Shown here piece after piece: positions 1 to 64,000 of a DNA stretch of 64,000 nucleotides. A program made the position numbers and the translations under genes. Each line of letters starts with the position of its first letter. Position 1 is the first letter of the stretch. Below the pieces are notes generated by a model, which saw only the letters and a program-made list of their open reading frames with translations, ran no database searches and was not told where the DNA came from. The DNA comes from Bacteroidaceae bacterium (GTDB lineage: Bacteria; Bacteroidota; Bacteroidia; Bacteroidales; Bacteroidaceae): assembly GCA_017465905.1 (NCBI GenBank), contig JAFTVE010000005.1:1-64000 (forward strand), read 5' to 3'.

Positions 1-39
1 GAGCGGTGTAAACGATTTTTATTTTTGGCCTGGCAGAGT

Positions 40-85
40 GCAGCGGAGCATTCGCACCGCTGCAACGATGACGATAACGTTAACG
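40..85 (+). repeat. Hairpin plus AACGNN hexamer repeat, copy 1
   Basis: GCAGCGG at 40-46 pairs with CCGCTGC at 57-63. It is followed at 64-85 by a run of hexamer-like words (AACGATGACGATAACG then TTAACG). The same two-part design recurs at 341-379, inverted at 613-656, and in a more complex form at 29774-29870. Confidence 0.75.
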
Positions 86-340
86 AAAACTGGGCTGCGG
101 AGCTGCGGATTGAGAGTCGATGGATGATGGTTTGGGTACTTGAATTTATCATTTTCTCGATGAAATCGGTGTTTTTTGAATGCAGCAAGCACATCCCCCT
201 TTTCACCTAGGGCAGACGCATCAGACACATCTATGGAGATTATATGTTTTTATTCTCAGAAAATCATCTGTGTGAGAATATTCTGGTGCATCTACCCTGC
301 TTTTTCCTATTGGCGAAAGTTCATAAATAGGTTGGCTTTG

Positions 341-379
341 GCAGCGCGGAGCGCTGCAACGATGACGATAACGATAAAA
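341..379 (+). repeat. Hairpin plus AACGNN hexamer repeat, copy 2
   Basis: GCAGCGC at 341-347 pairs with GCGCTGC at 351-357 across a 3-base loop. It is followed directly by AACGATGACGATAACG and GATAAAA (358-379). The orientation is the same as copy 1. Confidence 0.75.
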
Positions 380-492
380 GGACAGCTAAGCTGCGGTTGA
401 TGGATGATGGTTGATGGATGAGAGATCCCTCGTCGCTGCGTTCTGTCGGGATGACATCTTTAGGTGAAATCCACCACACCCAGCAAAATTCC

Positions 493-578
493 AGTACTTC
501 ACCGTCAGTACTCCAGTACTTAGCCTTAAGTACTCGAGTACTTGGACCTAATTACTGTAGTACTTGCACGAAAGTACT
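493..578. repeat. 22-base tandem array of AGTACT palindromes
   Basis: AGTACT occurs at 493, 507, 515, 529, 537, 559 and 573. The spacings are 14, 8, 14, 8, 22 and 14, so the unit is 22 bases with two palindromes. The one missing position (551) reads ATTACT, a single change. Bases between the palindromes differ from unit to unit, so the palindromes and the spacing are what is conserved. Two other four-unit arrays in this window have the same period with different palindromes. Confidence 0.85.
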
Positions 579-612
579 GATAGTTACGTGATTTTTCTGA
601 TTTATCAAAGAG

Positions 613-656
613 GTTAACGTTAACGTCATCGTCATCGTTGCAGTGCGCAGCACTGC
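613..656 (-). repeat. Hairpin plus AACGNN hexamer repeat, copy 3 (inverted)
   Basis: GTTAACGTTAACGTCATCG and more of the run (613-639) precede the hairpin GCAGTGC-gca-GCACTGC (640-656). This is the reverse of copies 1 and 2, so copies 2 and 3 bracket 341-656 as an inverted pair, like a REP doublet. Three bases of the stem differ from copy 2 on both sides, so pairing is kept. Confidence 0.75.
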
Positions 657-1040
657 CAATATAAAGCTGTGCTTTAAGATGGCTTGCTCGCTCGGCGATG
701 ATTAAGCAAACTTATCATTGCACTCTCTCACTGCGCCATTGCCAACCGATTTATGAACTTTCGCCATATAGGGGACTCGGAAAATCTGGTGGGTGGCGGA
801 TGGGAGAATTGGTATTTCGCTCGGTTTAGCTTCGCTTTCTTCCTTTTCGCTCACTGCAAGACCCCCAAGCAAGCTTGGTTCTCGCTCGCTCATGCGTCGG
901 TTTACACTAATTTTAGCTTGCATTCGCAAGCAGAAGGTAGGCTGCATCTCAGAAATATCCAAATAAATTTAACTAGGTTGAATTTCGGCCTCGCTCAATA
1001 AAGAAAAAACAAGCTTTTTCTCTATTTTCGCTCGTTGAAA

Positions 1041-1072
1041 TTTGGTATTTCGTTCGATTTGCACTACCTTTG
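1041..1072 (+). promoter_or_regulatory. Promoter of the rpsF-rpsR-rplI operon
   Basis: TTTG at 1041-1044 and TACCTTTG at 1065-1072 are 20 bases apart. This matches the Bacteroidetes primary sigma consensus (TTTG, 19-21 bases, TAnnTTTG). Transcription should begin near 1079, giving a leader of about 38 A/T-rich bases. Confidence 0.75.
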
Positions 1073-1116
1073 CAGCCGATTTCAAACAAATATCATTTAA
1101 CTAATTAAAAAAGAGT

Positions 1117-1464
1117 ATGAATCAGTACGAAACCGTTTTCATTTTGACTCCCGTTTTATCTGATGTTCAGGTAAAGGAAGCGGTCGAAAAGTTCAAAGGT
1201 ATTCTTACCGCTGCTGGCGCTGAGATTATCAATGAAGAGAATTGGGGTATGAAGAAATTGGCATACCAGATTGAGAAAAAGTCAACCGGATTTTATCAGT
1301 TGCTCGAGTTCAAGGCTGAGCCTACAGTAATCGAGAAGCTGGAGTTGAACTTCCGTCGTGACGAGCGCGTAATCCGTTACATCACTGTTAAGCTTGACAA
1401 GTATGCAGCTGAGTACGCCGCTAAGAGAAAGAGTGTTAAACAAGCTAAAGCAGAGGAGGCATAA
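1117..1464 (+). CDS. rpsF: 30S ribosomal protein S6 (bS6)
   Basis: Small-subunit protein that pairs with S18 on the platform of the 30S subunit. It is 115 residues long, a normal length. The N-terminus [15 protein letters not shown] and the internal [18 protein letters not shown] are typical of the family, and ...[19 protein letters not shown] follows the usual S6 pattern. It is the first gene of rpsF-rpsR-rplI. The leader has no Shine-Dalgarno sequence, only A-rich sequence (TTAAAAAAGAGT before the ATG), as is common for Bacteroidetes genes. The C-terminal codons carry the GGAGG that serves the next gene. Confidence 0.97.
1455..1459 (+). promoter_or_regulatory. Strong Shine-Dalgarno of rpsR
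   Basis: GGAGG lies seven bases before the rpsR ATG at 1467, inside the last codons of rpsF. Bacteroidetes ribosomes generally do not use Shine-Dalgarno pairing, because bS6, bS18 and bS21 hide the anti-Shine-Dalgarno end of 16S rRNA. A perfect site in front of the bS18 gene is therefore notable and may serve autoregulation (inference). Confidence 0.6.
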
Positions 1465-1466
1465 TC

Positions 1467-1736
1467 ATGGCACAGCAGAATGGTGAAATCCGTTACTTAA
1501 CTCCCCCTACCGTAGACGTTAAGAAGAAGAAATACTGCCGTTTCAAGAAGAGCGGTATCAAGTATGTTGACTACAAGGATCCCGAATTCTTGAAGAAGTT
1601 TTTGAACGAGCAGGGTAAGATTCTCCCCCGTCGCATCACCGGTACTTCACTGAAGTATCAGCGTCGCGTGGCTCAGGCCGTTAAGCGTGCTCGCCACCTG
1701 GCTTTGCTCCCATTTGTAACTGATATGATGAAATAA
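1467..1736 (+). CDS. rpsR: 30S ribosomal protein S18 (bS18)
   Basis: Forms a heterodimer with S6 on the 30S platform and contacts the 3' end of 16S rRNA. It has 89 residues. The [20 protein letters not shown] block and ...[34 protein letters not shown] are diagnostic of S18. The start follows rpsF by two bases and has a strong GGAGG at 1455-1459, which fixes the ATG at 1467. It is followed 19 bases later by rplI in the same operon. Confidence 0.97.
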
Positions 1737-1740
1737 TTAA

Positions 1741-1747
1741 AAGGAGG
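1741..1747 (+). promoter_or_regulatory. Strong Shine-Dalgarno of rplI
   Basis: AAGGAGG is eight bases before the ATG at 1756. It is as strong as the rpsR site, whereas the start of rpsF has none. Confidence 0.6.
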
Positions 1748-1755
1748 AATTTAGC

Positions 1756-2205
1756 ATGGAACTTATTTTAATTGAAGACGTAGCAGGTTTGGGCTACAAG
1801 AACGACATCGTTTCAGTGAAGAAAGGTTATGGCCGTAACTACTTGATTCCTCAAGGCAAGGCTGTCATCGCATCAGAGAGCGCACGTAAGGTATTGGCTG
1901 AGAACTTGAAGCAGCGTGCTCACAAGCTCGCCAAGATCAAGGCCGACGCTGAGGAGTTGGCTGCAAAGCTCGCTCCCGTAGCATTGACCATCGCAACAAA
2001 GGTGAGCTCAACAGGAACTATCTTTGGTGCTGTTGGCAACATCCAGATTGCTGAGGCTTTGGCCAAGCTCGGTTTCGAGATCGACCGCAAGACAATCGTT
2101 GTTAAGGATACCGTTAAGGAAGTGGGTTCTTATACCGCTACTGTAAAGCTCCACAAGGAGGTTTCTGTAGAGATTCCTTTCGAGGTTGTTGCTGAAGAGG
2201 CTTAA
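1756..2205 (+). CDS. rplI: 50S ribosomal protein L9 (bL9)
   Basis: Large-subunit protein at the base of the L1 stalk, with two globular domains joined by a long helix. It has 149 residues. The N-terminal domain shows MELILIEDVAGLGYKNDIVSVKKGYGRNYLIP with the conserved Gly-Tyr-Gly-Arg-Asn-Tyr-Leu segment. The lysine/alanine-rich helix runs to about residue 80, and the C-terminal domain ends ...VSVEIPFEVVAEEA. Last gene of the operon, followed by a strong terminator at 2228-2262. Confidence 0.97.
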   Translation: MELILIEDVAGLGYKNDIVSVKKGYGRNYLIPQGKAVIASESARKVLAENLKQRAHKLAKIKADAEELAAKLAPVALTIATKVSSTGTIFGAVGNIQIAEALAKLGFEIDRKTIVVKDTVKEVGSYTATVKLHKEVSVEIPFEVVAEEA

Positions 2206-2227
2206 TAACAACAAACACGAATATGAG

Positions 2228-2262
2228 AGAGAGGATGTGCCGATGGCACATCCTCTCTTGTT
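2228..2262 (+). terminator. Terminator of the rpsF operon
   Basis: A perfect 14-base-pair stem (2228-2241 with 2245-2258) with a three-base loop is followed by TTGTTTTCC. It begins 22 bases after the rplI stop. Confidence 0.9.
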
Positions 2263-2632
2263 TTCCTACGCGCTACGCTTGTAACGCCCCCGCCCTACGG
2301 GCACTCCCTCTATAAACAACTAATCTTTGTACAGAAATATTTTTCACCTCACACAGATCTCACGAATCTCACAGAGGGCTGCATCGCAGAAGGCTCGCAG
2401 CTTGTCGGCCGTGCCGAGTGTACACATCCCGGAGGCAGCGCGAGCAAAGCAACGCGCCTAATTCGTGAGATTCGTGAGATCTGCGTGAGATAAAATTATT
2501 TGTATGAGAAGTCTTACTGGTTATACTAAATGTGTAAAAGATTAGCTATAAACAGAGGGACAGCTGGTTAGGCGGTTACAACTAATGGCTTCTTTTATCG
2601 AACTCTCGCAGATTTAAGAAGCAAGAACCACA
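2263..2632. other. Intergenic region between convergent rplI and uvrB
   Basis: No gene is visible. It contains the inverted-repeat element at 2348-2489. The remaining bases to the uvrB stop show no further recognisable structure. Confidence 0.6.
2348..2489. repeat. 142-base element with 25-base inverted ends
   Basis: The 25 bases at 2348-2372 and those at 2465-2489 are reverse complements with one difference (24 of 25 match). Each arm contains the shorter repeat TCACGAATCTCAC or its complement. The 92 bases between are G/C-rich with no open frame. It could fold into one long hairpin. It may be a miniature transposable element or a structured RNA; no target duplication could be confirmed. Confidence 0.65.
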
Positions 2633-4684
2633 TTAGCACTTGGTCTTCAGCAGCTCCTCCATACGGAACATCTCGTCGCGGTACTGGGCAGCCTCGGCAA
2701 AGTTGAGCTGCTTGGCTGCCTCCTGCATAAGCTTGCGTGTACGGGCAATGCTCTTCTCCAACTGACTACGCGACATGTATACCACGATGGGGTCGGCGGC
2801 TTTTCCTAATTGAGAATTGACAGTTGACAATTGATAATTATGGCTACTTTCGTTGCTGGGCATGGCAGCGTCCATTGTCAATTGTCCATTGTCCATTGTC
2901 AATTGATTCCTGATTTCTTTCTGTATCTGCTTCGGCGTGATGCCGTGGGCCTCGTTGTAGGCGAGCTGCTTCTCGCGGCGGCGGTTGGTCTCGTTGATGG
3001 TCTTCTCCATGCTCTCCGTAATCTTGTCGGCATACATGATGACACGGCCATTGACGTTACGCGCAGCACGGCCGGCCGTCTGTGTCAGTGAGCGATGGTT
3101 GCGCAGGAATCCCTCCTTGTCGGCATCAAGGATAGCCACAAGAGACACTTCGGGGAGGTCGAGACCTTCGCGCAAGAGGTTCACACCGACAAGCACGTCG
3201 TACTCACCACGGCGCAGAGCATTCATTATCTCCACACGCTCCATGGTGTCTACATCGCTATGGATATAGTTGCAGCGCACCTGATGGTTGAGGAGAAATT
3301 CAGTGAGTTCTTCGGCCATGCGCTTGGTAAGGGTGACAACCAATGTACGTTCGTCGCGCTCGGCACGCACCAGTATCTCCTCCATGAGGTCGTCAATCTG
3401 GTTGAGGCTGGGGCGAACGTCGATAATAGGGTCGAGCAATCCCGTAGGACGAATCACCTGCTCTACGACAACTCCCTCGCTCTGCACCAGCTCGTAGTCG
3501 GCAGGTGTGGCACTGACGTAGATGATTTGGTTTGTCATCTCCTGGAACTCCTCGAACTTGAGGGGACGGTTGTCCATGGCCGCCGGCAGGCGGAAACCAT
3601 ACTCCACGAGGTTGATCTTGCGGGCACGGTCGCCACCATACATGGCATGTATCTGCGGCACACTCACGTGGCTCTCATCAATCACCATCAAGTAGTCCTT
3701 CGGGAAAAAGTCGAGCAGGCAGTAGGGACGAGTACCGGCTTCGCGTCCGTCAAAGTAGCGCGAATAGTTCTCGATACCCGAGCAGTGGCCCAGCTCGCGC
3801 AGCATCTCCATATCATAGGTGACGCGTTCGTGGAGGCGCTTGGCCTCAAGGGGCTTGCCTATCTCACGGAAGTACTCGACCTGACGGGCGAGGTCGTCCT
3901 CAATCTGATAGATGGCCTGCAGCGTGCTCTCCTTGCTGGTCATGAAGAGGTTGGCAGGATATATCTTATAGGCATCGTACGAATGCATGCGTATGCCACT
4001 CACGGGGTCAATCTCCTCGATGGCATCGATTTCATCGTCCCAGAACTGTATGCGTAGTGCATCATCGGCGTAGGCCAGGTATATATCCACCGTGTCGCCC
4101 TTGACACGGAAGTTGCCACGCCCAGGGTCAAGGTCGTTGCGCACATAGAGGCTGTCGACCAAGCGGCGCAGCAGCACGTTGCGGTCGAGCTTCATGCCCA
4201 CGTGTACCTCTATCATGCTGTTGTAGAACTCGGCAGGATTGCCCATACCATAGATACAGGAGACCGACGACACCACAATCACATCCTTGCGCCCCGAGAG
4301 CAGGGCCGAGGTGGCACGCAGACGCAGCTTGTCGATCTCGTCGTTGATGGCAAGGTCCTTCTCTATATAAGTATCGGTAGAGGGTATGTATGCCTCGGGC
4401 TGGTAGTAGTCGTAGTAGGAGACGTAGTACTCTACGGCGTTGTTGGGGAAGAAACTCTTCATCTCGCTGTAGAGCTGCGCGGCCAGCGTCTTGTTGTGGC
4501 TCAATATCAGCGTAGGCCTGTTGACATTCTTGATGATATTGGCAATGGTGAACGTCTTGCCCGAGCCCGTCACACCCAGAAGTGTTTGTGCGGGAACGCC
4601 ACTCAGCACTCCTTCAGTAAGTTGCGCAATTGCTTCGGGCTGGTCACCCATTGGCTGATAATCAGATACGAGTTCAAAGTCCAT
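2633..4684 (-). CDS. uvrB: Excinuclease ABC subunit B
   Basis: DNA-damage recognition helicase of nucleotide excision repair. It is loaded by UvrA and recruits UvrC. The start is taken as 4684 (MDFELVSDYQPMGDQPEAI), giving 683 residues. A longer frame begins at 4747 but would lie upstream of the promoter at 4703-4710. Seen in order: Walker A GVTGSGKT, the YYDYYQPEAYIP beta-hairpin region, helicase motif DESHVSVPQIHAMYGGD, the YSRYFDGR and GLDLPEVSLVAILDADKEGFLR segments, and a C-terminal UVR domain (SIARTRKLMQEAAKQLNF). Odd: the linker before the UVR domain contains NGQLTMD-type heptapeptides encoded by an ATTGTC heptanucleotide repeat (about 2805-2905) that is otherwise intergenic in this genome. 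Confidence 0.96.
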   Translation of the reverse strand: MDFELVSDYQPMGDQPEAIAQLTEGVLSGVPAQTLLGVTGSGKTFTIANIIKNVNRPTLILSHNKTLAAQLYSEMKSFFPNNAVEYYVSYYDYYQPEAYIPSTDTYIEKDLAINDEIDKLRLRATSALLSGRKDVIVVSSVSCIYGMGNPAEFYNSMIEVHVGMKLDRNVLLRRLVDSLYVRNDLDPGRGNFRVKGDTVDIYLAYADDALRIQFWDDEIDAIEEIDPVSGIRMHSYDAYKIYPANLFMTSKESTLQAIYQIEDDLARQVEYFREIGKPLEAKRLHERVTYDMEMLRELGHCSGIENYSRYFDGREAGTRPYCLLDFFPKDYLMVIDESHVSVPQIHAMYGGDRARKINLVEYGFRLPAAMDNRPLKFEEFQEMTNQIIYVSATPADYELVQSEGVVVEQVIRPTGLLDPIIDVRPSLNQIDDLMEEILVRAERDERTLVVTLTKRMAEELTEFLLNHQVRCNYIHSDVDTMERVEIMNALRRGEYDVLVGVNLLREGLDLPEVSLVAILDADKEGFLRNHRSLTQTAGRAARNVNGRVIMYADKITESMEKTINETNRRREKQLAYNEAHGITPKQIQKEIRNQLTMDNGQLTMDAAMPSNESSHNYQLSTVNSQLGKAADPIVVYMSRSQLEKSIARTRKLMQEAAKQLNFAEAAQYRDEMFRMEELLKTKC
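2805..2905. repeat. ATTGTCA-type heptanucleotide repeats inside uvrB
   Basis: Two clusters (near 2812-2840 and 2871-2905) of seven-base units such as CAATTGT, CCATTGT and TTGACAA. Three units make 21 bases, so the frame is kept and the encoded protein shows a seven-residue repeat (QLTMDNG, QLTMDAA). The same units are found at 24937-24972, 59453-59482 and 59522-59555. Confidence 0.8.
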
Positions 4685-4702
4685 AATACCAATATTTAAG
4701 TA

Positions 4703-4710
4703 CAAAAGTA
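4703..4710 (-). promoter_or_regulatory. uvrB promoter, -7 element
   Basis: The minus strand reads TACTTTTG, matching TAnnTTTG. Transcription should start near 4697, about 13 bases before the ATG at 4684. This argues against the longer open frame starting at 4747. Confidence 0.55.
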
Positions 4711-4751
4711 CGTAATTCTTTTCTATAATGTAAATTTTACACTCCATATTA

Positions 4752-4781
4752 TTGTTTCTTTTAGTTTTTTGTATACATTTG
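4752..4781 (+). promoter_or_regulatory. Promoter of the 4825 secreted-protein gene
   Basis: TTG at 4752-4754 and TACATTTG at 4774-4781, 19 bases apart. The start of transcription is predicted near 4788, about 37 bases before the ATG. Confidence 0.6.
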
Positions 4782-4824
4782 TAGCTGATTATAACAGAAC
4801 AACTCTTATATTAATTAAAAGCTT

Positions 4825-7800
4825 ATGAAGAACTTTACCCTCAAGAGACTATGCCTACTCTGCGTAGCTAGCCTTACAGGAATGGCAATGTTTGCCGAAA
4901 TCCAACCCCCACAGTTGAAACTCGAGACCTTGACCTCGGGCGAGAAATACGTCTTGTTCAACAAGGCCACTCCCAATGGTTACATGAGCCGCACCTCATG
5001 GGACGGCGCTCTCTATTTCCTCTCAGCCAACGACTCTCACTATGCCGATTACCAAGTAGAGGCTGTGAAGAATGAAGATGGCACATGGATGTTCAAGCAC
5101 GACAACATCGTGCCCTCGCTTGTAGACGGGACCGACTCTATTGCCTCTACCAACTACATGTGTGTGCCCAGCGGCACGGCCAACGTAAACATGAAGGACT
5201 ACGAAGCCATGTGGACCGTCGTTGAGGGCGACTACGAAGGTTACTACAAACTGATTGCCGGTGACTATAACAATACGAGCTCAATAGGTCTCCACATGCA
5301 CCTCAATGCAGGACAGCAGTACTGGGTTATCTCCTACCCCGGCGCAGGCTGGTATCCCGATTTTGAGGTTTTGTACGACGAAGAGGGCAATGCCATCTAT
5401 GATGAAACACTCACCTATATTCAGATGGCCGACAGCACCTCGCTCAACTGGGCATTCGTGAAGGCTGAGAATATAGCAGCCTACTCTTCATTCGCAACAG
5501 CCTATGAGCTCATCAATAACTTCGAGATGTCATACCTTGAGATTGAGGGCTATACAGCAGGTTTCCAGCTGACAGCAACTGCACTCGAAGATATGTACAA
5601 GAACGTAGAGCTCACCGACTCGGTAATCGGCCTCATCAAGAGCATGATCGACGCAAAGGTAGCCCTATACAATGAAATCGACGCAGCGAAGTTGCTCGCC
5701 GAAGAGGGCGGCAGCGCAGACCTCACAGCTGCCATCGAGGCAGCCATGGCAGTGTTCAATGCCGAGAACGATGTTGAGAAGCTCGGTGCAGCCAAGTTGG
5801 CCATCATCGACGCCATGGCACAGCACAACCAAGGCCTCGGCGACTACACCTCGCTGGGTATCAACATGAGCTTCGAGGACCTGAGCGCTCAGGGCAACGG
5901 AACAACAACTGGCGTTGCAGCACCTCCTGTAGGCTGGACATTGATGCTCGGTGGCGACACTGTAACTACTATCGCTGAGATTCAGGCTCATGGCGTAGCC
6001 AACTGGTGTGGCGTGAACGACGACTGTGCCGGTGAGACAAAGGATGGCAACTACGGATTCGGTATCTGGACATCAGGATTCCCCACCGTACAACTGTCAC
6101 AGACGATTGAGGGTATCGAGAACGGAACCTATATCGTGAGCGCTGCCATGATGGTGGGAGCCAACGGCAACGGTTCGCGCCGTACCACACAGCGCTTGTT
6201 CGGTAACCTGAACTCTACTTACTTTGGCGCTGAGCATGAGTATGACCTGTCATTGCTCGACAACTCTGAGGTATACACCTTTGCTGAACTCGTAGAGCCC
6301 GTGACCGACAGAGACATGCAGCCTATGGAAGTTCGTGCATACGTTTATGATGGCAAGCTCACCTTCGGTCTGCGCACCGACGGCAATGTAGCGGCAGCCC
6401 TTCGCTCATCTTCCAACTCAGCAGGTGGCGACGGTTGGTTCAAGGTAGACAACTTCCGCATCCAGAAGGTTGGCTATGAGGCCAATGACGCTTTGGCAGT
6501 TCTGGCACACTACGTGAACACCATGACCGCATTCTTCGACCAGGGCGGCATGATGGCTACAGAGATATACGAACTTGTAGAAAGCAAGATTGAAGCCTTG
6601 GGCAATTACACTGAGGCAAACACTCAGGAAGAGATCAATGCTGCCATCTTTGAGGCCAAAGACCTGCTTGCCAAGATGGATGCTTCGGTGAAGTTGTATG
6701 CCCTGTTGGGTGCTGCGCTTGACGAAGCCATGACCAATCTTGACATCTATGTAGACATGCCTGGTGTAGGCTTGTACAGCGACGTCATCATGGAAGTAAC
6801 CGAAAAATACGAGCTCGGCGAATATACCGACGACGAAGTTCTCGCAGCCATCGCTCTCCTTGAGCAAGCACTCGAAGACTGCAAGAAGTCAGAAATCCTT
6901 CCCGGAAAGGACATTACTTATATCCTCAAGAACCCGAGCTTCGAGGATCAGTCAACACAGCCTGGTGGCGATACAGGCGGTGTAGCCGATGCGCCCAAGG
7001 GTTGGACCGTAATACTGAATGGCGACACATGCCGCACATCTAACGACATGAACGCCCATGGAGCTAACGGGTGGTGCGGAATCAATTCAGGTGATGCTAT
7101 CAGCGTAACACTCGAAGATGGAACAGTGGTAGAAAGACAGCCTACTGAGGGAGACAAACTTTGGGGAATATGGTCAGAAACCATTCCTGAAGTAGAAATC
7201 AGCCAGACACTGACAGGCCTCCCGATGGGTACCTATATCATGACTGCCGATGTCATGGTACAGAACAACTGGGCCGGTGACAACATCACTACACAGCGTG
7301 TTTTTGCCAATGAATACATCCAGATGTTCTCTACCGAGATTGCTCACGAGCTCAACTTGCCGGCCGACGCCCAAGATGCAGCACAGCGCGACATCGACTT
7401 CCCCGAGGCTTCAATACCTTTCTTGACATACGCAGGCTACACATGCGAAACAGACGACCGCACCACCGACCTGCTCCATACAATGACAGTTAAGTTTGCC
7501 GTAGGTGAGGACGGTATTGCACATATTGGTTTCCGCACTAATGACGTTAACACTGGAGGCTACTCACGCGAAGTAGGTGATACTGATGAGAATGGTGAGA
7601 ATACTCGTGGTCAAGGCTGGTTCAAGCTCGACAACTTCACCCTCTACTACGAGTCTGAAGAGATGCCTACAGCCATCAAGTGCATCGACGTAGAATCAAA
7701 TGCTACAGTATCAGCAAGCGAATACTACACGATTGGTGGCCTCCAGACTACAGGCATGCAGCGCGGTATCAATATCGTTAAGCAGGTGATGAGCGACGGC

Positions 7801-7833
7801 AGCATCAAAGTTATCAAGGTATTGGTAAAGTAA
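4825..7833 (+). CDS. Large secreted protein with duplicated domain, function unknown
   Basis: 1002 residues with a clear signal peptide (MKNFTLKRLCLLCVASLTGMAMFA). Residues about 25-220 contain Trp/Tyr-rich segments (NGYMSRTSWDGALYFLS). Two copies of a domain of roughly 200 residues follow, around 345-555 and 700-950. They share NPSFED/MSFED, PPVGWT/APKGWT, a 'GDTxxT' segment, 'NAHGxNGWCGIN' and a closing 'GWFKVDNFRI/GWFKLDNFTL'. Between and before them are helical stretches similar to FIVAR-type spacers (YTEANTQEEINAAIFEAKDLL). The end, YYTIGGLQTTGMQRGINIVK...IKVLVK, is a Bacteroidales sorting-type tail. The duplicated domain has the look of a beta-sandwich carbohydrate-binding module, but that is inference. 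Single-gene unit with its own promoter and terminator. Confidence 0.8.
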   Translation: MKNFTLKRLCLLCVASLTGMAMFAEIQPPQLKLETLTSGEKYVLFNKATPNGYMSRTSWDGALYFLSANDSHYADYQVEAVKNEDGTWMFKHDNIVPSLVDGTDSIASTNYMCVPSGTANVNMKDYEAMWTVVEGDYEGYYKLIAGDYNNTSSIGLHMHLNAGQQYWVISYPGAGWYPDFEVLYDEEGNAIYDETLTYIQMADSTSLNWAFVKAENIAAYSSFATAYELINNFEMSYLEIEGYTAGFQLTATALEDMYKNVELTDSVIGLIKSMIDAKVALYNEIDAAKLLAEEGGSADLTAAIEAAMAVFNAENDVEKLGAAKLAIIDAMAQHNQGLGDYTSLGINMSFEDLSAQGNGTTTGVAAPPVGWTLMLGGDTVTTIAEIQAHGVANWCGVNDDCAGETKDGNYGFGIWTSGFPTVQLSQTIEGIENGTYIVSAAMMVGANGNGSRRTTQRLFGNLNSTYFGAEHEYDLSLLDNSEVYTFAELVEPVTDRDMQPMEVRAYVYDGKLTFGLRTDGNVAAALRSSSNSAGGDGWFKVDNFRIQKVGYEANDALAVLAHYVNTMTAFFDQGGMMATEIYELVESKIEALGNYTEANTQEEINAAIFEAKDLLAKMDASVKLYALLGAALDEAMTNLDIYVDMPGVGLYSDVIMEVTEKYELGEYTDDEVLAAIALLEQALEDCKKSEILPGKDITYILKNPSFEDQSTQPGGDTGGVADAPKGWTVILNGDTCRTSNDMNAHGANGWCGINSGDAISVTLEDGTVVERQPTEGDKLWGIWSETIPEVEISQTLTGLPMGTYIMTADVMVQNNWAGDNITTQRVFANEYIQMFSTEIAHELNLPADAQDAAQRDIDFPEASIPFLTYAGYTCETDDRTTDLLHTMTVKFAVGEDGIAHIGFRTNDVNTGGYSREVGDTDENGENTRGQGWFKLDNFTLYYESEEMPTAIKCIDVESNATVSASEYYTIGGLQTTGMQRGINIVKQVMSDGSIKVIKVLVK

Positions 7834-7855
7834 TCCATACTTGACATAAATAGTA

Positions 7856-7892
7856 GTGAGGCAATACCGGCTTGGTGTTGCCTCACACTTTT
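7856..7892 (+). terminator. Terminator after the 4825 gene
   Basis: GTGAGGCAA (7856-7864) pairs with TTGCCTCAC (7878-7886), followed by ACTTTTTT. Confidence 0.85.
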
Positions 7893-7949
7893 TTCATATT
7901 TTTAGCATTAAAAAGCGCATCTTTTTACATTTATTTCGCAAGTTATCCG

Positions 7950-7957
7950 TAACTTTG
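7950..7957 (+). promoter_or_regulatory. bamD promoter, -7 element
   Basis: TAACTTTG matches TAnnTTTG and lies 30 bases upstream of the preferred bamD start at 7988. Confidence 0.5.
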
Positions 7958-7987
7958 TATGATTTTTGAATGTTGTACACTATTAGA

Positions 7988-8785
7988 ATGAGAAAACTTG
8001 CTATACTTCTACTCTCGACAATAATTTTGGCCAGCTGTACGCAATACGCCAAAGTTCAGAAGTCGATGGACTATGATTACAAGTACGAGTTGGCCAAAGC
8101 CTACTACGTAAGAGGCGAATATAGCCAAGCAAGTTCCTTGCTCGAGGATGTGCTCGCCTATATGAAGGGTACCATGTATGCCGAGGAGTCATTGTACATG
8201 CTTTCCATGTGCTATTACAACATGAAGGATTATGTTACAGCCTCACACTACATGACCACCTATTTCAATACCTATCCCAAGGGGGTATATGCAGAGGTAG
8301 CCCGCTTCATGTCGGCCAAGGCATTGTACCTTGACACACCCGATCCTCGACTCGACCAGTCAAGCACCATCCGTGCAATCAATGAGATACAGGTATTCAC
8401 AGAATATTACCCCTATTCACCATACAAGCGTCAGGCTCAAGACATGCTTTACGAGCTTCACGACCGCTTGGTCGAGAAGGAATATCGTTCGGCCCAGCTG
8501 TATTATGATTTGGGCAACTATATGGGCAACAACTATCAGGCCTGCATCATCACTGCACAGAATGCGCTTAACGACTACCCTTACACCAAGCTACGCGAAG
8601 AGCTCTCAATGCTAATCTTGCGTGCCCGCTTCAGCATGGCCAAGGAGAGTGTCAAGGATAAGATGATCGACCGCTATCGCGATACTATCGATGAGTACTA
8701 CGCTTTCAAGAACGAGTACCCCGAGAGCAAGTATCTGAAAGAAGCCGACAAGATATACCGCGACGCACAAAAAGCCTTGAAATAA
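7988..8785 (+). CDS. bamD: Outer membrane assembly lipoprotein BamD
   Basis: Lipoprotein of the BAM complex that inserts beta-barrel proteins into the outer membrane. The start at 7988 (MRKLAILLLSTIILASC) gives 265 residues and a proper lipobox (LASC, Cys about residue 17). The frame could begin 18 bases upstream. Tetratricopeptide-like helix pairs follow: KYELAKAYYVRGEYSQASSLLEDV, YAEESLYMLSMCYYNMKDYVTASHYMTTYFNTYP and YPYSPYKRQAQDMLYELHDRL. This is the known Bacteroidetes BamD form. It precedes rpoZ and a DUF4293 gene, an order I recall from other Bacteroidales. Confidence 0.9.
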   Translation: MRKLAILLLSTIILASCTQYAKVQKSMDYDYKYELAKAYYVRGEYSQASSLLEDVLAYMKGTMYAEESLYMLSMCYYNMKDYVTASHYMTTYFNTYPKGVYAEVARFMSAKALYLDTPDPRLDQSSTIRAINEIQVFTEYYPYSPYKRQAQDMLYELHDRLVEKEYRSAQLYYDLGNYMGNNYQACIITAQNALNDYPYTKLREELSMLILRARFSMAKESVKDKMIDRYRDTIDEYYAFKNEYPESKYLKEADKIYRDAQKALK

Positions 8786-8817
8786 CAAGAATAATAAATA
8801 ATCAATATATAACAACT

Positions 8818-9153
8818 ATGGATTACAAGAAAACCAATGCCCCCACAAACACCATCACACGTGACATGGCGGACTTCAGAGAGAAGACAGGAAATGTGTA
8901 CGAATCTATTGCCATCATGGGCAAGCGTGCCAATCAGATTTCAACAGACATAAAGGATGAACTGAAGAAGAAACTCGAAGAGTTCAGTTCTTCATCAGAT
9001 AACTTGGAGGAAGTTTTCGAAAACCGTGAGCAAATCGAGATCTCTCGCTACTACGAGCGTCTTCCCAAGCCCACACTCATTGCAACACAAGAGTTCCTTG
9101 AGGATAAAGTATACTACCGCAATCCGCTGAAGGAAAGCAGCAGCTTGGATTAA
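8818..9153 (+). CDS. rpoZ: RNA polymerase omega subunit, Rpb6-like
   Basis: 111 residues. It matches the Bacteroidetes-specific omega/Rpb6-like subunit that helps assemble the beta' subunit. Recognisable features are TGNVYESIAIMGKRANQISTDIKDELKKKLEEF, which carries the conserved 'ANQI' core helix seen in all omega proteins, and the C-terminal YYERLPKPTLIATQEFLEDKVYYRNP. It starts 32 bases after bamD and is probably cotranscribed with it. Confidence 0.9.
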   Translation: MDYKKTNAPTNTITRDMADFREKTGNVYESIAIMGKRANQISTDIKDELKKKLEEFSSSSDNLEEVFENREQIEISRYYERLPKPTLIATQEFLEDKVYYRNPLKESSSLD

Positions 9154-9175
9154 GGTTTCGCATTTGTATTAGTGG

Positions 9176-9223
9176 TTAGTGGTCAGTGAAGGGAATAGCC
9201 AAAGACATGACGCTGACCACTAA
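9176..9223. repeat. 11-base inverted repeat after rpoZ
   Basis: TTAGTGGTCAG (9176-9186) is complementary to CTGACCACTAA (9213-9223) with a 26-base loop. There is no T-run, so it is a weak terminator at best. The TTAGTGGT word is repeated just upstream (9170-9181). Confidence 0.5.
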
Positions 9224-9264
9224 TTACTTTATATACACATATCACTCTTTATAAACGACAACGT

Positions 9265-9753
9265 ATGAAATTTCATATTCACCACCTCTATATGCTGTTG
9301 GCCATTGTTGCCCTCATCGTATGTATGTGCTCCCCTGCACTCGTAACCTTCATCTACCAAGATATGACCTCAGTGGACTTGGGCAATTTCTCACTTCACT
9401 CCATAAGTGTGAATCCCCCCGCAGAATCCTCTTCAGCCACACCATGCGCCTTAGGCATACTCTTGATTATCTCTTCCCTGGTCAGTGCATTCACCATGTT
9501 TGTCAGCCTGTTCCAGAACTTCTCATTGCAAAAGCGTAGCAGCATCTTCAACTGCTGCCTCTTGGCAGGCTATTACATCATCCTGCTGATATTTATTCTG
9601 ATTTTGCATGCCGACACACACCTTGTCAGCTTCAAATGGCAGCTGTGCCTTCCCCTGGTATCGCTTATCCTCAGTGCCATGAGCTTCCACTCTATCCGCA
9701 TGACTGAGGCCAAGATGCTTGCCCGCGCCAACAACTTCCGCCTGCGCGACTAA
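9265..9753 (+). CDS. DUF4293 family membrane protein
   Basis: 162 residues with four predicted membrane segments at about 8-31, 58-82, 92-114 and 122-140. Conserved placement next to rpoZ and bamD, the four-helix layout and the short polar C-terminus (MTEAKMLARANNFRLRD) fit DUF4293. Its role is not known. The basic, arginine-containing C-terminus 'RANNFRLRD' is typical of this family and should face the cytoplasm. It is followed by a terminator at 9779-9810. Confidence 0.8.
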   Translation: MKFHIHHLYMLLAIVALIVCMCSPALVTFIYQDMTSVDLGNFSLHSISVNPPAESSSATPCALGILLIISSLVSAFTMFVSLFQNFSLQKRSSIFNCCLLAGYYIILLIFILILHADTHLVSFKWQLCLPLVSLILSAMSFHSIRMTEAKMLARANNFRLRD

Positions 9754-9778
9754 CGCAAGTATTCATAAACACAGATAT

Positions 9779-9813
9779 AAGAAGCCGGCGCTCAATTGCG
9801 TCGGCTTCTTTCA
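9779..9813. terminator. Terminator between convergent genes
   Basis: AAGAAGCCG at 9779-9787 pairs with CGGCTTCTT at 9802-9810, followed by TCATT. Both strands have short T-runs at the stem foot, so it could serve the DUF4293 gene and the hybrid sensor gene. Confidence 0.7.
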
Positions 9814-9835
9814 TTATCTATCTACAGAGAAGATA

Positions 9836-12800
9836 TTAGCCCTCCTTTGACTTGGCATACTCGCTCGGAGTCATGCCCGTAGCCTTCTTGAACACCTCAC
9901 GGAAATACTTCTGGTCAGAGAAACCGACAAGGTCGGCCACTTCGGCCACAGTGTGGCGATGTTCGCGCAGTAGCGCCTTGGCCCGACTGATGCGGCACTC
10001 CCTGATAAGGTCAGATGGAGTATGCCCCATGAGCCCCTTTACCTTATTATATAATGTCGTGCGACTGACACGCAGCTCATAGGCCAGCACATCTACGGTG
10101 AAGTCCGGACTATCAAGATTCTTGCTAATGATATCCCGCATCTCGGCCAAGAGCTTGAGGTCATACTCTGTGGTTGCATCCGTCAGGTTCTCATTAAAGT
10201 TGTCAAGCGCAATCAGACGTTCCTGTAGCTGCCTCCTGCTCTCTAACAAGTTTTGTATGGTAAGCTGCAGCACCTGCATATCAAACGGTTTCGTCACATA
10301 AGCATCCGCCTTGACCTTCAGACCTTTCACAATGCTCTGCTGATCCGACAAAGCTGAAATGAGCACCACAGCAATATGCGACATCTCGGAATTCTCCTTA
10401 ATTGCCACACAAAGGTCATCGCCACGCATCTCGGGCATCATGACATCGCTGAGCACGATAGCCGGCTGCACAAGCGGTACCTTGGCCAACGCCTCGGCAC
10501 CATTGGTAGCCGTATATACCCTATAGTCCTTACTGAATATTCTGCTGAGATAGGCCAGCAGTTCGGGGTTATCCTCCACCACAAGCAGACGAGTGCGTGT
10601 GTCAGCATTCTCTGTCGCATCCAGGCTATCAACCTGCATATCGAGCTGTTCTCTGTCGGCTTCGCCCGGTGCCTCTATAAAGATTGTGTTGGTCTCACTA
10701 TAATGCTTCTTTCCCAACGGGAAGGTCACATGAAAGTCCGAGCCCTTATTCACCTGGCTCGTAACCTCTATCCTACCCTTCATATCCTTCACATATCGCC
10801 CGATAGACAGCAGGCCAATACCACTTCCCAGGATTTTGGCATTCACGGCATTGGCGCCACGGAACAGTTGCTTGAACAGCAGCTTCTGCTCATGCTCGTG
10901 AATACCTATTCCCTTGTCCGACACATGGAATCCCCACATCTCGGCATTACAATATAGCGACAGCACGATCGTCTTCCCCTCATCGCTATATTTGATGGCA
11001 TTGGAGAGCAGATTCTGTATGACAGAGTTGAGTTTACGCACATCGACCCATACCATGAACGGCTCTTCAGGATGTATGAAATCTATCTTCTGATGCTTGA
11101 TTTCCGCCAACATCCTCCATCGTTCTATCTGTTTCGACATATAGCTTATGGCCTCATGGCACTCCACACGCAACACGCCTTTCTCTATACTCTCTATTTC
11201 GTAACGCATCACCTTATCGGTCATCTCGGCCAAGGTATTGGTATTCCTCAGTGCCAGCTCTATGGCTTCTCTTTCGCTTTCGCCTAACGAACTGCTCTCG
11301 CTCAGTTCCTGCAACGGTGCCTTTATGAGCGTAATGGGTGTACGCAGGTCATGTGCAGTATTGATAAAGAACCTCACCTTCTCGTCAGAGATATGCATTG
11401 CATTAGACGACTCTGTATACTTCATAATCAGCATAATAGTAACGAGTAATATGCCCAGCTCTATCAAGATACCCAAAAACGACAAGTAGAAAGGAGGACT
11501 CATAATAACTCCGAGCACTCGCTCATCGAGAACCTTTCCCGACTCTTTTGACGTAGCGCGTATCGTCAGCACATGCCTGCCATGTTGCAGTTCATTGAGA
11601 GTAAGAAAGTTATCCTCATTGAGTTCGTGCCATCTAGCTTCTTCCAGATTGCGGCCTGTCGTCCATGATATGATACAGTCCGACGGATATATATGATTGA
11701 TACATTTGACCTTGATGGCTGCGTTGCTTTGGCTGTTACTCAGCCTGATTTTCTTTACGTTGTTTACTGCGTCCTTGATAGGCGAATCCTCACTGTCTGG
11801 TGTCACTCGTGTGTTGCCTATATATAGGTCTGACAATACAAGCTTACCTTTATATATATGTGGCAAGTTGACACTCTCAGAAATCTCTATTACGCCATTG
11901 TCGCCTCCAAACATCATGGTCCTGTTATGTGTCCTCGTGCCTGCTCTAATGCTGAAATTGATGTTCTGCAATCCCTGGTCGCTGGTCCATGTGGTGATTT
12001 TTTTCGTCCGTTTGTCAAATCTTACGATGCCTGCATCTGAGCTGATGAACAACGAACCATTATCGGTATTGACGATACATTTCATGCAATCATTGGTAAG
12101 TGCACTATTGCTTTTGTCGTATTTGTAGTAATAGTTGCTTTTTTCGTTATAGACTATCAAACCATTGTGATGGGTGCCGATGTATAGTGTGCCATCTGGC
12201 TCTTGGTGGATGGTGTTTACCTTGAAGCGTTCCAACGGCAGTTCTACTCGTTGTTTCTCGTGAGTCTGTTTGTCAAATATGTATAATCCGTCTTTGGTTC
12301 CTATCCATAGGGTCTCGGCATCTCTTTCAGTTATGTAATTGACACTTCTAAAGACTTCGGCATGATTAACTTTGATGTTGCCCCCAACGTAACTAATGTT
12401 TATAAGCTGGTTCTCTCCACCCATCCATATCGTGTTGTCATATTTGTCGAGGAACATGGTCTGGATGTATTTTTCTGGAGATATCAAGTCGGGTCTTACA
12501 AACCGTGCCTGCTTGCTATGCTTGTATATGATGTATATGCCTGCTGCATACCCGCCAGCCAATACGACTCCAGGCTTTACCTCACATAGCGTAAGGAAGT
12601 AGTGGTTCCTGTTTGGCGACTTATCGGCAATGGATAGCATGGTATGCCATTCGTCGGATTTCTCTTGGTATAGGCTGATGCCATTGTCTGTAGCATACCA
12701 CAGGTCATGGTCGCTGTCTTCAATGATGCAGTCTACACTGTTGTTGTTCAGTGTATTGGTTTTTATGAGCGAGCGCTTCACCCAGTTGAAGTCGGGGTAG

Positions 12801-13810
12801 GCATCGTTACGGATAGTAAGACCCTGTGGGAATGAGCACATCCACAATTGGCCATCCATATCGATGCATATATCGGCGACATTGTCCGTGTTCATCCTAT
12901 AGTTGGTGGTAAAGTCGGCGGCAAGGAAGGGGCGTGGTATACACTCGTGGATGTCCATCTGATATACGCAGGCAGCATTGGTAGAGAACAGTATCTCATC
13001 ATTCTTGTTGGTGGGGATGATTTTTGTGACACGCACATCGGGCAATATCGTCTCATCGTGTATGACAGTTTGCGAATGTTCCTTTAAGGCATAGATGCCT
13101 TTGTCCTCGCTACCTATCAGTAACGTGTTGGAGGGATTGTGGTAGTATAGCGTGTTGGCATTTATGTGGTAGGGTTGCAGTATCTCTATGGTACTTACAT
13201 GGATATTGTCATCCTTGATGCTGCCTGTATATATGCCTCCTTTGGTTCCTATATATAGTGTCGTGTCATTTTTTGCCACGATAGCCGAGTAGGTGGGGAT
13301 TCCCTCAGGTGCATTCAGTTTCATCTTCCTACCCTCCAGCGTGCGAATATTATAGTAGAATACTTCATTGGCTATAAATATCCAGATGTTTCCTTTGCTG
13401 TCGATGGGCGAGACCGCACTTCTCAACACATCAGACTGGTCTGAATATATGGGAGGAAGATACATTACCTCGAAATCGCTCAGTTTATTGTTGTATCGCA
13501 CCACCCGCCCGAGGTTGGTGACTAACCATAAATTGTCCTCTACCTTGTCGTAAACAAATTGGCTTGTAGAGTATTCTGTGAACTCATGGCCCCCAATCGT
13601 AATATCATAATTGGTGATCTCGCTACCGTCGTAGCGGTCGATACCATTGTCTGTCAAGAACCACATGAACCCACCATTGGACTGCTGCACGGCATATACA
13701 TTGCGTGAGCTAAGCCCATCTTCCAACCCAATGTACTTATATATCTGTCCTGATCCGGGAATACACAACAGCGACAACAGGAGCAGCACGGCTACGCGCA
13801 TGTTTTTCAT
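9836..13810 (-). CDS. Hybrid two-component system sensor/regulator (HTCS)
   Basis: One-protein glycan sensor and transcription factor in the inner membrane. From the start at 13810 (MKNMRVAVLLLLSLLCIPGSGQ, signal peptide; the frame can begin 18 bases earlier) it has 1324 residues. A periplasmic two-domain beta-propeller (about 25-690, with repeats such as GLEDGLSSRNVYAVQQ and TLWIGTKDGLYIFD) and a Y_Y_Y domain are followed by a membrane helix (about 780-805). Then come a HisKA domain with FFINTAHDLRTPITLIK (His about 820), an ATPase with NLLSNAIKYS, DKGIGI and GSGIGL, a receiver with LSDVMMPE (Asp about 1122) and a C-terminal AraC-type helix-turn-helix. All catalytic motifs are intact. No polysaccharide locus adjoins it; the nearest glycan genes are at 20.6-29.0 kb, so regulation of those is only a guess. 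Confidence 0.93.
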   Translation of the reverse strand: MKNMRVAVLLLLSLLCIPGSGQIYKYIGLEDGLSSRNVYAVQQSNGGFMWFLTDNGIDRYDGSEITNYDITIGGHEFTEYSTSQFVYDKVEDNLWLVTNLGRVVRYNNKLSDFEVMYLPPIYSDQSDVLRSAVSPIDSKGNIWIFIANEVFYYNIRTLEGRKMKLNAPEGIPTYSAIVAKNDTTLYIGTKGGIYTGSIKDDNIHVSTIEILQPYHINANTLYYHNPSNTLLIGSEDKGIYALKEHSQTVIHDETILPDVRVTKIIPTNKNDEILFSTNAACVYQMDIHECIPRPFLAADFTTNYRMNTDNVADICIDMDGQLWMCSFPQGLTIRNDAYPDFNWVKRSLIKTNTLNNNSVDCIIEDSDHDLWYATDNGISLYQEKSDEWHTMLSIADKSPNRNHYFLTLCEVKPGVVLAGGYAAGIYIIYKHSKQARFVRPDLISPEKYIQTMFLDKYDNTIWMGGENQLINISYVGGNIKVNHAEVFRSVNYITERDAETLWIGTKDGLYIFDKQTHEKQRVELPLERFKVNTIHQEPDGTLYIGTHHNGLIVYNEKSNYYYKYDKSNSALTNDCMKCIVNTDNGSLFISSDAGIVRFDKRTKKITTWTSDQGLQNINFSIRAGTRTHNRTMMFGGDNGVIEISESVNLPHIYKGKLVLSDLYIGNTRVTPDSEDSPIKDAVNNVKKIRLSNSQSNAAIKVKCINHIYPSDCIISWTTGRNLEEARWHELNEDNFLTLNELQHGRHVLTIRATSKESGKVLDERVLGVIMSPPFYLSFLGILIELGILLVTIMLIMKYTESSNAMHISDEKVRFFINTAHDLRTPITLIKAPLQELSESSSLGESEREAIELALRNTNTLAEMTDKVMRYEIESIEKGVLRVECHEAISYMSKQIERWRMLAEIKHQKIDFIHPEEPFMVWVDVRKLNSVIQNLLSNAIKYSDEGKTIVLSLYCNAEMWGFHVSDKGIGIHEHEQKLLFKQLFRGANAVNAKILGSGIGLLSIGRYVKDMKGRIEVTSQVNKGSDFHVTFPLGKKHYSETNTIFIEAPGEADREQLDMQVDSLDATENADTRTRLLVVEDNPELLAYLSRIFSKDYRVYTATNGAEALAKVPLVQPAIVLSDVMMPEMRGDDLCVAIKENSEMSHIAVVLISALSDQQSIVKGLKVKADAYVTKPFDMQVLQLTIQNLLESRRQLQERLIALDNFNENLTDATTEYDLKLLAEMRDIISKNLDSPDFTVDVLAYELRVSRTTLYNKVKGLMGHTPSDLIRECRISRAKALLREHRHTVAEVADLVGFSDQKYFREVFKKATGMTPSEYAKSKEG

Positions 13811-13875
13811 AAATATAGCATTCATCATTCGTGTTCTTTATTTTGTCCGATACTGGCAATAGATCTTGCTAAAGG

Positions 13876-13883
13876 CAAATTTA
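13876..13883 (-). promoter_or_regulatory. HTCS gene promoter, -7 element
   Basis: The minus strand reads TAAATTTG. The transcript start is predicted near 13869, about 60 bases before the ATG at 13810. Confidence 0.5.
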
Positions 13884-14031
13884 TACAAAATCTTCCGATA
13901 TGAAGAACAATTCCAACAAATAATTGTTCAGCAATTTTTCAAAAAGATTTCACAATTTCATTTTCTGCATCCTGGCACGCAGGATGAATAGGGATTGTTG
14001 GGCAACAAAGACAGGATAATATGATTGAACA

Positions 14032-14117
14032 AAAAAGGCACAGCCCTTTGTGAAAAAGGGGCTATGCCTTTTGTGGAAATCTAACAGCCCATTTTTGAAA
14101 AAGGGCTGTGCCTTTTT
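14032..14117 (-). terminator. purL terminator built from three related palindromes
   Basis: The 18 bases at 14032-14049 are the exact reverse complement of 14100-14117. A third related word (AAAAAGGGGCTATGCC, about 14054-14069) lies between them. On the minus strand the outer stem ends in a T-run (AGCCCTTT...TTTTTT), giving either one large hairpin or alternative smaller ones. Confidence 0.65.
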
Positions 14118-14120
14118 CTG

Positions 14121-17100
14121 TTACTTCTGGTTCTCTACCCAGAGACGTGCGTTGACGAAGGCCTCAATCCAAGGTGTCACCTCATCGGCGCGGCGCTCGA
14201 GCGGGTAGTTACCGCACTGCCAGGGGAAGATACAACGCTCCAAGTGAGGCATCATAGCCACGTGGCGGCCATCGGCACTGGCGATACCGGCAATGTTGTA
14301 GTCCGAGCCGTTGGGGTTGGCAGGATAGCCGGCGTAGTTGTACTTGGCCACAACGTGGTAGCGGCTCTCCTCGTAGGGGAGTGAGAACTTGCCCTCACCG
14401 TGGGCCACCCAAATACCGTGCTTGGTGCCGCTGAGCGAACCGAAGAGTACGCTGTTGTTCTCGGGTACATGCAGACCTACGAAGTTTGACTCAAACTTGT
14501 GGGAGTTGTTGTGCTGCATGCTGCCCTTCTGCTCGTGCTCGGGAGTGATGAGACCCAGCTCCATCATCAGCTGACAGCCGTTGCAGATACCCAGCGAAAG
14601 GGTGTCCTTACGGGCATAGAAGCGGTCGATGGTCTCCTTGGCCTTGGGGCTGAAGAGGATAGCACCTGCCCATCCCTTGGCTGAGCCAAGTACGTCGGAG
14701 TTGGAGAAACCACCGCAGAAGACGATGAAGTTGATGTCGTCCAAGGTCTCACGGCCTGTCACAAGGTCGGTCATGGTAACGTCCTTCACGTCGAAGCCAG
14801 CGAGCCACAGTGAGTAGGCCATCTCTCGCTCACCGTTGGTACCCTTCTCACGGATGATGGCAGCGCGTATGCCTGTCGGCTTGCGGCGGTCGGGGTTGAG
14901 ACCATACTGAGCGAGCTTACCGGTAAAGGTCTGCTTGAAGTCAAACTCGAGCGGCTGGTTCTTGTAATTCTTGTAACGCTCGTCGGCACAGCCATGGAAG
15001 CTCTGCTTGCGGTCGAGCAGGTATGAGGTGCGGTACCATGTGTCGCGCATGGCATCGATATCGAGGGTGTACTCCTTATTAATATAGAGTGTGCGCTCTG
15101 CGATGGGCTTACCGATAACGGCAAAGCCTACGCCAGCCTCTTCGAGGATGGCCTCTACGCGAGCGGCATTGGCCTTGGCCACCTGTACCACTACACCGGG
15201 GTTCTCGGCGAAGAGTACCTTCACGATGTCCTGCTCCTCGAAAGCGCTGAGGTCGATGTTCATACCGCCCTTCGTATTGGCGAAGCACATCTCGAGCAAC
15301 GTGGTCACCATACCACCGGCAGAGATGTCGTGACCGGCCATGAGCAAGCCCTCAATCACGAGCTGCTGCACGGCGATGAAGGTGTCGCGGAAGTATTCGG
15401 CATCCACAGCAGGCACTTCGCTACCTACCTTATCCAAGGTCTGGAAGAAGGCCGAGCCACCGAGTGCCAGTGCGTTGTCGCTGAAGTCGATATGATAGAG
15501 CAGGGTGTCCTCGTCGTTCACTACAACGGGCGATACCACCTTCTTCACGTCAGATACCTCGCCACCAGCCGACACGATAACCGTACCAGGACTTACCACC
15601 TTGGAGCCGTCGGGGTACTTCTGCGTCATGGAAAGCGAATCCTTACCGGTAGGCACGTTGATGTGGAGGTCGCAGCAAAAGTCCGAGAGTGCCTCTACGG
15701 CCTTGTACAAGCGGGCATCCTCACCCTCCTGTGAGCGGCAGGGCCACATCCAGTTGGCGCTGAGCGAGAGCGAGTCCATGCCATCGGCGAGCGGAGCCCA
15801 CACGATGTTGGTCAATGCCTCTGATACAGCGAGTACAGAGCCTCTGTCGGGAGCAGCCAGCGCTGCCTGAGGAGCATGACCGATAGCAGTAGCCATACCC
15901 TTGGTACCACGGTAGTCGAGAGCTACCACACCGCAGTCGCTCAAGGGGAGCTGCAGCTCACCCTGACACTGCTGACGGGCAATCTTACCGGTTACCGAGC
16001 GGTCTACCTTATTGGTGAGCCAGTCCTTACATGCCACAGACTCGAGCTGGAGTACCTTCTCTACATAGTGTGTGAGGTTGTTCTCCGTGTAGTCGGCATC
16101 GCTATAGTTGCGCTCTACGGTCTTGTCCACCATGATGGTCTTGGGCGAAGAGCCGAACATCTGGTCTACAGCCAGGTCGAAGGGACGTACGCCATCCTTC
16201 TGCTCGAAGGCAAAGCGGGCATCGCCGGTAGTCTCACCCACCACATACATCGGGGCACGCTCACGCTCGGCAATCTGCTGCACATGCTCGAGTGCCTCTT
16301 CGCGGATGAGGAGTCCCATGCGCTCCTGCGACTCGTTGGCAATGATTTCTTTGGCCGAGAGGGTGGTGTCACCGATGGGCAGCTTGTCCATCTTGATGAG
16401 TCCGCCACACTCCTCCACAAGCTCTGACAGGCAGTTGACATGACCTGCCGAACCGTGGTCGTGGATGGATACGATAGGATTGGTGTCCTCCTCGCAGAGA
16501 GCGCGGATGACGTTGTAGGCACGCTTCTGCATCTCGGCATTGGCACGCTGCACGGCGTTGAGCTCGATGCCTGATGAGTAACGTCCTGTGTCTACTGATG
16601 ATACCGAACCGCCACCGAGACCGATGCGGTAGTTGTCACCACCGAGCACCACGATCTTGTTGCCTGTCTCGGGCGCACCCTTGAGGCAGTCGCGCTGTGT
16701 GCCGTAGCCTACGCCACCGGCCAGCATGATTACCTTGTCGTAGCCATACATGGTGTCGGCCTCGTTCTCCTGATGCTCAAAAGTCAGCACCGAACCGCAG
16801 ATGAGCGGTTGGCCAAACTTGTTACCGAAGTCTGATGCACCGTTCGATGCCTTGATGAGAATCTGCTCGGGAGTCTGATACAGCCAAGGACGCTCGGCAT
16901 ACTTCTTTTCCCAGTCGTGTGCCTCGTCGGTACGGGGATATGAGGTGATATACACCGCCGTTCCGGCAATGGGCCATGAACCCTTACCGCCACCCATACG
17001 GTCGCGGATCTCACCGCCAGTACCTGTTGAAGCACCGTTGAAGGGCTCCACCGTGGTGGGGAAGTTGTGTGTCTCGGCCTTGAGCGAGAGCACGGTCTTG

Positions 17101-17813
17101 ATATCCTTTATAATAAAGTAGTCTGATGTGGCGTGATTCTCGGGAGCAAACTGCTCTGCTACGGGACCCTCTGAGAAGGCCACGTTGTCCTTGTAGGCCG
17201 AGAGTATCTTGTTGGGGTTCTCCTTGGTGGTCTTCTTGATCATCTGGAACAGCGATGAGGGGCGCTCCTCACCGTCGATGATAAAGGTACCGCCAAAGAT
17301 TTTGTGACGGCAGTGCTCAGAGTTGATCTGTGCGAAGCCGAACACCTCAGAGTCGGTAAGGCGACGGCCCAGGTCCTTCTCCACCTTTTCGAGATAGGCC
17401 ATCTCCTCGGCCGAGAGGGCAAGACCCTCCTTCTCGTTATACTCGGCCAGATTGTCGATATATACAATAGGAGCCGGCTCAATGTTGACGAAGAAGAGCT
17501 TCTGGTCCAGTCCCTTGTACATGCGCTGCAGCATGGGGTCATACTCGGCCTCCTCGCTTGCCACGGGGTAGTACTCCTCGATACGTGTGATGCCCTCGAC
17601 ACCCATGTTCTGGGTAATCTCAACGGCATTGGTACTCCAAGGGGTAATCATCTCGCGGCGCGGACCGATGAAGTAGCCCTCCATGGTTTCGCCCTCTACC
17701 AGTTCGGCATTGCCGAACAGCCAACTCAGTTTCTTGATAGTTTCCTCGCCGGCCTGCTGTACGGTCTCCGCAGCAATGATATTGCCAGCCTGTGATTTGA
17801 AGAAAAGAATCAT
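14121..17813 (-). CDS. purL: Phosphoribosylformylglycinamidine synthase, fused large form
   Basis: Converts FGAR, ATP and glutamine to FGAM in purine synthesis. It has 1230 residues, the single-chain form with PurS-like, two PurM-like and glutaminase domains. Seen: LGRRLTDSEVFGFAQINSEHCRHKIF near residue 150, the KAETHNFPTTVEPFNGASTGTGGEIRD substrate segment, SIHDHGSAGHVNCLSELVEE in the middle, DRGSVLAVSEALTN and PTGKDSLSM. The C-terminal class I amidotransferase has LGICNGCQLMMELG (catalytic Cys about 1077) and MPHLERCIFPWQ. All expected motifs are present. Monocistronic, with a promoter element at 17862-17869 and a terminator at 14032-14117. Confidence 0.97.
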   Translation of the reverse strand: MILFFKSQAGNIIAAETVQQAGEETIKKLSWLFGNAELVEGETMEGYFIGPRREMITPWSTNAVEITQNMGVEGITRIEEYYPVASEEAEYDPMLQRMYKGLDQKLFFVNIEPAPIVYIDNLAEYNEKEGLALSAEEMAYLEKVEKDLGRRLTDSEVFGFAQINSEHCRHKIFGGTFIIDGEERPSSLFQMIKKTTKENPNKILSAYKDNVAFSEGPVAEQFAPENHATSDYFIIKDIKTVLSLKAETHNFPTTVEPFNGASTGTGGEIRDRMGGGKGSWPIAGTAVYITSYPRTDEAHDWEKKYAERPWLYQTPEQILIKASNGASDFGNKFGQPLICGSVLTFEHQENEADTMYGYDKVIMLAGGVGYGTQRDCLKGAPETGNKIVVLGGDNYRIGLGGGSVSSVDTGRYSSGIELNAVQRANAEMQKRAYNVIRALCEEDTNPIVSIHDHGSAGHVNCLSELVEECGGLIKMDKLPIGDTTLSAKEIIANESQERMGLLIREEALEHVQQIAERERAPMYVVGETTGDARFAFEQKDGVRPFDLAVDQMFGSSPKTIMVDKTVERNYSDADYTENNLTHYVEKVLQLESVACKDWLTNKVDRSVTGKIARQQCQGELQLPLSDCGVVALDYRGTKGMATAIGHAPQAALAAPDRGSVLAVSEALTNIVWAPLADGMDSLSLSANWMWPCRSQEGEDARLYKAVEALSDFCCDLHINVPTGKDSLSMTQKYPDGSKVVSPGTVIVSAGGEVSDVKKVVSPVVVNDEDTLLYHIDFSDNALALGGSAFFQTLDKVGSEVPAVDAEYFRDTFIAVQQLVIEGLLMAGHDISAGGMVTTLLEMCFANTKGGMNIDLSAFEEQDIVKVLFAENPGVVVQVAKANAARVEAILEEAGVGFAVIGKPIAERTLYINKEYTLDIDAMRDTWYRTSYLLDRKQSFHGCADERYKNYKNQPLEFDFKQTFTGKLAQYGLNPDRRKPTGIRAAIIREKGTNGEREMAYSLWLAGFDVKDVTMTDLVTGRETLDDINFIVFCGGFSNSDVLGSAKGWAGAILFSPKAKETIDRFYARKDTLSLGICNGCQLMMELGLITPEHEQKGSMQHNNSHKFESNFVGLHVPENNSVLFGSLSGTKHGIWVAHGEGKFSLPYEESRYHVVAKYNYAGYPANPNGSDYNIAGIASADGRHVAMMPHLERCIFPWQCGNYPLERRADEVTPWIEAFVNARLWVENQK

Positions 17814-18149
17814 TTTGTGTATGAATTATAATGTTTTTGTCCAAAAAATCCTTTAAGAGTACAAATTTAGTGCAAAATTTCGATTAAGCGAAAACAATGC
17901 AAATATATTTGTCTTGCCAAGCAACAGAAAGTAAACAAATCCTCTTCCACACCTCTTGGAATCAGCTATAGATCCCAGTCCAATCTCACGTAGGTTTTCT
18001 ATAATCAAACCATTCCATTTGCCATGTCACAATATCAACCTGAGCAGCAAACCTTGCGAATACTCCACAAAGCGCTACTTTTCAATGGTTTAACATAAAT
18101 TACAGAGAAAAACGGGGAGAGAACTTGCTTCTATGCCACTTTTTTTTAG
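17814..18149. other. Divergent intergenic region between purL and the 18224 gene
   Basis: No gene is visible. It contains the purL promoter element on the minus strand (17862-17869). The sequence from about 17880 to 18120 is A/T-rich without notable repeats, and no riboswitch could be recognised by eye. Confidence 0.5.
17862..17869 (-). promoter_or_regulatory. purL promoter, -7 element
   Basis: The minus strand reads TAAATTTG, about 50 bases upstream of the purL ATG. Confidence 0.5.
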
Positions 18150-18157
18150 TATCTTTG
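18125..18157 (+). promoter_or_regulatory. Promoter of the 18224 gene
   Basis: TTG at 18125-18127 and TATCTTTG at 18150-18157, 22 bases apart. A small hairpin (ACGGC, loop, GCCGT; about 18176-18192) lies in the leader. Confidence 0.6.
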
Positions 18158-18223
18158 CAGGAAATTTCGGGACAAACGGCTTTTTGGCCGTTCATATTGA
18201 AATACAAAGAATAAAAAACAACG

Positions 18224-19033
18224 ATGAAAGCAAACAAAATCCTATTTATCACTCAAGAGATTGTTCCCTTTACGGAGAGTAGTGCAATGGCCGACAACTG
18301 CCGTTTCCTATTGCAAGCGATTCAAGAGAAAGGACACGAAATTAGAACCTTCATGCCCAAATGGGGCAATATCAACGAGCGCCGCAATCAGCTACACGAG
18401 GTAATCCGCCTCACTGGAATGAACATCATCGTTGACGACACTGACCATCCACTTATCATCAAGGTGGCATCCATACAGGCTTTGCGTACCCAAGTATTCT
18501 TTATCCTCAATGACGACTACTTCCGCAACCACCTCAACACCCGTGATGAGAATGGCAACGAATATCCTGACAATGACGAACGCACCATCTTCTTTGCACG
18601 CAGCGTTTTGGAGACCGTAAAGAAGCAGTCCTGGTATCCCGAAGTTATCCACTGCCACGGATGGATAGGAGCACTTGTGGGTCTTTACATCAAGATTCTG
18701 TACAAGGATGAACCAGCCTTCCGCAACACCAAGTTTGTATACTCACTTTACGACGATGCTTTCAATGCCACCTTCCCCGAGAACTATCTGAAGAAGGTCG
18801 TTGTACGCAATATGGAAGACATAGAGTTCGACGGCATCGCTACACCTGTCACCTATCAGGAACTTAGCAAGATTGCTATCCGCTGGGCCGACGGCGTTGT
18901 CCTAAACTGCGAAAACGTAGACCCCACCCTGCTCGAATATGCACAATCGCTCAACAAACCCATCTTGGAATACAAGACCGGAGCTGAATATGCCGATGCA
19001 TGCAGTGAATTCTACAACCAACTTCACGAATAA
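18224..19033 (+). CDS. Half-length glycogen/starch synthase-like protein (GT5 N-terminal domain)
   Basis: 269 residues covering only the N-terminal Rossmann half of a GT5 glycogen synthase, which is usually about 480 residues. Seen: KILFITQEIVPFTESSAMADNCRFLLQAIQEKGHEIRTFMPKWGNINERRNQLHEV, then EVIHCHGWIGALVGLYIKILY and KFVYSLYDDAFNATFPENY. The usual KTGGLADV loop that binds the donor sugar is replaced by ESSAMADN, and the C-terminal domain with the nucleotide site is absent. This short form is common in Bacteroidales next to a DUF4270 gene and may be regulatory or inactive rather than a true synthase. In an apparent operon with the next gene, 27 bases on. Confidence 0.8.
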   Translation: MKANKILFITQEIVPFTESSAMADNCRFLLQAIQEKGHEIRTFMPKWGNINERRNQLHEVIRLTGMNIIVDDTDHPLIIKVASIQALRTQVFFILNDDYFRNHLNTRDENGNEYPDNDERTIFFARSVLETVKKQSWYPEVIHCHGWIGALVGLYIKILYKDEPAFRNTKFVYSLYDDAFNATFPENYLKKVVVRNMEDIEFDGIATPVTYQELSKIAIRWADGVVLNCENVDPTLLEYAQSLNKPILEYKTGAEYADACSEFYNQLHE

Positions 19034-19060
19034 GTGTTATAGCTATACTAATTATCAAGA

Positions 19061-20440
19061 ATGAAGAAATCTATTGTTTACATACTGACAGCCCTCGTCT
19101 GCCTCATCGCTTGTGACGACAACACCGGGACCTTAGGCAATAGCATAACACCCGAAGCTGACTCAATAAACATCAAGACCAGCTCCTACTTTGCCGAATC
19201 ACAATCGATAGCTGTAGATTCTGTCTTGGGCAAGACTGGCAAGGTATACCTCGGACGCTTCACCGATCCGCAGACCGGTTCATTGTTTGAGGCCGACTTT
19301 ATCGCTCAGTTCAATTGCGTAGAGGGAGGCAGCGTGTTTCCTCCTGCCGACAGTATCAAGGGCGACAGCGCTATACGCGTTGAGCTGAGGCTTTTCTTCA
19401 CCACATTCTTCGGCGATTCAACCAACACAATGACTGCCGAAGTCTATGAGCTGGAGAGAACACTCAAGGAGAACGAGAAATACTACACCAACATCGACCC
19501 CACCCAGTTCTACGACCCCAACAGCCAACCTTTGGCACACAAAGTGTACACAGCCATCGACTACACCTTGGAGGATAGTGAGCTGGAGGATGCCGACCAC
19601 TATGCAAACGTAAGCATACCGCTCCCCATCGAGATAGGCAACGAGATGATTAAGCTATATCGCAGCAATCCCGAATTCTTTGCCAATGCCACCAGCTTCA
19701 TCGAGAACATTTGTCCTGGATACTACGTCAAATCAACCAATGGTGACGGCACCGTACTGTACATTGATCAGGTAGCACTGAACGTCTACTTCAGCGACAT
19801 GCGTACCGACTCAGTCTACGTCACCCAGTTTGTAGGCTCTGAAGAGGTATTGCAGACCAACCGTTTCAACACACAGCAAGTACAGCATCTTGTCGAGGAC
19901 GATGCTTGCACCTATCTCAAGACTCCCGCAGGAATCTTTACAGAGGTAACCCTTCCTGTAGTCGACATGATGGCAGATGGCGACAGCATCAACTCTGCCA
20001 AGATTGTATTCACCCGCTACAACGACACTTACGACACTCAGTACAAGTTTGGGACTCCCAAAATCCTACTTATGGTACGCAAGAGCGAGATGAGCTCCTT
20101 CTTTGAGAAGAACCGTCTGACCGATAATGTAAGTTCGTTCTACACCACGTACAACAACACATTCAACCGCTACGAGTACAACAACATTGCCCGCCTCATC
20201 ATCCACTGCTACAATGAACGTCAAGCATGGTTGGAAGCCAACCCTGGAAAGACTGAGGCCGAGTTCAGCGAAGCCCACCCCGACTGGAACAAGGTGGTTC
20301 TGATACCTGTAAGCACGGTCAGAGATTCGAACAACAATATCGTAAATTTCCGCCACGACCTCAGCCTCAACTCCACACGCCTTGTCGGTGGCAAAGATCG
20401 GATTGAGATCAAGGTTATCAGTAGCGCATTCAATCACTAA
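19061..20440 (+). CDS. DUF4270 family lipoprotein
   Basis: 459 residues. The signal peptide ends in a lipobox (LVCLIACDDN, Cys about residue 19), so it should be anchored to a membrane. The body, with SSYFAESQSIAVDSVLGKTGKVYLGRFTDPQTGSLFEADFIAQF and a C-terminal DLSLNSTRLVGGKDRIEIKV, matches the DUF4270 pattern. The function is unknown. The family is found only in Bacteroidetes and often next to the short starch-synthase-like gene, as here. The sequence has many Asp, Asn and Thr residues and no catalytic motif I recognise. Confidence 0.85.
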   Translation: MKKSIVYILTALVCLIACDDNTGTLGNSITPEADSINIKTSSYFAESQSIAVDSVLGKTGKVYLGRFTDPQTGSLFEADFIAQFNCVEGGSVFPPADSIKGDSAIRVELRLFFTTFFGDSTNTMTAEVYELERTLKENEKYYTNIDPTQFYDPNSQPLAHKVYTAIDYTLEDSELEDADHYANVSIPLPIEIGNEMIKLYRSNPEFFANATSFIENICPGYYVKSTNGDGTVLYIDQVALNVYFSDMRTDSVYVTQFVGSEEVLQTNRFNTQQVQHLVEDDACTYLKTPAGIFTEVTLPVVDMMADGDSINSAKIVFTRYNDTYDTQYKFGTPKILLMVRKSEMSSFFEKNRLTDNVSSFYTTYNNTFNRYEYNNIARLIIHCYNERQAWLEANPGKTEAEFSEAHPDWNKVVLIPVSTVRDSNNNIVNFRHDLSLNSTRLVGGKDRIEIKVISSAFNH

Positions 20441-20464
20441 GAGCAAGAGACTTGAAAAACTTTT

Positions 20465-20497
20465 ACAGCCATTCCAATAGGAGTGGCTGTTATTTTA
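20465..20497 (+). terminator. Terminator after the DUF4270 gene
   Basis: ACAGCCATTCC (20465-20475) pairs with GGAGTGGCTGT (20480-20490) with one T-G pair, followed by TATTTTAT. Confidence 0.65.
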
Positions 20498-20576
20498 TAC
20501 ATCCCCACACAAGCAAAAAAAAGCTACCAGCTATAATAATTTATTATCCAATACCTTATTTTCTAAAATATATTTA

Positions 20577-20584
20577 TATTTTTG
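20577..20584 (+). promoter_or_regulatory. Promoter of the lyase/galactanase pair, -7 element
   Basis: TATTTTTG matches TAnnTTTG, 42 bases before the ATG at 20626. No clear repeat typical of an HTCS binding site could be assigned. Confidence 0.5.
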
Positions 20585-20625
20585 CATTCTATATGTAATC
20601 ATAGCACTTTAAGTCTATACTAAGA

Positions 20626-23600
20626 ATGAAAAAGAATCTCCTGCGGTTAATGCTGCTCATCGGCATTGCAGCAACAACATCTAATGGCACAGCCCAACGT
20701 ATACAGCAACCCCTGGGACGCGGTGTGGTAGTGGCAGTAAATGGCTCATCGGCTACCGTCACATGGCGACGCTTGGCTCAAGAGCCCGAGAACGCCACCT
20801 ATAATATATATGTAAACGGCAACAAGATCACCTCTTCTCCCGTAGCCAACACCAACTATGCCACCAACACGACTAAGGTGCCCATAGGGAGCGAGGTAGC
20901 GGTGAGCGTGGTCGCTGACGGAAAGGAATCGGCGCTGAGCACTCCCTACAAGGTGGCGAGCCGCGACCTACGCAACATGTTCATGAGCATCCGCTTCGAC
21001 GCATCGCCCCTCACAGCCTCAGGATACTCTACCGACTATGTATGGCCAGCCGACCTCGACGGCGACGGTGAGATGGACTACGTAGTGAACCGCAAGAGCC
21101 TGTCTACCGGGCTCGACAACTATATCGAAGGGTACTTGCGTACAGGCGAGCACCTGTGGACGGTGAAGCTCGGCCCCAACGAGCTCAGCTGTGCCGGACA
21201 GGACGATATGATACTGGCCTACGACATGGACTGCGACGGCAAGGCCGACGTGGTGTGCCAGACAAGCGACGGCACCCAGTTCTGGGATGCCGGGAAGAAG
21301 ACCTTCGGCCTCTACGTCAACGGACTCACCACGGGCGACACCGACGGTGACGGCATCATCGATTACGAGACACAATCAACAAAGAATGCACCGCGCTACA
21401 TGACCGTCGTGGATGGTATGACGGGAGCAGAGAAGTGCAGCGTGGAGCAGACCTACAACAACTCATACAACCGCACCAACCGCGCGGCACTCATGGGCGA
21501 CGAGTACAACAAGCACGTAGGACACGTAGGCGTATTCTACCCCGACGGCATACACCCCGCCATGATCATGGAGTGGCACACACGCAACAGCAACGGCAGC
21601 CACAACTACCACAACAGTGCCTTTGCCTTCGATTTCAGCACTGGCAAGGCCGGTGAGTGGAAGGAGCTCTTCTGCAAGAACACCGGAGGCCCTGCCTTCC
21701 ATCAGATACGTATTGCCGATGTCGACGGCGACGGCCGCGACGAGATGCAGACAGGCGGCTACACGATGGACCACGACGGCTCTACCCTCAACACCCCAGG
21801 TATTGCCCATGGCGACCGCTTCCGCACCAGCGACATCGACCCCGAGCGCCCGGGCCTCGAGACCTTTGCCATACAGCAGAATGCCGGCGACATGCTCGGC
21901 CAGATACTCTACGATGCCGCTACGGGCGAGAGCATCAAGCGATGGTATCTCTCCGCTGTGGGCGACGTGGGCCGTGGCGAATGTATGGACGTAGACCCCA
22001 ACCACCTCGGCTGGGAGATGTGGAGCACCATGGGCGGCGTTTACAATGCCAAGGGCGACCTCATCCCCGAGCACACAGCCCCCTACCCCACTGAAGGCAT
22101 CTGGTGGGACGGTGAGCTCGACCGCGAGATTGTGCAGTCAAGCGACAGCCATTACAACGTATATATCCAGGACTTCTACAAAGGACGCCTCATTGAGATT
22201 GCCAAGCTCAGCGGCTGGCGCTACGTCACCGTATATGCCAAGCGTGCCGCCTTCTGGGGCGACATCATCGGTGACTGGCGCGAAGAGCTGGTGCTGCTCC
22301 ACAAGGAGAATGGCGTATGCGTAGGTATCGTAGGCTTCACTACCGACTACACCACCACAGTAGACAACATCTACTCCCTGCAGGAAGACCCCGCCTACCG
22401 CATGCAGTGCACCACCAAGGGATATTACCAAAGCCCCAACCCGGGCTTCTACTTAGGCTACAACATGCCACGTCCGCAGCTGCCTCCCACCATGGTCACC
22501 GACCTCGTATGGAAGGGCACCGACAGCTTCTCCAACTATGAGCGCTCCGAGGCAGCTGCCTATGCCGATAGCAAAAGCCTGATCATCGACCTCAACACCG
22601 ACGCCTCAGTCAGCGTAAACGCCGCCATGCAGCCCTCCGTGCTCTATGCCATGCCCACGAAGGGACAGCGTGTCACGCTCAGCGGCACAGGCAGTCTCAC
22701 CGGTGATATGGACCTATGGAAGAGCCAGCAGGGAACCCTCGTGGCCAATGTTCCGCTCGACTACACAGGCACCACCTACATCTCTGAAGGTACGCTTGAG
22801 GTCAATGGAGAGATTAAGGGAGACGTCAACCTCCGTGCCCGCGGCACCCTCAGCGGCAAGGCTATCGTCAACGCCATCAGCTTCGAGGGCGCCCTTAATT
22901 ACGAGGGATGCCGCCTGATGCCTACCGAGCAGATGACCTTCAAGCAGGGTCTCAAGCTCGACCGCAAGGTATATATGGAGATGGACATCACCACTGCCGA
23001 GGGCAGTCAGCGTGCCGACCTCATCAAAGTAGAGGGCGACCTCGGCTTGTCAGCCCCAGCTATATTTACCATCGTACCTGCCGAGAATGACGTGCAGCCC
23101 GGCAAGTTCAAGCTCATCGAGTATACAGGCCAACTCACGGGCAAGGCTAACTTCTCCGTACGCGGCCTCACAGGACTCTCCTACGAGATTGTCCACGAAG
23201 ACAAGGCCATCTACCTCGTCATCAATGCCCAGCGCAGTGCCGCACAAGGCGTGATATGGAGTGGCCACACCAGCAGCACTTGGGACTATCAGACTCCCAA
23301 CTTCCTCCTTGGCACCGACACCACCGAGTTTGTGGCAGGCGACGAGGTAGAGTTCAACGACGAGGCACAATCCGTACTCATCACCCTCACCGACCTCATG
23401 CCCATCGGCAAGGTCACTGTCAACAACAACGAGAAGAACATCTCCTTCACCGGCGACGGCGGCCTCAGCGGCAGCGGCTCGCTCATCAAGGAGGGAAGTG
23501 GCCGGCTCAGCCTCGTCACCACCAAGAGCGACTACACAGGTCCTACCATCATTAACGGTGGCACCATACTCGTCAAGGAGCTTGCCGATGGCGGACTGCC

Positions 23601-25053
23601 CAGCTCCATCGGTGCAGCCAGCTCATCGCCCGAGAACCTACAGATAGGCAAGGCCACCCTCAACATCGACAATGCCAATACGGCTACCGACCGTGGTATC
23701 ACCCTCACCGACACCGCCTCTATACAAATAAACAGTGGCACCACCTCACTCAAAGGCCAAATCAAGGGCGATGGTATGCTCGTGAAGAAGGGAGCAGGCC
23801 AGCTCAACATCACCTACGGGGGAGCCAACACCTGGAGCGGAGGCACGCGCCTCGTAGCCGGCACCCTGGCCATGGGCACCTGGAACACCACGTTCGGCAC
23901 CTCCACGTCCAAGATTGAGGTCACGGGCAACAGCACCATCCGCATCTTCGACCAGAACTCCACCTCCACCGTGCCCAATCTCAACAACACCATCGACATC
24001 CTCAAGGGCAAGACTCTCACCATCGTAGGCGGCAAGCGCTGTGCCATCCGTGGCAAGCTCACGGGCGAGGGCACCCTGCGCATCTCGTTCCCATACGTCC
24101 GTGGCGATGTATATACCAATATGTCCGCTTTCCAAGGCACCTACGAGGCCACCTCCGGTCAGCTTCGTCTGGCCAGCGCCATCGACCTCTCGCAGGGCAC
24201 GCTCAAGCTCGGCGCCGATGTCTACGCAGCGCATGTCGAGGGCGGCGGCAAGAACGAGAAGATACTCACCAGCAAGATTGGTGCCCTCACCAGCAGTGTC
24301 AACACCTGTACACTTGCCTCGGGCATCTGGAACGTAGGCTATCTCGGCACCGACGACACCTATGCCGGCATCTTCAACTCATCGGCCACCATCAACAAGT
24401 ATGGTGAAGGCACGCTCACCCTCACAGGAGCCAGCCAAGGCAAGCTCAACATCTACGAAGGCTGCGTACTGGCAGGCAACACCTCCACGGCTACGACGAG
24501 TGGCGCCACCACTGTCTACGAAGGCGGCAAGCTTGCCGGTGGTGGAAAGATTGCTGCCGTGACCATCAAGAAGGGCGGCATCCTTGCAGCCGGAAAGAAC
24601 AGCCTGCTCACCGGCACACTCACACTTACCGGCAACCTCAACGTCAACTCCGGCGGCATCCTCTACATACGTGCCCGCAACAACGGACGTACCGACACCT
24701 TCAAGGCCGACGGCAAGGTAACCCTCATGTCGCCCCTCTTCCAAATAGAGCACATCGGTGACGGCTTCATAGAGGGCGACGAGCTCCCCATCTTCACAGG
24801 CACAGGCACCATCAGCCTCTCGGGCACGCCCACCTTCGAGCCAGCCACACCTTGCGACGGCTGCGTATGGGACTACTCCACCTTGGAGACCGACGGCACC
24901 CTCCGCGTCATTGCTGACCCCACTGGCATTGACAATACAGAATTGACAATTGACAAATCACAATTGACAATTTACGACCTCACCGGCCGCAAGGTTGAGA
25001 CTATTACGGAAAAAGGCATCTATATTATAAATGGTAAAAAAGCAATCCGATGA
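20626..25053 (+). CDS. Secreted PL11-type rhamnogalacturonan lyase with beta-strand-repeat tail
   Basis: Predicted to cleave the rhamnose-galacturonate backbone of pectic RG-I by beta-elimination. It has 1475 residues, about 850 more than a usual PL11 lyase. A signal peptide (to about 23) is followed by RIQQPLGRGVVVAVNGSSATVTWRRLAQEPENATYNIYVNG and calcium-binding loops of an eight-blade propeller: DLDGDGEMDY (Asp about 143), DMDCDGKAD, DTDGDGIIDYE and DVDGDGRDE. The lyase part ends near PGFYLGYNMPRPQLPP, about residue 625. Residues about 700-1430 carry autotransporter-associated strand repeats (GTTYISEGTLEVNG, YTGPTIINGGTILVKE, GEGTLTLTGASQGKLNIYEG). The end is a Bacteroidales sorting-type tail (IYDLTGRKVETITEKGIYIINGKK), preceded by heptanucleotide-repeat-encoded NTELTIDKSQLTI. 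The stop overlaps the next ATG by four bases. Confidence 0.9.
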   Translation: MKKNLLRLMLLIGIAATTSNGTAQRIQQPLGRGVVVAVNGSSATVTWRRLAQEPENATYNIYVNGNKITSSPVANTNYATNTTKVPIGSEVAVSVVADGKESALSTPYKVASRDLRNMFMSIRFDASPLTASGYSTDYVWPADLDGDGEMDYVVNRKSLSTGLDNYIEGYLRTGEHLWTVKLGPNELSCAGQDDMILAYDMDCDGKADVVCQTSDGTQFWDAGKKTFGLYVNGLTTGDTDGDGIIDYETQSTKNAPRYMTVVDGMTGAEKCSVEQTYNNSYNRTNRAALMGDEYNKHVGHVGVFYPDGIHPAMIMEWHTRNSNGSHNYHNSAFAFDFSTGKAGEWKELFCKNTGGPAFHQIRIADVDGDGRDEMQTGGYTMDHDGSTLNTPGIAHGDRFRTSDIDPERPGLETFAIQQNAGDMLGQILYDAATGESIKRWYLSAVGDVGRGECMDVDPNHLGWEMWSTMGGVYNAKGDLIPEHTAPYPTEGIWWDGELDREIVQSSDSHYNVYIQDFYKGRLIEIAKLSGWRYVTVYAKRAAFWGDIIGDWREELVLLHKENGVCVGIVGFTTDYTTTVDNIYSLQEDPAYRMQCTTKGYYQSPNPGFYLGYNMPRPQLPPTMVTDLVWKGTDSFSNYERSEAAAYADSKSLIIDLNTDASVSVNAAMQPSVLYAMPTKGQRVTLSGTGSLTGDMDLWKSQQGTLVANVPLDYTGTTYISEGTLEVNGEIKGDVNLRARGTLSGKAIVNAISFEGALNYEGCRLMPTEQMTFKQGLKLDRKVYMEMDITTAEGSQRADLIKVEGDLGLSAPAIFTIVPAENDVQPGKFKLIEYTGQLTGKANFSVRGLTGLSYEIVHEDKAIYLVINAQRSAAQGVIWSGHTSSTWDYQTPNFLLGTDTTEFVAGDEVEFNDEAQSVLITLTDLMPIGKVTVNNNEKNISFTGDGGLSGSGSLIKEGSGRLSLVTTKSDYTGPTIINGGTILVKELADGGLPSSIGAASSSPENLQIGKATLNIDNANTATDRGITLTDTASIQINSGTTSLKGQIKGDGMLVKKGAGQLNITYGGANTWSGGTRLVAGTLAMGTWNTTFGTSTSKIEVTGNSTIRIFDQNSTSTVPNLNNTIDILKGKTLTIVGGKRCAIRGKLTGEGTLRISFPYVRGDVYTNMSAFQGTYEATSGQLRLASAIDLSQGTLKLGADVYAAHVEGGGKNEKILTSKIGALTSSVNTCTLASGIWNVGYLGTDDTYAGIFNSSATINKYGEGTLTLTGASQGKLNIYEGCVLAGNTSTATTSGATTVYEGGKLAGGGKIAAVTIKKGGILAAGKNSLLTGTLTLTGNLNVNSGGILYIRARNNGRTDTFKADGKVTLMSPLFQIEHIGDGFIEGDELPIFTGTGTISLSGTPTFEPATPCDGCVWDYSTLETDGTLRVIADPTGIDNTELTIDKSQLTIYDLTGRKVETITEKGIYIINGKKAIR
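24937..24972. repeat. ATTGACA-type heptanucleotide repeat in the lyase gene
   Basis: AATTGACAATTGACAAATC and a further CAATTGACAATTT lie in frame and encode NTELTIDKSQLTI just before the sorting tail. It belongs to the same repeat family as that in uvrB and around rsgA. Confidence 0.75.
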
Positions 25054-28000
25054 AACGACTACTGACAGCTGTTGCACTCCTGTGCAGCCTCACCCTCCAT
25101 GCCCAGCGCGGCGAGTACAACTTCGACTCCGACTGGCACTACACCTATGAAGGCACCTCCCACGTGGCCACCTTGCCCCGTGCGTTCAACGAAGACTATG
25201 CCTACCGCGTAGCCATCGACAACCTCCCCGACGACACGGTGCGCTACACCAAGACCTTCCGCCTGCCCCGCAAGGCCAAGGGCAAGAAGGTGTTCATCGA
25301 GTTTGAGGGAGCCCGCCAGTCGGCCACCGTATGGCTCAACGGCCACCGCGTAGGCATGAGCGAGAACGGCGTCATGGCCTTCGGCTTCGACCTCACCCCC
25401 TACATCAACTACCGTGGCGACAACCGCCTCGAGGTGCTCACCGACAACGACTGGAACTACCACGAGCAGCAGCACCCCGACCACAGTCCCTACCAGTGGA
25501 ACAACAAGAACTTCAACGCCAACTACGGCGGCCTGCCCAAGCATGTGCGCCTGCACATCACCGACCGCCTCTATCAGACACTGCCCCTCTACTCCAACCT
25601 CGGCACCACCGGCGTGTACATCTATGCCAAGGACATCGACGTGCCCTCACGCAGTGCCGAGATCGTGGCCAGCTCCGAGGTGAAGAACGAGAGCAGCAAG
25701 CCCCGTGAGGTAGTCTATGAGGTCGAGGTCATCGACAACGATGGCCACAGCCTCGGCACCTTCCGCAGCGCCGCCCAGCACATCGCTCCCGGCGCCACCG
25801 CCACGCTCAGCGCCTCCAGGCAGTTCAGCGGCCTCCACTTCTGGAGCTGGGGCTACGGCTACCTCTACACCGTGAAGACCCGTCTGCTCGTAGGTGGTAA
25901 GTGCACCGATGAGGTAGTCACCCGCACCGGCTTCCGCAAGACCGAGTTTGGCAACGGCCTCTTCCGCCTCAACGACCGCGTGCTCATGGTCCACGGCTAT
26001 GCCCAGCGCACCAGCAACGAGTGGCCCGGCGTAGGCATGAGCGTACCCGCCTGGCTCAGCGACTACAGCAACCTCGAGATGGTGAAGAGTGGCGGCAACC
26101 TCGTGCGCTGGATGCATGTCACCCCCTGGAAGCAGGACATCGAGTCGTGCGACCGCGTAGGCCTCATTCAGGCCATGCCCGCCGGCGATGCCGAGAAAGA
26201 TGTCGAGGGACGCCGCTGGGAGCACCGCGTGGAGCTCATGCGCGACGCCATCATCTACAACCGCAACAACCCCTCCATCATCTTCTACGAGTGTGGCAAT
26301 GAGAACATCTCCGACGTCCACATGGCCGAGATAAAGGCCATCCGCGACCTCTACGACCCCCATGGAGGCCGTGCCATCGGCAGCCGCGAGATGCTCGGCA
26401 GCAAGGTCTCAGAGTATGGTGGCGAGATGCTCTACATCAACAAGAGCGGTGGCCAGCCCCTCTGGGCCATGGAGTACTGCCGCGACGAGGGCCTGCGCCG
26501 CTACTGGGACAACTGGAGCTACCCCTACCACCGCAGTGGCGACGGACCGCTCTACCGGGGTGCCGACGCCTCGGCCTACAACCACAACCAAGACCAGCTC
26601 GCCGTAGAGCATATACGCCGTTGGTTCGACTACTGGGAGGTGCGCCCCGGCATGGGCAAGCGCGTCAGCTCGGGCGGTGTCAAGATTATCTTCTCCGACA
26701 CCAACACCCACTTCCGTGGCGAGTCGAACTACCGCACCAGCGGTGTGTCCGATGCCATGCGTCTGCCCAAGGACTCCTACTACGCCCATCAGGTGATGTG
26801 GAACGGATGGGTCGACCCCGAGACACCGCAAACCTACATCATGGGCCACTGGAACTACCCCGAGGGCACCGTCAAGCCCATCTATGTAGTCTCCAACGCT
26901 CCCCGCGTAGAGCTGCTCCTCAATGGCCAGTCAGTAGGCACCGCCCGCCGCGAGTATGAATTCCTCTACACCTTCGACTCCGTAGCCTACCGCCCCGGCA
27001 CCCTGCAGGCCATCTCCTACGACGAGCAGGGCCAGCAGGTATCTGAGTACACCCTCACCACCGTGGGCGAAGCAGCCACACTGAACCTCTCGCTCATGAC
27101 AGCCCCCGACGGCATGCGTGCCGACGGTGCCGACCTCGCCCTCATCACCTTCGAGGTGCTCGACAGCAAAGGCCGTCGCTGCCCGCTCGACAACCGCAAC
27201 GTCACCTTCACCCTCGAGGGACCTGCCCAATGGCGTGGAGGCCTTGCCAAGGGCGACGGCAACTGCGTGCTCTCCACCACCCTGCCCGTAGAGTGTGGCG
27301 TCAACCGAGCCCTCGTGCGCAGCCTCACCGAGGCAGGCACCATCCGCCTCACCGCCCAAGCCGAAGGGCTGGCACCGCAGACCATCGAGTGGACGAGCCG
27401 CCCCGTGGCCGTATCCCATGGCCTCAGTGCCGAGCACCAGCGCGACATCCTCCCCTCCTACCTCGGCCGTGGCGAGACACCCGCCACCCCATCCTACACC
27501 GACCATAAGGAGACCCTCACCATAGCCCGCGTCATCGACAGCCAGGGCACCACACCCCGCGACAGCCACCCCAGCACCGACGACAATGAGGAGACCGAGT
27601 GGCGCAACGATGGCACCAAGCGCACCTCATGGATCACCTACGAACTGGACGCTCCCGCACGCCTCGACGAGGTATCGCTCAAGCTCACCGGCTGGCGCCG
27701 CCGCAGCTATCCGCTCGAGATCTTTGCCGACACCACCCTCGTGTGGGCAGGCAACACCCCCATGACCCTCGGCTACGTACACCTGCCCGTCAAGTCCACC
27801 CTATGCTCGCGCGTCACCATCCGCCTCAAGGGCACAGCCACCGAGAGCGATGCCTTCGGACAGATTACCGAGCTGGCCGCCCCCGTAGCCAATGAGCTCG
27901 ACCTCTACAAAGCCAAGGATGGCGACAAGGTACGCAGCGAACTGCGCATCGTGGAGATCGACCTGCTGAAGTGGAAGAGTCGCGATGCACAGGACTTCGT

Positions 28001-29018
28001 CAAGGGAGCCGACGTAGGCTTCCTCACCGGTCAGGAGAAGCGCGGCGTAGTGTTCCACGACCGCAACGGCAAGGAGCGCGAATGCCTCGAACTGCTCAAG
28101 AACGACTATCAGATGGGCGCCATCCGCATGCGTGTGTGGGTCGACCCCCGTGGCGGCACCAACGACAAGCACGAGCTCCTCGCCATGGCCAAGCGCGTCA
28201 AGGCCCTGGGCATGGACCTCATGGTCGACTTCCACTACAGCGACTCCTGGGCCGACCCCGCCAAGCAACCCATCCCCAAGGCATGGCTCGGCCACTCCTA
28301 CGAAGAGATGAAGCACGACCTCCGTGCCCACACCATCGACGTGCTCACCCTCCTCAAGGACAACGGCATCACCCCCCGCTGGGTGCAGGTAGGCAACGAA
28401 ACCACCAACGGCATGCTCTGGAGCGTCAAGACCAATGAGCGCGGCTGGGAGGTGAAAGACTCGCTCGGCCACACCATCATCACCCACTCCATGGGCCACA
28501 TCAAGACCCAGCCCGAGCAGTATGCCGGCTTCATCCGCACCGGCTACGACGCCGTCAAGGAGGTCTTCCCCGAAGCCATCGTCATCGTACACCTCGACCG
28601 TGGCCACCGCCAAAGCCTCTACGACTGGCACCTCGACACACTGCTCAAGCATGGAGGCAAGTTCGACATGATAGGCATGTCGCTCTACCCCTACTGGGCC
28701 ATGCAGGGCAAGCCCGACGTCAAGGCCGACGACATCATCACCGACTGCATCGCCAACATCCGCCACGTCAGCGAGAAGTACGGCTGCGACGTCATGATTG
28801 TAGAGACCGGCTACGAGGTCGACGAGCGCCACCCCGAAGTGATGGAAGAGGGTCGCCGCCAGTTCACCCGCGCCATCCACGAGGCACGCACCCAGACCAA
28901 CGGTCGCTGCCGCGGCATCTTCTACTGGGAACCCCAGTGCCTCCCCGGAGGCTACAAGCTGGGTGCCTTCAACAGCAATGCCGCCCCCACAGCCATCATG
29001 GAAGCCTTCGTGGAGTGA
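25050..29018 (+). CDS. GH2 beta-galactosidase fused to GH53 endo-galactanase
   Basis: 1322 residues with a signal peptide (MKRLLTAVALLCSLTLHA). The first part is a GH2 enzyme: sugar-binding domain with RYTKTFRLPRKAKGKKVFIEFEGARQSATVWLNG, a barrel with acid/base FYECGNEN (Glu about 418) and probable nucleophile in WAMEYCRDEG (Glu about 475), then DUF4982-like and Ig-like modules and a discoidin-like region (about 830-950). The last 370 residues are GH53: GADVGFLTGQEKRGVVFHD, MRVWVDPRGG, DFHYSDSWADPAKQ, WVQVGNETTNGMLW (Glu about 1117) and VMIVETGYEV (Glu about 1252). Both enzymes keep their catalytic pairs. Expected action: cut beta-1,4-galactan side chains of RG-I and release galactose. The ATG overlaps the lyase stop (ATGA), so translation is coupled. 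Confidence 0.92.
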   Translation: MKRLLTAVALLCSLTLHAQRGEYNFDSDWHYTYEGTSHVATLPRAFNEDYAYRVAIDNLPDDTVRYTKTFRLPRKAKGKKVFIEFEGARQSATVWLNGHRVGMSENGVMAFGFDLTPYINYRGDNRLEVLTDNDWNYHEQQHPDHSPYQWNNKNFNANYGGLPKHVRLHITDRLYQTLPLYSNLGTTGVYIYAKDIDVPSRSAEIVASSEVKNESSKPREVVYEVEVIDNDGHSLGTFRSAAQHIAPGATATLSASRQFSGLHFWSWGYGYLYTVKTRLLVGGKCTDEVVTRTGFRKTEFGNGLFRLNDRVLMVHGYAQRTSNEWPGVGMSVPAWLSDYSNLEMVKSGGNLVRWMHVTPWKQDIESCDRVGLIQAMPAGDAEKDVEGRRWEHRVELMRDAIIYNRNNPSIIFYECGNENISDVHMAEIKAIRDLYDPHGGRAIGSREMLGSKVSEYGGEMLYINKSGGQPLWAMEYCRDEGLRRYWDNWSYPYHRSGDGPLYRGADASAYNHNQDQLAVEHIRRWFDYWEVRPGMGKRVSSGGVKIIFSDTNTHFRGESNYRTSGVSDAMRLPKDSYYAHQVMWNGWVDPETPQTYIMGHWNYPEGTVKPIYVVSNAPRVELLLNGQSVGTARREYEFLYTFDSVAYRPGTLQAISYDEQGQQVSEYTLTTVGEAATLNLSLMTAPDGMRADGADLALITFEVLDSKGRRCPLDNRNVTFTLEGPAQWRGGLAKGDGNCVLSTTLPVECGVNRALVRSLTEAGTIRLTAQAEGLAPQTIEWTSRPVAVSHGLSAEHQRDILPSYLGRGETPATPSYTDHKETLTIARVIDSQGTTPRDSHPSTDDNEETEWRNDGTKRTSWITYELDAPARLDEVSLKLTGWRRRSYPLEIFADTTLVWAGNTPMTLGYVHLPVKSTLCSRVTIRLKGTATESDAFGQITELAAPVANELDLYKAKDGDKVRSELRIVEIDLLKWKSRDAQDFVKGADVGFLTGQEKRGVVFHDRNGKERECLELLKNDYQMGAIRMRVWVDPRGGTNDKHELLAMAKRVKALGMDLMVDFHYSDSWADPAKQPIPKAWLGHSYEEMKHDLRAHTIDVLTLLKDNGITPRWVQVGNETTNGMLWSVKTNERGWEVKDSLGHTIITHSMGHIKTQPEQYAGFIRTGYDAVKEVFPEAIVIVHLDRGHRQSLYDWHLDTLLKHGGKFDMIGMSLYPYWAMQGKPDVKADDIITDCIANIRHVSEKYGCDVMIVETGYEVDERHPEVMEEGRRQFTRAIHEARTQTNGRCRGIFYWEPQCLPGGYKLGAFNSNAAPTAIMEAFVE

Positions 29019-29154
29019 GGCTTCGCAATCCGATAATTATTATTCACAGGCCTGCTCACATCAACTACATGTTTAGGTTTGTCTTGTCCTAGAAAAAATC
29101 TCTTTGTCTGATTTCGTACACATCACTTAACAGAGCTTTAAAGTACTTTATCCC

Positions 29155-29739
29155 AATAGGTTGTCCGGCTGTCCTTGCATACTGCAATCAGCTGTGCCTC
29201 ATCTCTTTAACGGGGACAACCCTGGTTGTCCCCGAGTTGTCCTCCCTGAACAGCGCTTTTTCTGATTGCGAAGCACACTGAGCACGCCGAAATATCACGG
29301 ATATTTTTATGACCACAGGTTTTCTGCTTAAGTCTGCGGCGTGAGTATTGAATCCTCTTGGAGAAATCTATAGCACTTTCTGATGGAACTACAATGCGTT
29401 TTCCCTGTTTGTGCACTGACGACTTATTTACCGTTCGCGAACGACCGCGCTGCTCTTCGCGAACGACCGCGCTGCCCTTCGCGAACGGCAACGTTGCCTT
29501 TCGCGAACAGCAAATGAATTCATCAAACGAAACAGAGAAAACGCATAATAGGTAGCGGGGAAAGGTTAGTGACTTAGGACATATCTTCGTGTAATATTGT
29601 ACAAACTGATATGGATTATTATCCATTACGTGTATTCTTATTCTGTTTTCAAGGACAACCCAAGGACACCCAGGTTGTCCTTGTTTGGCGATTGGTATAC
29701 AACGTGTTATGTCGTGCAAGGACAGCCGGACAACCTATT
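29155..29739. mobile_element. 585-base element with perfect 25-base terminal inverted repeats
   Basis: 29155-29179 and 29715-29739 are exact reverse complements (25 of 25; they start AATAGGTTGTCC and end TGTCCTTGCA). Near each end is a further hairpin made of the same GGACAACC word: GGGGACAACC-CT-GGTTGTCCCC at 29212-29233, and AAGGACAACC with GGTTGTCCTT around 29651-29682. There is no transposase. It may be a miniature inverted-repeat element or a paired REP cluster. Confidence 0.6.
29434..29507. repeat. 22-base tandem array of TTCGCGAA palindromes
   Basis: TTCGCGAA occurs at 29434, 29456, 29478 and 29500, exactly 22 bases apart each time. Spacers of 14 bases vary; the third contains its own palindrome GGCAACGTTGCC (29487-29498). 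The period equals that of the AGTACT and CATGTA arrays. Confidence 0.85.
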
Positions 29740-29773
29740 CCGCAACACTTGTTTTATATACTATCTATAGCCT

Positions 29774-29870
29774 GCAGCTCCGCTGCTTAGTCTCGTTATC
29801 GTTAACGTTCTCGTACAGCCATAAGCTGTTTCATCGTTATCGTACAGCCAAAGGCTGTCCTTATCGTTGT
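29774..29870. repeat. Mini-hairpins separated by CGTTATCG hexamer repeats
   Basis: GCAGC-tcc-GCTGC (29774-29786), ACAGC-cataa-GCTGT (29815-29829) and ACAGCC-aaa-GGCTGT (29844-29858) are separated by runs of TCGTTATCGTTAACG-like words. It is the same construction as the repeats at 40-85, 341-379 and 613-656. Confidence 0.7.
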
Positions 29871-29971
29871 AATCTCCGATTGCTTTAGACAAATTATCTG
29901 CAGTATGACACGTCTCGATAATTTGTTTGAATAAAAACGGGGAGTCGATAGGCATTTTCGGGGATAATCAT

Positions 29972-29979
29972 TATATTTG
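29972..29979 (+). promoter_or_regulatory. Promoter of the 30038 helicase gene, -7 element
   Basis: TATATTTG matches TAnnTTTG, 58 bases before the ATG. Confidence 0.55.
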
Positions 29980-30037
29980 CGAATTAATACCATAGAATAG
30001 CGGTCAAAAGGTTCCAAGAACTATTGCAAGCATAGAA

Positions 30038-33000
30038 ATGTCGATATGGAGTAGACTATTAGGAATTAAGGATGCTGCAGACCTGAATAGATTTATAGGC
30101 CGAGAACAAGCATCCACCATGTATGATGCATCGCATTATGCAATAGTGGATGTGGAGATAAGTTTGAGGGATAATAAAATCCATGACATTGGTTCTATTC
30201 GCTATGATAGATCTACATTCCACAGTGGTTCTAAAGAGCAACTTCTCAAATTTCTGGGCAGCTTAGATTTTATATGTGGTCACAATATAATCCATCATGA
30301 TGCAAAATATCTTTTTGGAGATAAAAAGATACGTTGGATTCTCGTCGACACGCTATATATGTCGCCTTTATTGTTCCCCGAACGTCCATACCACAAACTT
30401 GTAAAGGACGACAAGCTGATGAGCGAACAGATGAATAATCCTGTGAATGACTGTAGCAAAACACAAGATTTATTGTTCGATGAAATAACACGTTGGAAGT
30501 CTCTGTCGGAGGACAAACGCAAATTGTTTGCCTCACTATTGATAGGTAAGGAGGAATTTAGAGGGTTTCTACTTATGGTAGGGGCTGAGAGCATACCAGC
30601 CAGTGAGTTACCAGAACTAATTAGGAGCGTTTACGGAGGTAGAATATGTCATCATGCAGACATTGATTCATTGGTCAAGCAATATCCTTGCGAGTTGGCT
30701 TACGCTTTAGCATTAATTGACACTACGGACTATCGTTCCATCACGCCCAGTTGGGTATTGCGCAATTATCCTCAGGTGGAGTATGTGGTAAAACTATTAC
30801 GCGAAACTCATTGTAGTATCGGGTGTGACTATTGTAATTCTCAGTTAGATGTACACCAGAGTTTGAAAACTTTCTTTGGTTATGACCAATTCCGTACATA
30901 TGAGAATGAACCTCTTCAAGAGAAGGCTGCCAAAGCTGCTGTTGATGGCAAATCACTCTTGGCTATATTCCCGACTGGTGGAGGTAAGTCGCTGACATTC
31001 CAACTTCCTGCACTGATGGCTGGTCGCTCTGTTCATGGACTCACTGTCGTGATATCTCCTTTACAATCCTTAATGAAAGACCAAGTTGATAACTTGGCGG
31101 AAAGAGGAATCACAGATGCGGTCACAATCAACGGTTTGCTGGATCCTATCACTAGAGCTCTGTCTATCCAGAGAGTACAGGATGGTGAAGCTTCATTATT
31201 GTATATAGCACCCGAGATGCTTCGTTCCAAAACGATTGAGAAGGTGCTAATGTCGCGTCATGTAGTAAGATTTGTGATAGATGAAGCGCATTGTTTTTCT
31301 TCTTGGGGTCAGGATTTCAGAGTCGACTACCTCTATATAGGGAAGTTTATCCGTGAATATCAGCGAAAGAAAGGATGCAAGAGTCCTATTCCTGTATCTT
31401 GTTTCACGGCTACGGCAAAGCAGAAAGTTGTGCAAGACATCTGCGACTATTTCAAACATGAACTGGATTTAGATTTACAATTGTTTGCATCGAAAGCTGC
31501 ACGTACCAATCTCCGCTACTCTGTCATACATACAGATACGGATGAGGATAAATATATAAAGTTAAGACAACTTGTAGCAGAATTTGATTGTCCGACAATT
31601 ATATATGTGTCACGAACCAAGCGAACTAAAGAGTTGTCGGCCAAACTGACCCGCGATGGCTTCAAGGCATTGCCCTTCAATGGTAAGATGGAAGCCGAAG
31701 AGAAGATTGCCAATCAAGACGACTTCATGAACGACAAGGTTCGTATCATTGTTGCCACATCGGCCTTCGGAATGGGTGTTGACAAAAAGGATGTTGGGTT
31801 GGTCATACATTATGACATATCCGACTCTTTGGAGAATTATGTGCAAGAAGCGGGAAGGGCTGGTCGTGACCCACATCTCAATGCGCGTTGCTATGTACTT
31901 TATAAAGACACAGACCTTGACAAGCATTTCATATTATTGAATCAGACCAAACTGAGCATAAGTGAAATTCAGCAGATTTGGAAAGCGATTAAGAGTCTTA
32001 CTAAACAGCGCCCAAGGATTTGTTGTTCGGCACTCGAAATAGCAAGACATGCAGGATGGGACGATTCGGTCTCTGACATAGAAACTCGTGTCCGTACAGC
32101 CTTGTCGGCTTTAGAGCAAGGTGGTTATCTTGAGCGAGGGAACAATGTTCCTCATGTATATGCTACCGGCATTACGGTCAAGAATATGGACGAGGCAAGA
32201 AAACGCATCACTGAGTCCGTTTTGTTTGAGAGCGATGAAATTGAAAAGGCTGTAAGAATTATCAAATCGTTGATTTCTCAGAAACAAATCAGTAAAGCAC
32301 AAGATGCTGATGCCGAATCCCGTGTAGACTATTTGGCCGACATATTGGGCCTGACCAAAGGTGAGGTTATATCCGCTGTTGAGAGAATGCGGCAAGAAGG
32401 AATTTTGGCCGATAGTAAAGATATTTCAGCATACCTTCAAGATGCAGGAGACTCGGAACGAAAGTCTTTAATGCTTCTTGAGCGTTTCGCAAAGCTGGAA
32501 CAATATATCTTAAGCCATATCCCAGATGGTGCATTAAAAATATCCAGCAAACAATTGAATGACAATGCCGTAAATGACGGAATAACGATGTCCAAGGAAA
32601 AAGACATTCGGACATTGCTTTACTTCCTCACCGTGAAGGGCTATACACGGAAGAAAGAGGACGGCAATCACAACATGGAGATTATTCGTCAGGCCGATAT
32701 GGAATCTACCATCAGCCGCTTCGAAAGGCGATTGGAGATATGTCGTTTTGCCGTAGATTGGTTATATAAATTGGTAGCAGAAAAGTCTTTTGAGTCTAAA
32801 CCGAACAATGCTGTTCAGTTTTCTGTCGTAGAACTACTGAATCAAATAAAATCCAGCCATAATTCTCTCTTTAGCAGTTTTGACACGCTACAATTGGAGG
32901 ACGTAGAGGAAGCGCTACTTTATTTGTCCAAAATCGGAGCGCTAAAACTTGAAGGAGGCTTTCTTGTCCTTTACAACGCAATGGATATCCGAAGATTGAA

Positions 33001-34942
33001 GGACAACAAGTCGAGATACAAGGTAGATGACTACCGTATGCTCAATGAATTCTATAAACAAAAGATTCAGCAAGTGCATATTGTTGGCGAATATGCCAAT
33101 CTGATGGTAAAGGATTATAACTCGGCGCTCCAATATGTACAGGACTACTTCCAAATGGATTATAAAAGATTCATTTCTAAATACTTTAAGGGGGACAGAA
33201 TTAATGAGATCCAACGTAATGTTACTCCCGGTAAATATGAACAACTATTCGGACAACTCTCAAAACGCCAAATGGAGATTGTCTCAGACAAGGAGTCGCG
33301 TTGCATTGTTGTAGCTGCAGGGCCGGGTAGCGGGAAGACACGCGTACTTGTACATAAGTTAGCTTCATTGCTACTGCTCGAAGATGTCAAGCACGAACAA
33401 CTCTTGATGTTGACTTTTTCAAGAGCAGCGGCTACGGAGTTTAAGCAACGTCTGATGGAACTGATTGGTAATGCTGCACATTTTGTTGAAATCAAGACAT
33501 TCCATTCTTATTGTTTCGACCTATTGGGACGTATCGGGAATCTTGAAGATTCAAAGAATGTAGTTGCAGAAGCAGCAGAGATGATTAGCCAAGGCGAGGT
33601 GGAACCGAATAGGATAGGGAAGACTGTGTTGGTTATTGATGAGGCTCAAGATATGAGTGCAGATGAGCATGCACTTGTAAGAGCCCTGATGAATAACAAT
33701 GAAGAGATGCGCGTGATAGCAGTAGGAGATGATGACCAGAATATCTATGAGTTCCGTGGTTCCAATTCATGGTACATGCTTCAATTAGCACAAGAACCGG
33801 GAGGGCGTTTTATCGAGATGACAGAAAACTACCGTAGTTCACGGCACGTAGTAGATTTTGCCAATAAGTTTGCCAAAAACATAGACCGAAGGATAAAAAG
33901 TACGCCAATCATATCTATGAGGGACAATGAAGGTTGGGTGGAAATCACTCACCATACATCAAAGGAAATGTATTGTCCCATTGTTAATAACTATCTTAAA
34001 AATAGTCGTAGCGGTAGAGCTTGTGTATTGACTCAAACAAACGAGGAAGCAGTAATCTTAGTAGCTTTAATGCGCAAGCAGGGAATAAACTCCAAACTGA
34101 TACAATCTATGGAAGGTTTCCGTCTGTACAATTTGGCAGAAATGAAATATTTCCTCAAACAAATCGAAAAGAAAATTGCTACACCTCTCATTACTGACGA
34201 ATTGTGGGAGGAGGCAAAGCAAGTGACCTATTCCAGCTATGCGACAAGTCAAAGTATACCTTATATAAAGCGTTGCGTTGAACTTTTTGAGCAAACAAAT
34301 AAAACGAAGTATTATAGTGATTTCAAGGAATTCGTTTTTGAATCATCCATTGAAGACTTCTGTGACACATCAGATGCCGATGTAGTTGTGTCTACCATAC
34401 ACAAAGCCAAAGGTCGGGAGTTCGATGATGTATATATGCTGTTATCAGACAATTATTCTAAAGATGACAATTTGATGCGGAGATACTATGTTGGAATGAC
34501 ACGTGCAAAGAACCGTTTGTTCATACATACAGACTCCCATCTTTTCGATAGAATGAAAGTTGACCAGCACATTGTTGATACTAAGGAATACGCCATGCCT
34601 GAGGAGATAGTATTGCAACTATCACATAAGGATGTGAACTTGGGATTCTTCAAGAACTTAAAACGAGAAATACTTTCACTCAGAGCTGGCGACTCTTTGA
34701 GTTATGACAATTTCATTTTGTCCAATAACTGTGCTAAACCTGTAGCCAAACTATCTCAGAATATGCAACAGAAGATGATGGAGTGGCAAGAAAGAGGGTA
34801 TATGGTTAAATCTGCATCTGTAAGGTTTATTGTTGCCTGGAAACCTAAAGATGCTCCCAAAGATGAACCAGAACATGCAGTATTGTTGGCTGATATGGTG
34901 CTATTCAAGGATTTTACTCAGAAAAATATAACGCAAACGTAA
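30038..34942 (+). CDS. Exonuclease-RecQ-UvrD fusion helicase
   Basis: 1634 residues with two complete helicase engines. Residues about 25-160 look like a DEDD (DnaQ-type) 3'-5' exonuclease: YAIVDVEIS, ICGHNIIHHDAKYL, then TQDLLFDEI. Residues about 290-800 are a RecQ helicase with FPTGGGKSLTFQLPALM (Lys 317), VIDEAHCFSSWGQDFRVDYLY (DEAH at 415-418) and YVQEAGRAGRDPHLNARCYVLY. Residues about 1080-1560 are a UvrD/PcrA-like helicase with VVAAGPGSGKTRVLVHKL (Lys 1100), VIDEAQDMSADE (Asp 1201), VGDDDQNIYEFRGSN, TENYRSS, STIHKAKGREFDDV and YYVGMTRAKNRLFIH. Such giant fusions occur sporadically in Bacteroidetes. With toxin and effector genes downstream, a role in defence or in handling foreign DNA is plausible but unproven. 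Single gene, A/T-richer than the glycan genes to its left. Confidence 0.9.
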   Translation: MSIWSRLLGIKDAADLNRFIGREQASTMYDASHYAIVDVEISLRDNKIHDIGSIRYDRSTFHSGSKEQLLKFLGSLDFICGHNIIHHDAKYLFGDKKIRWILVDTLYMSPLLFPERPYHKLVKDDKLMSEQMNNPVNDCSKTQDLLFDEITRWKSLSEDKRKLFASLLIGKEEFRGFLLMVGAESIPASELPELIRSVYGGRICHHADIDSLVKQYPCELAYALALIDTTDYRSITPSWVLRNYPQVEYVVKLLRETHCSIGCDYCNSQLDVHQSLKTFFGYDQFRTYENEPLQEKAAKAAVDGKSLLAIFPTGGGKSLTFQLPALMAGRSVHGLTVVISPLQSLMKDQVDNLAERGITDAVTINGLLDPITRALSIQRVQDGEASLLYIAPEMLRSKTIEKVLMSRHVVRFVIDEAHCFSSWGQDFRVDYLYIGKFIREYQRKKGCKSPIPVSCFTATAKQKVVQDICDYFKHELDLDLQLFASKAARTNLRYSVIHTDTDEDKYIKLRQLVAEFDCPTIIYVSRTKRTKELSAKLTRDGFKALPFNGKMEAEEKIANQDDFMNDKVRIIVATSAFGMGVDKKDVGLVIHYDISDSLENYVQEAGRAGRDPHLNARCYVLYKDTDLDKHFILLNQTKLSISEIQQIWKAIKSLTKQRPRICCSALEIARHAGWDDSVSDIETRVRTALSALEQGGYLERGNNVPHVYATGITVKNMDEARKRITESVLFESDEIEKAVRIIKSLISQKQISKAQDADAESRVDYLADILGLTKGEVISAVERMRQEGILADSKDISAYLQDAGDSERKSLMLLERFAKLEQYILSHIPDGALKISSKQLNDNAVNDGITMSKEKDIRTLLYFLTVKGYTRKKEDGNHNMEIIRQADMESTISRFERRLEICRFAVDWLYKLVAEKSFESKPNNAVQFSVVELLNQIKSSHNSLFSSFDTLQLEDVEEALLYLSKIGALKLEGGFLVLYNAMDIRRLKDNKSRYKVDDYRMLNEFYKQKIQQVHIVGEYANLMVKDYNSALQYVQDYFQMDYKRFISKYFKGDRINEIQRNVTPGKYEQLFGQLSKRQMEIVSDKESRCIVVAAGPGSGKTRVLVHKLASLLLLEDVKHEQLLMLTFSRAAATEFKQRLMELIGNAAHFVEIKTFHSYCFDLLGRIGNLEDSKNVVAEAAEMISQGEVEPNRIGKTVLVIDEAQDMSADEHALVRALMNNNEEMRVIAVGDDDQNIYEFRGSNSWYMLQLAQEPGGRFIEMTENYRSSRHVVDFANKFAKNIDRRIKSTPIISMRDNEGWVEITHHTSKEMYCPIVNNYLKNSRSGRACVLTQTNEEAVILVALMRKQGINSKLIQSMEGFRLYNLAEMKYFLKQIEKKIATPLITDELWEEAKQVTYSSYATSQSIPYIKRCVELFEQTNKTKYYSDFKEFVFESSIEDFCDTSDADVVVSTIHKAKGREFDDVYMLLSDNYSKDDNLMRRYYVGMTRAKNRLFIHTDSHLFDRMKVDQHIVDTKEYAMPEEIVLQLSHKDVNLGFFKNLKREILSLRAGDSLSYDNFILSNNCAKPVAKLSQNMQQKMMEWQERGYMVKSASVRFIVAWKPKDAPKDEPEHAVLLADMVLFKDFTQKNITQT

Positions 34943-34974
34943 TAAAGTGAAAATTGTGTAAAAGCACTTATTTC

Positions 34975-35120
34975 TAGAAGCTGTTGCTGCTAATTTTGCA
35001 ACATCTGCTACGGATGTAACAGCGTATCAGGTAGATTACTATAACCTTGGCGTGATTATCTCTGTTGGTTACAAAGTAAAATCAGTGCGAGGTATGCAAT
35101 TCTGTCACGGCGGAATCCGC
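34975..35120 (+). pseudogene. Fragment of a RhuM-family gene
   Basis: The plus-strand frame reads ATSATD..AYQVDYYNLGVIISVGYKVKSVRGMQF and is then lost. This matches the conserved core of RhuM proteins; the intact one at 40902-41870 reads FYTLDVIISVGYRVKSQRGVQF. Neither the N-terminus nor the rest of the gene is present. Confidence 0.7.
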
Positions 35121-35628
35121 CGTCCCTGAGTATCAAGGCTGTGACCCTGAAATAATATAGAGGATAGAACCCCCTACCTCAACACCCTCGGGTTACAAAC
35201 CCGAGGAGAAGGGAAGAACATTATTCATGGAAAATTCATGGTCAATTTACGGCAATTCATGTTCACAAAAGAGAAAGAATAGGGGAATCCTTGCAATCTT
35301 CTCGCGCAATCCCCAAGACGAGCAAAAAGAACGCAGCCACGGACGATTAGGAAAAAGCAAGAAGTAAGCGAAACGTGAGTTTTTGAGTTTAAAGATGGCA
35401 CCCAGTTGATATAAGGGTGTACAAGTTTGTGTATAAGTTATGTACAAGCTAATGATACTGTTTATAGTAGGTTAAACTATCAAGAATTTCTTTACAGTTC
35501 AATTGCGGATATATTTGATTCCTCAAAAATGTAGGACATGTCTCACTTTTTTAAACAAGAGCTACGACAAAAAAATAATCAGACGCGCAAATTCACACCC
35601 AACCTATCATAAAATAAAGAAAAAGTAT
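35121..35628. other. Intergenic region with dispersed repeat copy A
   Basis: No gene was found. 35261-35392 is copy A of a dispersed repeat. A small minus-strand frame across it (35247-35447) exists only because of the repeat and has a near copy at 41927-42229. Confidence 0.6.
35261..35392. repeat. Dispersed repeat, copy A
   Basis: Shares AATAGGGGAATCCTTGCAAT, AATCCCCAAG, AAGAACGCAGCCA, ATTAGGAAAA and GCAAGAAGT..GCGAAACG in the same order with copy B (40363-40688), and all but the first with copy C (42070-42274). Confidence 0.8.
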
Positions 35629-35636
35629 TATATTTG
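35629..35636 (+). promoter_or_regulatory. hipB operon promoter, -7 element
   Basis: TATATTTG matches TAnnTTTG, 24 bases before the hipB ATG. The flanking ATATTATATGATGTG is a possible autoregulatory operator (inference). Confidence 0.55.
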
Positions 35637-35660
35637 CATATTATATGATGTGTTACGGTT

Positions 35661-35981
35661 ATGGCAAAGAGTACAATGGGGACTAAATTGCCCCGAAAGT
35701 TGGAGCAGAAGATGCAGGTTGTTGGTGAGCAGATAAGGCTTGCCCGATTGCGTCGTAATTTGAGTGTTGCACAGGTTGCGGAGCGTGCCACTTGTTCGCC
35801 ACTTACGGTTTCGCGCATCGAGAAGGGTGTGCCGACGGTTGCGATTGGCATCTATCTGCGTGTGTTATATGCCCTGCAACTTGATGATGATATTCTCTCA
35901 TTAGCAAAAGATGACGAACTTGGTAGGGCGTTGCAAGATATGAATTTGCCACAGCGTGAAAGGGCATCTAAAAAACTCTAA
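35661..35981 (+). CDS. hipB: HipB-like helix-turn-helix antitoxin
   Basis: 106 residues. An XRE-type helix-turn-helix lies at about 20-75: GEQIRLARLRRNLSVAQVAERATCSPLTVSRIEKGVPTVAIGIYLRVLYAL. This is the HipB-like layout, with a longer N-terminal arm and a C-terminal tail (LAKDDELGRALQDMNLP). It should bind the operon promoter and restrain the HipA kinase encoded two genes on. First gene of a three-gene operon; the next ATG is 13 bases downstream of its stop. Confidence 0.85.
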   Translation: MAKSTMGTKLPRKLEQKMQVVGEQIRLARLRRNLSVAQVAERATCSPLTVSRIEKGVPTVAIGIYLRVLYALQLDDDILSLAKDDELGRALQDMNLPQRERASKKL

Positions 35982-35994
35982 GTCTATATATAAT

Positions 35995-36789
35995 ATGGAA
36001 CTCTCATTACGCAAAACTAAAAAACAGAATTTAAATTTTGTCATATCTTCCTACCCTTCAGAATTGGGAGAAGATGTAAATATTGCTTATAACTTTATTA
36101 AAGAGATGTTTTTTAGAGTATGTAAGCAGTCTTTGTTATTTAGCAGTAGCAAATATGATATTATCGAATACCCTTTTTTGTTTAGAGAGCGTCAGTTAGA
36201 CTCTGTTGTATTACCTGTTATATCATCTCTATGCAATGGGTTGGTAATAGCTGAATATCCTATCGTTAGAGATAGCTGCATAAAAGGTTTTGAAAAAGAT
36301 AATTCAAAAGGACGAATTGACTATTGGTGCGTATACAAGGACTATAGTTTGATTATTGAAATGAAACATAGTTATGACGCATTAAGAACGGACAAAACCA
36401 ATGATGAAAGGCTTATTAAAAGATGGGAAACGATGACTATAGGTCAACTTCAAGATGTCCGAAAAAATGTGAAATACTTTAGTGAAAATACAAAAGGGGT
36501 AATAAGAATAGGCCTTAATTTTATAACTCCATATTCTAGCCGTGATAACGATATGAATGATGTTACCTTTTTTGAGAGTAATCAAAAAGACATCTTAAAA
36601 AGGTTAGCAAGAGATGTTAGCCGTCATAAGCCCAAAACTACGACCCCAAATTTCTTGGCAAGTTGGGTTTTGCCAGATGAAAAAAAATACTTTGAAGTCT
36701 CTTATAAAGGCACCTATCCAGGCTTATTACTGCTGGGAAAGATTTATTCTCCCATTGCACACGAAGGATGTGTAAAAGTTAATGATTAG
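35995..36789 (+). CDS. PD-(D/E)XK nuclease-like protein between hipB and hipA
   Basis: 264 residues from ATG 35995. A GTG 39 bases upstream would overlap hipB and is less likely. I do not recognise the family by name. A nuclease-type signature is visible: KGRIDYWCVYKDYSLIIEMKHSYDAL, with Asp 109, Glu 122, Lys 124 (D-x12-E-x-K), a beta strand on each side and a conserved-looking IGQLQDVRKNV helix about 45 residues later. This fits the PD-(D/E)XK fold. There is no signal peptide or membrane segment. It sits between hipB and hipA with gaps of 13 and 2 bases, so it is almost certainly co-expressed with them. Strongly A/T-rich, unlike the flanking chromosome. It could instead be an inactive fold used as a binding partner. 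Confidence 0.7.
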   Translation: MELSLRKTKKQNLNFVISSYPSELGEDVNIAYNFIKEMFFRVCKQSLLFSSSKYDIIEYPFLFRERQLDSVVLPVISSLCNGLVIAEYPIVRDSCIKGFEKDNSKGRIDYWCVYKDYSLIIEMKHSYDALRTDKTNDERLIKRWETMTIGQLQDVRKNVKYFSENTKGVIRIGLNFITPYSSRDNDMNDVTFFESNQKDILKRLARDVSRHKPKTTTPNFLASWVLPDEKKYFEVSYKGTYPGLLLLGKIYSPIAHEGCVKVND

Positions 36790-36791
36790 CT

Positions 36792-38045
36792 ATGAAAAAG
36801 TTGTATGTATATGCCGATTTTGATTGGCTCAAGGAAACTGAGTTGGTGGGAGAACTTGGCTACGAATCACTTCGTGGCTCGGATAGTTATAGTTTTAAGT
36901 TTGCAGATAGTTGGATAAAGAAATACAATGCCATTACCCTTAGCGAAGACCTTAACAACTATCCTGGAATACAATACACTCAGCCGAATAAAGATATTTT
37001 TGGTTGCTTTGCCGATGCTCTTCCCGACAGATGGGGACGCACTCTTCTCCTCCGTCGTGAACAAATTTTGGCACAAGAGGATAACAGACCTATACGCCGT
37101 CTATCATCGTTTGACTTTTTGACGGGTATTGATGACTTTTCCCGTATGGGAGGATTCCGATTCAAAGAAACACTTGATGGCGAGTTCATAAACGCGGACA
37201 ACTCATTGCGTATTCCTCCATTGACCGACTTGCGCGAACTCATTGCAGCAAGCAAAGAGATTGAAAAAAGCGAGGATGCTAATACCCTCCCCGAGAAACG
37301 ATGGATTGCTCAACTTGTGCTACCGGGCTCTTCGCTCGGCGGTGCTCGCCCCAAAGCAAATGTTGTAGATACGGACCGCAGGATTTATGTCGCAAAGTTC
37401 CCATCATTGAAGGATGATTATGATGCAGGACTATGGGAACATTTCTGCCATATATTAGCCAAAAATGCGGGCATAAACGCAGCCGAAACAAAAGTACTTG
37501 AAATAAATGACAAGCATCATACGCTCCTTTCTCGTCGTTTTGATAGAACGGATGATGGCAAGAGAATACATTTTGCATCGGCAATGACCTTGCTTGGTTT
37601 GAACGACGGCGACAACGCTACAACAGGACACGGATATATTGACATTGTTGATTTTATCATTAGCGGTTGTACCGATGTTGATGTGAACTTGCGAGAACTA
37701 TTCCGCCGAGTTGCATTCAATATCTGCGTAGGCAACAGCGATGATCATTTCCGTAACCACGGTTTTCTGCTCACTGCAAAAGGCTGGACACTATCGCCTG
37801 CATACGATATGAACCCAACGCTGAATGACCATCAAAGTTTGCTCATTAACAGCAAGACCAACGAATCTGATTTGTCGATTTTGCTCAACTCGTGTGAGGA
37901 GTATATGCTCACACCAGAGGTTGCAAAGAGTATCATCTATGAGGTTGCAACTGCTGTCAAGGATTGGCGAGTGTTGGCAAACAGATTAGGCATCGCTAAG
38001 CGAGAAATGAGTTTGTTCGAAGATGTATTTGACAGAGAGATTTAA
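36792..38045 (+). CDS. hipA: HipA-like serine/threonine kinase toxin
   Basis: 417 residues, a normal HipA length. The N-terminal subdomain ends with the LTGIDDFSRMGGFRF segment typical of HipA. Near residue 175, LPGSSLGGARPKANV is the phosphate-binding loop region with the lysine. The catalytic core has FNICVGNSDDHFRNHGFLL (Asp 317/318, Asn 322) and the metal-binding SPAYDMNP (Asp 339). E. coli HipA phosphorylates a tRNA synthetase to halt growth; the target here is unknown. Last gene of hipB / nuclease-like / hipA, starting two bases after the middle gene's stop. Confidence 0.9.
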   Translation: MKKLYVYADFDWLKETELVGELGYESLRGSDSYSFKFADSWIKKYNAITLSEDLNNYPGIQYTQPNKDIFGCFADALPDRWGRTLLLRREQILAQEDNRPIRRLSSFDFLTGIDDFSRMGGFRFKETLDGEFINADNSLRIPPLTDLRELIAASKEIEKSEDANTLPEKRWIAQLVLPGSSLGGARPKANVVDTDRRIYVAKFPSLKDDYDAGLWEHFCHILAKNAGINAAETKVLEINDKHHTLLSRRFDRTDDGKRIHFASAMTLLGLNDGDNATTGHGYIDIVDFIISGCTDVDVNLRELFRRVAFNICVGNSDDHFRNHGFLLTAKGWTLSPAYDMNPTLNDHQSLLINSKTNESDLSILLNSCEEYMLTPEVAKSIIYEVATAVKDWRVLANRLGIAKREMSLFEDVFDREI

Positions 38046-38140
38046 GAATTAGAGGAAATGTGATAATTATATATTTATTTTGACATTAAATAATTTGAAA
38101 CAATAACAGATAAAAAATAACAAAAATGTGAAATAATAAT

Positions 38141-39421
38141 ATGAAAGAACTTATTTTAGAATTATCAAACTATTTAGAGTCTGGATATGCAGTAATTACG
38201 ATTGTTGCATCAATTGCCATTTTTATATATCAGAGCATTAAATTAAAAAATGAACGATTTAAACAATACGCAATAGACTTATACAAAGAAAATAACACTA
38301 CGGCACAAATCACGTCTGCCATATTATTAAGAACATACCTAAAGCCGATATTTCATATATTTAAGAACCCATATGAAAAAGATACTATTAATTTAATAGT
38401 TGCTATTTTAAGACATATACCAAATGGGCCATTACAAAAGACATTGGCAGATAGCATTTCATATGTAAGGAAGGCTGATGGACAAGATTTTCAATATATA
38501 AACCTTAGTTCGGCATCTATAAAGCCTAAATATAGAATAGACTTTGAGATATATAATAATACAAATTATTTGAATAAGCGTATTTCTATGCGTTGTGCTG
38601 ACTTTTATTGTTCAGATATTACATCAAGCGGAGTGTACCATATAAATGCAGAAAAATCAGTATTCTATAATTGTCTATTATGTAAAAGTTCATTTTATAA
38701 CTGTATTTTGGAAGGTGCTGATTTTAGAAATGCGGATATACACAATTTGAAATTTGTTGATTGTATTTTGACTGATGCAAAATTCGATGGAGCTATTGGA
38801 TTAGATTCTGCAATGGTCGTTAGTACGGCTACGAATGAAAAATATGCATTAATAAATTATCTCAATGAAGATGGTTTATTTGATAACTATTGTAAAGCCA
38901 TTCGCTATCAGTGCAATGACACTCCAAAAAAAATTTTTGTAAGCAGACTTGGAGAAATGAATACCAAGCAAAAGCTATATTTTAATTATATACTTGACTA
39001 TCTTGAACAAAAGTATAATTACAAGTATGAGCAAATTCAGCCTCAAGAGTATCGTGAGTCTGAACAGATTTCAATGATAAAAAATAGAATGGCACAGTGT
39101 TCTGGTATAATAGTTTTTGCATTTTCTCAAATACATATTGACAGTGGAGAAATTGTAAACAAGACTCAGCAAATATGCAATGAAGAGTATTCATCTCCAT
39201 GGTTGCACATTGAAACGGCGATGGCAAAGGCATTATATGATTTCCCTGTGATGATTATAACCGAAGAGAATATATCATGTAACGGAATTTTTGATAATAA
39301 GATTATAAGCAATGACAACTTAATGTTTAAAATAAACTATAGAGGGGTGCTTTCAGATAAGGACGAGAGTATAATTTCACATTGGAATAGAGCTGTAGAA
39401 CAGCATAAAACAAATGCTTAG
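38141..39421 (+). CDS. Membrane-anchored pentapeptide protein with TIR/NDT-like C-terminal domain
   Basis: 426 residues in three parts. One membrane helix lies near the N-terminus (about 16-34, YAVITIVASIAIFIYQS). A helical region (about 50-110) is followed at about 150-215 by pentapeptide-type repeats (FYNCLLCKSSFYNCILEGADFRNADIHNLKF). Residues about 265-420 look like a Rossmann-type TIR or deoxyribosyltransferase-like domain: KKIFVSRLGEMNTKQKLYFNYILDYLEQ, CSGIIVFAFSQ, SPWLHIETAMAKALYDFPVMIITEE (Glu 358 at the usual catalytic position) and GIFDNKI. Such domains often cleave NAD or nucleotides in anti-phage systems. The enzyme activity is inference. Very A/T-rich; 95 bases after hipA and 138 bases before an orphan RNA unit. 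Confidence 0.7.
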   Translation: MKELILELSNYLESGYAVITIVASIAIFIYQSIKLKNERFKQYAIDLYKENNTTAQITSAILLRTYLKPIFHIFKNPYEKDTINLIVAILRHIPNGPLQKTLADSISYVRKADGQDFQYINLSSASIKPKYRIDFEIYNNTNYLNKRISMRCADFYCSDITSSGVYHINAEKSVFYNCLLCKSSFYNCILEGADFRNADIHNLKFVDCILTDAKFDGAIGLDSAMVVSTATNEKYALINYLNEDGLFDNYCKAIRYQCNDTPKKIFVSRLGEMNTKQKLYFNYILDYLEQKYNYKYEQIQPQEYRESEQISMIKNRMAQCSGIIVFAFSQIHIDSGEIVNKTQQICNEEYSSPWLHIETAMAKALYDFPVMIITEENISCNGIFDNKIISNDNLMFKINYRGVLSDKDESIISHWNRAVEQHKTNA

Positions 39422-39532
39422 AATACACTCTTTGTCACTAACTATTATAATACAAATTATTTCACTACATTGGCTTCGCCGAAGATCGGCGGCGCCTCGG
39501 TATAAAAAATAAACTCATTTATTTTGTTCTTC
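39422..39532. other. Short gap before the orphan RNA
   Basis: Contains a GC-rich palindromic stretch (GGCTTCGCCGAAGATCGGCGG, in part, about 39473-39494) whose inner bases can pair. No gene is visible. Confidence 0.4.
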
Positions 39533-39553
39533 TCTCGGCTTGCACTACCTTTG
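39533..39553 (+). promoter_or_regulatory. Promoter of the orphan RNA
   Basis: A TTTTG box near 39522-39526 is followed 19 bases later by TACCTTTG at 39546-39553, an excellent Bacteroidetes promoter. GCACTACCTTTGCA is the same core as in the rpsF promoter (1061-1074), which suggests strong constitutive expression. Confidence 0.7.
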
Positions 39554-39559
39554 CATCAA

Positions 39560-39743
39560 AGTAGGGACTCGACTCTGCGAGACACTGCAAAATGGTGCAG
39601 AAATCAGGTGGAGCAATAGCGGGAGATTACGTTTGTTGCGATTCTTTAATGCGAAGATATAGAGCCATTTAGAAATGGAACTCGTTTTCTGGTGGCACTA
39701 CTCCGAAAGAGAAGCTGTTATCTGAAAAGATAGCAGCTTTTTT
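39560..39743 (+). ncRNA. Orphan structured RNA of about 184 bases
   Basis: A strong promoter (TACCTTTG, 39546-39553) and a terminator (39713-39743) enclose about 150 bases without an open frame. Visible folds: CTCG/CGAG (39568-39571 with 39578-39581), CTGCA/TGCAG (39585-39589 with 39596-39600), CCATTT/AAATGG (39665-39670 with 39673-39678), and a closing pair AGTAG/CTACT (39560-39564 with 39698-39702). It was not recognised as tmRNA, RNase P, SRP RNA or a riboswitch. The length and closed outer stem recall 6S RNA, but no match could be tested. It lies directly after the TIR-like gene, so a link to that system is possible. Confidence 0.65.
39713..39743 (+). terminator. Terminator of the orphan RNA
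   Basis: AGCTGTTATCT (39713-39723) pairs with AGATAGCAGCT (39728-39738) around a GAAA loop with one T-G pair, followed by six Ts. Confidence 0.9.
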
Positions 39744-39837
39744 CGTGTTTTCAGGTTGGTCGTATTTTGAGAGCATACAGTGAAGGCTGTTTTAAGTTTA
39801 CGGATAACGATACTGTTTCAAAAAGTGTGTCTCTATT

Positions 39838-39952
39838 AAGTTGTAAAAAAGGACCGGCCAAGTTTGGCCAGTCCTGACAAGTTTGCAATTTTGGGTGTCC
39901 AAATCTAAAATTACAACTTATGTCACTTACAAAGGAACAAATTGCTGGGTAA
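39838..39952 (+). mobile_element. IS-end-like remnant with start of a broken frame
   Basis: AAGTTGTAA (39838-39846) is complementary to TTACAACTT (39911-39919). Between them is an imperfect palindrome GGACCGGCCAA-gt-TTGGCCAGTCC (39851-39874). An ATG follows immediately (39920) but the frame stops after ten codons (MSLTKEQIAG). This has the look of the terminal region and first codons of a transposase, but the family was not identified. Confidence 0.4.
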
Positions 39953-40045
39953 AATTATGGACGATGTCAATCTTTATTTAACCACATTGCTAAGAATCCC
40001 TTCAGAGGCTGTAGGACCGCTACATTCAGGTCTCAATAGCATTCT

Positions 40046-40202
40046 TTATTGCTTCAAACATCCTATTGGAACAATATAAATACCATCTTCAGGGCGGCGA
40101 TAGGCATGTTCGCCTGTTGCCGTTAATATCATCTTGAAAGCAGGTGCTTTCATACGTGCGGTATCAATTTGGTTGGCAGGACCTAAACCTAATGCTGTTC
40201 TG
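40046..40202 (-). pseudogene. 3' end of a DUF4143-type ATPase gene
   Basis: The minus strand reads RTALGLGPANQIDTARMKAP and continues FKMILTATGEHAYRRPEDG then IYIVPIGCLKQ and a stop. This matches the usual C-terminus of the Bacteroidales AAA ATPases with a DUF4143 domain. The rest of the gene is missing; upstream the frame is broken. Confidence 0.6.
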
Positions 40203-40250
40203 CTGTCGCAATGGATAGACCATCAAAATAGCGCGTAGTTTTTTCTTGTT

Positions 40251-40304
40251 TTCGGTAATTTGGCATCATATTTTTCGGTAATTTGGCATTATTCTCTTCG
40301 GTAA
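40251..40304. repeat. Three-unit 23-base repeat TTCGGTAA
   Basis: TTCGGTAA occurs at 40251, 40274 and 40297, 23 bases apart. The first two units are nearly identical (TTTCGGTAATTTGGCAT). It is similar in scale to the 22-base arrays but not palindromic, and may be part of the decayed ATPase gene. Confidence 0.7.
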
Positions 40305-40362
40305 AATAGATCCAATCTGCAATATATTTCCTTTATAATCCATTGGCGGAAGCCAACGTGTT

Positions 40363-40688
40363 GTTCGTGAAAGAAAAAGAATAGGGGAATCCTTGCAATC
40401 TTCCCGTCCAATCCCCAAGCCAAACGAAAAGAACGCAGCCATGAGGCATTAGGAAAAAGCAAGAAGTCAGCGAAACGAGAGTTTTTAAGTTAATAAGTTA
40501 TAAATGCTTACATTTATGACTCCTTGCTTGCTCGGCAATGATTAAGCGAGCTTATCATTGCTCTCGCTACGCTACGGAGTTGTCGAGTTGGGCAAGTCTA
40601 TACTTCCGATTTCAACACCCCGTAAGCAAACCGCAGGGTTTTCCTATCAATATGCTACGAATTTTTTGTACAGGATTTCCGAGCGTTT
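40363..40688. repeat. Dispersed repeat, copy B (longest)
   Basis: The first part (to about 40500) matches copies A and C. The second part (about 40585-40688, with CCGTAAGCAAACCGCAGGGTT and TGCTACGAA then TTTTTGTACAG) matches only copy C. About 40518-40570 resembles 683-722. Confidence 0.75.
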
Positions 40689-40901
40689 CGTTCAAGACTT
40701 AGCACCATAACACATCAGGGCATCTCCATACCCACAAAATCCCTAGAAGGTTTTCGAAGAATAGGCGATAATTAAGCGATAATACAGAGATTTTTCGCTA
40801 CGCTCAAAATGACATAATGGAAAATTGTAAATGGTAAATCGTTGAATTGTAAATTCGCCCTACTTTGAAGGCCTTCTGGGAATTTATGGCCTTATCAGCC
40901 C

Positions 40902-41870
40902 TTATTCATTTCTTTGGTTAATCAAGTTCACCACCACCTTCACCATCACATCTTTCTCCTCAGTCTTACTCTCAGCAATCATGAGAGTGAGAGCCACGAG
41001 GGTATTATCGGCAAGGCGCTTGGTGCCGTCAGGGCGATAGAGGATGCGGTTGCCATTGAGGAACCAGAGAAAAAGAGTTGCAGCGATGCGTTTGTTGCCA
41101 TCACTAAACGAGTGGTTTTTGGTAACGAGATAGAGCAACATAGCTGCTTTTTCCTCTACCGAGGGGTATAGCTCCTCTCCACCGAAAGTTTGGTATATCT
41201 GCCCGATACTACTCTTGAAGGAGTCGTCCTTCTCGTTGCCAAACCATCGGCTGCCGCCAAACTTCTCGCGTAGGCGGTCAATCTCTTTCATAGCACCTTC
41301 GTAAGTGGCGCGGAAGGGTTCCTCGCTTGTAGTGCGGTCTATGGTAAGGCGCTCGTAGTCGTAGTTGTCGAGTGTGTCGAGGGCATAGGTGTAGTCTACC
41401 ACCACATCGAGCAGGTCTTGATTCTCTTGTTTGCTCAACTGCTCTTGACTGCTTATCGTGCGACCCAGTATCTGCACCAACTGGCGCAGTTCGGTATAGT
41501 GTTCTTGCACACGACGCTCGTTCACGGCATAGCCCTTTACGAGATATTGCTTCAGTACGCGGTTGGCCCATTGGCGGAATTGCACGCCGCGCTGGCTCTT
41601 CACGCGATAGCCTACGGAGATGATGACATCGAGTGTATAGAAAGGAACCGGCTTCTTCACACCATTAACGTGTAAATTTTGCACGTTATTCGTTCGTTCA
41701 AGTTCACCTTCATTAAAGACATTGATAATATGTCGACGGATATTAGACTCTTCCCTGTCAAATAAACTCGCCATTTGACTGGCACTTAACCACACCGTCT
41801 CATTCTCCATGCGGACATCAATCTGTGTCTGCCCGTCTTCGGTTTGGTAGATGATTATCTCGTTTGTCAT
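40902..41870 (-). CDS. RhuM-Doc fusion protein
   Basis: 322 residues from the ATG at 41870 (MTNEIIIYQ; the frame opens nine bases earlier). The N-terminal half is RhuM-type: MENETVWLSASQMASLFDREESNIRRHI, a DNA-binding-like helix-turn-helix, and FYTLDVIISVGYRVKSQRGVQFRQWANRVLKQYLVKGYAVN. The C-terminal half is a Fic/Doc fold with NHSFSDGNKRIAATLFLWFL (His 253), the Doc form HxFxDxNKR. Doc toxins phosphorylate EF-Tu; whether this fusion is toxic is unknown. No separate antitoxin gene is next to it. A related RhuM fragment lies 6 kb away at 34975-35120. Promoter at 41888-41895. Confidence 0.88.
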   Translation of the reverse strand: MTNEIIIYQTEDGQTQIDVRMENETVWLSASQMASLFDREESNIRRHIINVFNEGELERTNNVQNLHVNGVKKPVPFYTLDVIISVGYRVKSQRGVQFRQWANRVLKQYLVKGYAVNERRVQEHYTELRQLVQILGRTISSQEQLSKQENQDLLDVVVDYTYALDTLDNYDYERLTIDRTTSEEPFRATYEGAMKEIDRLREKFGGSRWFGNEKDDSFKSSIGQIYQTFGGEELYPSVEEKAAMLLYLVTKNHSFSDGNKRIAATLFLWFLNGNRILYRPDGTKRLADNTLVALTLMIAESKTEEKDVMVKVVVNLINQRNE

Positions 41871-41887
41871 ACCTCGCAAAATATATG

Positions 41888-41895
41888 CAAAGATA
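41888..41895 (-). promoter_or_regulatory. RhuM-Doc promoter, -7 element
   Basis: The minus strand reads TATCTTTG, 18 bases upstream of the ATG. An identical word at 41973-41980 may be a second promoter. Confidence 0.5.
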
Positions 41896-42069
41896 GTAAC
41901 AAACGAGCGAGAAATATCAAGCTTGCTTAGATATTTTTCAAAGCGAGTGCAGTATATCTTCGCTGTTTACTGCAAAGATAATGATATTTCCGTAACTGCA
42001 AGTTTGCGTCTGTCATTAATCTGTGACTTTGTTCGCTTGCGCTATAAACCCTTCTCCTTGCCCTCTTTC

Positions 42070-42274
42070 CGCCCAATCCCCAAGGCAATCGAAAAGAACG
42101 CAGCCACGAGGCATTAGGAAAATGCAAGAAGTAAGCGAAACGTGAGTTCTTGAGTTTATAAGTTTTAGAGTTGAGTAATTCTATACTTCCAATTTCAACA
42201 TCCCGTAAGCAAACCGCAGGGTTTGCCATACATTATGCTACGAAATTTTTGTACAGAATTTCTCTGCGTTTCGT
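42070..42274. repeat. Dispersed repeat, copy C
   Basis: Matches copy B in order over CCAATCCCCAAG, GAAAAGAACGCAGCCA, GAGGCATTAGGAAAA, CCCGTAAGCAAACCGCAGGG and TATGCTACGAA. It lacks the AATAGGGGAATCC start. Confidence 0.75.
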
Positions 42275-42337
42275 AAAATACTCTTAAAAGGATCTGTCCA
42301 TCGGTCCCGACACATTCAAAAATTGTCTGCAAGACAT

Positions 42338-42369
42338 ATTGCATCTTTTACATAGAATCCTTACATTTG
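42338..42369 (+). promoter_or_regulatory. Promoter of the arabinofuranosidase gene
   Basis: TTG near 42338 and TACATTTG at 42362-42369, about 21 bases apart. The transcript start is predicted near 42376, about 41 bases before the ATG. Confidence 0.6.
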
Positions 42370-42416
42370 TAGACCATAAGCGACAGAAATCATAACCCAA
42401 GAATACACTTCAGAAT

Positions 42417-43933
42417 ATGAGAAAGGGATTGCTCACACTCGCCCTTTGCCCCATGATGACATGGACACAGAACACGATAACGGTGGAGGCCGATGCCGCC
42501 CCCATCAAGTACAACACGATGATATTCGGACACTTCATAGAGCACTTTGACACACAGGTGTATGGGGGCATCTATGACCCGGAATCGAAGTTTGCCGACG
42601 AAGACGGATTCCGCACCGATGTGATAGAGGCACTCAAGCAGATCAAGACTCCCATCGTGCGCTGGCCCGGAGGATGCTTCGTGTCGACCTATCACTGGGT
42701 AGATGGCGTGGGCCCTGACCGTCAGCCCGTGTATGACAAGACATGGCAGGTGGAAGACCCCAACACATTCGGTACTGACGAGCATATCAAGTGGTGCCGC
42801 AAGGTGGGATGCGAACCCTACATCTGCACCAATGCAGGCACGGGAACACCCGAGGAGATGAGCGACTGGGTGGAGTACTGCAACCTCAGCATAGGCAAGT
42901 GGGGGCGCATGCGCATGGCCAACGGGTATGACACACCCCACAACGTGAAGTACTGGAGCGTGGGCAACGAGAACTGGGGTGCTCACGAGCTGGGAGCACG
43001 CACCGTACAGGAGTGGGGATCGCTGGTGCGCGAGAGCGCCAAGCTGATGCTCAGCGTAGACAAGGAGCTGAAGCTATTTGCCGCAGCCACATCAGACAAG
43101 AACTGGACTCTGCCGCTGCTGCGCGAGGCTGGGCGACACCTCGACTACATCTCCATACACGGCTACTGGGATCCCCTGTTCCACCACAACAACCCTGCAC
43201 CGTACCTCGACTGCATGATGCGTACCGACGCGCCCGAGAAGGACATACAGCGTACCATCGAGATACTGGAGGAGGCAGGATTCGGAGGCGGACGCATCAA
43301 GATTGCCTACGATGAGTGGAACCTGAAGAACTGGCATCACCCGTGGCACGGTGACTTCCGTCGCGGATTCGATCTGGAGGCCCGACGCAAGAATGATATC
43401 CCCTCACAATACACGATGGCCGATGCCCTGTTCTCGGCTTGCTTCCTCAACGCCTGTCTGCGCCATGCCGACATCGTGGAGATCGCCTGTTTCTCGCCTA
43501 TCGTGAACACGCGCGGAGCCATCTTTGTGCATCCCGAGGGACTGCTCAAACGCACTACATACCATGTATTTGACATGTATGTAAACATGCTGGAAGAGTA
43601 CGTGCAGCCCATACAGTGCAGCACCGAGCAACTCGCGGGCAACAACAACGCCTCCACCGGGGTGCTCGACGGCATACTCACGGTGAGTGCCGACGGCAAG
43701 CGCCACGCGCTGGTGGTAGTGAACAAGGATCCCTCGCAGAGCCGAAAGCTGACACTCGACGTGGGCAAGAAGCTGCCACGCAAGATAGAGGGCAAGGTGC
43801 TGAGCGGTGCCTCGCCCGACGACTACAACGAGATAGGGGCCGAGAATCGCGTGGTGCCACCGACCGCACCTTCAGCGTGAAGGACGATTGCGTGGAGCTG
43901 CCGCCCCACTCGCTCACCGTATTGCGGTTCTGA
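42417..43933 (+). pseudogene. GH51 alpha-L-arabinofuranosidase with a C-terminal frameshift
   Basis: Removes arabinose from arabinan or arabinogalactan. Seen: a signal-like N-terminus, NTMIFGHFIEHFDTQVYGGIYDPES, IVRWPGGCFVSTYHW, KYWSVGNENWGAHE (acid/base Glu 185) and IKIAYDEWNLKNW (nucleophile Glu 300). The frame from 42417 ends at 43880 after an unlikely PPTAPSA. Read one base back from about 43860, the sequence continues DRTFSVKDDCVELPPHSLTVLRF and stops at 43933, the usual end of the C-terminal sandwich domain. One C seems to be missing in CCACCGACC (43857-43865). The catalytic barrel is complete. Either a recent mutation or a sequencing error. Confidence 0.88.
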
Positions 43934-43959
43934 GGATAAAGAAATAGCTCAGATATTGC

Positions 43960-44067
43960 ATGGCTAAAAACAATGCCTTCTGGAAGCTGCTGCTGCAGCA
44001 GCAAGAGGGCGTGCCCACACGCGACGAGATAAAAATTTTGAATAGCAATAACATATTCATCCACTAG
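43960..44067 (+). other. 35-codon frame related to the sequence after rsgA
   Basis: Encodes MAKNNAFWKLLLQQQEGVPT and RDEIKILNSNN. The DNA and reading are close to 60502-60570, just downstream of rsgA ([19 protein letters not shown]). Shared bases include CCTTCTGGAAGC, CTGCTGCAGCA and CGACGAGATAAAA. It may be a small gene, or a duplicated gene end. Confidence 0.45.
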
Positions 44068-44244
44068 CACCCAACCATCGAAATGCTGCAGATAAAAGTA
44101 ATTACAGCCCTCTAAAAAGTCGAATAGCCAGGGATTCATACATTCATATTCACTATTCTCGTCAGTTATATTTTTATTCATAAAAAGGAAGCAGGAATAC
44201 CGATAGGCTCCCTGCTACCTGCATAACTATTACAGATTCGAGAG
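44068..44244. other. Intergenic with probable parC terminator
   Basis: On the minus strand AGCAGG (44211-44216) pairs with CCTGCT (44190-44195), followed by TCCTTTTTATG, a plausible terminator for parC. No gene is accepted here. A minus-strand frame from 44181 has no recognised product. Confidence 0.5.
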
Positions 44245-46932
44245 CTACTCCTCCTCAAACAAGTTGAGCTGCTCGCTTGCGGGCTCCTCGGGAGTGCTGG
44301 CCGCCTCATCGGCTGCCTCTGCTTCCTCGGGCTGCTCGGTGACCTCGGGCTCGGGACGGCGTGTGGGCTCCAGCTCCTCGAAGCTGGCCACCTCGAAGTT
44401 GGTGACGCGCTTGCCTATGGCCTTGAAGCCCTTGATGAGGGCAAACTCCTCGGCATCGATGACGAGCGGCTCGCGGAAGCTGTCGCCACCACCGAAGTTG
44501 ACCTGAATGAGCGGGTATGCCTCGCAGGTGAGCAGGGTGAGGCTGCTGTCCTTGTGCTCATCGACGAAGGTGTTCTTCTTTGCCGTAGCCTCCATCGTGA
44601 AGCGCTTGATGTAGTAGAAGCCCTTCTGTGAGGCGTTGCGCACGATGGCGGTCCACACCTTGTCGGGGCGGTACTTCTCGATATAGAGGATGTTGTCTTC
44701 GTAGTGGTTGTTGGCGTCGAAGTCCGAGAGGTAGAACTCGCCGTTCTTGAGCACCACAAGGATGCGGTCGTCGCTGTGGAACTCGCCCAGATACTCGCCA
44801 TGCCCGTCGAAGTCGAGACGCAGGATGTCGCGGTCGAACCACACCTTGCGGCCGCCGAGCGTGGAGGCTCCGTGGGCCTTGAGCCCGATGCGCTGCACCT
44901 CGAGGCGGGTGAGCAGGTTGCCCATGGAACCGCGTCCCTTGATGCCTATCTCGCTGAAGTCTTTCTCGATGACAGTCTTGCGCAAGTTGGGCACGGGCTT
45001 GAGCTGTACCTTGATAATCTCGGCCTCGCCGTTGGGGTTGGCTGTGAAGTAGGCGATGCGCGAGCCGGGCTTGCCTTGGGTGAGGTTGTACTCGCGGTCG
45101 CGGTTGGTGCCGGTAACGGCAAAGCGCTTGATGTAGTGGGGGCCGCCACGTCCGTCGCGGTATACCACATTATATATGGTGCGCTTGTCGTTCTTCTTGT
45201 AGATGCCTACGTGGATGACGCCGGGGCCTACAAACATCTTCTCGGCCACGCGCACAATCTTGTAGCGGCCGTCCTTGTAGAAGAGGATGATGTCGTCGAT
45301 GGACGAGCAGTTTGACACAAACTCATCCTTCTTGAGCGATGTTCCGATGAAGCCCTCCTCGCGGTTGATGTAGAGCTTCTCGTTGGCTTCGATGACCTTG
45401 GCAGCTTCGATGTTCTCGAAGTTGCGCAGCTCGGTCTTGCGGGGGTAGGCGGCGCCGTACTTGGTCTTGAGCATGGTGAACCAGCGGGTAGTGACGCCCA
45501 CCATATCGGAAAGCTCCTTGTCAATCTCCTCTATCTCGGCACGCATGCGGGCCATCAGCTCATCGGCCTTGTCCTTGTTGAACTTGAGGATGCGGGCCAT
45601 CTTGATTTCCATCAGGCGCAGGATGTCGTCCTTGGTGACCTCACGCACGAAGGTGGGGTAGTAGGGTGTCAGGCGCTCGTCGATATGTTCGCAGGCAGCA
45701 TCCATCGTGGGCGCTTGCTCAAACTTCTTATCCTTATATATACGCTCCTCGATGAAGATCTTCTCCAGTGAGGCGAAGTGCAGCTGATCGAGGAGTTCGT
45801 TCTTGCGAATCTCGAGTTCCTGGCGCAGGAGGGCAAGCGTATTGTCCACCGACTTGCGCAGCACGTGGCTCACGCCAAGGAAGTGGGGCTTGTTGTCGTC
45901 GATGACGCAGCAGTTGGGTGAGATGCTGATTTCGCAGTCGGTGAAGGCATAGAGCGCGTCGATGGTCTTGTCCGATGATACGCCCGGGGCCAAGTGCACG
46001 AGGATTTCCACCTCGGCAGCCGTGTTGTCGTCGACCTTGCGGATTTTTATCTTGCCCTTCTCGGCAGCCTTCAGTATGGAGTCGATGAGCGTTGTCGTCG
46101 TCTTGCTATAGGGAATCTCGGTGATGGCCAGCGTCTTGTTGTCCAGCTTGTTGATGCGGGCACGCACACGCACTGCACCGCCACGCTCGCCGTCGTTGTA
46201 GCGGGCCACGTCGATGAAACCGCCCGTCTGGAAGTCGGGATAGAGCACGAAGTCCTCGCCCTTGAGGTAGCTGATGGCGGCATCGCACAGTTCGTTGAAG
46301 TTGTGTGGCAGAATCTTCGATGACAGACCTACGGCAATACCCTCAACACCCTGAGCGAGGAGCAAGGGAAACTTCACCGGCAGGGTGATGGGCTCCTTGT
46401 TGCGGCCGTCATACGAGAGCTTCCACTCCGTGGTCTTGGGATTGAACACCACCTCGAGCGCAAACTTCGACAGACGTGCCTCGATGTAACGCGAAGCGGC
46501 AGCCCCGTCGCCCGTGAGGATGTTACCCCAGTTACCCTGGCAATCGATGAGCAGGTCTTTCTGCCCGAGCTGCACGAGGGCGTCGCCGATGGAGGCGTCG
46601 CCGTGAGGGTGATACTGCATGGTATGTCCCACGAGGTTGGCCACCTTGTTGTAGCGTCCGTCGTGCTTCTCCTTCATGGAGTGCAGGATGCGGCGCTGCA
46701 CGGGCTTGAAGCCATCGTTGATATGGGGCACGGCACGCTCGAGGATAACGTAGGAGGCATAGTCGAGAAACCAGTTCTGGTACATTCCCGAGAGCTGATA
46801 CTTCACGGTATCGTCCTCGCCACTCTCCTTCTTCGGCTGGTAGTGGGCATGGCCCTCTGGCACGTTTTCGTCAACGTCAACGTTATCGTTTTCGTAAATC
46901 TCTGCGTCTTTATTGAAATCTTCTTCGCTCAT
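44245..46932 (-). CDS. parC: DNA topoisomerase IV subunit A
   Basis: Breakage-reunion subunit that unlinks daughter chromosomes together with ParE. It has 895 residues. Seen: YVILERAVPHINDGFKPVQRRILHSM, GHTMQYHPHGDASIGDAL and AASRYIEARLSKFA with the DNA-linking Tyr 149. A long coiled region follows, then C-terminal propeller blades lacking a clear GyrA box, which supports ParC over GyrA. The acidic tail (EEAEAADEAASTPEEPASEQLNLFEEE) is family-typical in Bacteroidetes. Odd: the N-terminal NDNVDVDEN is encoded by the ACGTTATCG hexamer repeat seen in intergenic regions. parE is not in this window. Confidence 0.92.
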   Translation of the reverse strand: MSEEDFNKDAEIYENDNVDVDENVPEGHAHYQPKKESGEDDTVKYQLSGMYQNWFLDYASYVILERAVPHINDGFKPVQRRILHSMKEKHDGRYNKVANLVGHTMQYHPHGDASIGDALVQLGQKDLLIDCQGNWGNILTGDGAAASRYIEARLSKFALEVVFNPKTTEWKLSYDGRNKEPITLPVKFPLLLAQGVEGIAVGLSSKILPHNFNELCDAAISYLKGEDFVLYPDFQTGGFIDVARYNDGERGGAVRVRARINKLDNKTLAITEIPYSKTTTTLIDSILKAAEKGKIKIRKVDDNTAAEVEILVHLAPGVSSDKTIDALYAFTDCEISISPNCCVIDDNKPHFLGVSHVLRKSVDNTLALLRQELEIRKNELLDQLHFASLEKIFIEERIYKDKKFEQAPTMDAACEHIDERLTPYYPTFVREVTKDDILRLMEIKMARILKFNKDKADELMARMRAEIEEIDKELSDMVGVTTRWFTMLKTKYGAAYPRKTELRNFENIEAAKVIEANEKLYINREEGFIGTSLKKDEFVSNCSSIDDIILFYKDGRYKIVRVAEKMFVGPGVIHVGIYKKNDKRTIYNVVYRDGRGGPHYIKRFAVTGTNRDREYNLTQGKPGSRIAYFTANPNGEAEIIKVQLKPVPNLRKTVIEKDFSEIGIKGRGSMGNLLTRLEVQRIGLKAHGASTLGGRKVWFDRDILRLDFDGHGEYLGEFHSDDRILVVLKNGEFYLSDFDANNHYEDNILYIEKYRPDKVWTAIVRNASQKGFYYIKRFTMEATAKKNTFVDEHKDSSLTLLTCEAYPLIQVNFGGGDSFREPLVIDAEEFALIKGFKAIGKRVTNFEVASFEELEPTRRPEPEVTEQPEEAEAADEAASTPEEPASEQLNLFEEE
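46863..46895. repeat. Hexamer repeat inside the parC 5' end
   Basis: CGTCAACGTCAACGTTATCG followed by TTTTCGT encodes part of YENDNVDVDENV. It has the same word type as the intergenic repeats at 64-85 and 29787-29814, without the hairpins. Confidence 0.6.
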
Positions 46933-47239
46933 AATAACATTACATATTTAAAAGACAAAGATAATGCAAGACAAAGAATTTTTCAAATCTCAGCGGACGA
47001 AATCTTGAAAAAAGCAAACTTTCTTTACAGTCAATCGTTTGTATCAAGTATGATGTATATGACTGAAGGTGTCTCTGGACAAAAAAACATTTTGTTCTTC
47101 TATCGGTATGTTGTATCATCTCTTCCAGTACATGAAAGAAAATTGTTTATGATTTTTAAAAAATCAGAACAAGTTTTTGTTTTTTCTCATGCCATGCACT
47201 AATTTTGTACTTGTATTAGTTTTTTAGTTTTATTAAGGT
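46933..47239. other. Divergent promoter region of parC and the malic enzyme gene
   Basis: TATCTTTG on the minus strand (46956-46963) should drive parC. On the plus strand a TTTTTG box (47174-47179) and TAATTTTG (47200-47207), 20 bases apart, should drive the malic enzyme gene. Otherwise A/T-rich with no gene. Confidence 0.6.
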
Positions 47240-49537
47240 ATGACAAAGATAACCAAAGAGGCTGCCTTGCTGTATCATTCGCAGGGCAAGCCGGGAAAGA
47301 TTGAAGTCGTTCCCACTAAACCTTACAGTACGCAGACAGACCTTTCGCTCGCCTACTCACCCGGTGTAGCTGAGCCTTGTCTCGAAATCGAAAAGAATCC
47401 ACAGACCGCCTATGACTACACCGCGAAGGGCAACCTCGTGGCTGTCATCTCCAACGGTACCGCCGTGCTCGGCCTCGGCGATATAGGCACATTGGCAGGA
47501 AAGCCCGTGATGGAGGGTAAGGGTCTGCTGTTCAAGATATATGCCGGCATCGACGTGTTTGACATCGAAGTCAATGAGAAAGATCCCGAAAAGTTCATCC
47601 AAGCCGTAAAGGCCATCGCCCCCACCTTCGGAGGTATCAACCTGGAAGACATCAAGGCTCCTGAGTGCTTCGAGATTGAGCGTCGCCTCAAGGCTGAGCT
47701 CGACATCCCCGTAATGCACGACGACCAGCATGGCACAGCCATCATCTCATCGGCAGGTCTTATCAATGCACTGCAGGTAGCAGGCAAGAAAATTGACGAG
47801 GTAAAGATTGTAGTCAATGGTGCAGGTGCTTCGGCAATCTCTTGCACCAAGCTCTACGTAGCTCTCGGTGCCCGCCGTGAGAATATCCTCATGCTCGACA
47901 GCAAGGGTGTCATCACCAGCGACCGTCCCAACCTCACAGAAGAGAAGAAATTCTTCGCCACCGACCGCCGCGATGTACACACTCTCGAAGAGGCCATCAA
48001 GGGTGCCGACGTGTTCCTTGGGCTCTCACGCGGCAATGTACTCACACAAGACATGGTGCGCTCCATGGCCGCCATGCCTATCGTGTTTGCCCTTGCCAAC
48101 CCCACTCCCGAGATTTCGTATGAGGATGCCATGGCATCACGCCCCGACGTACTGATGGCTACCGGTCGCTCCGACTATCCCAACCAAATCAACAACGTTA
48201 TTGGCTTCCCCTACATCTTCCGCGGTGCACTCGACACACAGGCTACAGCCATCAACGAAGAGATGAAGCTGGCTGCCGTACATGCCATTGCAGACCTGGC
48301 CAAGCAGCCCGTTCCCGACGTAGTGAACGAGGCCTACCACGTAAACAACCTCACCTTCGGCCCTGCCTACTTCATTCCCAAGCCCGTAGACCCACGTCTC
48401 ATCACCCAGGTCTCTATGGCCGTGGCAAAGGCTGCCATGGAGAGCGGTGTAGCCCGCAAGCCCATCACCGATTGGGAGGCTTACGCCACTCAGCTCCGTG
48501 AGCTAATGGGCCAGGAGAGCAAGCTCACCCGTCAGCTCTACGACACTGCCCGCAGCAATCCGCAGCGTGTAGTGTTTGCCGAGGGTATCCACCCCACCAT
48601 GCTCAAGGCTGCCGTAGAGGCCAAGGCCGAAGGCATTTGCCACCCTATCCTCTTGGGTAACGACGAGCGCATCGAGAAGCTAGCCAAGGAACTCGAACTC
48701 AGCCTCGAAGGCATCGAGATTATCAACCTGCGCCACGACCGCGAGGCCGAGCGCCGCGAACGCTATGCCCGTATCCTCACCGAGAAGCGTGCCCGTCAGG
48801 GAGCCAACTTCCAGGAATCAAACGACAAAATGTTTGAGCGCAACTACTTCGGTATGATGATGGTAGAGACCGGCGAGGCCGATGCCTTCATCACGGGTCT
48901 GTACACCAAGTACAGCAACACCATCAAGGTAGCCAAGGAGGTTATTGGTGTGCGCGACGAGTTCAGCACCTTCGGCACCATGCACATCGTGAATGGCAAG
49001 AAGGGTACACTCTTCCTTGCCGACACCCTCATCAACCGTCACCCCGACACCGACACGCTCATCGACATAGCCCGCTTGGCCAACCACACGGTACAGTTCT
49101 TCAACCACAAGCCCGTGATGGCTATGCTCTCATACTCAAACTTCGGCACCGACACGACAGGCAGTCCTGCTGCCGTACACGAAGCTGTGGACTATCTGCA
49201 CCGCGAGCACCCCGAATGGGATGTAGATGGTGAAATGCAGGTAAAGTTCGCCCTCAACAGCCAGTTGCGCGATGAGAAATTCTCTTTCAATAAGCTCTAC
49301 GGCAAGGAGGTCAACACCCTCGTGTTCCCCAACCTCTCCAGTGCCAACCAAGCCTACCAGTTTATCCAGATGATGGGCGACAACAGTGAAGTTATCGGCC
49401 CCATCCAGATGGGTCTGAACAAGCCCATTCACTTTACCGACTGGGAAGCCTCGGTACGCGACATCGTCAACATCACAGCCATCGCCGTGATTGATGCCAT
49501 CGTTGAGAAGAAGAAGCAAGAGAATGCCGGTAATTAA
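47240..49537 (+). CDS. maeB: NADP-dependent malic enzyme, MaeB type
   Basis: Decarboxylates malate to pyruvate with reduction of NADP. It has 765 residues. The malic domain has [62 protein letters not shown] and the nucleotide loop [16 protein letters not shown]. From about residue 430 to the end there is a phosphotransacetylase-like domain ([49 protein letters not shown]), which in this class binds acetyl-CoA as a regulator rather than acting as an enzyme. Single gene with a bidirectional terminator shared with ssrA. Confidence 0.95.
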
Positions 49538-49562
49538 AGATATCGAAAGCATATAAACAAAG

Positions 49563-49600
49563 AATCGGGGGTGTGTCTGAATGACATACCCCCGATTTGT
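49563..49600. terminator. Bidirectional terminator between maeB and ssrA
   Basis: A 14-base stem (49563-49576 with 49584-49597, one G-T pair) whose core is CGGGGGT/ACCCCCG. It ends in short T-rich sequence on both strands. Confidence 0.8.
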
Positions 49601-49604
49601 CATG

Positions 49605-50001
49605 TGGAGCTGGAGGGAATCGAACCCTCGTCCAAACGAGGAAACCGTATGCTTTCTACATGCTTATCTTTGCCTTCGATTTTCGTGCGCAAGCAAGACC
49701 AAAGCCACCAACTTACGCCTTATCCTCTAAATCTTCACCATCGATGCGAGGCCATCAACAGCTATTTCCGATTTTACTGCACCACCATATCGACGAGCTT
49801 CGGAAAAACAGCGTTCGGGTGATGTCTCGTTTCAGCACCTTGTGCCGAAATGAAGCTTATCTACTGTACTTCGATTAAGCAGCGAGAGCGTAATTATTTT
49901 CGCCAATTAATTCTTTGCAAGATTGATATTTAAGTGCTAACCAAGCAACGCACTGCATGCTTACATACCATCTCGGCCCGCTGTCAAATCCAGTCAACCC
50001 C
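49605..50001 (-). ncRNA. ssrA: Transfer-messenger RNA (tmRNA)
   Basis: Rescues stalled ribosomes and tags the nascent protein. About 397 bases. The 5' end GGGGTTGACTGGATTTGACAG (in part, 49981-50001) and the 3' end with GGTTCGATTCC and CCAGCTCCA form the tRNA-like part. The acceptor arm pairs GGGGTTG-type bases with CAGCTCC. CCA is not fully encoded (ACA follows). The tag frame at 49875-49904 starts at a GGC codon: GENNYALAA, stop; with the charged alanine the tag is AGENNYALAA. The promoter TACCTTTG is at 50016-50023 on the minus strand. Confidence 0.95.
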
Positions 50002-50015
50002 AATGTTATGTGGTG

Positions 50016-50023
50016 CAAAGGTA
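50016..50023 (-). promoter_or_regulatory. ssrA promoter, -7 element
   Basis: The minus strand reads TACCTTTGC just upstream of the mature 5' end. Confidence 0.65.
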
Positions 50024-50122
50024 ATGAGTTTCCACTAAAATAACAACATTCAAGGGACAAAAAAAGATTTCGCAAACAAGCATGAAAGCTCAAAAGTCCT
50101 ACACTTTCATAAGAAACACGCT

Positions 50123-50156
50123 AAAAAAAAGGATGGGTGCCCAGCAGGCACCCATC
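50123..50156 (-). terminator. rny terminator
   Basis: A perfect ten-base-pair stem (50132-50141 with 50147-50156; GATGGGTGCC/GGCACCCATC) is followed on the minus strand by eight Ts. Confidence 0.9.
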
Positions 50157-50180
50157 GTATTATCCAGAATTCTTCAGCCA

Positions 50181-51725
50181 TTAACGAGCATAGCTTACAG
50201 CACGTGTCTCACGAATAACTGTAATCTTAACCTGACCAGGATAAGTCATCTCGTCCTGAATTTTCTTTGCTATATCAGCCGACAGAGTCTCCGTAGTCTT
50301 ATCATCAATCTTATCGGCACCAACAATTACGCGGAGTTCACGACCTGCCTGAATTGCATAAGTCTTGGTAACACCAGGATATGACATTGCCAACTGCTCC
50401 AAGTCTTTGAGGCGCTTAATATAGGCCTCTACAATCTCACGGCGTGCGCCAGGACGAGCACCAGAGATAGCATCACAAACCTGCACGATAGGAGCCAACA
50501 AGCTGGTCATCTCCACTTCATCATGATGGGCACCAATAGCATTGCATATATCCGGTTTTTCCTTATACTTCTCAGCCAGCTTCATGCCATAGAGTGCGTG
50601 TGGCAACTCGCTCTCCTCATCGGGCACCTTACCAATATCGTGCAACAAGCCGGCACGCTTAGCCTTCTTCGGGTTCAAGCCAAGTTCTGAAGCCATCACA
50701 GCACAAAGATTGGCTGTCTCGCGAGCATGCTGCAAAAGGTTCTGTCCGTATGAAGAGCGATACTTCATCTTACCAATAATACGGATAAGATCGGGGTGCA
50801 AGCCATGTACACCGAGGTCGATTGTTGTACGCTTACCAATCTCGATGATTTCTTCTTCAAGCTGTTTCTTCACCTTTGCAACAACCTCTTCAATGCGTGC
50901 GGGGTGGATACGACCGTCTGTCACCAACTGATGCAAAGCCAAGCGAGCAACTTCACGACGTACTGGGTCAAATGCAGAAAGGACTATGGCTTCGGGGGTA
51001 TCATCAACAACGATTTCAACACCTGTAGCAGCCTCAAGAGCACGGATATTACGGCCCTCACGACCGATAATGCGGCCCTTCATCTCGTCAGATTCGATAT
51101 GGAAGACAGTCACCGAGTTTTCAATGGCTGTTTCAGTAGCCACACGCTGAATCGATTGGATAACGATACGCTTAGCTTCCTTATTGGCTGTCATCTTAGC
51201 ATCATCAACGATTTCATTGATATATGATGCCGCTTGCGCTTTAGCTTCTTCCTTGAGAGACTCTACCAACTGTTCGCGAGCCTCATCTGCAGACAAGCCA
51301 CTGATTGCCTCCAACTGCTCACGTCCCTGACGCTGCAGAGTGTCGAGTTCATCCTGTTTTGCAGCTATTATCTGCAATTGTTCATCCAGATTAGCCTTGA
51401 TGGCATCAATCTCATTCTTCTTACGTTGGTTTTCGCTTTGCTGTTGATTGAGTTGAGTCTCACGCTGTTTTACGCGATGTTCAGCCTGCTGCAATTTTTG
51501 GCTACGCTGAGCCACTTCTCTTTCCAATTCAGCTTTTTTGTTCAAGAATTTCTCCTTCACTTCCAGGAGTTTGTTCTTCTTAATCACTTCACCTTGAGCC
51601 TCGGCCTCATCAAGAATACGTTTGGCCTTGGACTTTGCGCCAGAGAACAGAATAAAATAGGTAGCTATAGCACCTACTGCCAATCCTAAGACTCCGACAA
51701 TCACTGGTATTAAATACGTTGTCAT
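50181..51725 (-). CDS. rny: Ribonuclease Y
   Basis: Membrane-bound endoribonuclease that starts mRNA decay. It has 514 residues, a normal length. One N-terminal membrane helix (about 5-27, [20 protein letters not shown]) is followed by a long Glu/Lys/Gln-rich coiled coil to about 195, a KH domain with [26 protein letters not shown], and an HD domain with [18 protein letters not shown] and [11 protein letters not shown] (metal-binding His-Asp). The C-terminal ...[19 protein letters not shown] is family-typical. It lies downstream of zapA with a hairpin between. Confidence 0.96.
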
Positions 51726-51750
51726 AGTTATTACTTAATATATTAATAAA

Positions 51751-51806
51751 AAAAACGCACTACTTCTTGGCTCAAAGAAAAATCTCTGACACCTTAAGCA
51801 GTGCGT
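51751..51806 (-). terminator. Hairpin with T-run between zapA and rny
   Basis: On the minus strand ACGCACTGCTT (51796-51806) pairs with AAGTAGTGCGT (51755-51765, one G-T pair) around a 30-base loop, followed by about eight Ts. It could terminate the zapA unit or attenuate transcription into rny. In other Bacteroidales this gap can hold 6S RNA, but only 104 bases are available here. Confidence 0.6.
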
Positions 51807-51829
51807 GGTTATTTCCTATATATAATAGG

Positions 51830-52138
51830 TCAAACGGTGATATCGTTCTCTGCCATATATTCGTCAAGCTTGATGCTCAGCTCCTCGAACTTCTCCTGGT
51901 AGGGACGGGTATCAGTGCGCATCTTTTCCTGCTGATACATCACTCCTATATGGAGTGCTATCATAGAAAGGTACTTTTCAGTACTTTGTCCCGGGAAACG
52001 CTCACGGTACACGTTTAACTTATCATCTATGTGCTTTACCGCTCTACGTATTGCCTCCTCTTCCTTAGGGTCTATCCTCAAGAAAAAGGTCAATCCTGCG
52101 ATAATCACCTTTATTCTCAACAGGTGGGTCGGTGTCAT
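51830..52138 (-). CDS. zapA: Cell division protein ZapA
   Basis: 102 residues. Small cytosolic protein that crosslinks FtsZ filaments at the division site. The N-terminal beta-strand part (LRIKVIIAGLTFFLRIDPKEEEAIRRAVKHIDDKLNVYRERFPG) is followed by a helix (KYLSMIALHIGVMYQQEKMRTDT) and a coiled-coil C-terminus, as in ZapA. Its start overlaps the stop of the upstream gene by four bases, so the two are translated together. Confidence 0.88.
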   Translation of the reverse strand: MTPTHLLRIKVIIAGLTFFLRIDPKEEEAIRRAVKHIDDKLNVYRERFPGQSTEKYLSMIALHIGVMYQQEKMRTDTRPYQEKFEELSIKLDEYMAENDITV

Positions 52139-52452
52139 AGCGTATCTTCCATTTGCTCTGATGCATTAAGTAGTGCTATGCACTTGTCCACTTCACGCAC
52201 TAGCTTGGATAATTTCTTTTGTGTGTTTCCGATCTCTGTATCGTCAACACTGATTATCTTGGCCAGCTTGAGGTCTGAATAGGACTTCTGGAGTATAGCG
52301 TATTGCTCGCGTGCTTCATCCAACTCAACGGATTGGTGGGCTAATCGCTCTCTTAACTGCATATTCTCATGGGCGAGTGCAGTGTGCGCTTCCATCAATC
52401 TGATTAGTTTCGATTCAAAGTTTTTGATTACAATTTCATCTACTTCCGTCAT
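52135..52452 (-). CDS. Coiled-coil protein upstream of zapA
   Basis: 105 residues from ATG 52452. Nearly all of residues 8-65 has heptad character (IKNFESKLIRLMEAHTALAHENMQLRERLAHQSVELDEAREQYAILQKS), like ZapB. The ATGA overlap with zapA and the shared promoter (52471-52478) make a role in Z-ring organisation likely, but I cannot assign it to a named family with certainty. Confidence 0.75.
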   Translation of the reverse strand: MTEVDEIVIKNFESKLIRLMEAHTALAHENMQLRERLAHQSVELDEAREQYAILQKSYSDLKLAKIISVDDTEIGNTQKKLSKLVREVDKCIALLNASEQMEDTL

Positions 52453-52470
52453 CTTAACCAAACTTCGTTA

Positions 52471-52478
52471 CAAATTTA
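52471..52478 (-). promoter_or_regulatory. zapA operon promoter, -7 element
   Basis: The minus strand reads TAAATTTG, 19 bases upstream of the ATG at 52452. Confidence 0.5.
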
Positions 52479-52600
52479 GTCTTTTTTTTGATGAAACAAA
52501 AGAATCTGATAAAAAAAATGCACAAACGAAGCTGAAAGACAATTTTACCCCTCACTTTGCGGATAATTTCCCGAAAGCAACAACACCATCCCCTACCCCA

Positions 52601-53179
52601 TCAAAGCAAGCCCAGCTCACCGAACATGGCATGGTATGATGCCGCCTTCTTCTCTATAGCCAACGGATAGGCTCTTGAGGTGGATGGCATACGATAGAAC
52701 AGCAGGCTACGCTGACCAAACTGAATGGGAACACTACAGCCAATCTGAGGCTTCAGCACACCATACTGCTGCACTATTTCGCCAGCAGCCTTCTCCCCGG
52801 TTGCCACAATTGCCTTGCACGAGGGGAGCTGCTCCAACAACTCTTCAATCCTCGTCGGCCTCACTATCTCCAAATGATTGTCTGATGCATTATCTTTGAG
52901 TCTGCGCACAGCCTCAGCCGTATCATACAGAGCAATGCCTACCTCCTCTGCAAACTGGCATATTTCCTCTTTCTTGAAACGCTTATTGGCGCTGTCAACA
53001 AACGCATTCCTATCGGCAAAGAATAGCAAGCCCATAATGCGCCACATATCATTCTGATAGTTCGGATAAAAGAAGTCCATACTCCACCGCTTCTGCTGTG
53101 GAGGAAAACTGCCGAGCAACAGCACTTTGGCGTTTCTCGGCAGGAATGGTTTCAGAGGATGTTCCTCAAATATGGGCAT
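52601..53179 (-). CDS. Uracil-DNA glycosylase superfamily protein
   Basis: 192 residues. Seen: KVLLLGSFPPQQKRWSMDFFYPNYQNDMWRIMG, with the Gly-Ser-Phe-Pro-Pro and Asn segments at the positions of the uracil-binding motif, a middle EVGIALYDTAEAVRR, and the C-terminal YRMPSTSRAYPLAIEKKAASY, where family members have the DNA-insertion motif. This resembles the MUG/SMUG-like branch found in Bacteroidales. The exact base substrate is unknown. It starts seven bases after the stop of the upstream gene and is likely cotranscribed with it. Confidence 0.8.
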   Translation of the reverse strand: MPIFEEHPLKPFLPRNAKVLLLGSFPPQQKRWSMDFFYPNYQNDMWRIMGLLFFADRNAFVDSANKRFKKEEICQFAEEVGIALYDTAEAVRRLKDNASDNHLEIVRPTRIEELLEQLPSCKAIVATGEKAAGEIVQQYGVLKPQIGCSVPIQFGQRSLLFYRMPSTSRAYPLAIEKKAASYHAMFGELGLL

Positions 53180-53186
53180 GTTCTGC

Positions 53187-53804
53187 TTACGCGTCCTTCT
53201 TCTTAGGCTCTTTCTTGGCCAAACGTATCACATTGTATACAAAGTCTGTCATCCACTGGCTAGAGTAGCCGAGAGAATGCTGCAATTGGCGAACGGCACC
53301 CACTGTCTTAAACATGGCCTCATCCTTCCAACTGTTCTTTGTCAGGATATTACTGATGGCAGCTTCAGTCTGAGTATACAGCATTTTCTTGAAGGGTATA
53401 CGCATGGTATACTTCATCTCATTGCTCACAGCCATCATCAAACTCTCATTGAAACGCTGGAACTGGAAGAAATAACCGTTCACCATATTCACATTACGGC
53501 AGTTCTTCTTGATAGAGGCATCTATTTCCTTGAAGAACTCTTCATTGAGATTATAAATCTGCATCAGCATCTTCTTGCAGCGTGCCTTCTCGGCTAGTCC
53601 CAGCTTATTGTTCTGGGTCGCCACCTTCAATGTGCGCTTAAACATGGCCAAATCAGGCAACATGTTGATATTGCTGATACCAAGATTACCAGCCATTACA
53701 GCCTGATAGTATACACGGATAAGGGTCATGAAGTCCTCGATGCCGCCAACTCGACCCTCTTCGTTCGCCGTTTTCTTGCGAAACAAATTGCTAAAAAATC
53801 CCAT
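53187..53804 (-). CDS. Conserved hypothetical protein, helical
   Basis: 205 residues with no signal peptide or membrane segment. Family not recognised. The N-terminus MGFFSNLFRKK is basic and amphipathic and could contact a membrane. The rest is predicted helical with a lysine-rich tail (RLAKKEPKKKDA). Its own promoter element TACTTTTG is at 53843-53850 on the minus strand. The glycosylase-like gene follows after seven bases. Confidence 0.75.
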   Translation of the reverse strand: MGFFSNLFRKKTANEEGRVGGIEDFMTLIRVYYQAVMAGNLGISNINMLPDLAMFKRTLKVATQNNKLGLAEKARCKKMLMQIYNLNEEFFKEIDASIKKNCRNVNMVNGYFFQFQRFNESLMMAVSNEMKYTMRIPFKKMLYTQTEAAISNILTKNSWKDEAMFKTVGAVRQLQHSLGYSSQWMTDFVYNVIRLAKKEPKKKDA

Positions 53805-53842
53805 ATCAAAAATTTATTTTTGCGATATTCTTATATTTTGCG

Positions 53843-53850
53843 CAAAAGTA
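53843..53850 (-). promoter_or_regulatory. Promoter of the 53804 gene, -7 element
   Basis: The minus strand reads TACTTTTG, 38 bases upstream of the ATG. Confidence 0.5.
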
Positions 53851-53894
53851 CACAAAAGTTCGGAGTTGGGCAAAAGCTATAAGTAATTTTTGCT

Positions 53895-53937
53895 TTTCAC
53901 CCGTACCAAGTATACAACATACCTGATACGGGTGAAA
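53895..53937. terminator. Hairpin after the beta-helix protein gene
   Basis: TTTCACCCGTA (53895-53905) and TACGGGTGAAA (53927-53937) form an 11-base stem. No T-run follows on the minus strand, so its termination strength is uncertain. Confidence 0.5.
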
Positions 53938-53980
53938 GATATTGCAGATGCAACGATACAATCTAAAGCCAAACAGTTTC

Positions 53981-55651
53981 TTACTTGCTTCCTACCGTAT
54001 ATCCGACATATATGGCACTGTTCAAGAAGGTCAATGAGGTCCCCGATAACGGGTCATCATAGGAACGCACCTGCAGCGAACCGCCATCAAACGTCAAGCT
54101 GCCATCAGTATCAACACCACGAGAACGAGAGTCGAGAGCGTTGTGCTTATGAGTAGCACCCGAAGCCACCACAGAGACAGTGCTATTCTTCAGTGTCACA
54201 TTGCCCACATTATTGACACCCTTGCCGCCTGTGCCTGTGCTCTTGGCACCAACAGTCATATTCTCTATGGTGAGCACACCCTTACTGCGGAGTGCCGCAG
54301 CAGAAGAGAGTTCCTGCGTGTCGGTCTCGTAGATTGCATTACCCTCGGCAAATGCCGTAAGCTTACCGCCCATGAGCGACATATCACCCTCGCTCATAAC
54401 CGCCTTGGCACCAGCACCCTTTGCTGTTGCCTGCAGGATGCCTCCCGTCATGCTAAGGGTCGACATGGCACGTACAGCATGCCCCTTCTCGCCAGTGGTA
54501 ACGATCTTGATAAGTCCGCCCTTCACATCTATATATGGAGTGATTAATGGGTCAATATTACCGGCATCGTCACCTTCATAAGAGGAAGTGACACCTTCAT
54601 CAACTGCCGTCACGGTGAGTTTACCACCACCAATCTCGATGTAGCCTTTACCGACATCGAGGCCGTCCTGCTGGGCAGTCACATTAACCGCGCCACCATA
54701 CATAATGAAGCAGTCGTTGGTATTGATACCATCACGAACGGAATTCACCGTGATACTACCATTACGCATACGTACATAGTCGTCGCTCACGATACCGTGA
54801 CCTCCCACGCTCTGCACATCAAGCGAACCTTTGCCACTAAATACGAGCTGTCCCTCACTAAAGAAAGTTCCCTTCTGGTCCTCGCCCGTAGTCATCGTAT
54901 AGGAAGTTCCGTCTTTCAACGTATTGGTGGTTCCATCAGCAAGCTCCACCATAATGGTCTTGCCCGATTGGATATTGATGGCGGCCCCCGTAGGATTGGT
55001 GATATTGACACCCTCCATCGTCACCTGAGTCTTGTAGTCGGAATACAATTTGAATGACCCGTTCGTGGTGGTGCCTTTCAACGTATAGGCGATATTCTTC
55101 TTGGTAGAAGAGACTATCACGTGAGCGCCCGTCACTCTCGACATCACGCCACTCACCGTACCGCTTACCGTGGCCTTATCACCATCATAAGTAATCGTAA
55201 CACGACTCGTCGGAGTATAGTTCTCTATAAAGTCTCCATAGTCGCCGTCAGCAGCATCAGTAATCACTTTTTCTGCGACCTCGGTATAGGAGGTATCGTC
55301 GGTGGGGTCGATAGCTACGTCGACATGGGCACCGTCGTAGCTGTACATATCTCTATAAGCACCACCTTCTGCGAACTCAATAGCCTCAATTCCGTCTACA
55401 GCGTAGCATACTACATCTTCGCTTCCATCTTCATAGTCGTATCCATCTTCATATTCGTCATTGGTAGGAAGTCCTGTTGTTATATATAACAAAGAAGCAT
55501 CTTCACTGAAAGTAAGGGTTGTATAAAGACCGCTATAATAAGCAACCGAGCCGTCCTTGCACACCACACGAAAATCGGCAGGGGCAATCATAATAGCATG
55601 CGACACCAACGCCACCATTAGGGCGAAAGAAATAAGAATAAGCCGTTTCAT
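53981..55651 (-). CDS. Secreted beta-helix protein, Cthe_2159/DUF4353 type
   Basis: 556 residues with a signal peptide (MKRLILISFALMVALVSHA). From about residue 150 there are regular beta-helix turns with repeated Gly-Asn/Asp patterns: ANINIQSG-like turns, GQLVFSGKGSLDVQS, VGGHGIVSDDYVRM, DGINTNDCFIMYGGAVNVTAQQDGLDVGKGYIEIGGGKLTVTAVDEGV. This is the Cthe_2159/DUF4353 carbohydrate-binding fold; the founding member binds polygalacturonate. The end ...LTFLNSAIYVGYTVGSK is also family-typical. Last gene of a locus with VTC and DUF4956 genes; it overlaps the preceding gene's stop by four bases. Likely exported to the surface. Confidence 0.85.
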   Translation of the reverse strand: MKRLILISFALMVALVSHAIMIAPADFRVVCKDGSVAYYSGLYTTLTFSEDASLLYITTGLPTNDEYEDGYDYEDGSEDVVCYAVDGIEAIEFAEGGAYRDMYSYDGAHVDVAIDPTDDTSYTEVAEKVITDAADGDYGDFIENYTPTSRVTITYDGDKATVSGTVSGVMSRVTGAHVIVSSTKKNIAYTLKGTTTNGSFKLYSDYKTQVTMEGVNITNPTGAAINIQSGKTIMVELADGTTNTLKDGTSYTMTTGEDQKGTFFSEGQLVFSGKGSLDVQSVGGHGIVSDDYVRMRNGSITVNSVRDGINTNDCFIMYGGAVNVTAQQDGLDVGKGYIEIGGGKLTVTAVDEGVTSSYEGDDAGNIDPLITPYIDVKGGLIKIVTTGEKGHAVRAMSTLSMTGGILQATAKGAGAKAVMSEGDMSLMGGKLTAFAEGNAIYETDTQELSSAAALRSKGVLTIENMTVGAKSTGTGGKGVNNVGNVTLKNSTVSVVASGATHKHNALDSRSRGVDTDGSLTFDGGSLQVRSYDDPLSGTSLTFLNSAIYVGYTVGSK

Positions 55652-56115
55652 CGCTTCACAAATTTAAGGGTTTCACTTCCTGCTACCACAATATACGTTC
55701 CAGCAGACAGATGCGCTAGATTTATTGCAGGTGCTGCAACAGTCTGTATTCTCGACAGCACGCATTCACCACAAGTGCGATAAATTTTTATCGCAGTTCC
55801 AGGAGCCACATTTGCAACCAATTCCGCACTAACAGGATTATATACTATGTTGTCCTTTGTCTCCATATCATCAACAGATGCATGATATGCGTAAAAAACC
55901 ATACGCTGGATATCCTTTATGGCAATTGTACAATCTAACGCGCCATTTACATGAAAGAGCATTTGCCCATTAGAGAAGGTTATCTTACAATCGCCAGGGT
56001 ATTTATCAAACTGAAACATACCCCCATCATTAAAAGTCACAGCAATCTGCTGCGCTCTCACCTGCACCACTCCCAAGAGCAGCAATGCAAAAATCAAATA
56101 AAGATTTCTTTTCAC
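55648..56115 (-). CDS. Small secreted protein with sorting-type C-terminus
   Basis: 155 residues with signal peptide MKRNLYLIFALLLLGVVQVRA. The middle (VTFNDGGMFQFDKYPGDCKITFSNGQMLFHV...IAIKDIQRMVFY) is a pattern often seen in short Bacteroidales exported proteins. The last 75 residues (NIVYNPVSAELVANVAPGTAIKIY...LSAGTYIVVAGSETLKFVKR) look like a T9SS type A sorting domain. Translationally coupled to the beta-helix gene (overlap of four bases) and 19 bases after the DUF2490 gene. Confidence 0.75.
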   Translation of the reverse strand: MKRNLYLIFALLLLGVVQVRAQQIAVTFNDGGMFQFDKYPGDCKITFSNGQMLFHVNGALDCTIAIKDIQRMVFYAYHASVDDMETKDNIVYNPVSAELVANVAPGTAIKIYRTCGECVLSRIQTVAAPAINLAHLSAGTYIVVAGSETLKFVKR

Positions 56116-56134
56116 AACCTATCAGTTTAAGAAA

Positions 56135-56968
56135 TTAGAATTCAAACGCATAGCCAAGACCCAGCACATGGCCACTCACCTCATCGATATCGGCATAGTC
56201 CTGATAACGGTAGAAGAGCTTCAGCTTGTTCTCCTTATTGATTTTATACTCCGTACCTACCGTATAGCGTATCTTGTCGTAGGCAAAGGCATTATCAAGT
56301 TGGTTGTATAGCTCAACCTCCACATAGGGTTCGAAAGGACACTTCTTGATATCGTAGCTTATCTGAAGACGACTACGCAGCTTGTGGTCGCTCTTGGCCT
56401 TCTTGTCATCGACCATTATTTCGGGTTCCTCGTCCCAGGCATCAAACACGGGATGATAGCCATAGCGTTCGCGGTCGCACTGAGCCGGCATACGGTAGGT
56501 AAACTGATAACGTTCGCGGAGCGAGAACTTGAAACGGTTCCACTTGAAAGAGCCTGTCAGCGAAGCTGTGGCACGATGGCGTGCAGTCCAGTAAGCCGCA
56601 TCCACATTCTTATGTTTGGGGATGAACGCACCATTGCCATCCGTCACATAGTTGCCCTCATCGTCCGTCTGATACTTTATCTCCGTCTCAGCCGGATAGT
56701 GCATATACATAAAGGTATAGCCCACATCGGCCTTGAGGAAGGGGATTGCCTTGTTCTTATAAGAGAGGTTAACAGCCCCCGATGCACGCTCTGTCATTGT
56801 CGACATGTCTTGTGTGCGATATTCACCTTCGATGGAGAGTTCCAGCTTCTTGTTGAGCTTGGTAGAACCCTCAACACTTGTCCACACTCCAAAGTCACTC
56901 TGCGCCCAAGCACTGCTTGCAGCCAACAATAGGCATCCGAGGCCTAAGATTCGGTTCTTTTTATTCAT
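56135..56968 (-). CDS. DUF2490 family outer-membrane protein
   Basis: 277 residues from ATG 56968 (MNKKNRILGLGCLLLAASSAWAQ, signal peptide); an upstream start would lie at the promoter. Alternating strands with aromatic ends (SDFGVWTSVEGSTKLNKKLELSIEGEYRTQDM, FLKADVGYTFMYMHYP, KFSLRERYQFTYRMP, KLRSRLQISYDIK, LKLFYRYQDYADIDEVSGHVLGLGYAFEF) and a terminal Phe indicate a 10-12-strand outer-membrane barrel, as in DUF2490. Promoter TATCTTTG at 56990-56997, with a four-unit 22-base array directly upstream (57033-57105). Confidence 0.85.
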   Translation of the reverse strand: MNKKNRILGLGCLLLAASSAWAQSDFGVWTSVEGSTKLNKKLELSIEGEYRTQDMSTMTERASGAVNLSYKNKAIPFLKADVGYTFMYMHYPAETEIKYQTDDEGNYVTDGNGAFIPKHKNVDAAYWTARHRATASLTGSFKWNRFKFSLRERYQFTYRMPAQCDRERYGYHPVFDAWDEEPEIMVDDKKAKSDHKLRSRLQISYDIKKCPFEPYVEVELYNQLDNAFAYDKIRYTVGTEYKINKENKLKLFYRYQDYADIDEVSGHVLGLGYAFEF

Positions 56969-56989
56969 AGTCTTTATATTTTTTCGCAG

Positions 56990-56997
56990 CAAAGATA
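56990..56997 (-). promoter_or_regulatory. DUF2490 gene promoter, -7 element
   Basis: The minus strand reads TATCTTTG, 22 bases before the ATG at 56968. The 22-base array begins about 50 bases upstream of the expected transcript start. Confidence 0.55.
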
Positions 56998-57032
56998 GGT
57001 CTCAATTCTGAAAAGATTCTGAAATTTCACAT

Positions 57033-57105
57033 ACATGTACTACTTTTTGTTCATGCATGTAATAAAATTGATACACGCATGTACCGCTTTCGGTTCATGC
57101 ATGTA
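57033..57105. repeat. 22-base tandem array of CATGTA palindromes
   Basis: CATGTA preceded by A or G occurs at 57033, 57055, 57077 and 57099, spaced exactly 22 bases. Three copies extend to GCATGTA and two to TTCATGCATGTA. The third spacer holds an inverted repeat (ACCG-cttt-CGGT). It fills the gap between the DUF4956 stop and the DUF2490 promoter. Confidence 0.85.
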
Positions 57106-57114
57106 CCTTTTGTC

Positions 57115-57855
57115 TTATCCCATCTTGGGCAAACGGCCCACATGATTTACGCTATTCACCTCATTGGTCAAGGGTTCGTAGTAGATTTTCACCATTGCCG
57201 TATCTTTAGAGAAATCGATTGCACCCACCTCTACACGGAGAATGTCCAATCCTGTACGTTTCTTGAGATCCGCGATGAGTTCATCCTCCTTCTCGGGAGT
57301 AATAAGGCCGATATTATCATACAGCACCAACTTGCTGGCCACATGCTTCACGTAACGGTTGCTCTCGCACATCCATATAGATATGATAAACAGCAGGTTG
57401 GTGGCCAACAACTCCACATAGCTGATACTTGTAGCCAAACCATTGATAGCACTGACTGCAATGATAAGGAAAAGGTAAGTCATCTCGCGGATGGGCACCG
57501 ACTCGGTACGATAGCGGATGATGCCAAAGATAGCAAACAGACCTAACGCAAATCCTATCTTCAGCTTCACACCTCCCATAAGGAAGATGAGCAGGAACAC
57601 ACTGATAGAAATTAATATAAAGGTAAAGAAGTAGTCACGGCGTTTGCTCTTAGGATAGTAGAATACACGCACGATGAGCGCGATGACTGCCGTATTGAGT
57701 ACAAAACGGACAAGCAGCTCGGCCAGTGCGCCCCAATCGGCCCACATGGAGGTCATCAGCGCATCAGCCAACGGTTGTACATCCATATCCATCTCTTCAG
57801 CTGCCATGACAAGGGCGTTGGTCCCTCCGGCAATAAGGTTTAACAGGTTTCCCAT
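57115..57855 (-). CDS. DUF4956 family membrane protein
   Basis: 246 residues with four membrane segments at about 50-66, 75-92, 96-112 and 125-150 (FVLNTAVIALIVRVFYY, YFFTFILISISVFLLIFLM, IGFALGLFAIFGIIRYRTESVPIREMTYLFLIIAVSAING). The FGIIRYRTESVPIREMTYLF motif is diagnostic of DUF4956. A cytoplasmic C-terminal domain (KKRTGLDILRVEVGAIDFSKDTAMVKIYY) follows. Members are regularly paired with VTC-domain proteins and cell-surface CotH or beta-helix genes; the role is unknown. It starts three bases after the VTC gene's stop. Confidence 0.9.
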   Translation of the reverse strand: MGNLLNLIAGGTNALVMAAEEMDMDVQPLADALMTSMWADWGALAELLVRFVLNTAVIALIVRVFYYPKSKRRDYFFTFILISISVFLLIFLMGGVKLKIGFALGLFAIFGIIRYRTESVPIREMTYLFLIIAVSAINGLATSISYVELLATNLLFIISIWMCESNRYVKHVASKLVLYDNIGLITPEKEDELIADLKKRTGLDILRVEVGAIDFSKDTAMVKIYYEPLTNEVNSVNHVGRLPKMG

Positions 57856-57858
57856 AGA

Positions 57859-58620
57859 TCAATGATTATTTAGTAGTTTATTTATTCTGACAAATCGCGG
57901 CTTGAAGTTACCCTGCCTGAGTTCAGGCTTGGTAAGCGCCGACCCTATGCAGTACTTGCTGAATCCCGAGGGTTTGATACGCAACTGACGCAGCATGCTC
58001 TTCACCGGGGAGTACACATTGCCGTCGCGTTTGAGTTCGATGATGACCAATCGGTCAAAGGTATCTTCAATATCGGTTTCCCAATGGTGGAACTTCACAT
58101 GGCAGTCGATGGTGAGACGCTCGGTTTTGGCCATGTTGACCAGCGTGATGCGCTCAAAGTGATTCTCCACTTTGGGCACGAGGTCATCGAGCAAATAGTT
58201 GGCATGCTTGGCCAGTAGGGTATCACCCCCATCTTCGCGCAATGAATGTATGCTGCCCACGGTCATACGCTTCTTCTTGGTGCGCCCGTGGTTGTTCTTG
58301 TTTTTTACTTCGAGGAAGGTATCGCCCGAGTCCATATAAGTACGCACCCTCACCTTCTGTCTCACGATACGCCCATTATGATGCATCGTATACATCTCCT
58401 CATCGGGAGTGTCCAGATAGATTGTATGATAACGGTTGTAACGCTTGCCCTCGATTTGTTGTACCATATACTTGCCCTGCGCCATGACGAGCAGCTGCTG
58501 CAACTGGTCGATCGTAGCAAGATACTTCTTGTCGATGCGGTTCATCAGCTTAATGTCCTTCATCTCTGAGAGCGAGATGGGCGGCAGCTTGTCGAGCAGT
58601 TGCAGTATATGTTGTTCCAT
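57859..58620 (-). CDS. VTC-domain (polyphosphate polymerase-like) protein
   Basis: 253 residues, all one VTC tunnel domain. Basic and acidic tunnel residues are seen in MNRIDKKYLATIDQL, KRYNRYHTIYLDTPDEEMYTMHHNGRIVRQKVRVRTYMDSGDTFLEVKNKNNHGRTKKKRM and VIIELKRDGNVYSPVKSMLRQLRIKPSGFSKYCIG. Yeast Vtc4 makes polyphosphate with this fold; the bacterial products are not established. First gene of the VTC-DUF4956 unit; promoter TATATTTG at 58650-58657. Confidence 0.88.
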   Translation of the reverse strand: MEQHILQLLDKLPPISLSEMKDIKLMNRIDKKYLATIDQLQQLLVMAQGKYMVQQIEGKRYNRYHTIYLDTPDEEMYTMHHNGRIVRQKVRVRTYMDSGDTFLEVKNKNNHGRTKKKRMTVGSIHSLREDGGDTLLAKHANYLLDDLVPKVENHFERITLVNMAKTERLTIDCHVKFHHWETDIEDTFDRLVIIELKRDGNVYSPVKSMLRQLRIKPSGFSKYCIGSALTKPELRQGNFKPRFVRINKLLNNH

Positions 58621-58649
58621 AGTATATAGCCGTACGATACGAATTTGTG

Positions 58650-58657
58650 CAAATATA
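58650..58657 (-). promoter_or_regulatory. VTC gene promoter, -7 element
   Basis: The minus strand reads TATATTTG, 29 bases upstream of the ATG. Confidence 0.55.
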
Positions 58658-58739
58658 GCAACTTATCCCAAACTCTGAAACAAAATTGTAAAAAAAACAA
58701 GAATTTTGCCTTTAATTATTTATATATAGTAAAAAACTG

Positions 58740-58770
58740 TTGCAAAAAAAGAAAAAACCGACTACCTTTG
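58740..58770 (+). promoter_or_regulatory. frr promoter
   Basis: TTG at 58740-58742 and TACCTTTG at 58763-58770, 20 bases apart. The leader of about 115 bases contains an inverted repeat. Confidence 0.65.
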
Positions 58771-58784
58771 GCTTTACTATTTGA

Positions 58785-58886
58785 GTTTGTAAGTTTTTGA
58801 GTTTATAAGTTTGTACCTTAAAAACACTACAAACCGAAATAGCCCCAGAGCCAATCAACTTAAGAACTTACAAACTTAAAAACTTA
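58785..58886 (+). repeat. Inverted repeat of AAGTTT words in the frr leader
   Basis: TTGAGTTTGTAAGTTTTTGA and a second such unit (about 58783-58814) are nearly complementary to ACTTAAGAACTTACAAACTT (58858-58877), with about three mismatches in 20. The AGTTTNTAAGTTT word is also at the ends of dispersed repeat copies A-C. Confidence 0.6.
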
Positions 58887-58893
58887 AAACAAT

Positions 58894-59445
58894 ATGCAGG
58901 AATATTTGAACGAAGCACAAGAGATGATGGAGATGGCCATCCTCCACGTTGAAGACGAACTTGCCCGCATCCGTGCCGGCAAAGCCAACACCCGTATCCT
59001 TGACGGTATCCGTGTAGACTCATACGGTACAATGGTGCCCTTGACAGGTGTAGCCTCTATCACCACCCCCGATGCACGCACCATCGCCATCAAGCCTTGG
59101 GACAAGAACATGTTCCGCGTCATCGAGAAAGCCATCATCGACTCTCCCGTAGGCATCACTCCCGAGAACAACGGTGAAATCATACGCCTTGGCATACCTC
59201 CCCTCACCGAGGAACGCCGTAAGCAACTCGCCAAGCAATGTAAGGAGGTAGCCGAGAATGCCAAGATTAGCATCCGCAATGCCCGTCGCGACTGCATCGA
59301 TGCACTGAAGAAGGCCGTTAAGGACGGCATGCCCGAGGATGTTCAGAAGGACGGTGAAGAAAAGCTCCAGAAGCTGCACGACAAGTACATCAAGAAGGTG
59401 GACGAGCTCTATGCAGACAAGGAGAAGGAGATCATGACCGTATAA
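58894..59445 (+). CDS. frr: Ribosome recycling factor
   Basis: Splits post-termination ribosomes together with EF-G. It has 183 residues, the normal length. Seen: [95 protein letters not shown] and the three-helix-bundle end [30 protein letters not shown]. The start at MQEYL follows an A/T-rich leader without Shine-Dalgarno. rsgA follows after 113 bases that consist mostly of heptanucleotide repeats. Confidence 0.97.
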
Positions 59446-59452
59446 TACGCAA

Positions 59453-59555
59453 TGGACAATTGACAATGCACAATTGACAATTAGGCTTCGCAAAAGAAAT
59501 TGGAACTGCCTATAAAGAAGAAATTGTCAATTGTCAATTGTCAATTGTCAATTAT
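59453..59555. repeat. AATTGTC heptanucleotide repeats between frr and rsgA
   Basis: A first cluster (59453-59482, GACAATTGACAATGCACAAT) and a second of five consecutive seven-base units (59522-59555, AATTGTCAATTGTCAATTG and more) in opposite sense. The second ends four bases before the rsgA ATG. The two clusters could pair as a long hairpin covering the rsgA start. Confidence 0.8.
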
Positions 59556-59558
59556 CTT

Positions 59559-60500
59559 ATGCTTGGACTCGTAATCAAGAACACCGGGAGCCAATACATC
59601 GTGAAGACCGCTGAGGGAGACCTCATCGACTGCCGCATCAAAGGCAACTTCCGACTCAAGGGCATCCGCAGCACCAATCCCGTTGCCGTCGGCGATTGGG
59701 TGACAATCACCTCACCCACCGACGGCACATCCTATATTACCGACATCCAAGAACGACGCAACTACATCATACGTCGTGCCTCGAACCTCTCGAAGCAGTC
59801 ACACATCCTTGCCGCCAATGTCGACATGTGCCTGCTCATCGTCACCATCAACTACCCCGAGACATCCACCGTCTTCATCGACCGCTTCCTCGCCACTGCC
59901 GAAGCCTACCGCATCCCCGTACATATCGTGTTCAACAAGGTGGACCGCTACAATGAGGACGAACGCCGCTATCTCGATGCCATCGTACACCTTTATAATA
60001 CCATTGGCTACGAGTGCTCCTGCGTTTCGGCTCTCAATGGCGACGGACTCGACAAGGTGCGTGCCTCTCTCACAGGCAAGACCACCCTACTCTCCGGCAA
60101 CTCCGGTGTAGGCAAGAGCACCCTCATCAATGCCCTGCTCCCCGACCTCCATCTGCGCACAGCAGAAATCTCCGAGTATCACAACAAGGGCATGCACACC
60201 ACCACCTTCTCCGAGATGTTCCCCTTCGGCGACAACGGTTGGCTCATCGACACTCCCGGTGTCAAGGGCTTCGGCACCTTCGACATGGAAGAGGAGGAAA
60301 TCAGCCACTACTTTCGCGAGATATTCGCCGAGTCGGCCCAATGCCGCTATAGCAACTGTACCCACACCCACGAGCCCCACTGCGCCGTACGCCAAGCCGT
60401 AGAGGAGTGCCGAATCAGCCAATCACGCTATGCCTCTTACCTCAGCATGCTCGACGACAAGGAGGAGGGCAAGTACCGCGAAGGATATTGCCCCCCCTAG
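59559..60500 (+). CDS. rsgA: Small-subunit biogenesis GTPase RsgA
   Basis: Late 30S assembly GTPase. The start at 59559 ([17 protein letters not shown]) gives 313 residues; the frame is open seven codons further up only through the repeat. An OB-fold N-terminus is followed by a circularly permuted GTPase with FNKVDRY (G4), [18 protein letters not shown] (G1), HTTTF (G2) and [10 protein letters not shown] (G3). The C-terminal zinc site has [16 protein letters not shown]. After the stop the same frame continues as [20 protein letters not shown], a segment duplicated at 43976-44040. Translation may be affected by the heptanucleotide repeats just before the ATG. Confidence 0.95.
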
Positions 60501-60501
60501 C

Positions 60502-60574
60502 CCTTCTGGAAGCAACTGCTGCAGCAAGAGGGCATGTTCACACACGACGAGATAAAAGTATTTGAATAGCAATA
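60502..60574 (+). repeat. Segment duplicated at 43976-44053
   Basis: CCTTCTGGAAGC, CTGCTGCAGCAAGAGGGC, CGACGAGATAAAA and AATAGCAATAACA occur in the same order at both places. It lies between the rsgA stop and the GH3 gene start. It reads in the rsgA frame, so it may be an old extension of rsgA or a separate small element. Confidence 0.7.
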
Positions 60575-60594
60575 ACACAATACTTACAGAACCG

Positions 60595-62931
60595 ATGAAA
60601 AGACATTTGCTATGGGCAGCATCGATGCTGCTGGCTACCGCAGTGGTGGCACAGGGGGTGGCACCGGCCATACCGCATGACAAGAAGTTGGAAGCCAAGG
60701 TGGAGCGCACGCTGCACAAGCTGACGCTGGAGGAGAAGGTGGGACAGATGTGTGAACTCACCATCGACGTCGTCACCGACAACCGGCACCGCGACTCCGT
60801 GGTGCTCAACGAGGAGGCGGTGGCCAAGGTGATAGACCGCTACAAGGTGGGCAGCATACTGAACGTGCCACTGGGATTGGCACAGACTCCCGAGTCGTGG
60901 GCAAGGCTGATACGCACGCTCAACCATCGCTCGATGGAGGCCTGCGGAGTGACGCAGATCTATGGCGTGGACCAGATACATGGGGCGAGCTACACGTGGG
61001 GCGCCACACTGTACCCGCAGGAGGTGGGACAGGCGGCATCGTTCAACCGCGACATACCGCACCGTGTGAACGAGGTGTCGGCCTACGAGAGCCGCGCATG
61101 CCTCATACCGTGGGTGTACTCACCGGTGATGGACCTGGGACGCAACCCGCTATGGAGCCGCCAGTGGGAGAGCTACGGCGAGGATGTGTACCTCAACGGA
61201 GAGATGGCTACTGCCGCCGTGCGCGGATACCAGGGCAGCGACCCCAACCACATAGACGGACAGCATGTGGCAGCGTGCCTGAAGCACTACATGGCCTACG
61301 GAGTGCCCGTGAGCGGCAAGGACCGCACACCGAGCCACGTGACCGACCGCGAGATGAGGGAGCGCTACTTCGAACCCTTCCGCAAGGCGATACAGGCAGG
61401 GGCCCTGTCGCTCATGGTGAACTCGGGCGTGAACGACGGCATACCCATGCATGCCAACCACGAGCTGCTCACGGTGTGGCTCAAGGAGGGCCTCAACTGG
61501 GACGGCATGATAGTGACCGACTGGGCCGACATCAACAACATGTATGAGCGCGACCACGTGGCCGCATCGAAGAAGGATGCCATAGCCATGGCCATCAATG
61601 CGGGCATAGACATGTCGATGGTGCCCTACGAGGTGGAGTTCTGCGACCTGCTGCTGGAGCTGGTGCACGAGGGACGCGTGCCCATGGAGCGTATCGACGA
61701 TGCCGTGCGCCGCATACTCCGACTCAAGTACCGCACGGGGCTGATGGACCGCAAGACGTGGGACATCGCACCCGAGGAGCTGGCCAAGGAGTTTCCCGAC
61801 TTCGGCTCTGACAAGCTGGCTGCCGAGGCCATAGGCATTGCCGAGGAGTGTATGGTGCTGCTCAAGAACAACGACAATCTGCTGCCGCTGAAGCAGGGCA
61901 CACGCCTGCTCGTATGCGGACCCAACGCCAACAGCATGCGCTCGCTCAATGGCGGATGGAGCTACACCTGGCAGGGCGACCGCACCGATGAGGTGGCACG
62001 CAAGATAGGCAAGTACAAGACGATATATGCCGCGCTGGCCGATAAGTTCGGGCACGACAACGTGACACTCTGCGAGGGCACAACATGGGCCGCCAGGGGC
62101 AACTGGCAAGCCCAGAACAAGCCCGACATAGAGGCTGCCGTAGCGGCGGCCGCCAATGCCGATGTGATAGTGGCTGTGGTGGGCGAGAACTCCTACTGCG
62201 AGACACCGGGCAACATCGACGACCTCACGCTGAGCGCCAATCAACGCGAGCTGGTGAAGGCGCTGGGCGCTACGGGCAAGCCCATCGTGCTGGTGCTCAA
62301 CGAGGGACGACCCCGCGTGATTGCCGACATAGAGCCGCTGGCAGGGGCTGTGGTGCAGACCTTCCTGCCGGGCAACTACGGTGGCGAGGCGCTGGCACGA
62401 CTGATGGCGGGCGAGGCCAACTTTAGCGGCCGACTGCCCTACACCTACCCTCGCCACACGGGAGCACTGGTGACCTACGACTACAAGTCCTGCGAGAGCC
62501 GCGGACAGATGGCGGGCAGCTACAACTACGATGCAGTGATGGATGTGCAGTATGCCTTCGGCTACGGACTGAGCTACACCACCTACGAGTATAGCAACCT
62601 GCGGGCCGACAAGACGGAGTTTGCGGCGGCGGACAGCATCACCTTCAGCATCGACGTGACCAACACGGGTACCGTAGCCGGCAAGGAGAGCGTGCTCCTC
62701 TTCGTGAGCGACCTGGTGGCTACCATCAGCCCCGACAACAAGCGCCTGCGCGACTTCGAAAAGGTGGCCCTGGAACCGGGCGAGACACGCACCGTGAAGC
62801 TCGCCATCGCAGCCCGCGACCTGGCATTCGTGGGCATGGGCAACCGATGGACACTCGAGGAGGGCGACTTCCACGTGGCGGTAGGCCGCGAGAGCCTGCG
62901 CATACGCTGCACGGAGACGAAGGTATTCTGA
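60595..62931 (+). CDS. Secreted GH3 family glycosidase
   Basis: 778 residues from ATG 60595, with signal peptide [20 protein letters not shown]. The frame extends upstream only through a TTG. The N-terminal barrel has [61 protein letters not shown] and the nucleophile site [17 protein letters not shown] (Asp 309). The second domain has [55 protein letters not shown] and PFTYPRH-like [20 protein letters not shown]-terminal FN3-like domain closes the protein ([20 protein letters not shown]). Beta-glucosidase or beta-xylosidase activity is likely; the substrate cannot be fixed by sequence alone. Higher G/C than neighbours. Confidence 0.93.
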
Positions 62932-62964
62932 GCTACTCTGCTACCCTAACCTATCAGATACAAT

Positions 62965-63000
62965 AATGGCCGACACTCTATATATCAAGTGCCGGCCATT
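62965..63000. terminator. Bidirectional terminator between GH3 and yebC genes
   Basis: AATGGCCGACACT (62965-62977) pairs with AGTGCCGGCCATT (62988-63000) with one mismatch, which is a G-T pair on the minus strand. Confidence 0.75.
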
Positions 63001-63025
63001 GCTTTCTACCCCAAAGAGAGTTTTT

Positions 63026-63763
63026 TTACTCCTCAGGCTTCATGTTGGTGTACACATTCTGTACGTCCTCATCCTCTTCGAGACGCTCTACAATCTTGTC
63101 AATAGTCGCACGTTGCTCCTCGTTGACATCCTTCAGGTCGTTGGGGATACGGGTAAACTCGGCACTGCGTACCTCGAAACCACACTCCTCAAGGTGTTTC
63201 TGAATCTGTGAGAATGACTTGGGATCACCGTAGATGGTGATTTCGGTACCACCCTCTTCCTTCTCCTCCTCATCGTACTCATCCTCTACACCAAAGTCAA
63301 TCAGGTCGAGTATCAACTCATCCATATCCACATCGTCCTTCTTGGCGAAGGTAAACATTGACTTGTGGGTGAAGATGAAGTCGAGCGAACCAGACGTGCC
63401 GAGAGTACCGCCAAACTTGGTGAATACGCTACGCACATTGGCTACGGTACGGGTGGTATTGTCGGTAAGTGTCTCTACATAGATAGCGATACCGTGAGGG
63501 CCATAGCCTTCGTAGTTCATCTCCTTATAGTCCTTCTGATCCTTACCGCAGGCATTCTTGATGGCACGCTCAATGTTGTCCTTGGGCATGTTCTCGTGAC
63601 GTGCAGTAGCAATGATAGCACGGAGTGCTGCATTGTTGTCGGGATCAGGACCGCCAGCCTTCACGGCGATGGCAATCTGCTTACCGATACGTGTAAATGT
63701 GCGGGCCATGTTGCCCCATCTCTTCAGTTTTCTTGCTTTACGGAATTCAAACGCTCTTCCCAT
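63026..63763 (-). CDS. yebC: YebC/PmpR family protein
   Basis: 245 residues, the normal length. The N-terminus MGRAFEFRKARKLKRWGNMARTFTRIGKQIAIAVKAGGPDPDNNAALR is the Bacteroidetes version of the YebC signature. Then come MPKDNIERAIKNACG, YEGYGPHGIAIYVETLTDN, TRTVANVRSVFTKFGGTLGTSGSLDFIF and the acidic VEDEYDEEEKEEGG. Proteins of this family act as transcription regulators or ease translation through proline stretches; which applies here is not known. It lies downstream of pheT. Confidence 0.95.
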   Translation of the reverse strand: MGRAFEFRKARKLKRWGNMARTFTRIGKQIAIAVKAGGPDPDNNAALRAIIATARHENMPKDNIERAIKNACGKDQKDYKEMNYEGYGPHGIAIYVETLTDNTTRTVANVRSVFTKFGGTLGTSGSLDFIFTHKSMFTFAKKDDVDMDELILDLIDFGVEDEYDEEEKEEGGTEITIYGDPKSFSQIQKHLEECGFEVRSAEFTRIPNDLKDVNEEQRATIDKIVERLEEDEDVQNVYTNMKPEE

Positions 63764-63881
63764 AGTTCTATTTTTATTTAGTGATTATATTCTCTTTTAC
63801 TCAGAGGACTCGGAGAACTCTGAGAACTCGGATTACTCCGAGATATCAATATTGAGTCTCCTTATTGTAGGCCATCCTCTC

Positions 63882-64000
63882 TTATCTCAACTTCGCGCCC
63901 AGCTGCTTCTCGTATGAGGCGATGAGCTTAGCCATGATCTTGTCAATCTGCTTGTCGTTGAGGGTCTTCTCCTCATCCTGCAGGATGAAGCTCACAGCAT
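63882..64000 (-). CDS. pheT: Phenylalanyl-tRNA synthetase beta subunit, 3' end
   Basis: Partial; the gene runs off the right edge. The last codons read AVSFILQDEEKTLNDKQIDK then IMAKLIASYEKQLGAKLR and a TAA. This is the C-terminal anticodon-binding (FDX-ACB) domain end of PheT, where 'SFxLQDxxKTLxDxxI' is diagnostic. yebC follows 118 bases downstream on the same strand. Confidence 0.9.
   Translation of the reverse strand, partial: AVSFILQDEEKTLNDKQIDKIMAKLIASYEKQLGAKLR

Follow-up and report, generated by a model that had tools for sequence, protein, structure and literature searches.

The gene that separates hipB from hipA in this Bacteroidaceae genome, here called mid, is best explained, with a probability that we put at about 60%, as an autonomous, horizontally mobile gene of Bacteroidales for a PD-(D/E)XK nuclease-like protein, which would have entered a pre-existing hipBA operon, a common kind of toxin-antitoxin operon that acts through growth arrest, as a precise single-gene insert. 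It lies in a stretch of 64,000 nucleotides that was analysed as a whole (the window). Filled and empty forms of the operon both occur, mid moves independently of hipB and hipA, and the hip genes around it are intact. Because mid travels on its own, the toxin system probably does not have it as a fixed third component, and mid is more likely to be a passenger or a selfish gene.

The three open reading frames were confirmed, all on the forward strand, and form one tight operon. The first, hipB (35661-35981, +), encodes a 106-aa protein resembling HTH antitoxins and autoregulators (HTH_31, E=2.2e-9); mid (35995-36789, +) encodes a 264-aa PD-(D/E)XK-like protein; and hipA (36792-38045, +) encodes a 417-aa kinase. 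Spacing is 13 bases between hipB and mid and 2 bases between mid and hipA, exactly as reported in an earlier note on this DNA. HipA is full length, with both of its Pfam domains present (N-terminal Couple_hipA, E=8e-6; HipA_C, E=4.1e-47), and the outer genes thus have the hallmarks of a hipBA operon, namely an HTH-type hipB and a HipA_C kinase gene in a single operon. Purifying selection acts on hipB, mid and hipA alike, with dN/dS of 0.04-0.06 for hipA (five pairs). A DNA alignment of ten operons extends about 55 bp upstream of hipB. The likely promoter/operator region, predicted by eye at 35605..35650 (+), contains TATATTTG (35629-35636), which we take to be a Bacteroidota-type TAnnTTTG promoter element, and the inverted repeat CATATTATATG (35637-35647), both also read by eye.

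Judged from its sequence, the arrangement is hipBA plus an insert and not HipBST, in agreement with the earlier note. It resembles type II hipBA toxin-antitoxin systems in having an HTH hipB directly before a full-length HipA kinase and a retained promoter region, and differs from them in the foreign gene between the two. With HipBST it shares three genes with the kinase last; in the HipBST systems covered in parts of one review, however, HipS corresponds to the missing N-terminus of the kinase, whereas here that N-terminus is present and the middle protein is nuclease-like (PMC8262856). Section 5 of the same review sets out ten genetic organisations of Hip systems, and hipB-mid-hipA is not among them; searching the main text for terms turned up no word beginning with "nuclease" (PMC8262856). 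The middle position of mid, which is that of hipS in hipBST, could suggest that mid controls the kinase in the same way. We consider such a role highly improbable and rejected a HipS-like middle protein as a candidate: HipA keeps its own Couple_hipA domain, and the mid profile shows no similarity to the HipA profile (probability 0.3), matching PDDEXK_9 instead.

The nuclease-like character of mid, which the earlier note had read from three residues, is borne out by comparison with its relatives. D109 (36319-36321), E122 (36358-36360), K124 (36364-36366) and Q151 (36445-36447) are invariant in all 26 aligned relatives, and a further one (L075) agrees by eye; E65, R92 and W144 are among the other invariant positions of the 26-row alignment. 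The sole Pfam match of mid is to PDDEXK_9 (PF08011; residues 100-177, E=3.2e-4), at 21.1 bits against a gathering cut-off of 25.5 bits, and PADLOC gave no match for mid. In a profile-profile alignment (hhalign), mid and PDDEXK_9 were matched with a probability of 90.6, an E-value of 1.3e-6 (for a single pair) and a score of 43.6, the PDDEXK_9 profile having been built from 20 domains of related genomes and the family having been picked owing to the earlier weak Pfam match. The best score among 60 column-shuffled controls was 21.1. D109, E122, K124 and Q151 all fall in register with the PDDEXK_9 residues. Taken singly, only four of the 26 members match PDDEXK_9 with E<=0.01, and one member hits an unrelated family; relatives of solved structure were found by sequence neither with the single protein nor with the 26-row profile.

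PDDEXK_9 occurs at the C-terminal end of AAA-ATPase-like proteins. The GRxD, ExK and Q of mid align with that family, but mid is sub-threshold in Pfam, has conserved N- and C-terminal parts of its own and carries no ATPase. Selection provides a further line of evidence: dN/dS is 0.03-0.21 in 12 of 14 gene pairs, and mid is for this reason more than a chance open frame. The two remaining pairs are L012/L013, with one synonymous and no amino-acid change, and L017/L019, whose dN/dS of 0.72 comes from only four differences. Membership of mid in the PD-(D/E)XK superfamily is thus likely, and we infer nuclease activity from it.

Relatives of mid were detected in six of 301 genomes of the family and in at least three of 393 genomes of the order (26-row profile), the window being included in both counts, as well as at 27 loci from a genome collection and two from a viral collection. 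With each contig counted once (G252, for example, is the same as L013, and G303 the same as L019), these yield 31 mid loci: the window, L012-L040 and L075. The 26-row profile also matched at least one of 395 genomes of the phylum, the window's own included. Collections of plasmid and phage records held no mid match at E<=1e-5; hipB matched 12 plasmid records at E<=1e-15, but none of the phage records matched it at E<=1e-10, nor was any viral contig confirmed. At two loci (L037 and L038), stops or a change of frame interrupt mid, and the copy in L037 stands after a pair judged by eye to be HigB/HigA-like. Genes beside mid in L030 and L035 were labelled by eye as phage lysozyme/holin-like, and those in L040 as microvirus replication and capsid-like, identities that we assume here.

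How closely is mid tied to the hip genes? The order hipB-mid-hipA occurs at four of the 31 loci (the window, L012, L013 and L014), and at three more hipB adjoins mid with no hipA following: L018; L019, where only 353 bases of sequence lie after mid; and L075, where mid is divergent from hipB and an ATPase-like gene of 493 aa, identified by eye, comes after hipB. No hip gene is present in the fetched DNA of the other 24 loci, an absence that is not firm at L015, L022, L027 and L032, each with fewer than 450 bases upstream of mid. Approached from the operon, the 301 family genomes contain 51 hipB-hipA pairs, these being the hipB matches (68 in total, some rows of them fragments) that have a listed adjacent hipA. 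The two genes are at most 88 bp apart in 49 pairs; the gaps of the other two (813 bp) hold mid, and no gene except mid was found in the gap in any of the 51. Mid is also missing from 28 of 30 fetched hipA loci. No adjacent hipA is listed for 17 of the 68 hipB matches, and among the 14 of these that were fetched, 13 showed no hipA (one of them stops at a contig end) and one a 36-residue remnant. Lone hipB genes in L116 and L117 are followed, some 120 bp on, by near-alike ATPase-like genes of 457-458 aa, a second recurrent partner.

These counts bear directly on the suggestion of the earlier note that a repressor, a nuclease and a kinase toxin form one dedicated module, cooperating in defence or growth arrest. 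In its favour are the single operon with its short gaps, the purifying selection on all three genes, and the adjacency of hipB and mid at seven of 31 loci and in four of eight sampled genomes. The note had asked whether homologues keep both the catalytic residues and the hip neighbours: D, E and K are indeed retained in all 26 aligned relatives, but both neighbours are present only at the four loci named above, and most homologues show no hip gene in the fetched DNA, the outcome that the note itself had named as refuting its idea. Moreover, L018, L019 and L075 have hipB beside mid and no hipA following. As the linkage fails in both directions (4/31 mid loci; 2/51 pairs), a composite hip-nuclease module was rejected as the leading reading, and we regard it as unlikely.

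Nonetheless, a non-random link between mid and hipB remains. The 301 family and 393 order genomes together include eight with mid, and hipB stands beside it in four (G000, G252, G303 and G589); G064, G113 and G189 have no adjacent hipB, and the locus in G155 is truncated where its contig ends. Since hipB relatives occur in only 65 of the 301 family genomes (E<=1e-20), this adjacency exceeds that of chance gene order, the lineages concerned being few. Adjacency above chance, in three different arrangements, is not expected of a purely accidental passenger.

The mobility of mid is most evident when filled and empty operons are compared. A same-genus operon (L042) whose hipA is 97.6% identical contains no mid. 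In the ten-operon alignment, the insertion point is identical in all four filled operons, past the A-run near the end of hipB and immediately 5' of CTATGAA at the start of hipA. GC content sets mid apart (33%) from hipB (48%), hipA (44%) and the window (49.5%). Sequence beyond the operon and the promoter region varies from locus to locus, which gives hipBA itself the look of a compact mobile unit; as an exception, L012 stays similar to the window over roughly another 120 bp upstream (73-82%). At the DNA level, the window mid is 98% identical to the copies in L012, a Paludibacteraceae MAG from roe deer, and L013, a Bacteroidales MAG, compared with 86-90% for hipB and 74-86% for hipA. L012 and L013 differ from each other by a single synonymous change in mid (dS 0.006), against dS values of 0.73 for hipB and 1.49 for hipA. 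Their near-identical tract, with one difference in 820 bp, spans 35967..36786 in window coordinates (+), with the nearest flanking differences at positions 35966 and 36787; its edges thus lie 28 bp upstream of the mid start and at the mid stop codon.

Phylogenetic analysis of hipA gave a concordant picture. On a tree of 31 rows, filled operons are scattered among empty ones, with four label changes, at least three of which are forced by well-supported branches, and they are not more clustered than shuffled labels (mean of 3.9 changes). For groups named after inspection of the tree, a single clade of the four mid-bearing hipA genes was rejected (p-AU 0.0023), as was a clade of the window, L012 and L013 (p-AU 0.0006), and the pair of L012 and L013 was borderline and not rejected at 0.05 (p-AU 0.0506). 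Such discordance between the histories of mid and the hip genes also counts against a cooperating module. Occupied and empty alleles of one site therefore exist, and mid has been transferred independently of the history of its flanks.

This pattern invites comparison with homing, in which mid, as a selfish free-standing PD-(D/E)XK nuclease, would cut the conserved hipB-hipA junction of mid-less alleles and be copied in by repair, hipBA serving as an addictive, self-repressing home and mid spreading between divergent alleles without their flanks. A lone nuclease-like gene between two conserved genes, its presence or absence at one site, and its passage between divergent alleles as a tract that stops at the borders of the gene all fit such a process, and the free-standing homing endonucleases of T-even phages likewise are lone nuclease genes at fixed intergenic places with polymorphic presence, in the portion of the T4 literature drawn on here (PMC2988022). 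The same portion describes phage enzymes of other nuclease folds (GIY-YIG or HNH in T4) that co-convert their flanks and usually cut far from their own gene (PMC2988022), whereas mid sits on a bacterial chromosome and no co-conversion was seen: the first 60-180 bases of hipA are equally alike in mid-less and filled pairs. Relatives of mid below about 70% identity, moreover, occupy other places. We therefore hold homing to be fairly unlikely as the full account; it would be one possible answer to the exact movement of mid, and it overlaps with the explanation that we prefer. No recombinase or repeat able to move mid was identified.

Alternatively, hipBA may be a turnover hot spot where mid landed by chance, to the benefit of neither. 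The variable flanks and the 17 hipB matches with no listed hipA beside them agree with such neutral turnover. However, mid alone fills the gap in the 51 hipB-hipA pairs, the boundaries of the transferred tract are more precise than random landing would give, and mid is under purifying selection, making a neutral passenger distinctly unlikely.

The TAnnTTTG element, assumed here to be the promoter motif in mid upstream regions, is found at most 90 bp upstream in 10 of 28 mids, as compared with 1.3 on average and never more than 5 in 300 rounds of shuffling. The window, L012 and L014 have no such element within 90 bp upstream of mid; thus, inside hipBA, mid is presumably driven by the hipB promoter. 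Control by HipB was not supported as a common theme, for hipB and mid are about 255 bp apart in L018 and about 190 bp in L019, and the divergent mid of L075 has a promoter-like element of its own. Mid is often expressed with no antitoxin, which makes potent general toxicity improbable.

The wider neighbourhoods of mid are varied. A Pfam scan of ten proteins encoded next to mid returned nothing for seven and revealed no general neighbour function. L021 and L023 encode a DUF3800 protein ahead of mid; a 131-aa protein with no Pfam family directly follows it in several relatives of about 43% identity (L021, L022, L023 and L027); L027 has a PDC-S57 fragment, a candidate defence gene, nearby; and L020 has an HTH_3 gene near mid. 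Upstream of the hip operon, the window encodes a 1634-aa protein (30038-34942) with RecQ-like and UvrD-like parts that gave PADLOC helicase matches. Relatives about 55% identical to it lie directly before mid in L024 (1274-5986) and L025 (1203-5903); a helicase-mid partnership was rejected, as the helicase was found at none of the remaining mid loci among L001-L070. Immediately downstream of the hip operon (38141-39421) is a gene of 30% GC for a 426-aa protein with a short pentapeptide-repeat part. From the helicase (41% GC) through mid to this gene, the window contains an island of low-GC genes (30038-39421), with glycoside hydrolase genes on one side (to 29018) and an arabinofuranosidase gene on the other (from 42417). 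Farther along is a tmRNA gene (49604-50001, -) with the tag GENNYALAA.

Nesting of an effector gene in another operon of genetic conflict has a known parallel in the PrrC anticodon nuclease, whose gene lies within a type I restriction locus and is silenced by that host locus. Mid shares the nesting with PrrC, whereas silencing by the host locus belongs to what is known of PrrC alone. The nearest published idea that we found is a remark on the Uma2/COG4636 proteins in the part drawn on of a 2009 survey, which regards these PD-(D/E)XK proteins as probable solo toxins that are seldom linked to antitoxins (PMC2701414). Like mid, they are mostly solo; unlike mid, they form a cyanobacterial family, and insertion into a hip operon is not described for them in that part (PMC2701414). 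Among the open-access papers that literature searches brought up, no title or beginning of an abstract described a nuclease gene between hipB and hipA.

On the preferred reading of mid as a mobile insert, its transcription inside hipBA would start at the hipB promoter, and its expression would thereby be kept low by HipB autorepression. The product would cut nucleic acid, with foreign or competing DNA as its most probable target, and would neither neutralise HipA nor activate it. For such a gene, hipBA may represent a stable, addictive and repressed home.

The locus provides a clean natural case in which one gene enters or leaves a toxin-antitoxin operon between its two genes, almost to the base, and the operon stays intact, and matched empty and filled alleles are available in close relatives. 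It also advises caution, in that composite systems should not be named from the gene order of one genome. Two questions can now be put to the test: by what means a single gene moves this precisely when no recombinase is in sight, and whether further selfish or defence genes are harboured in toxin-antitoxin operons.
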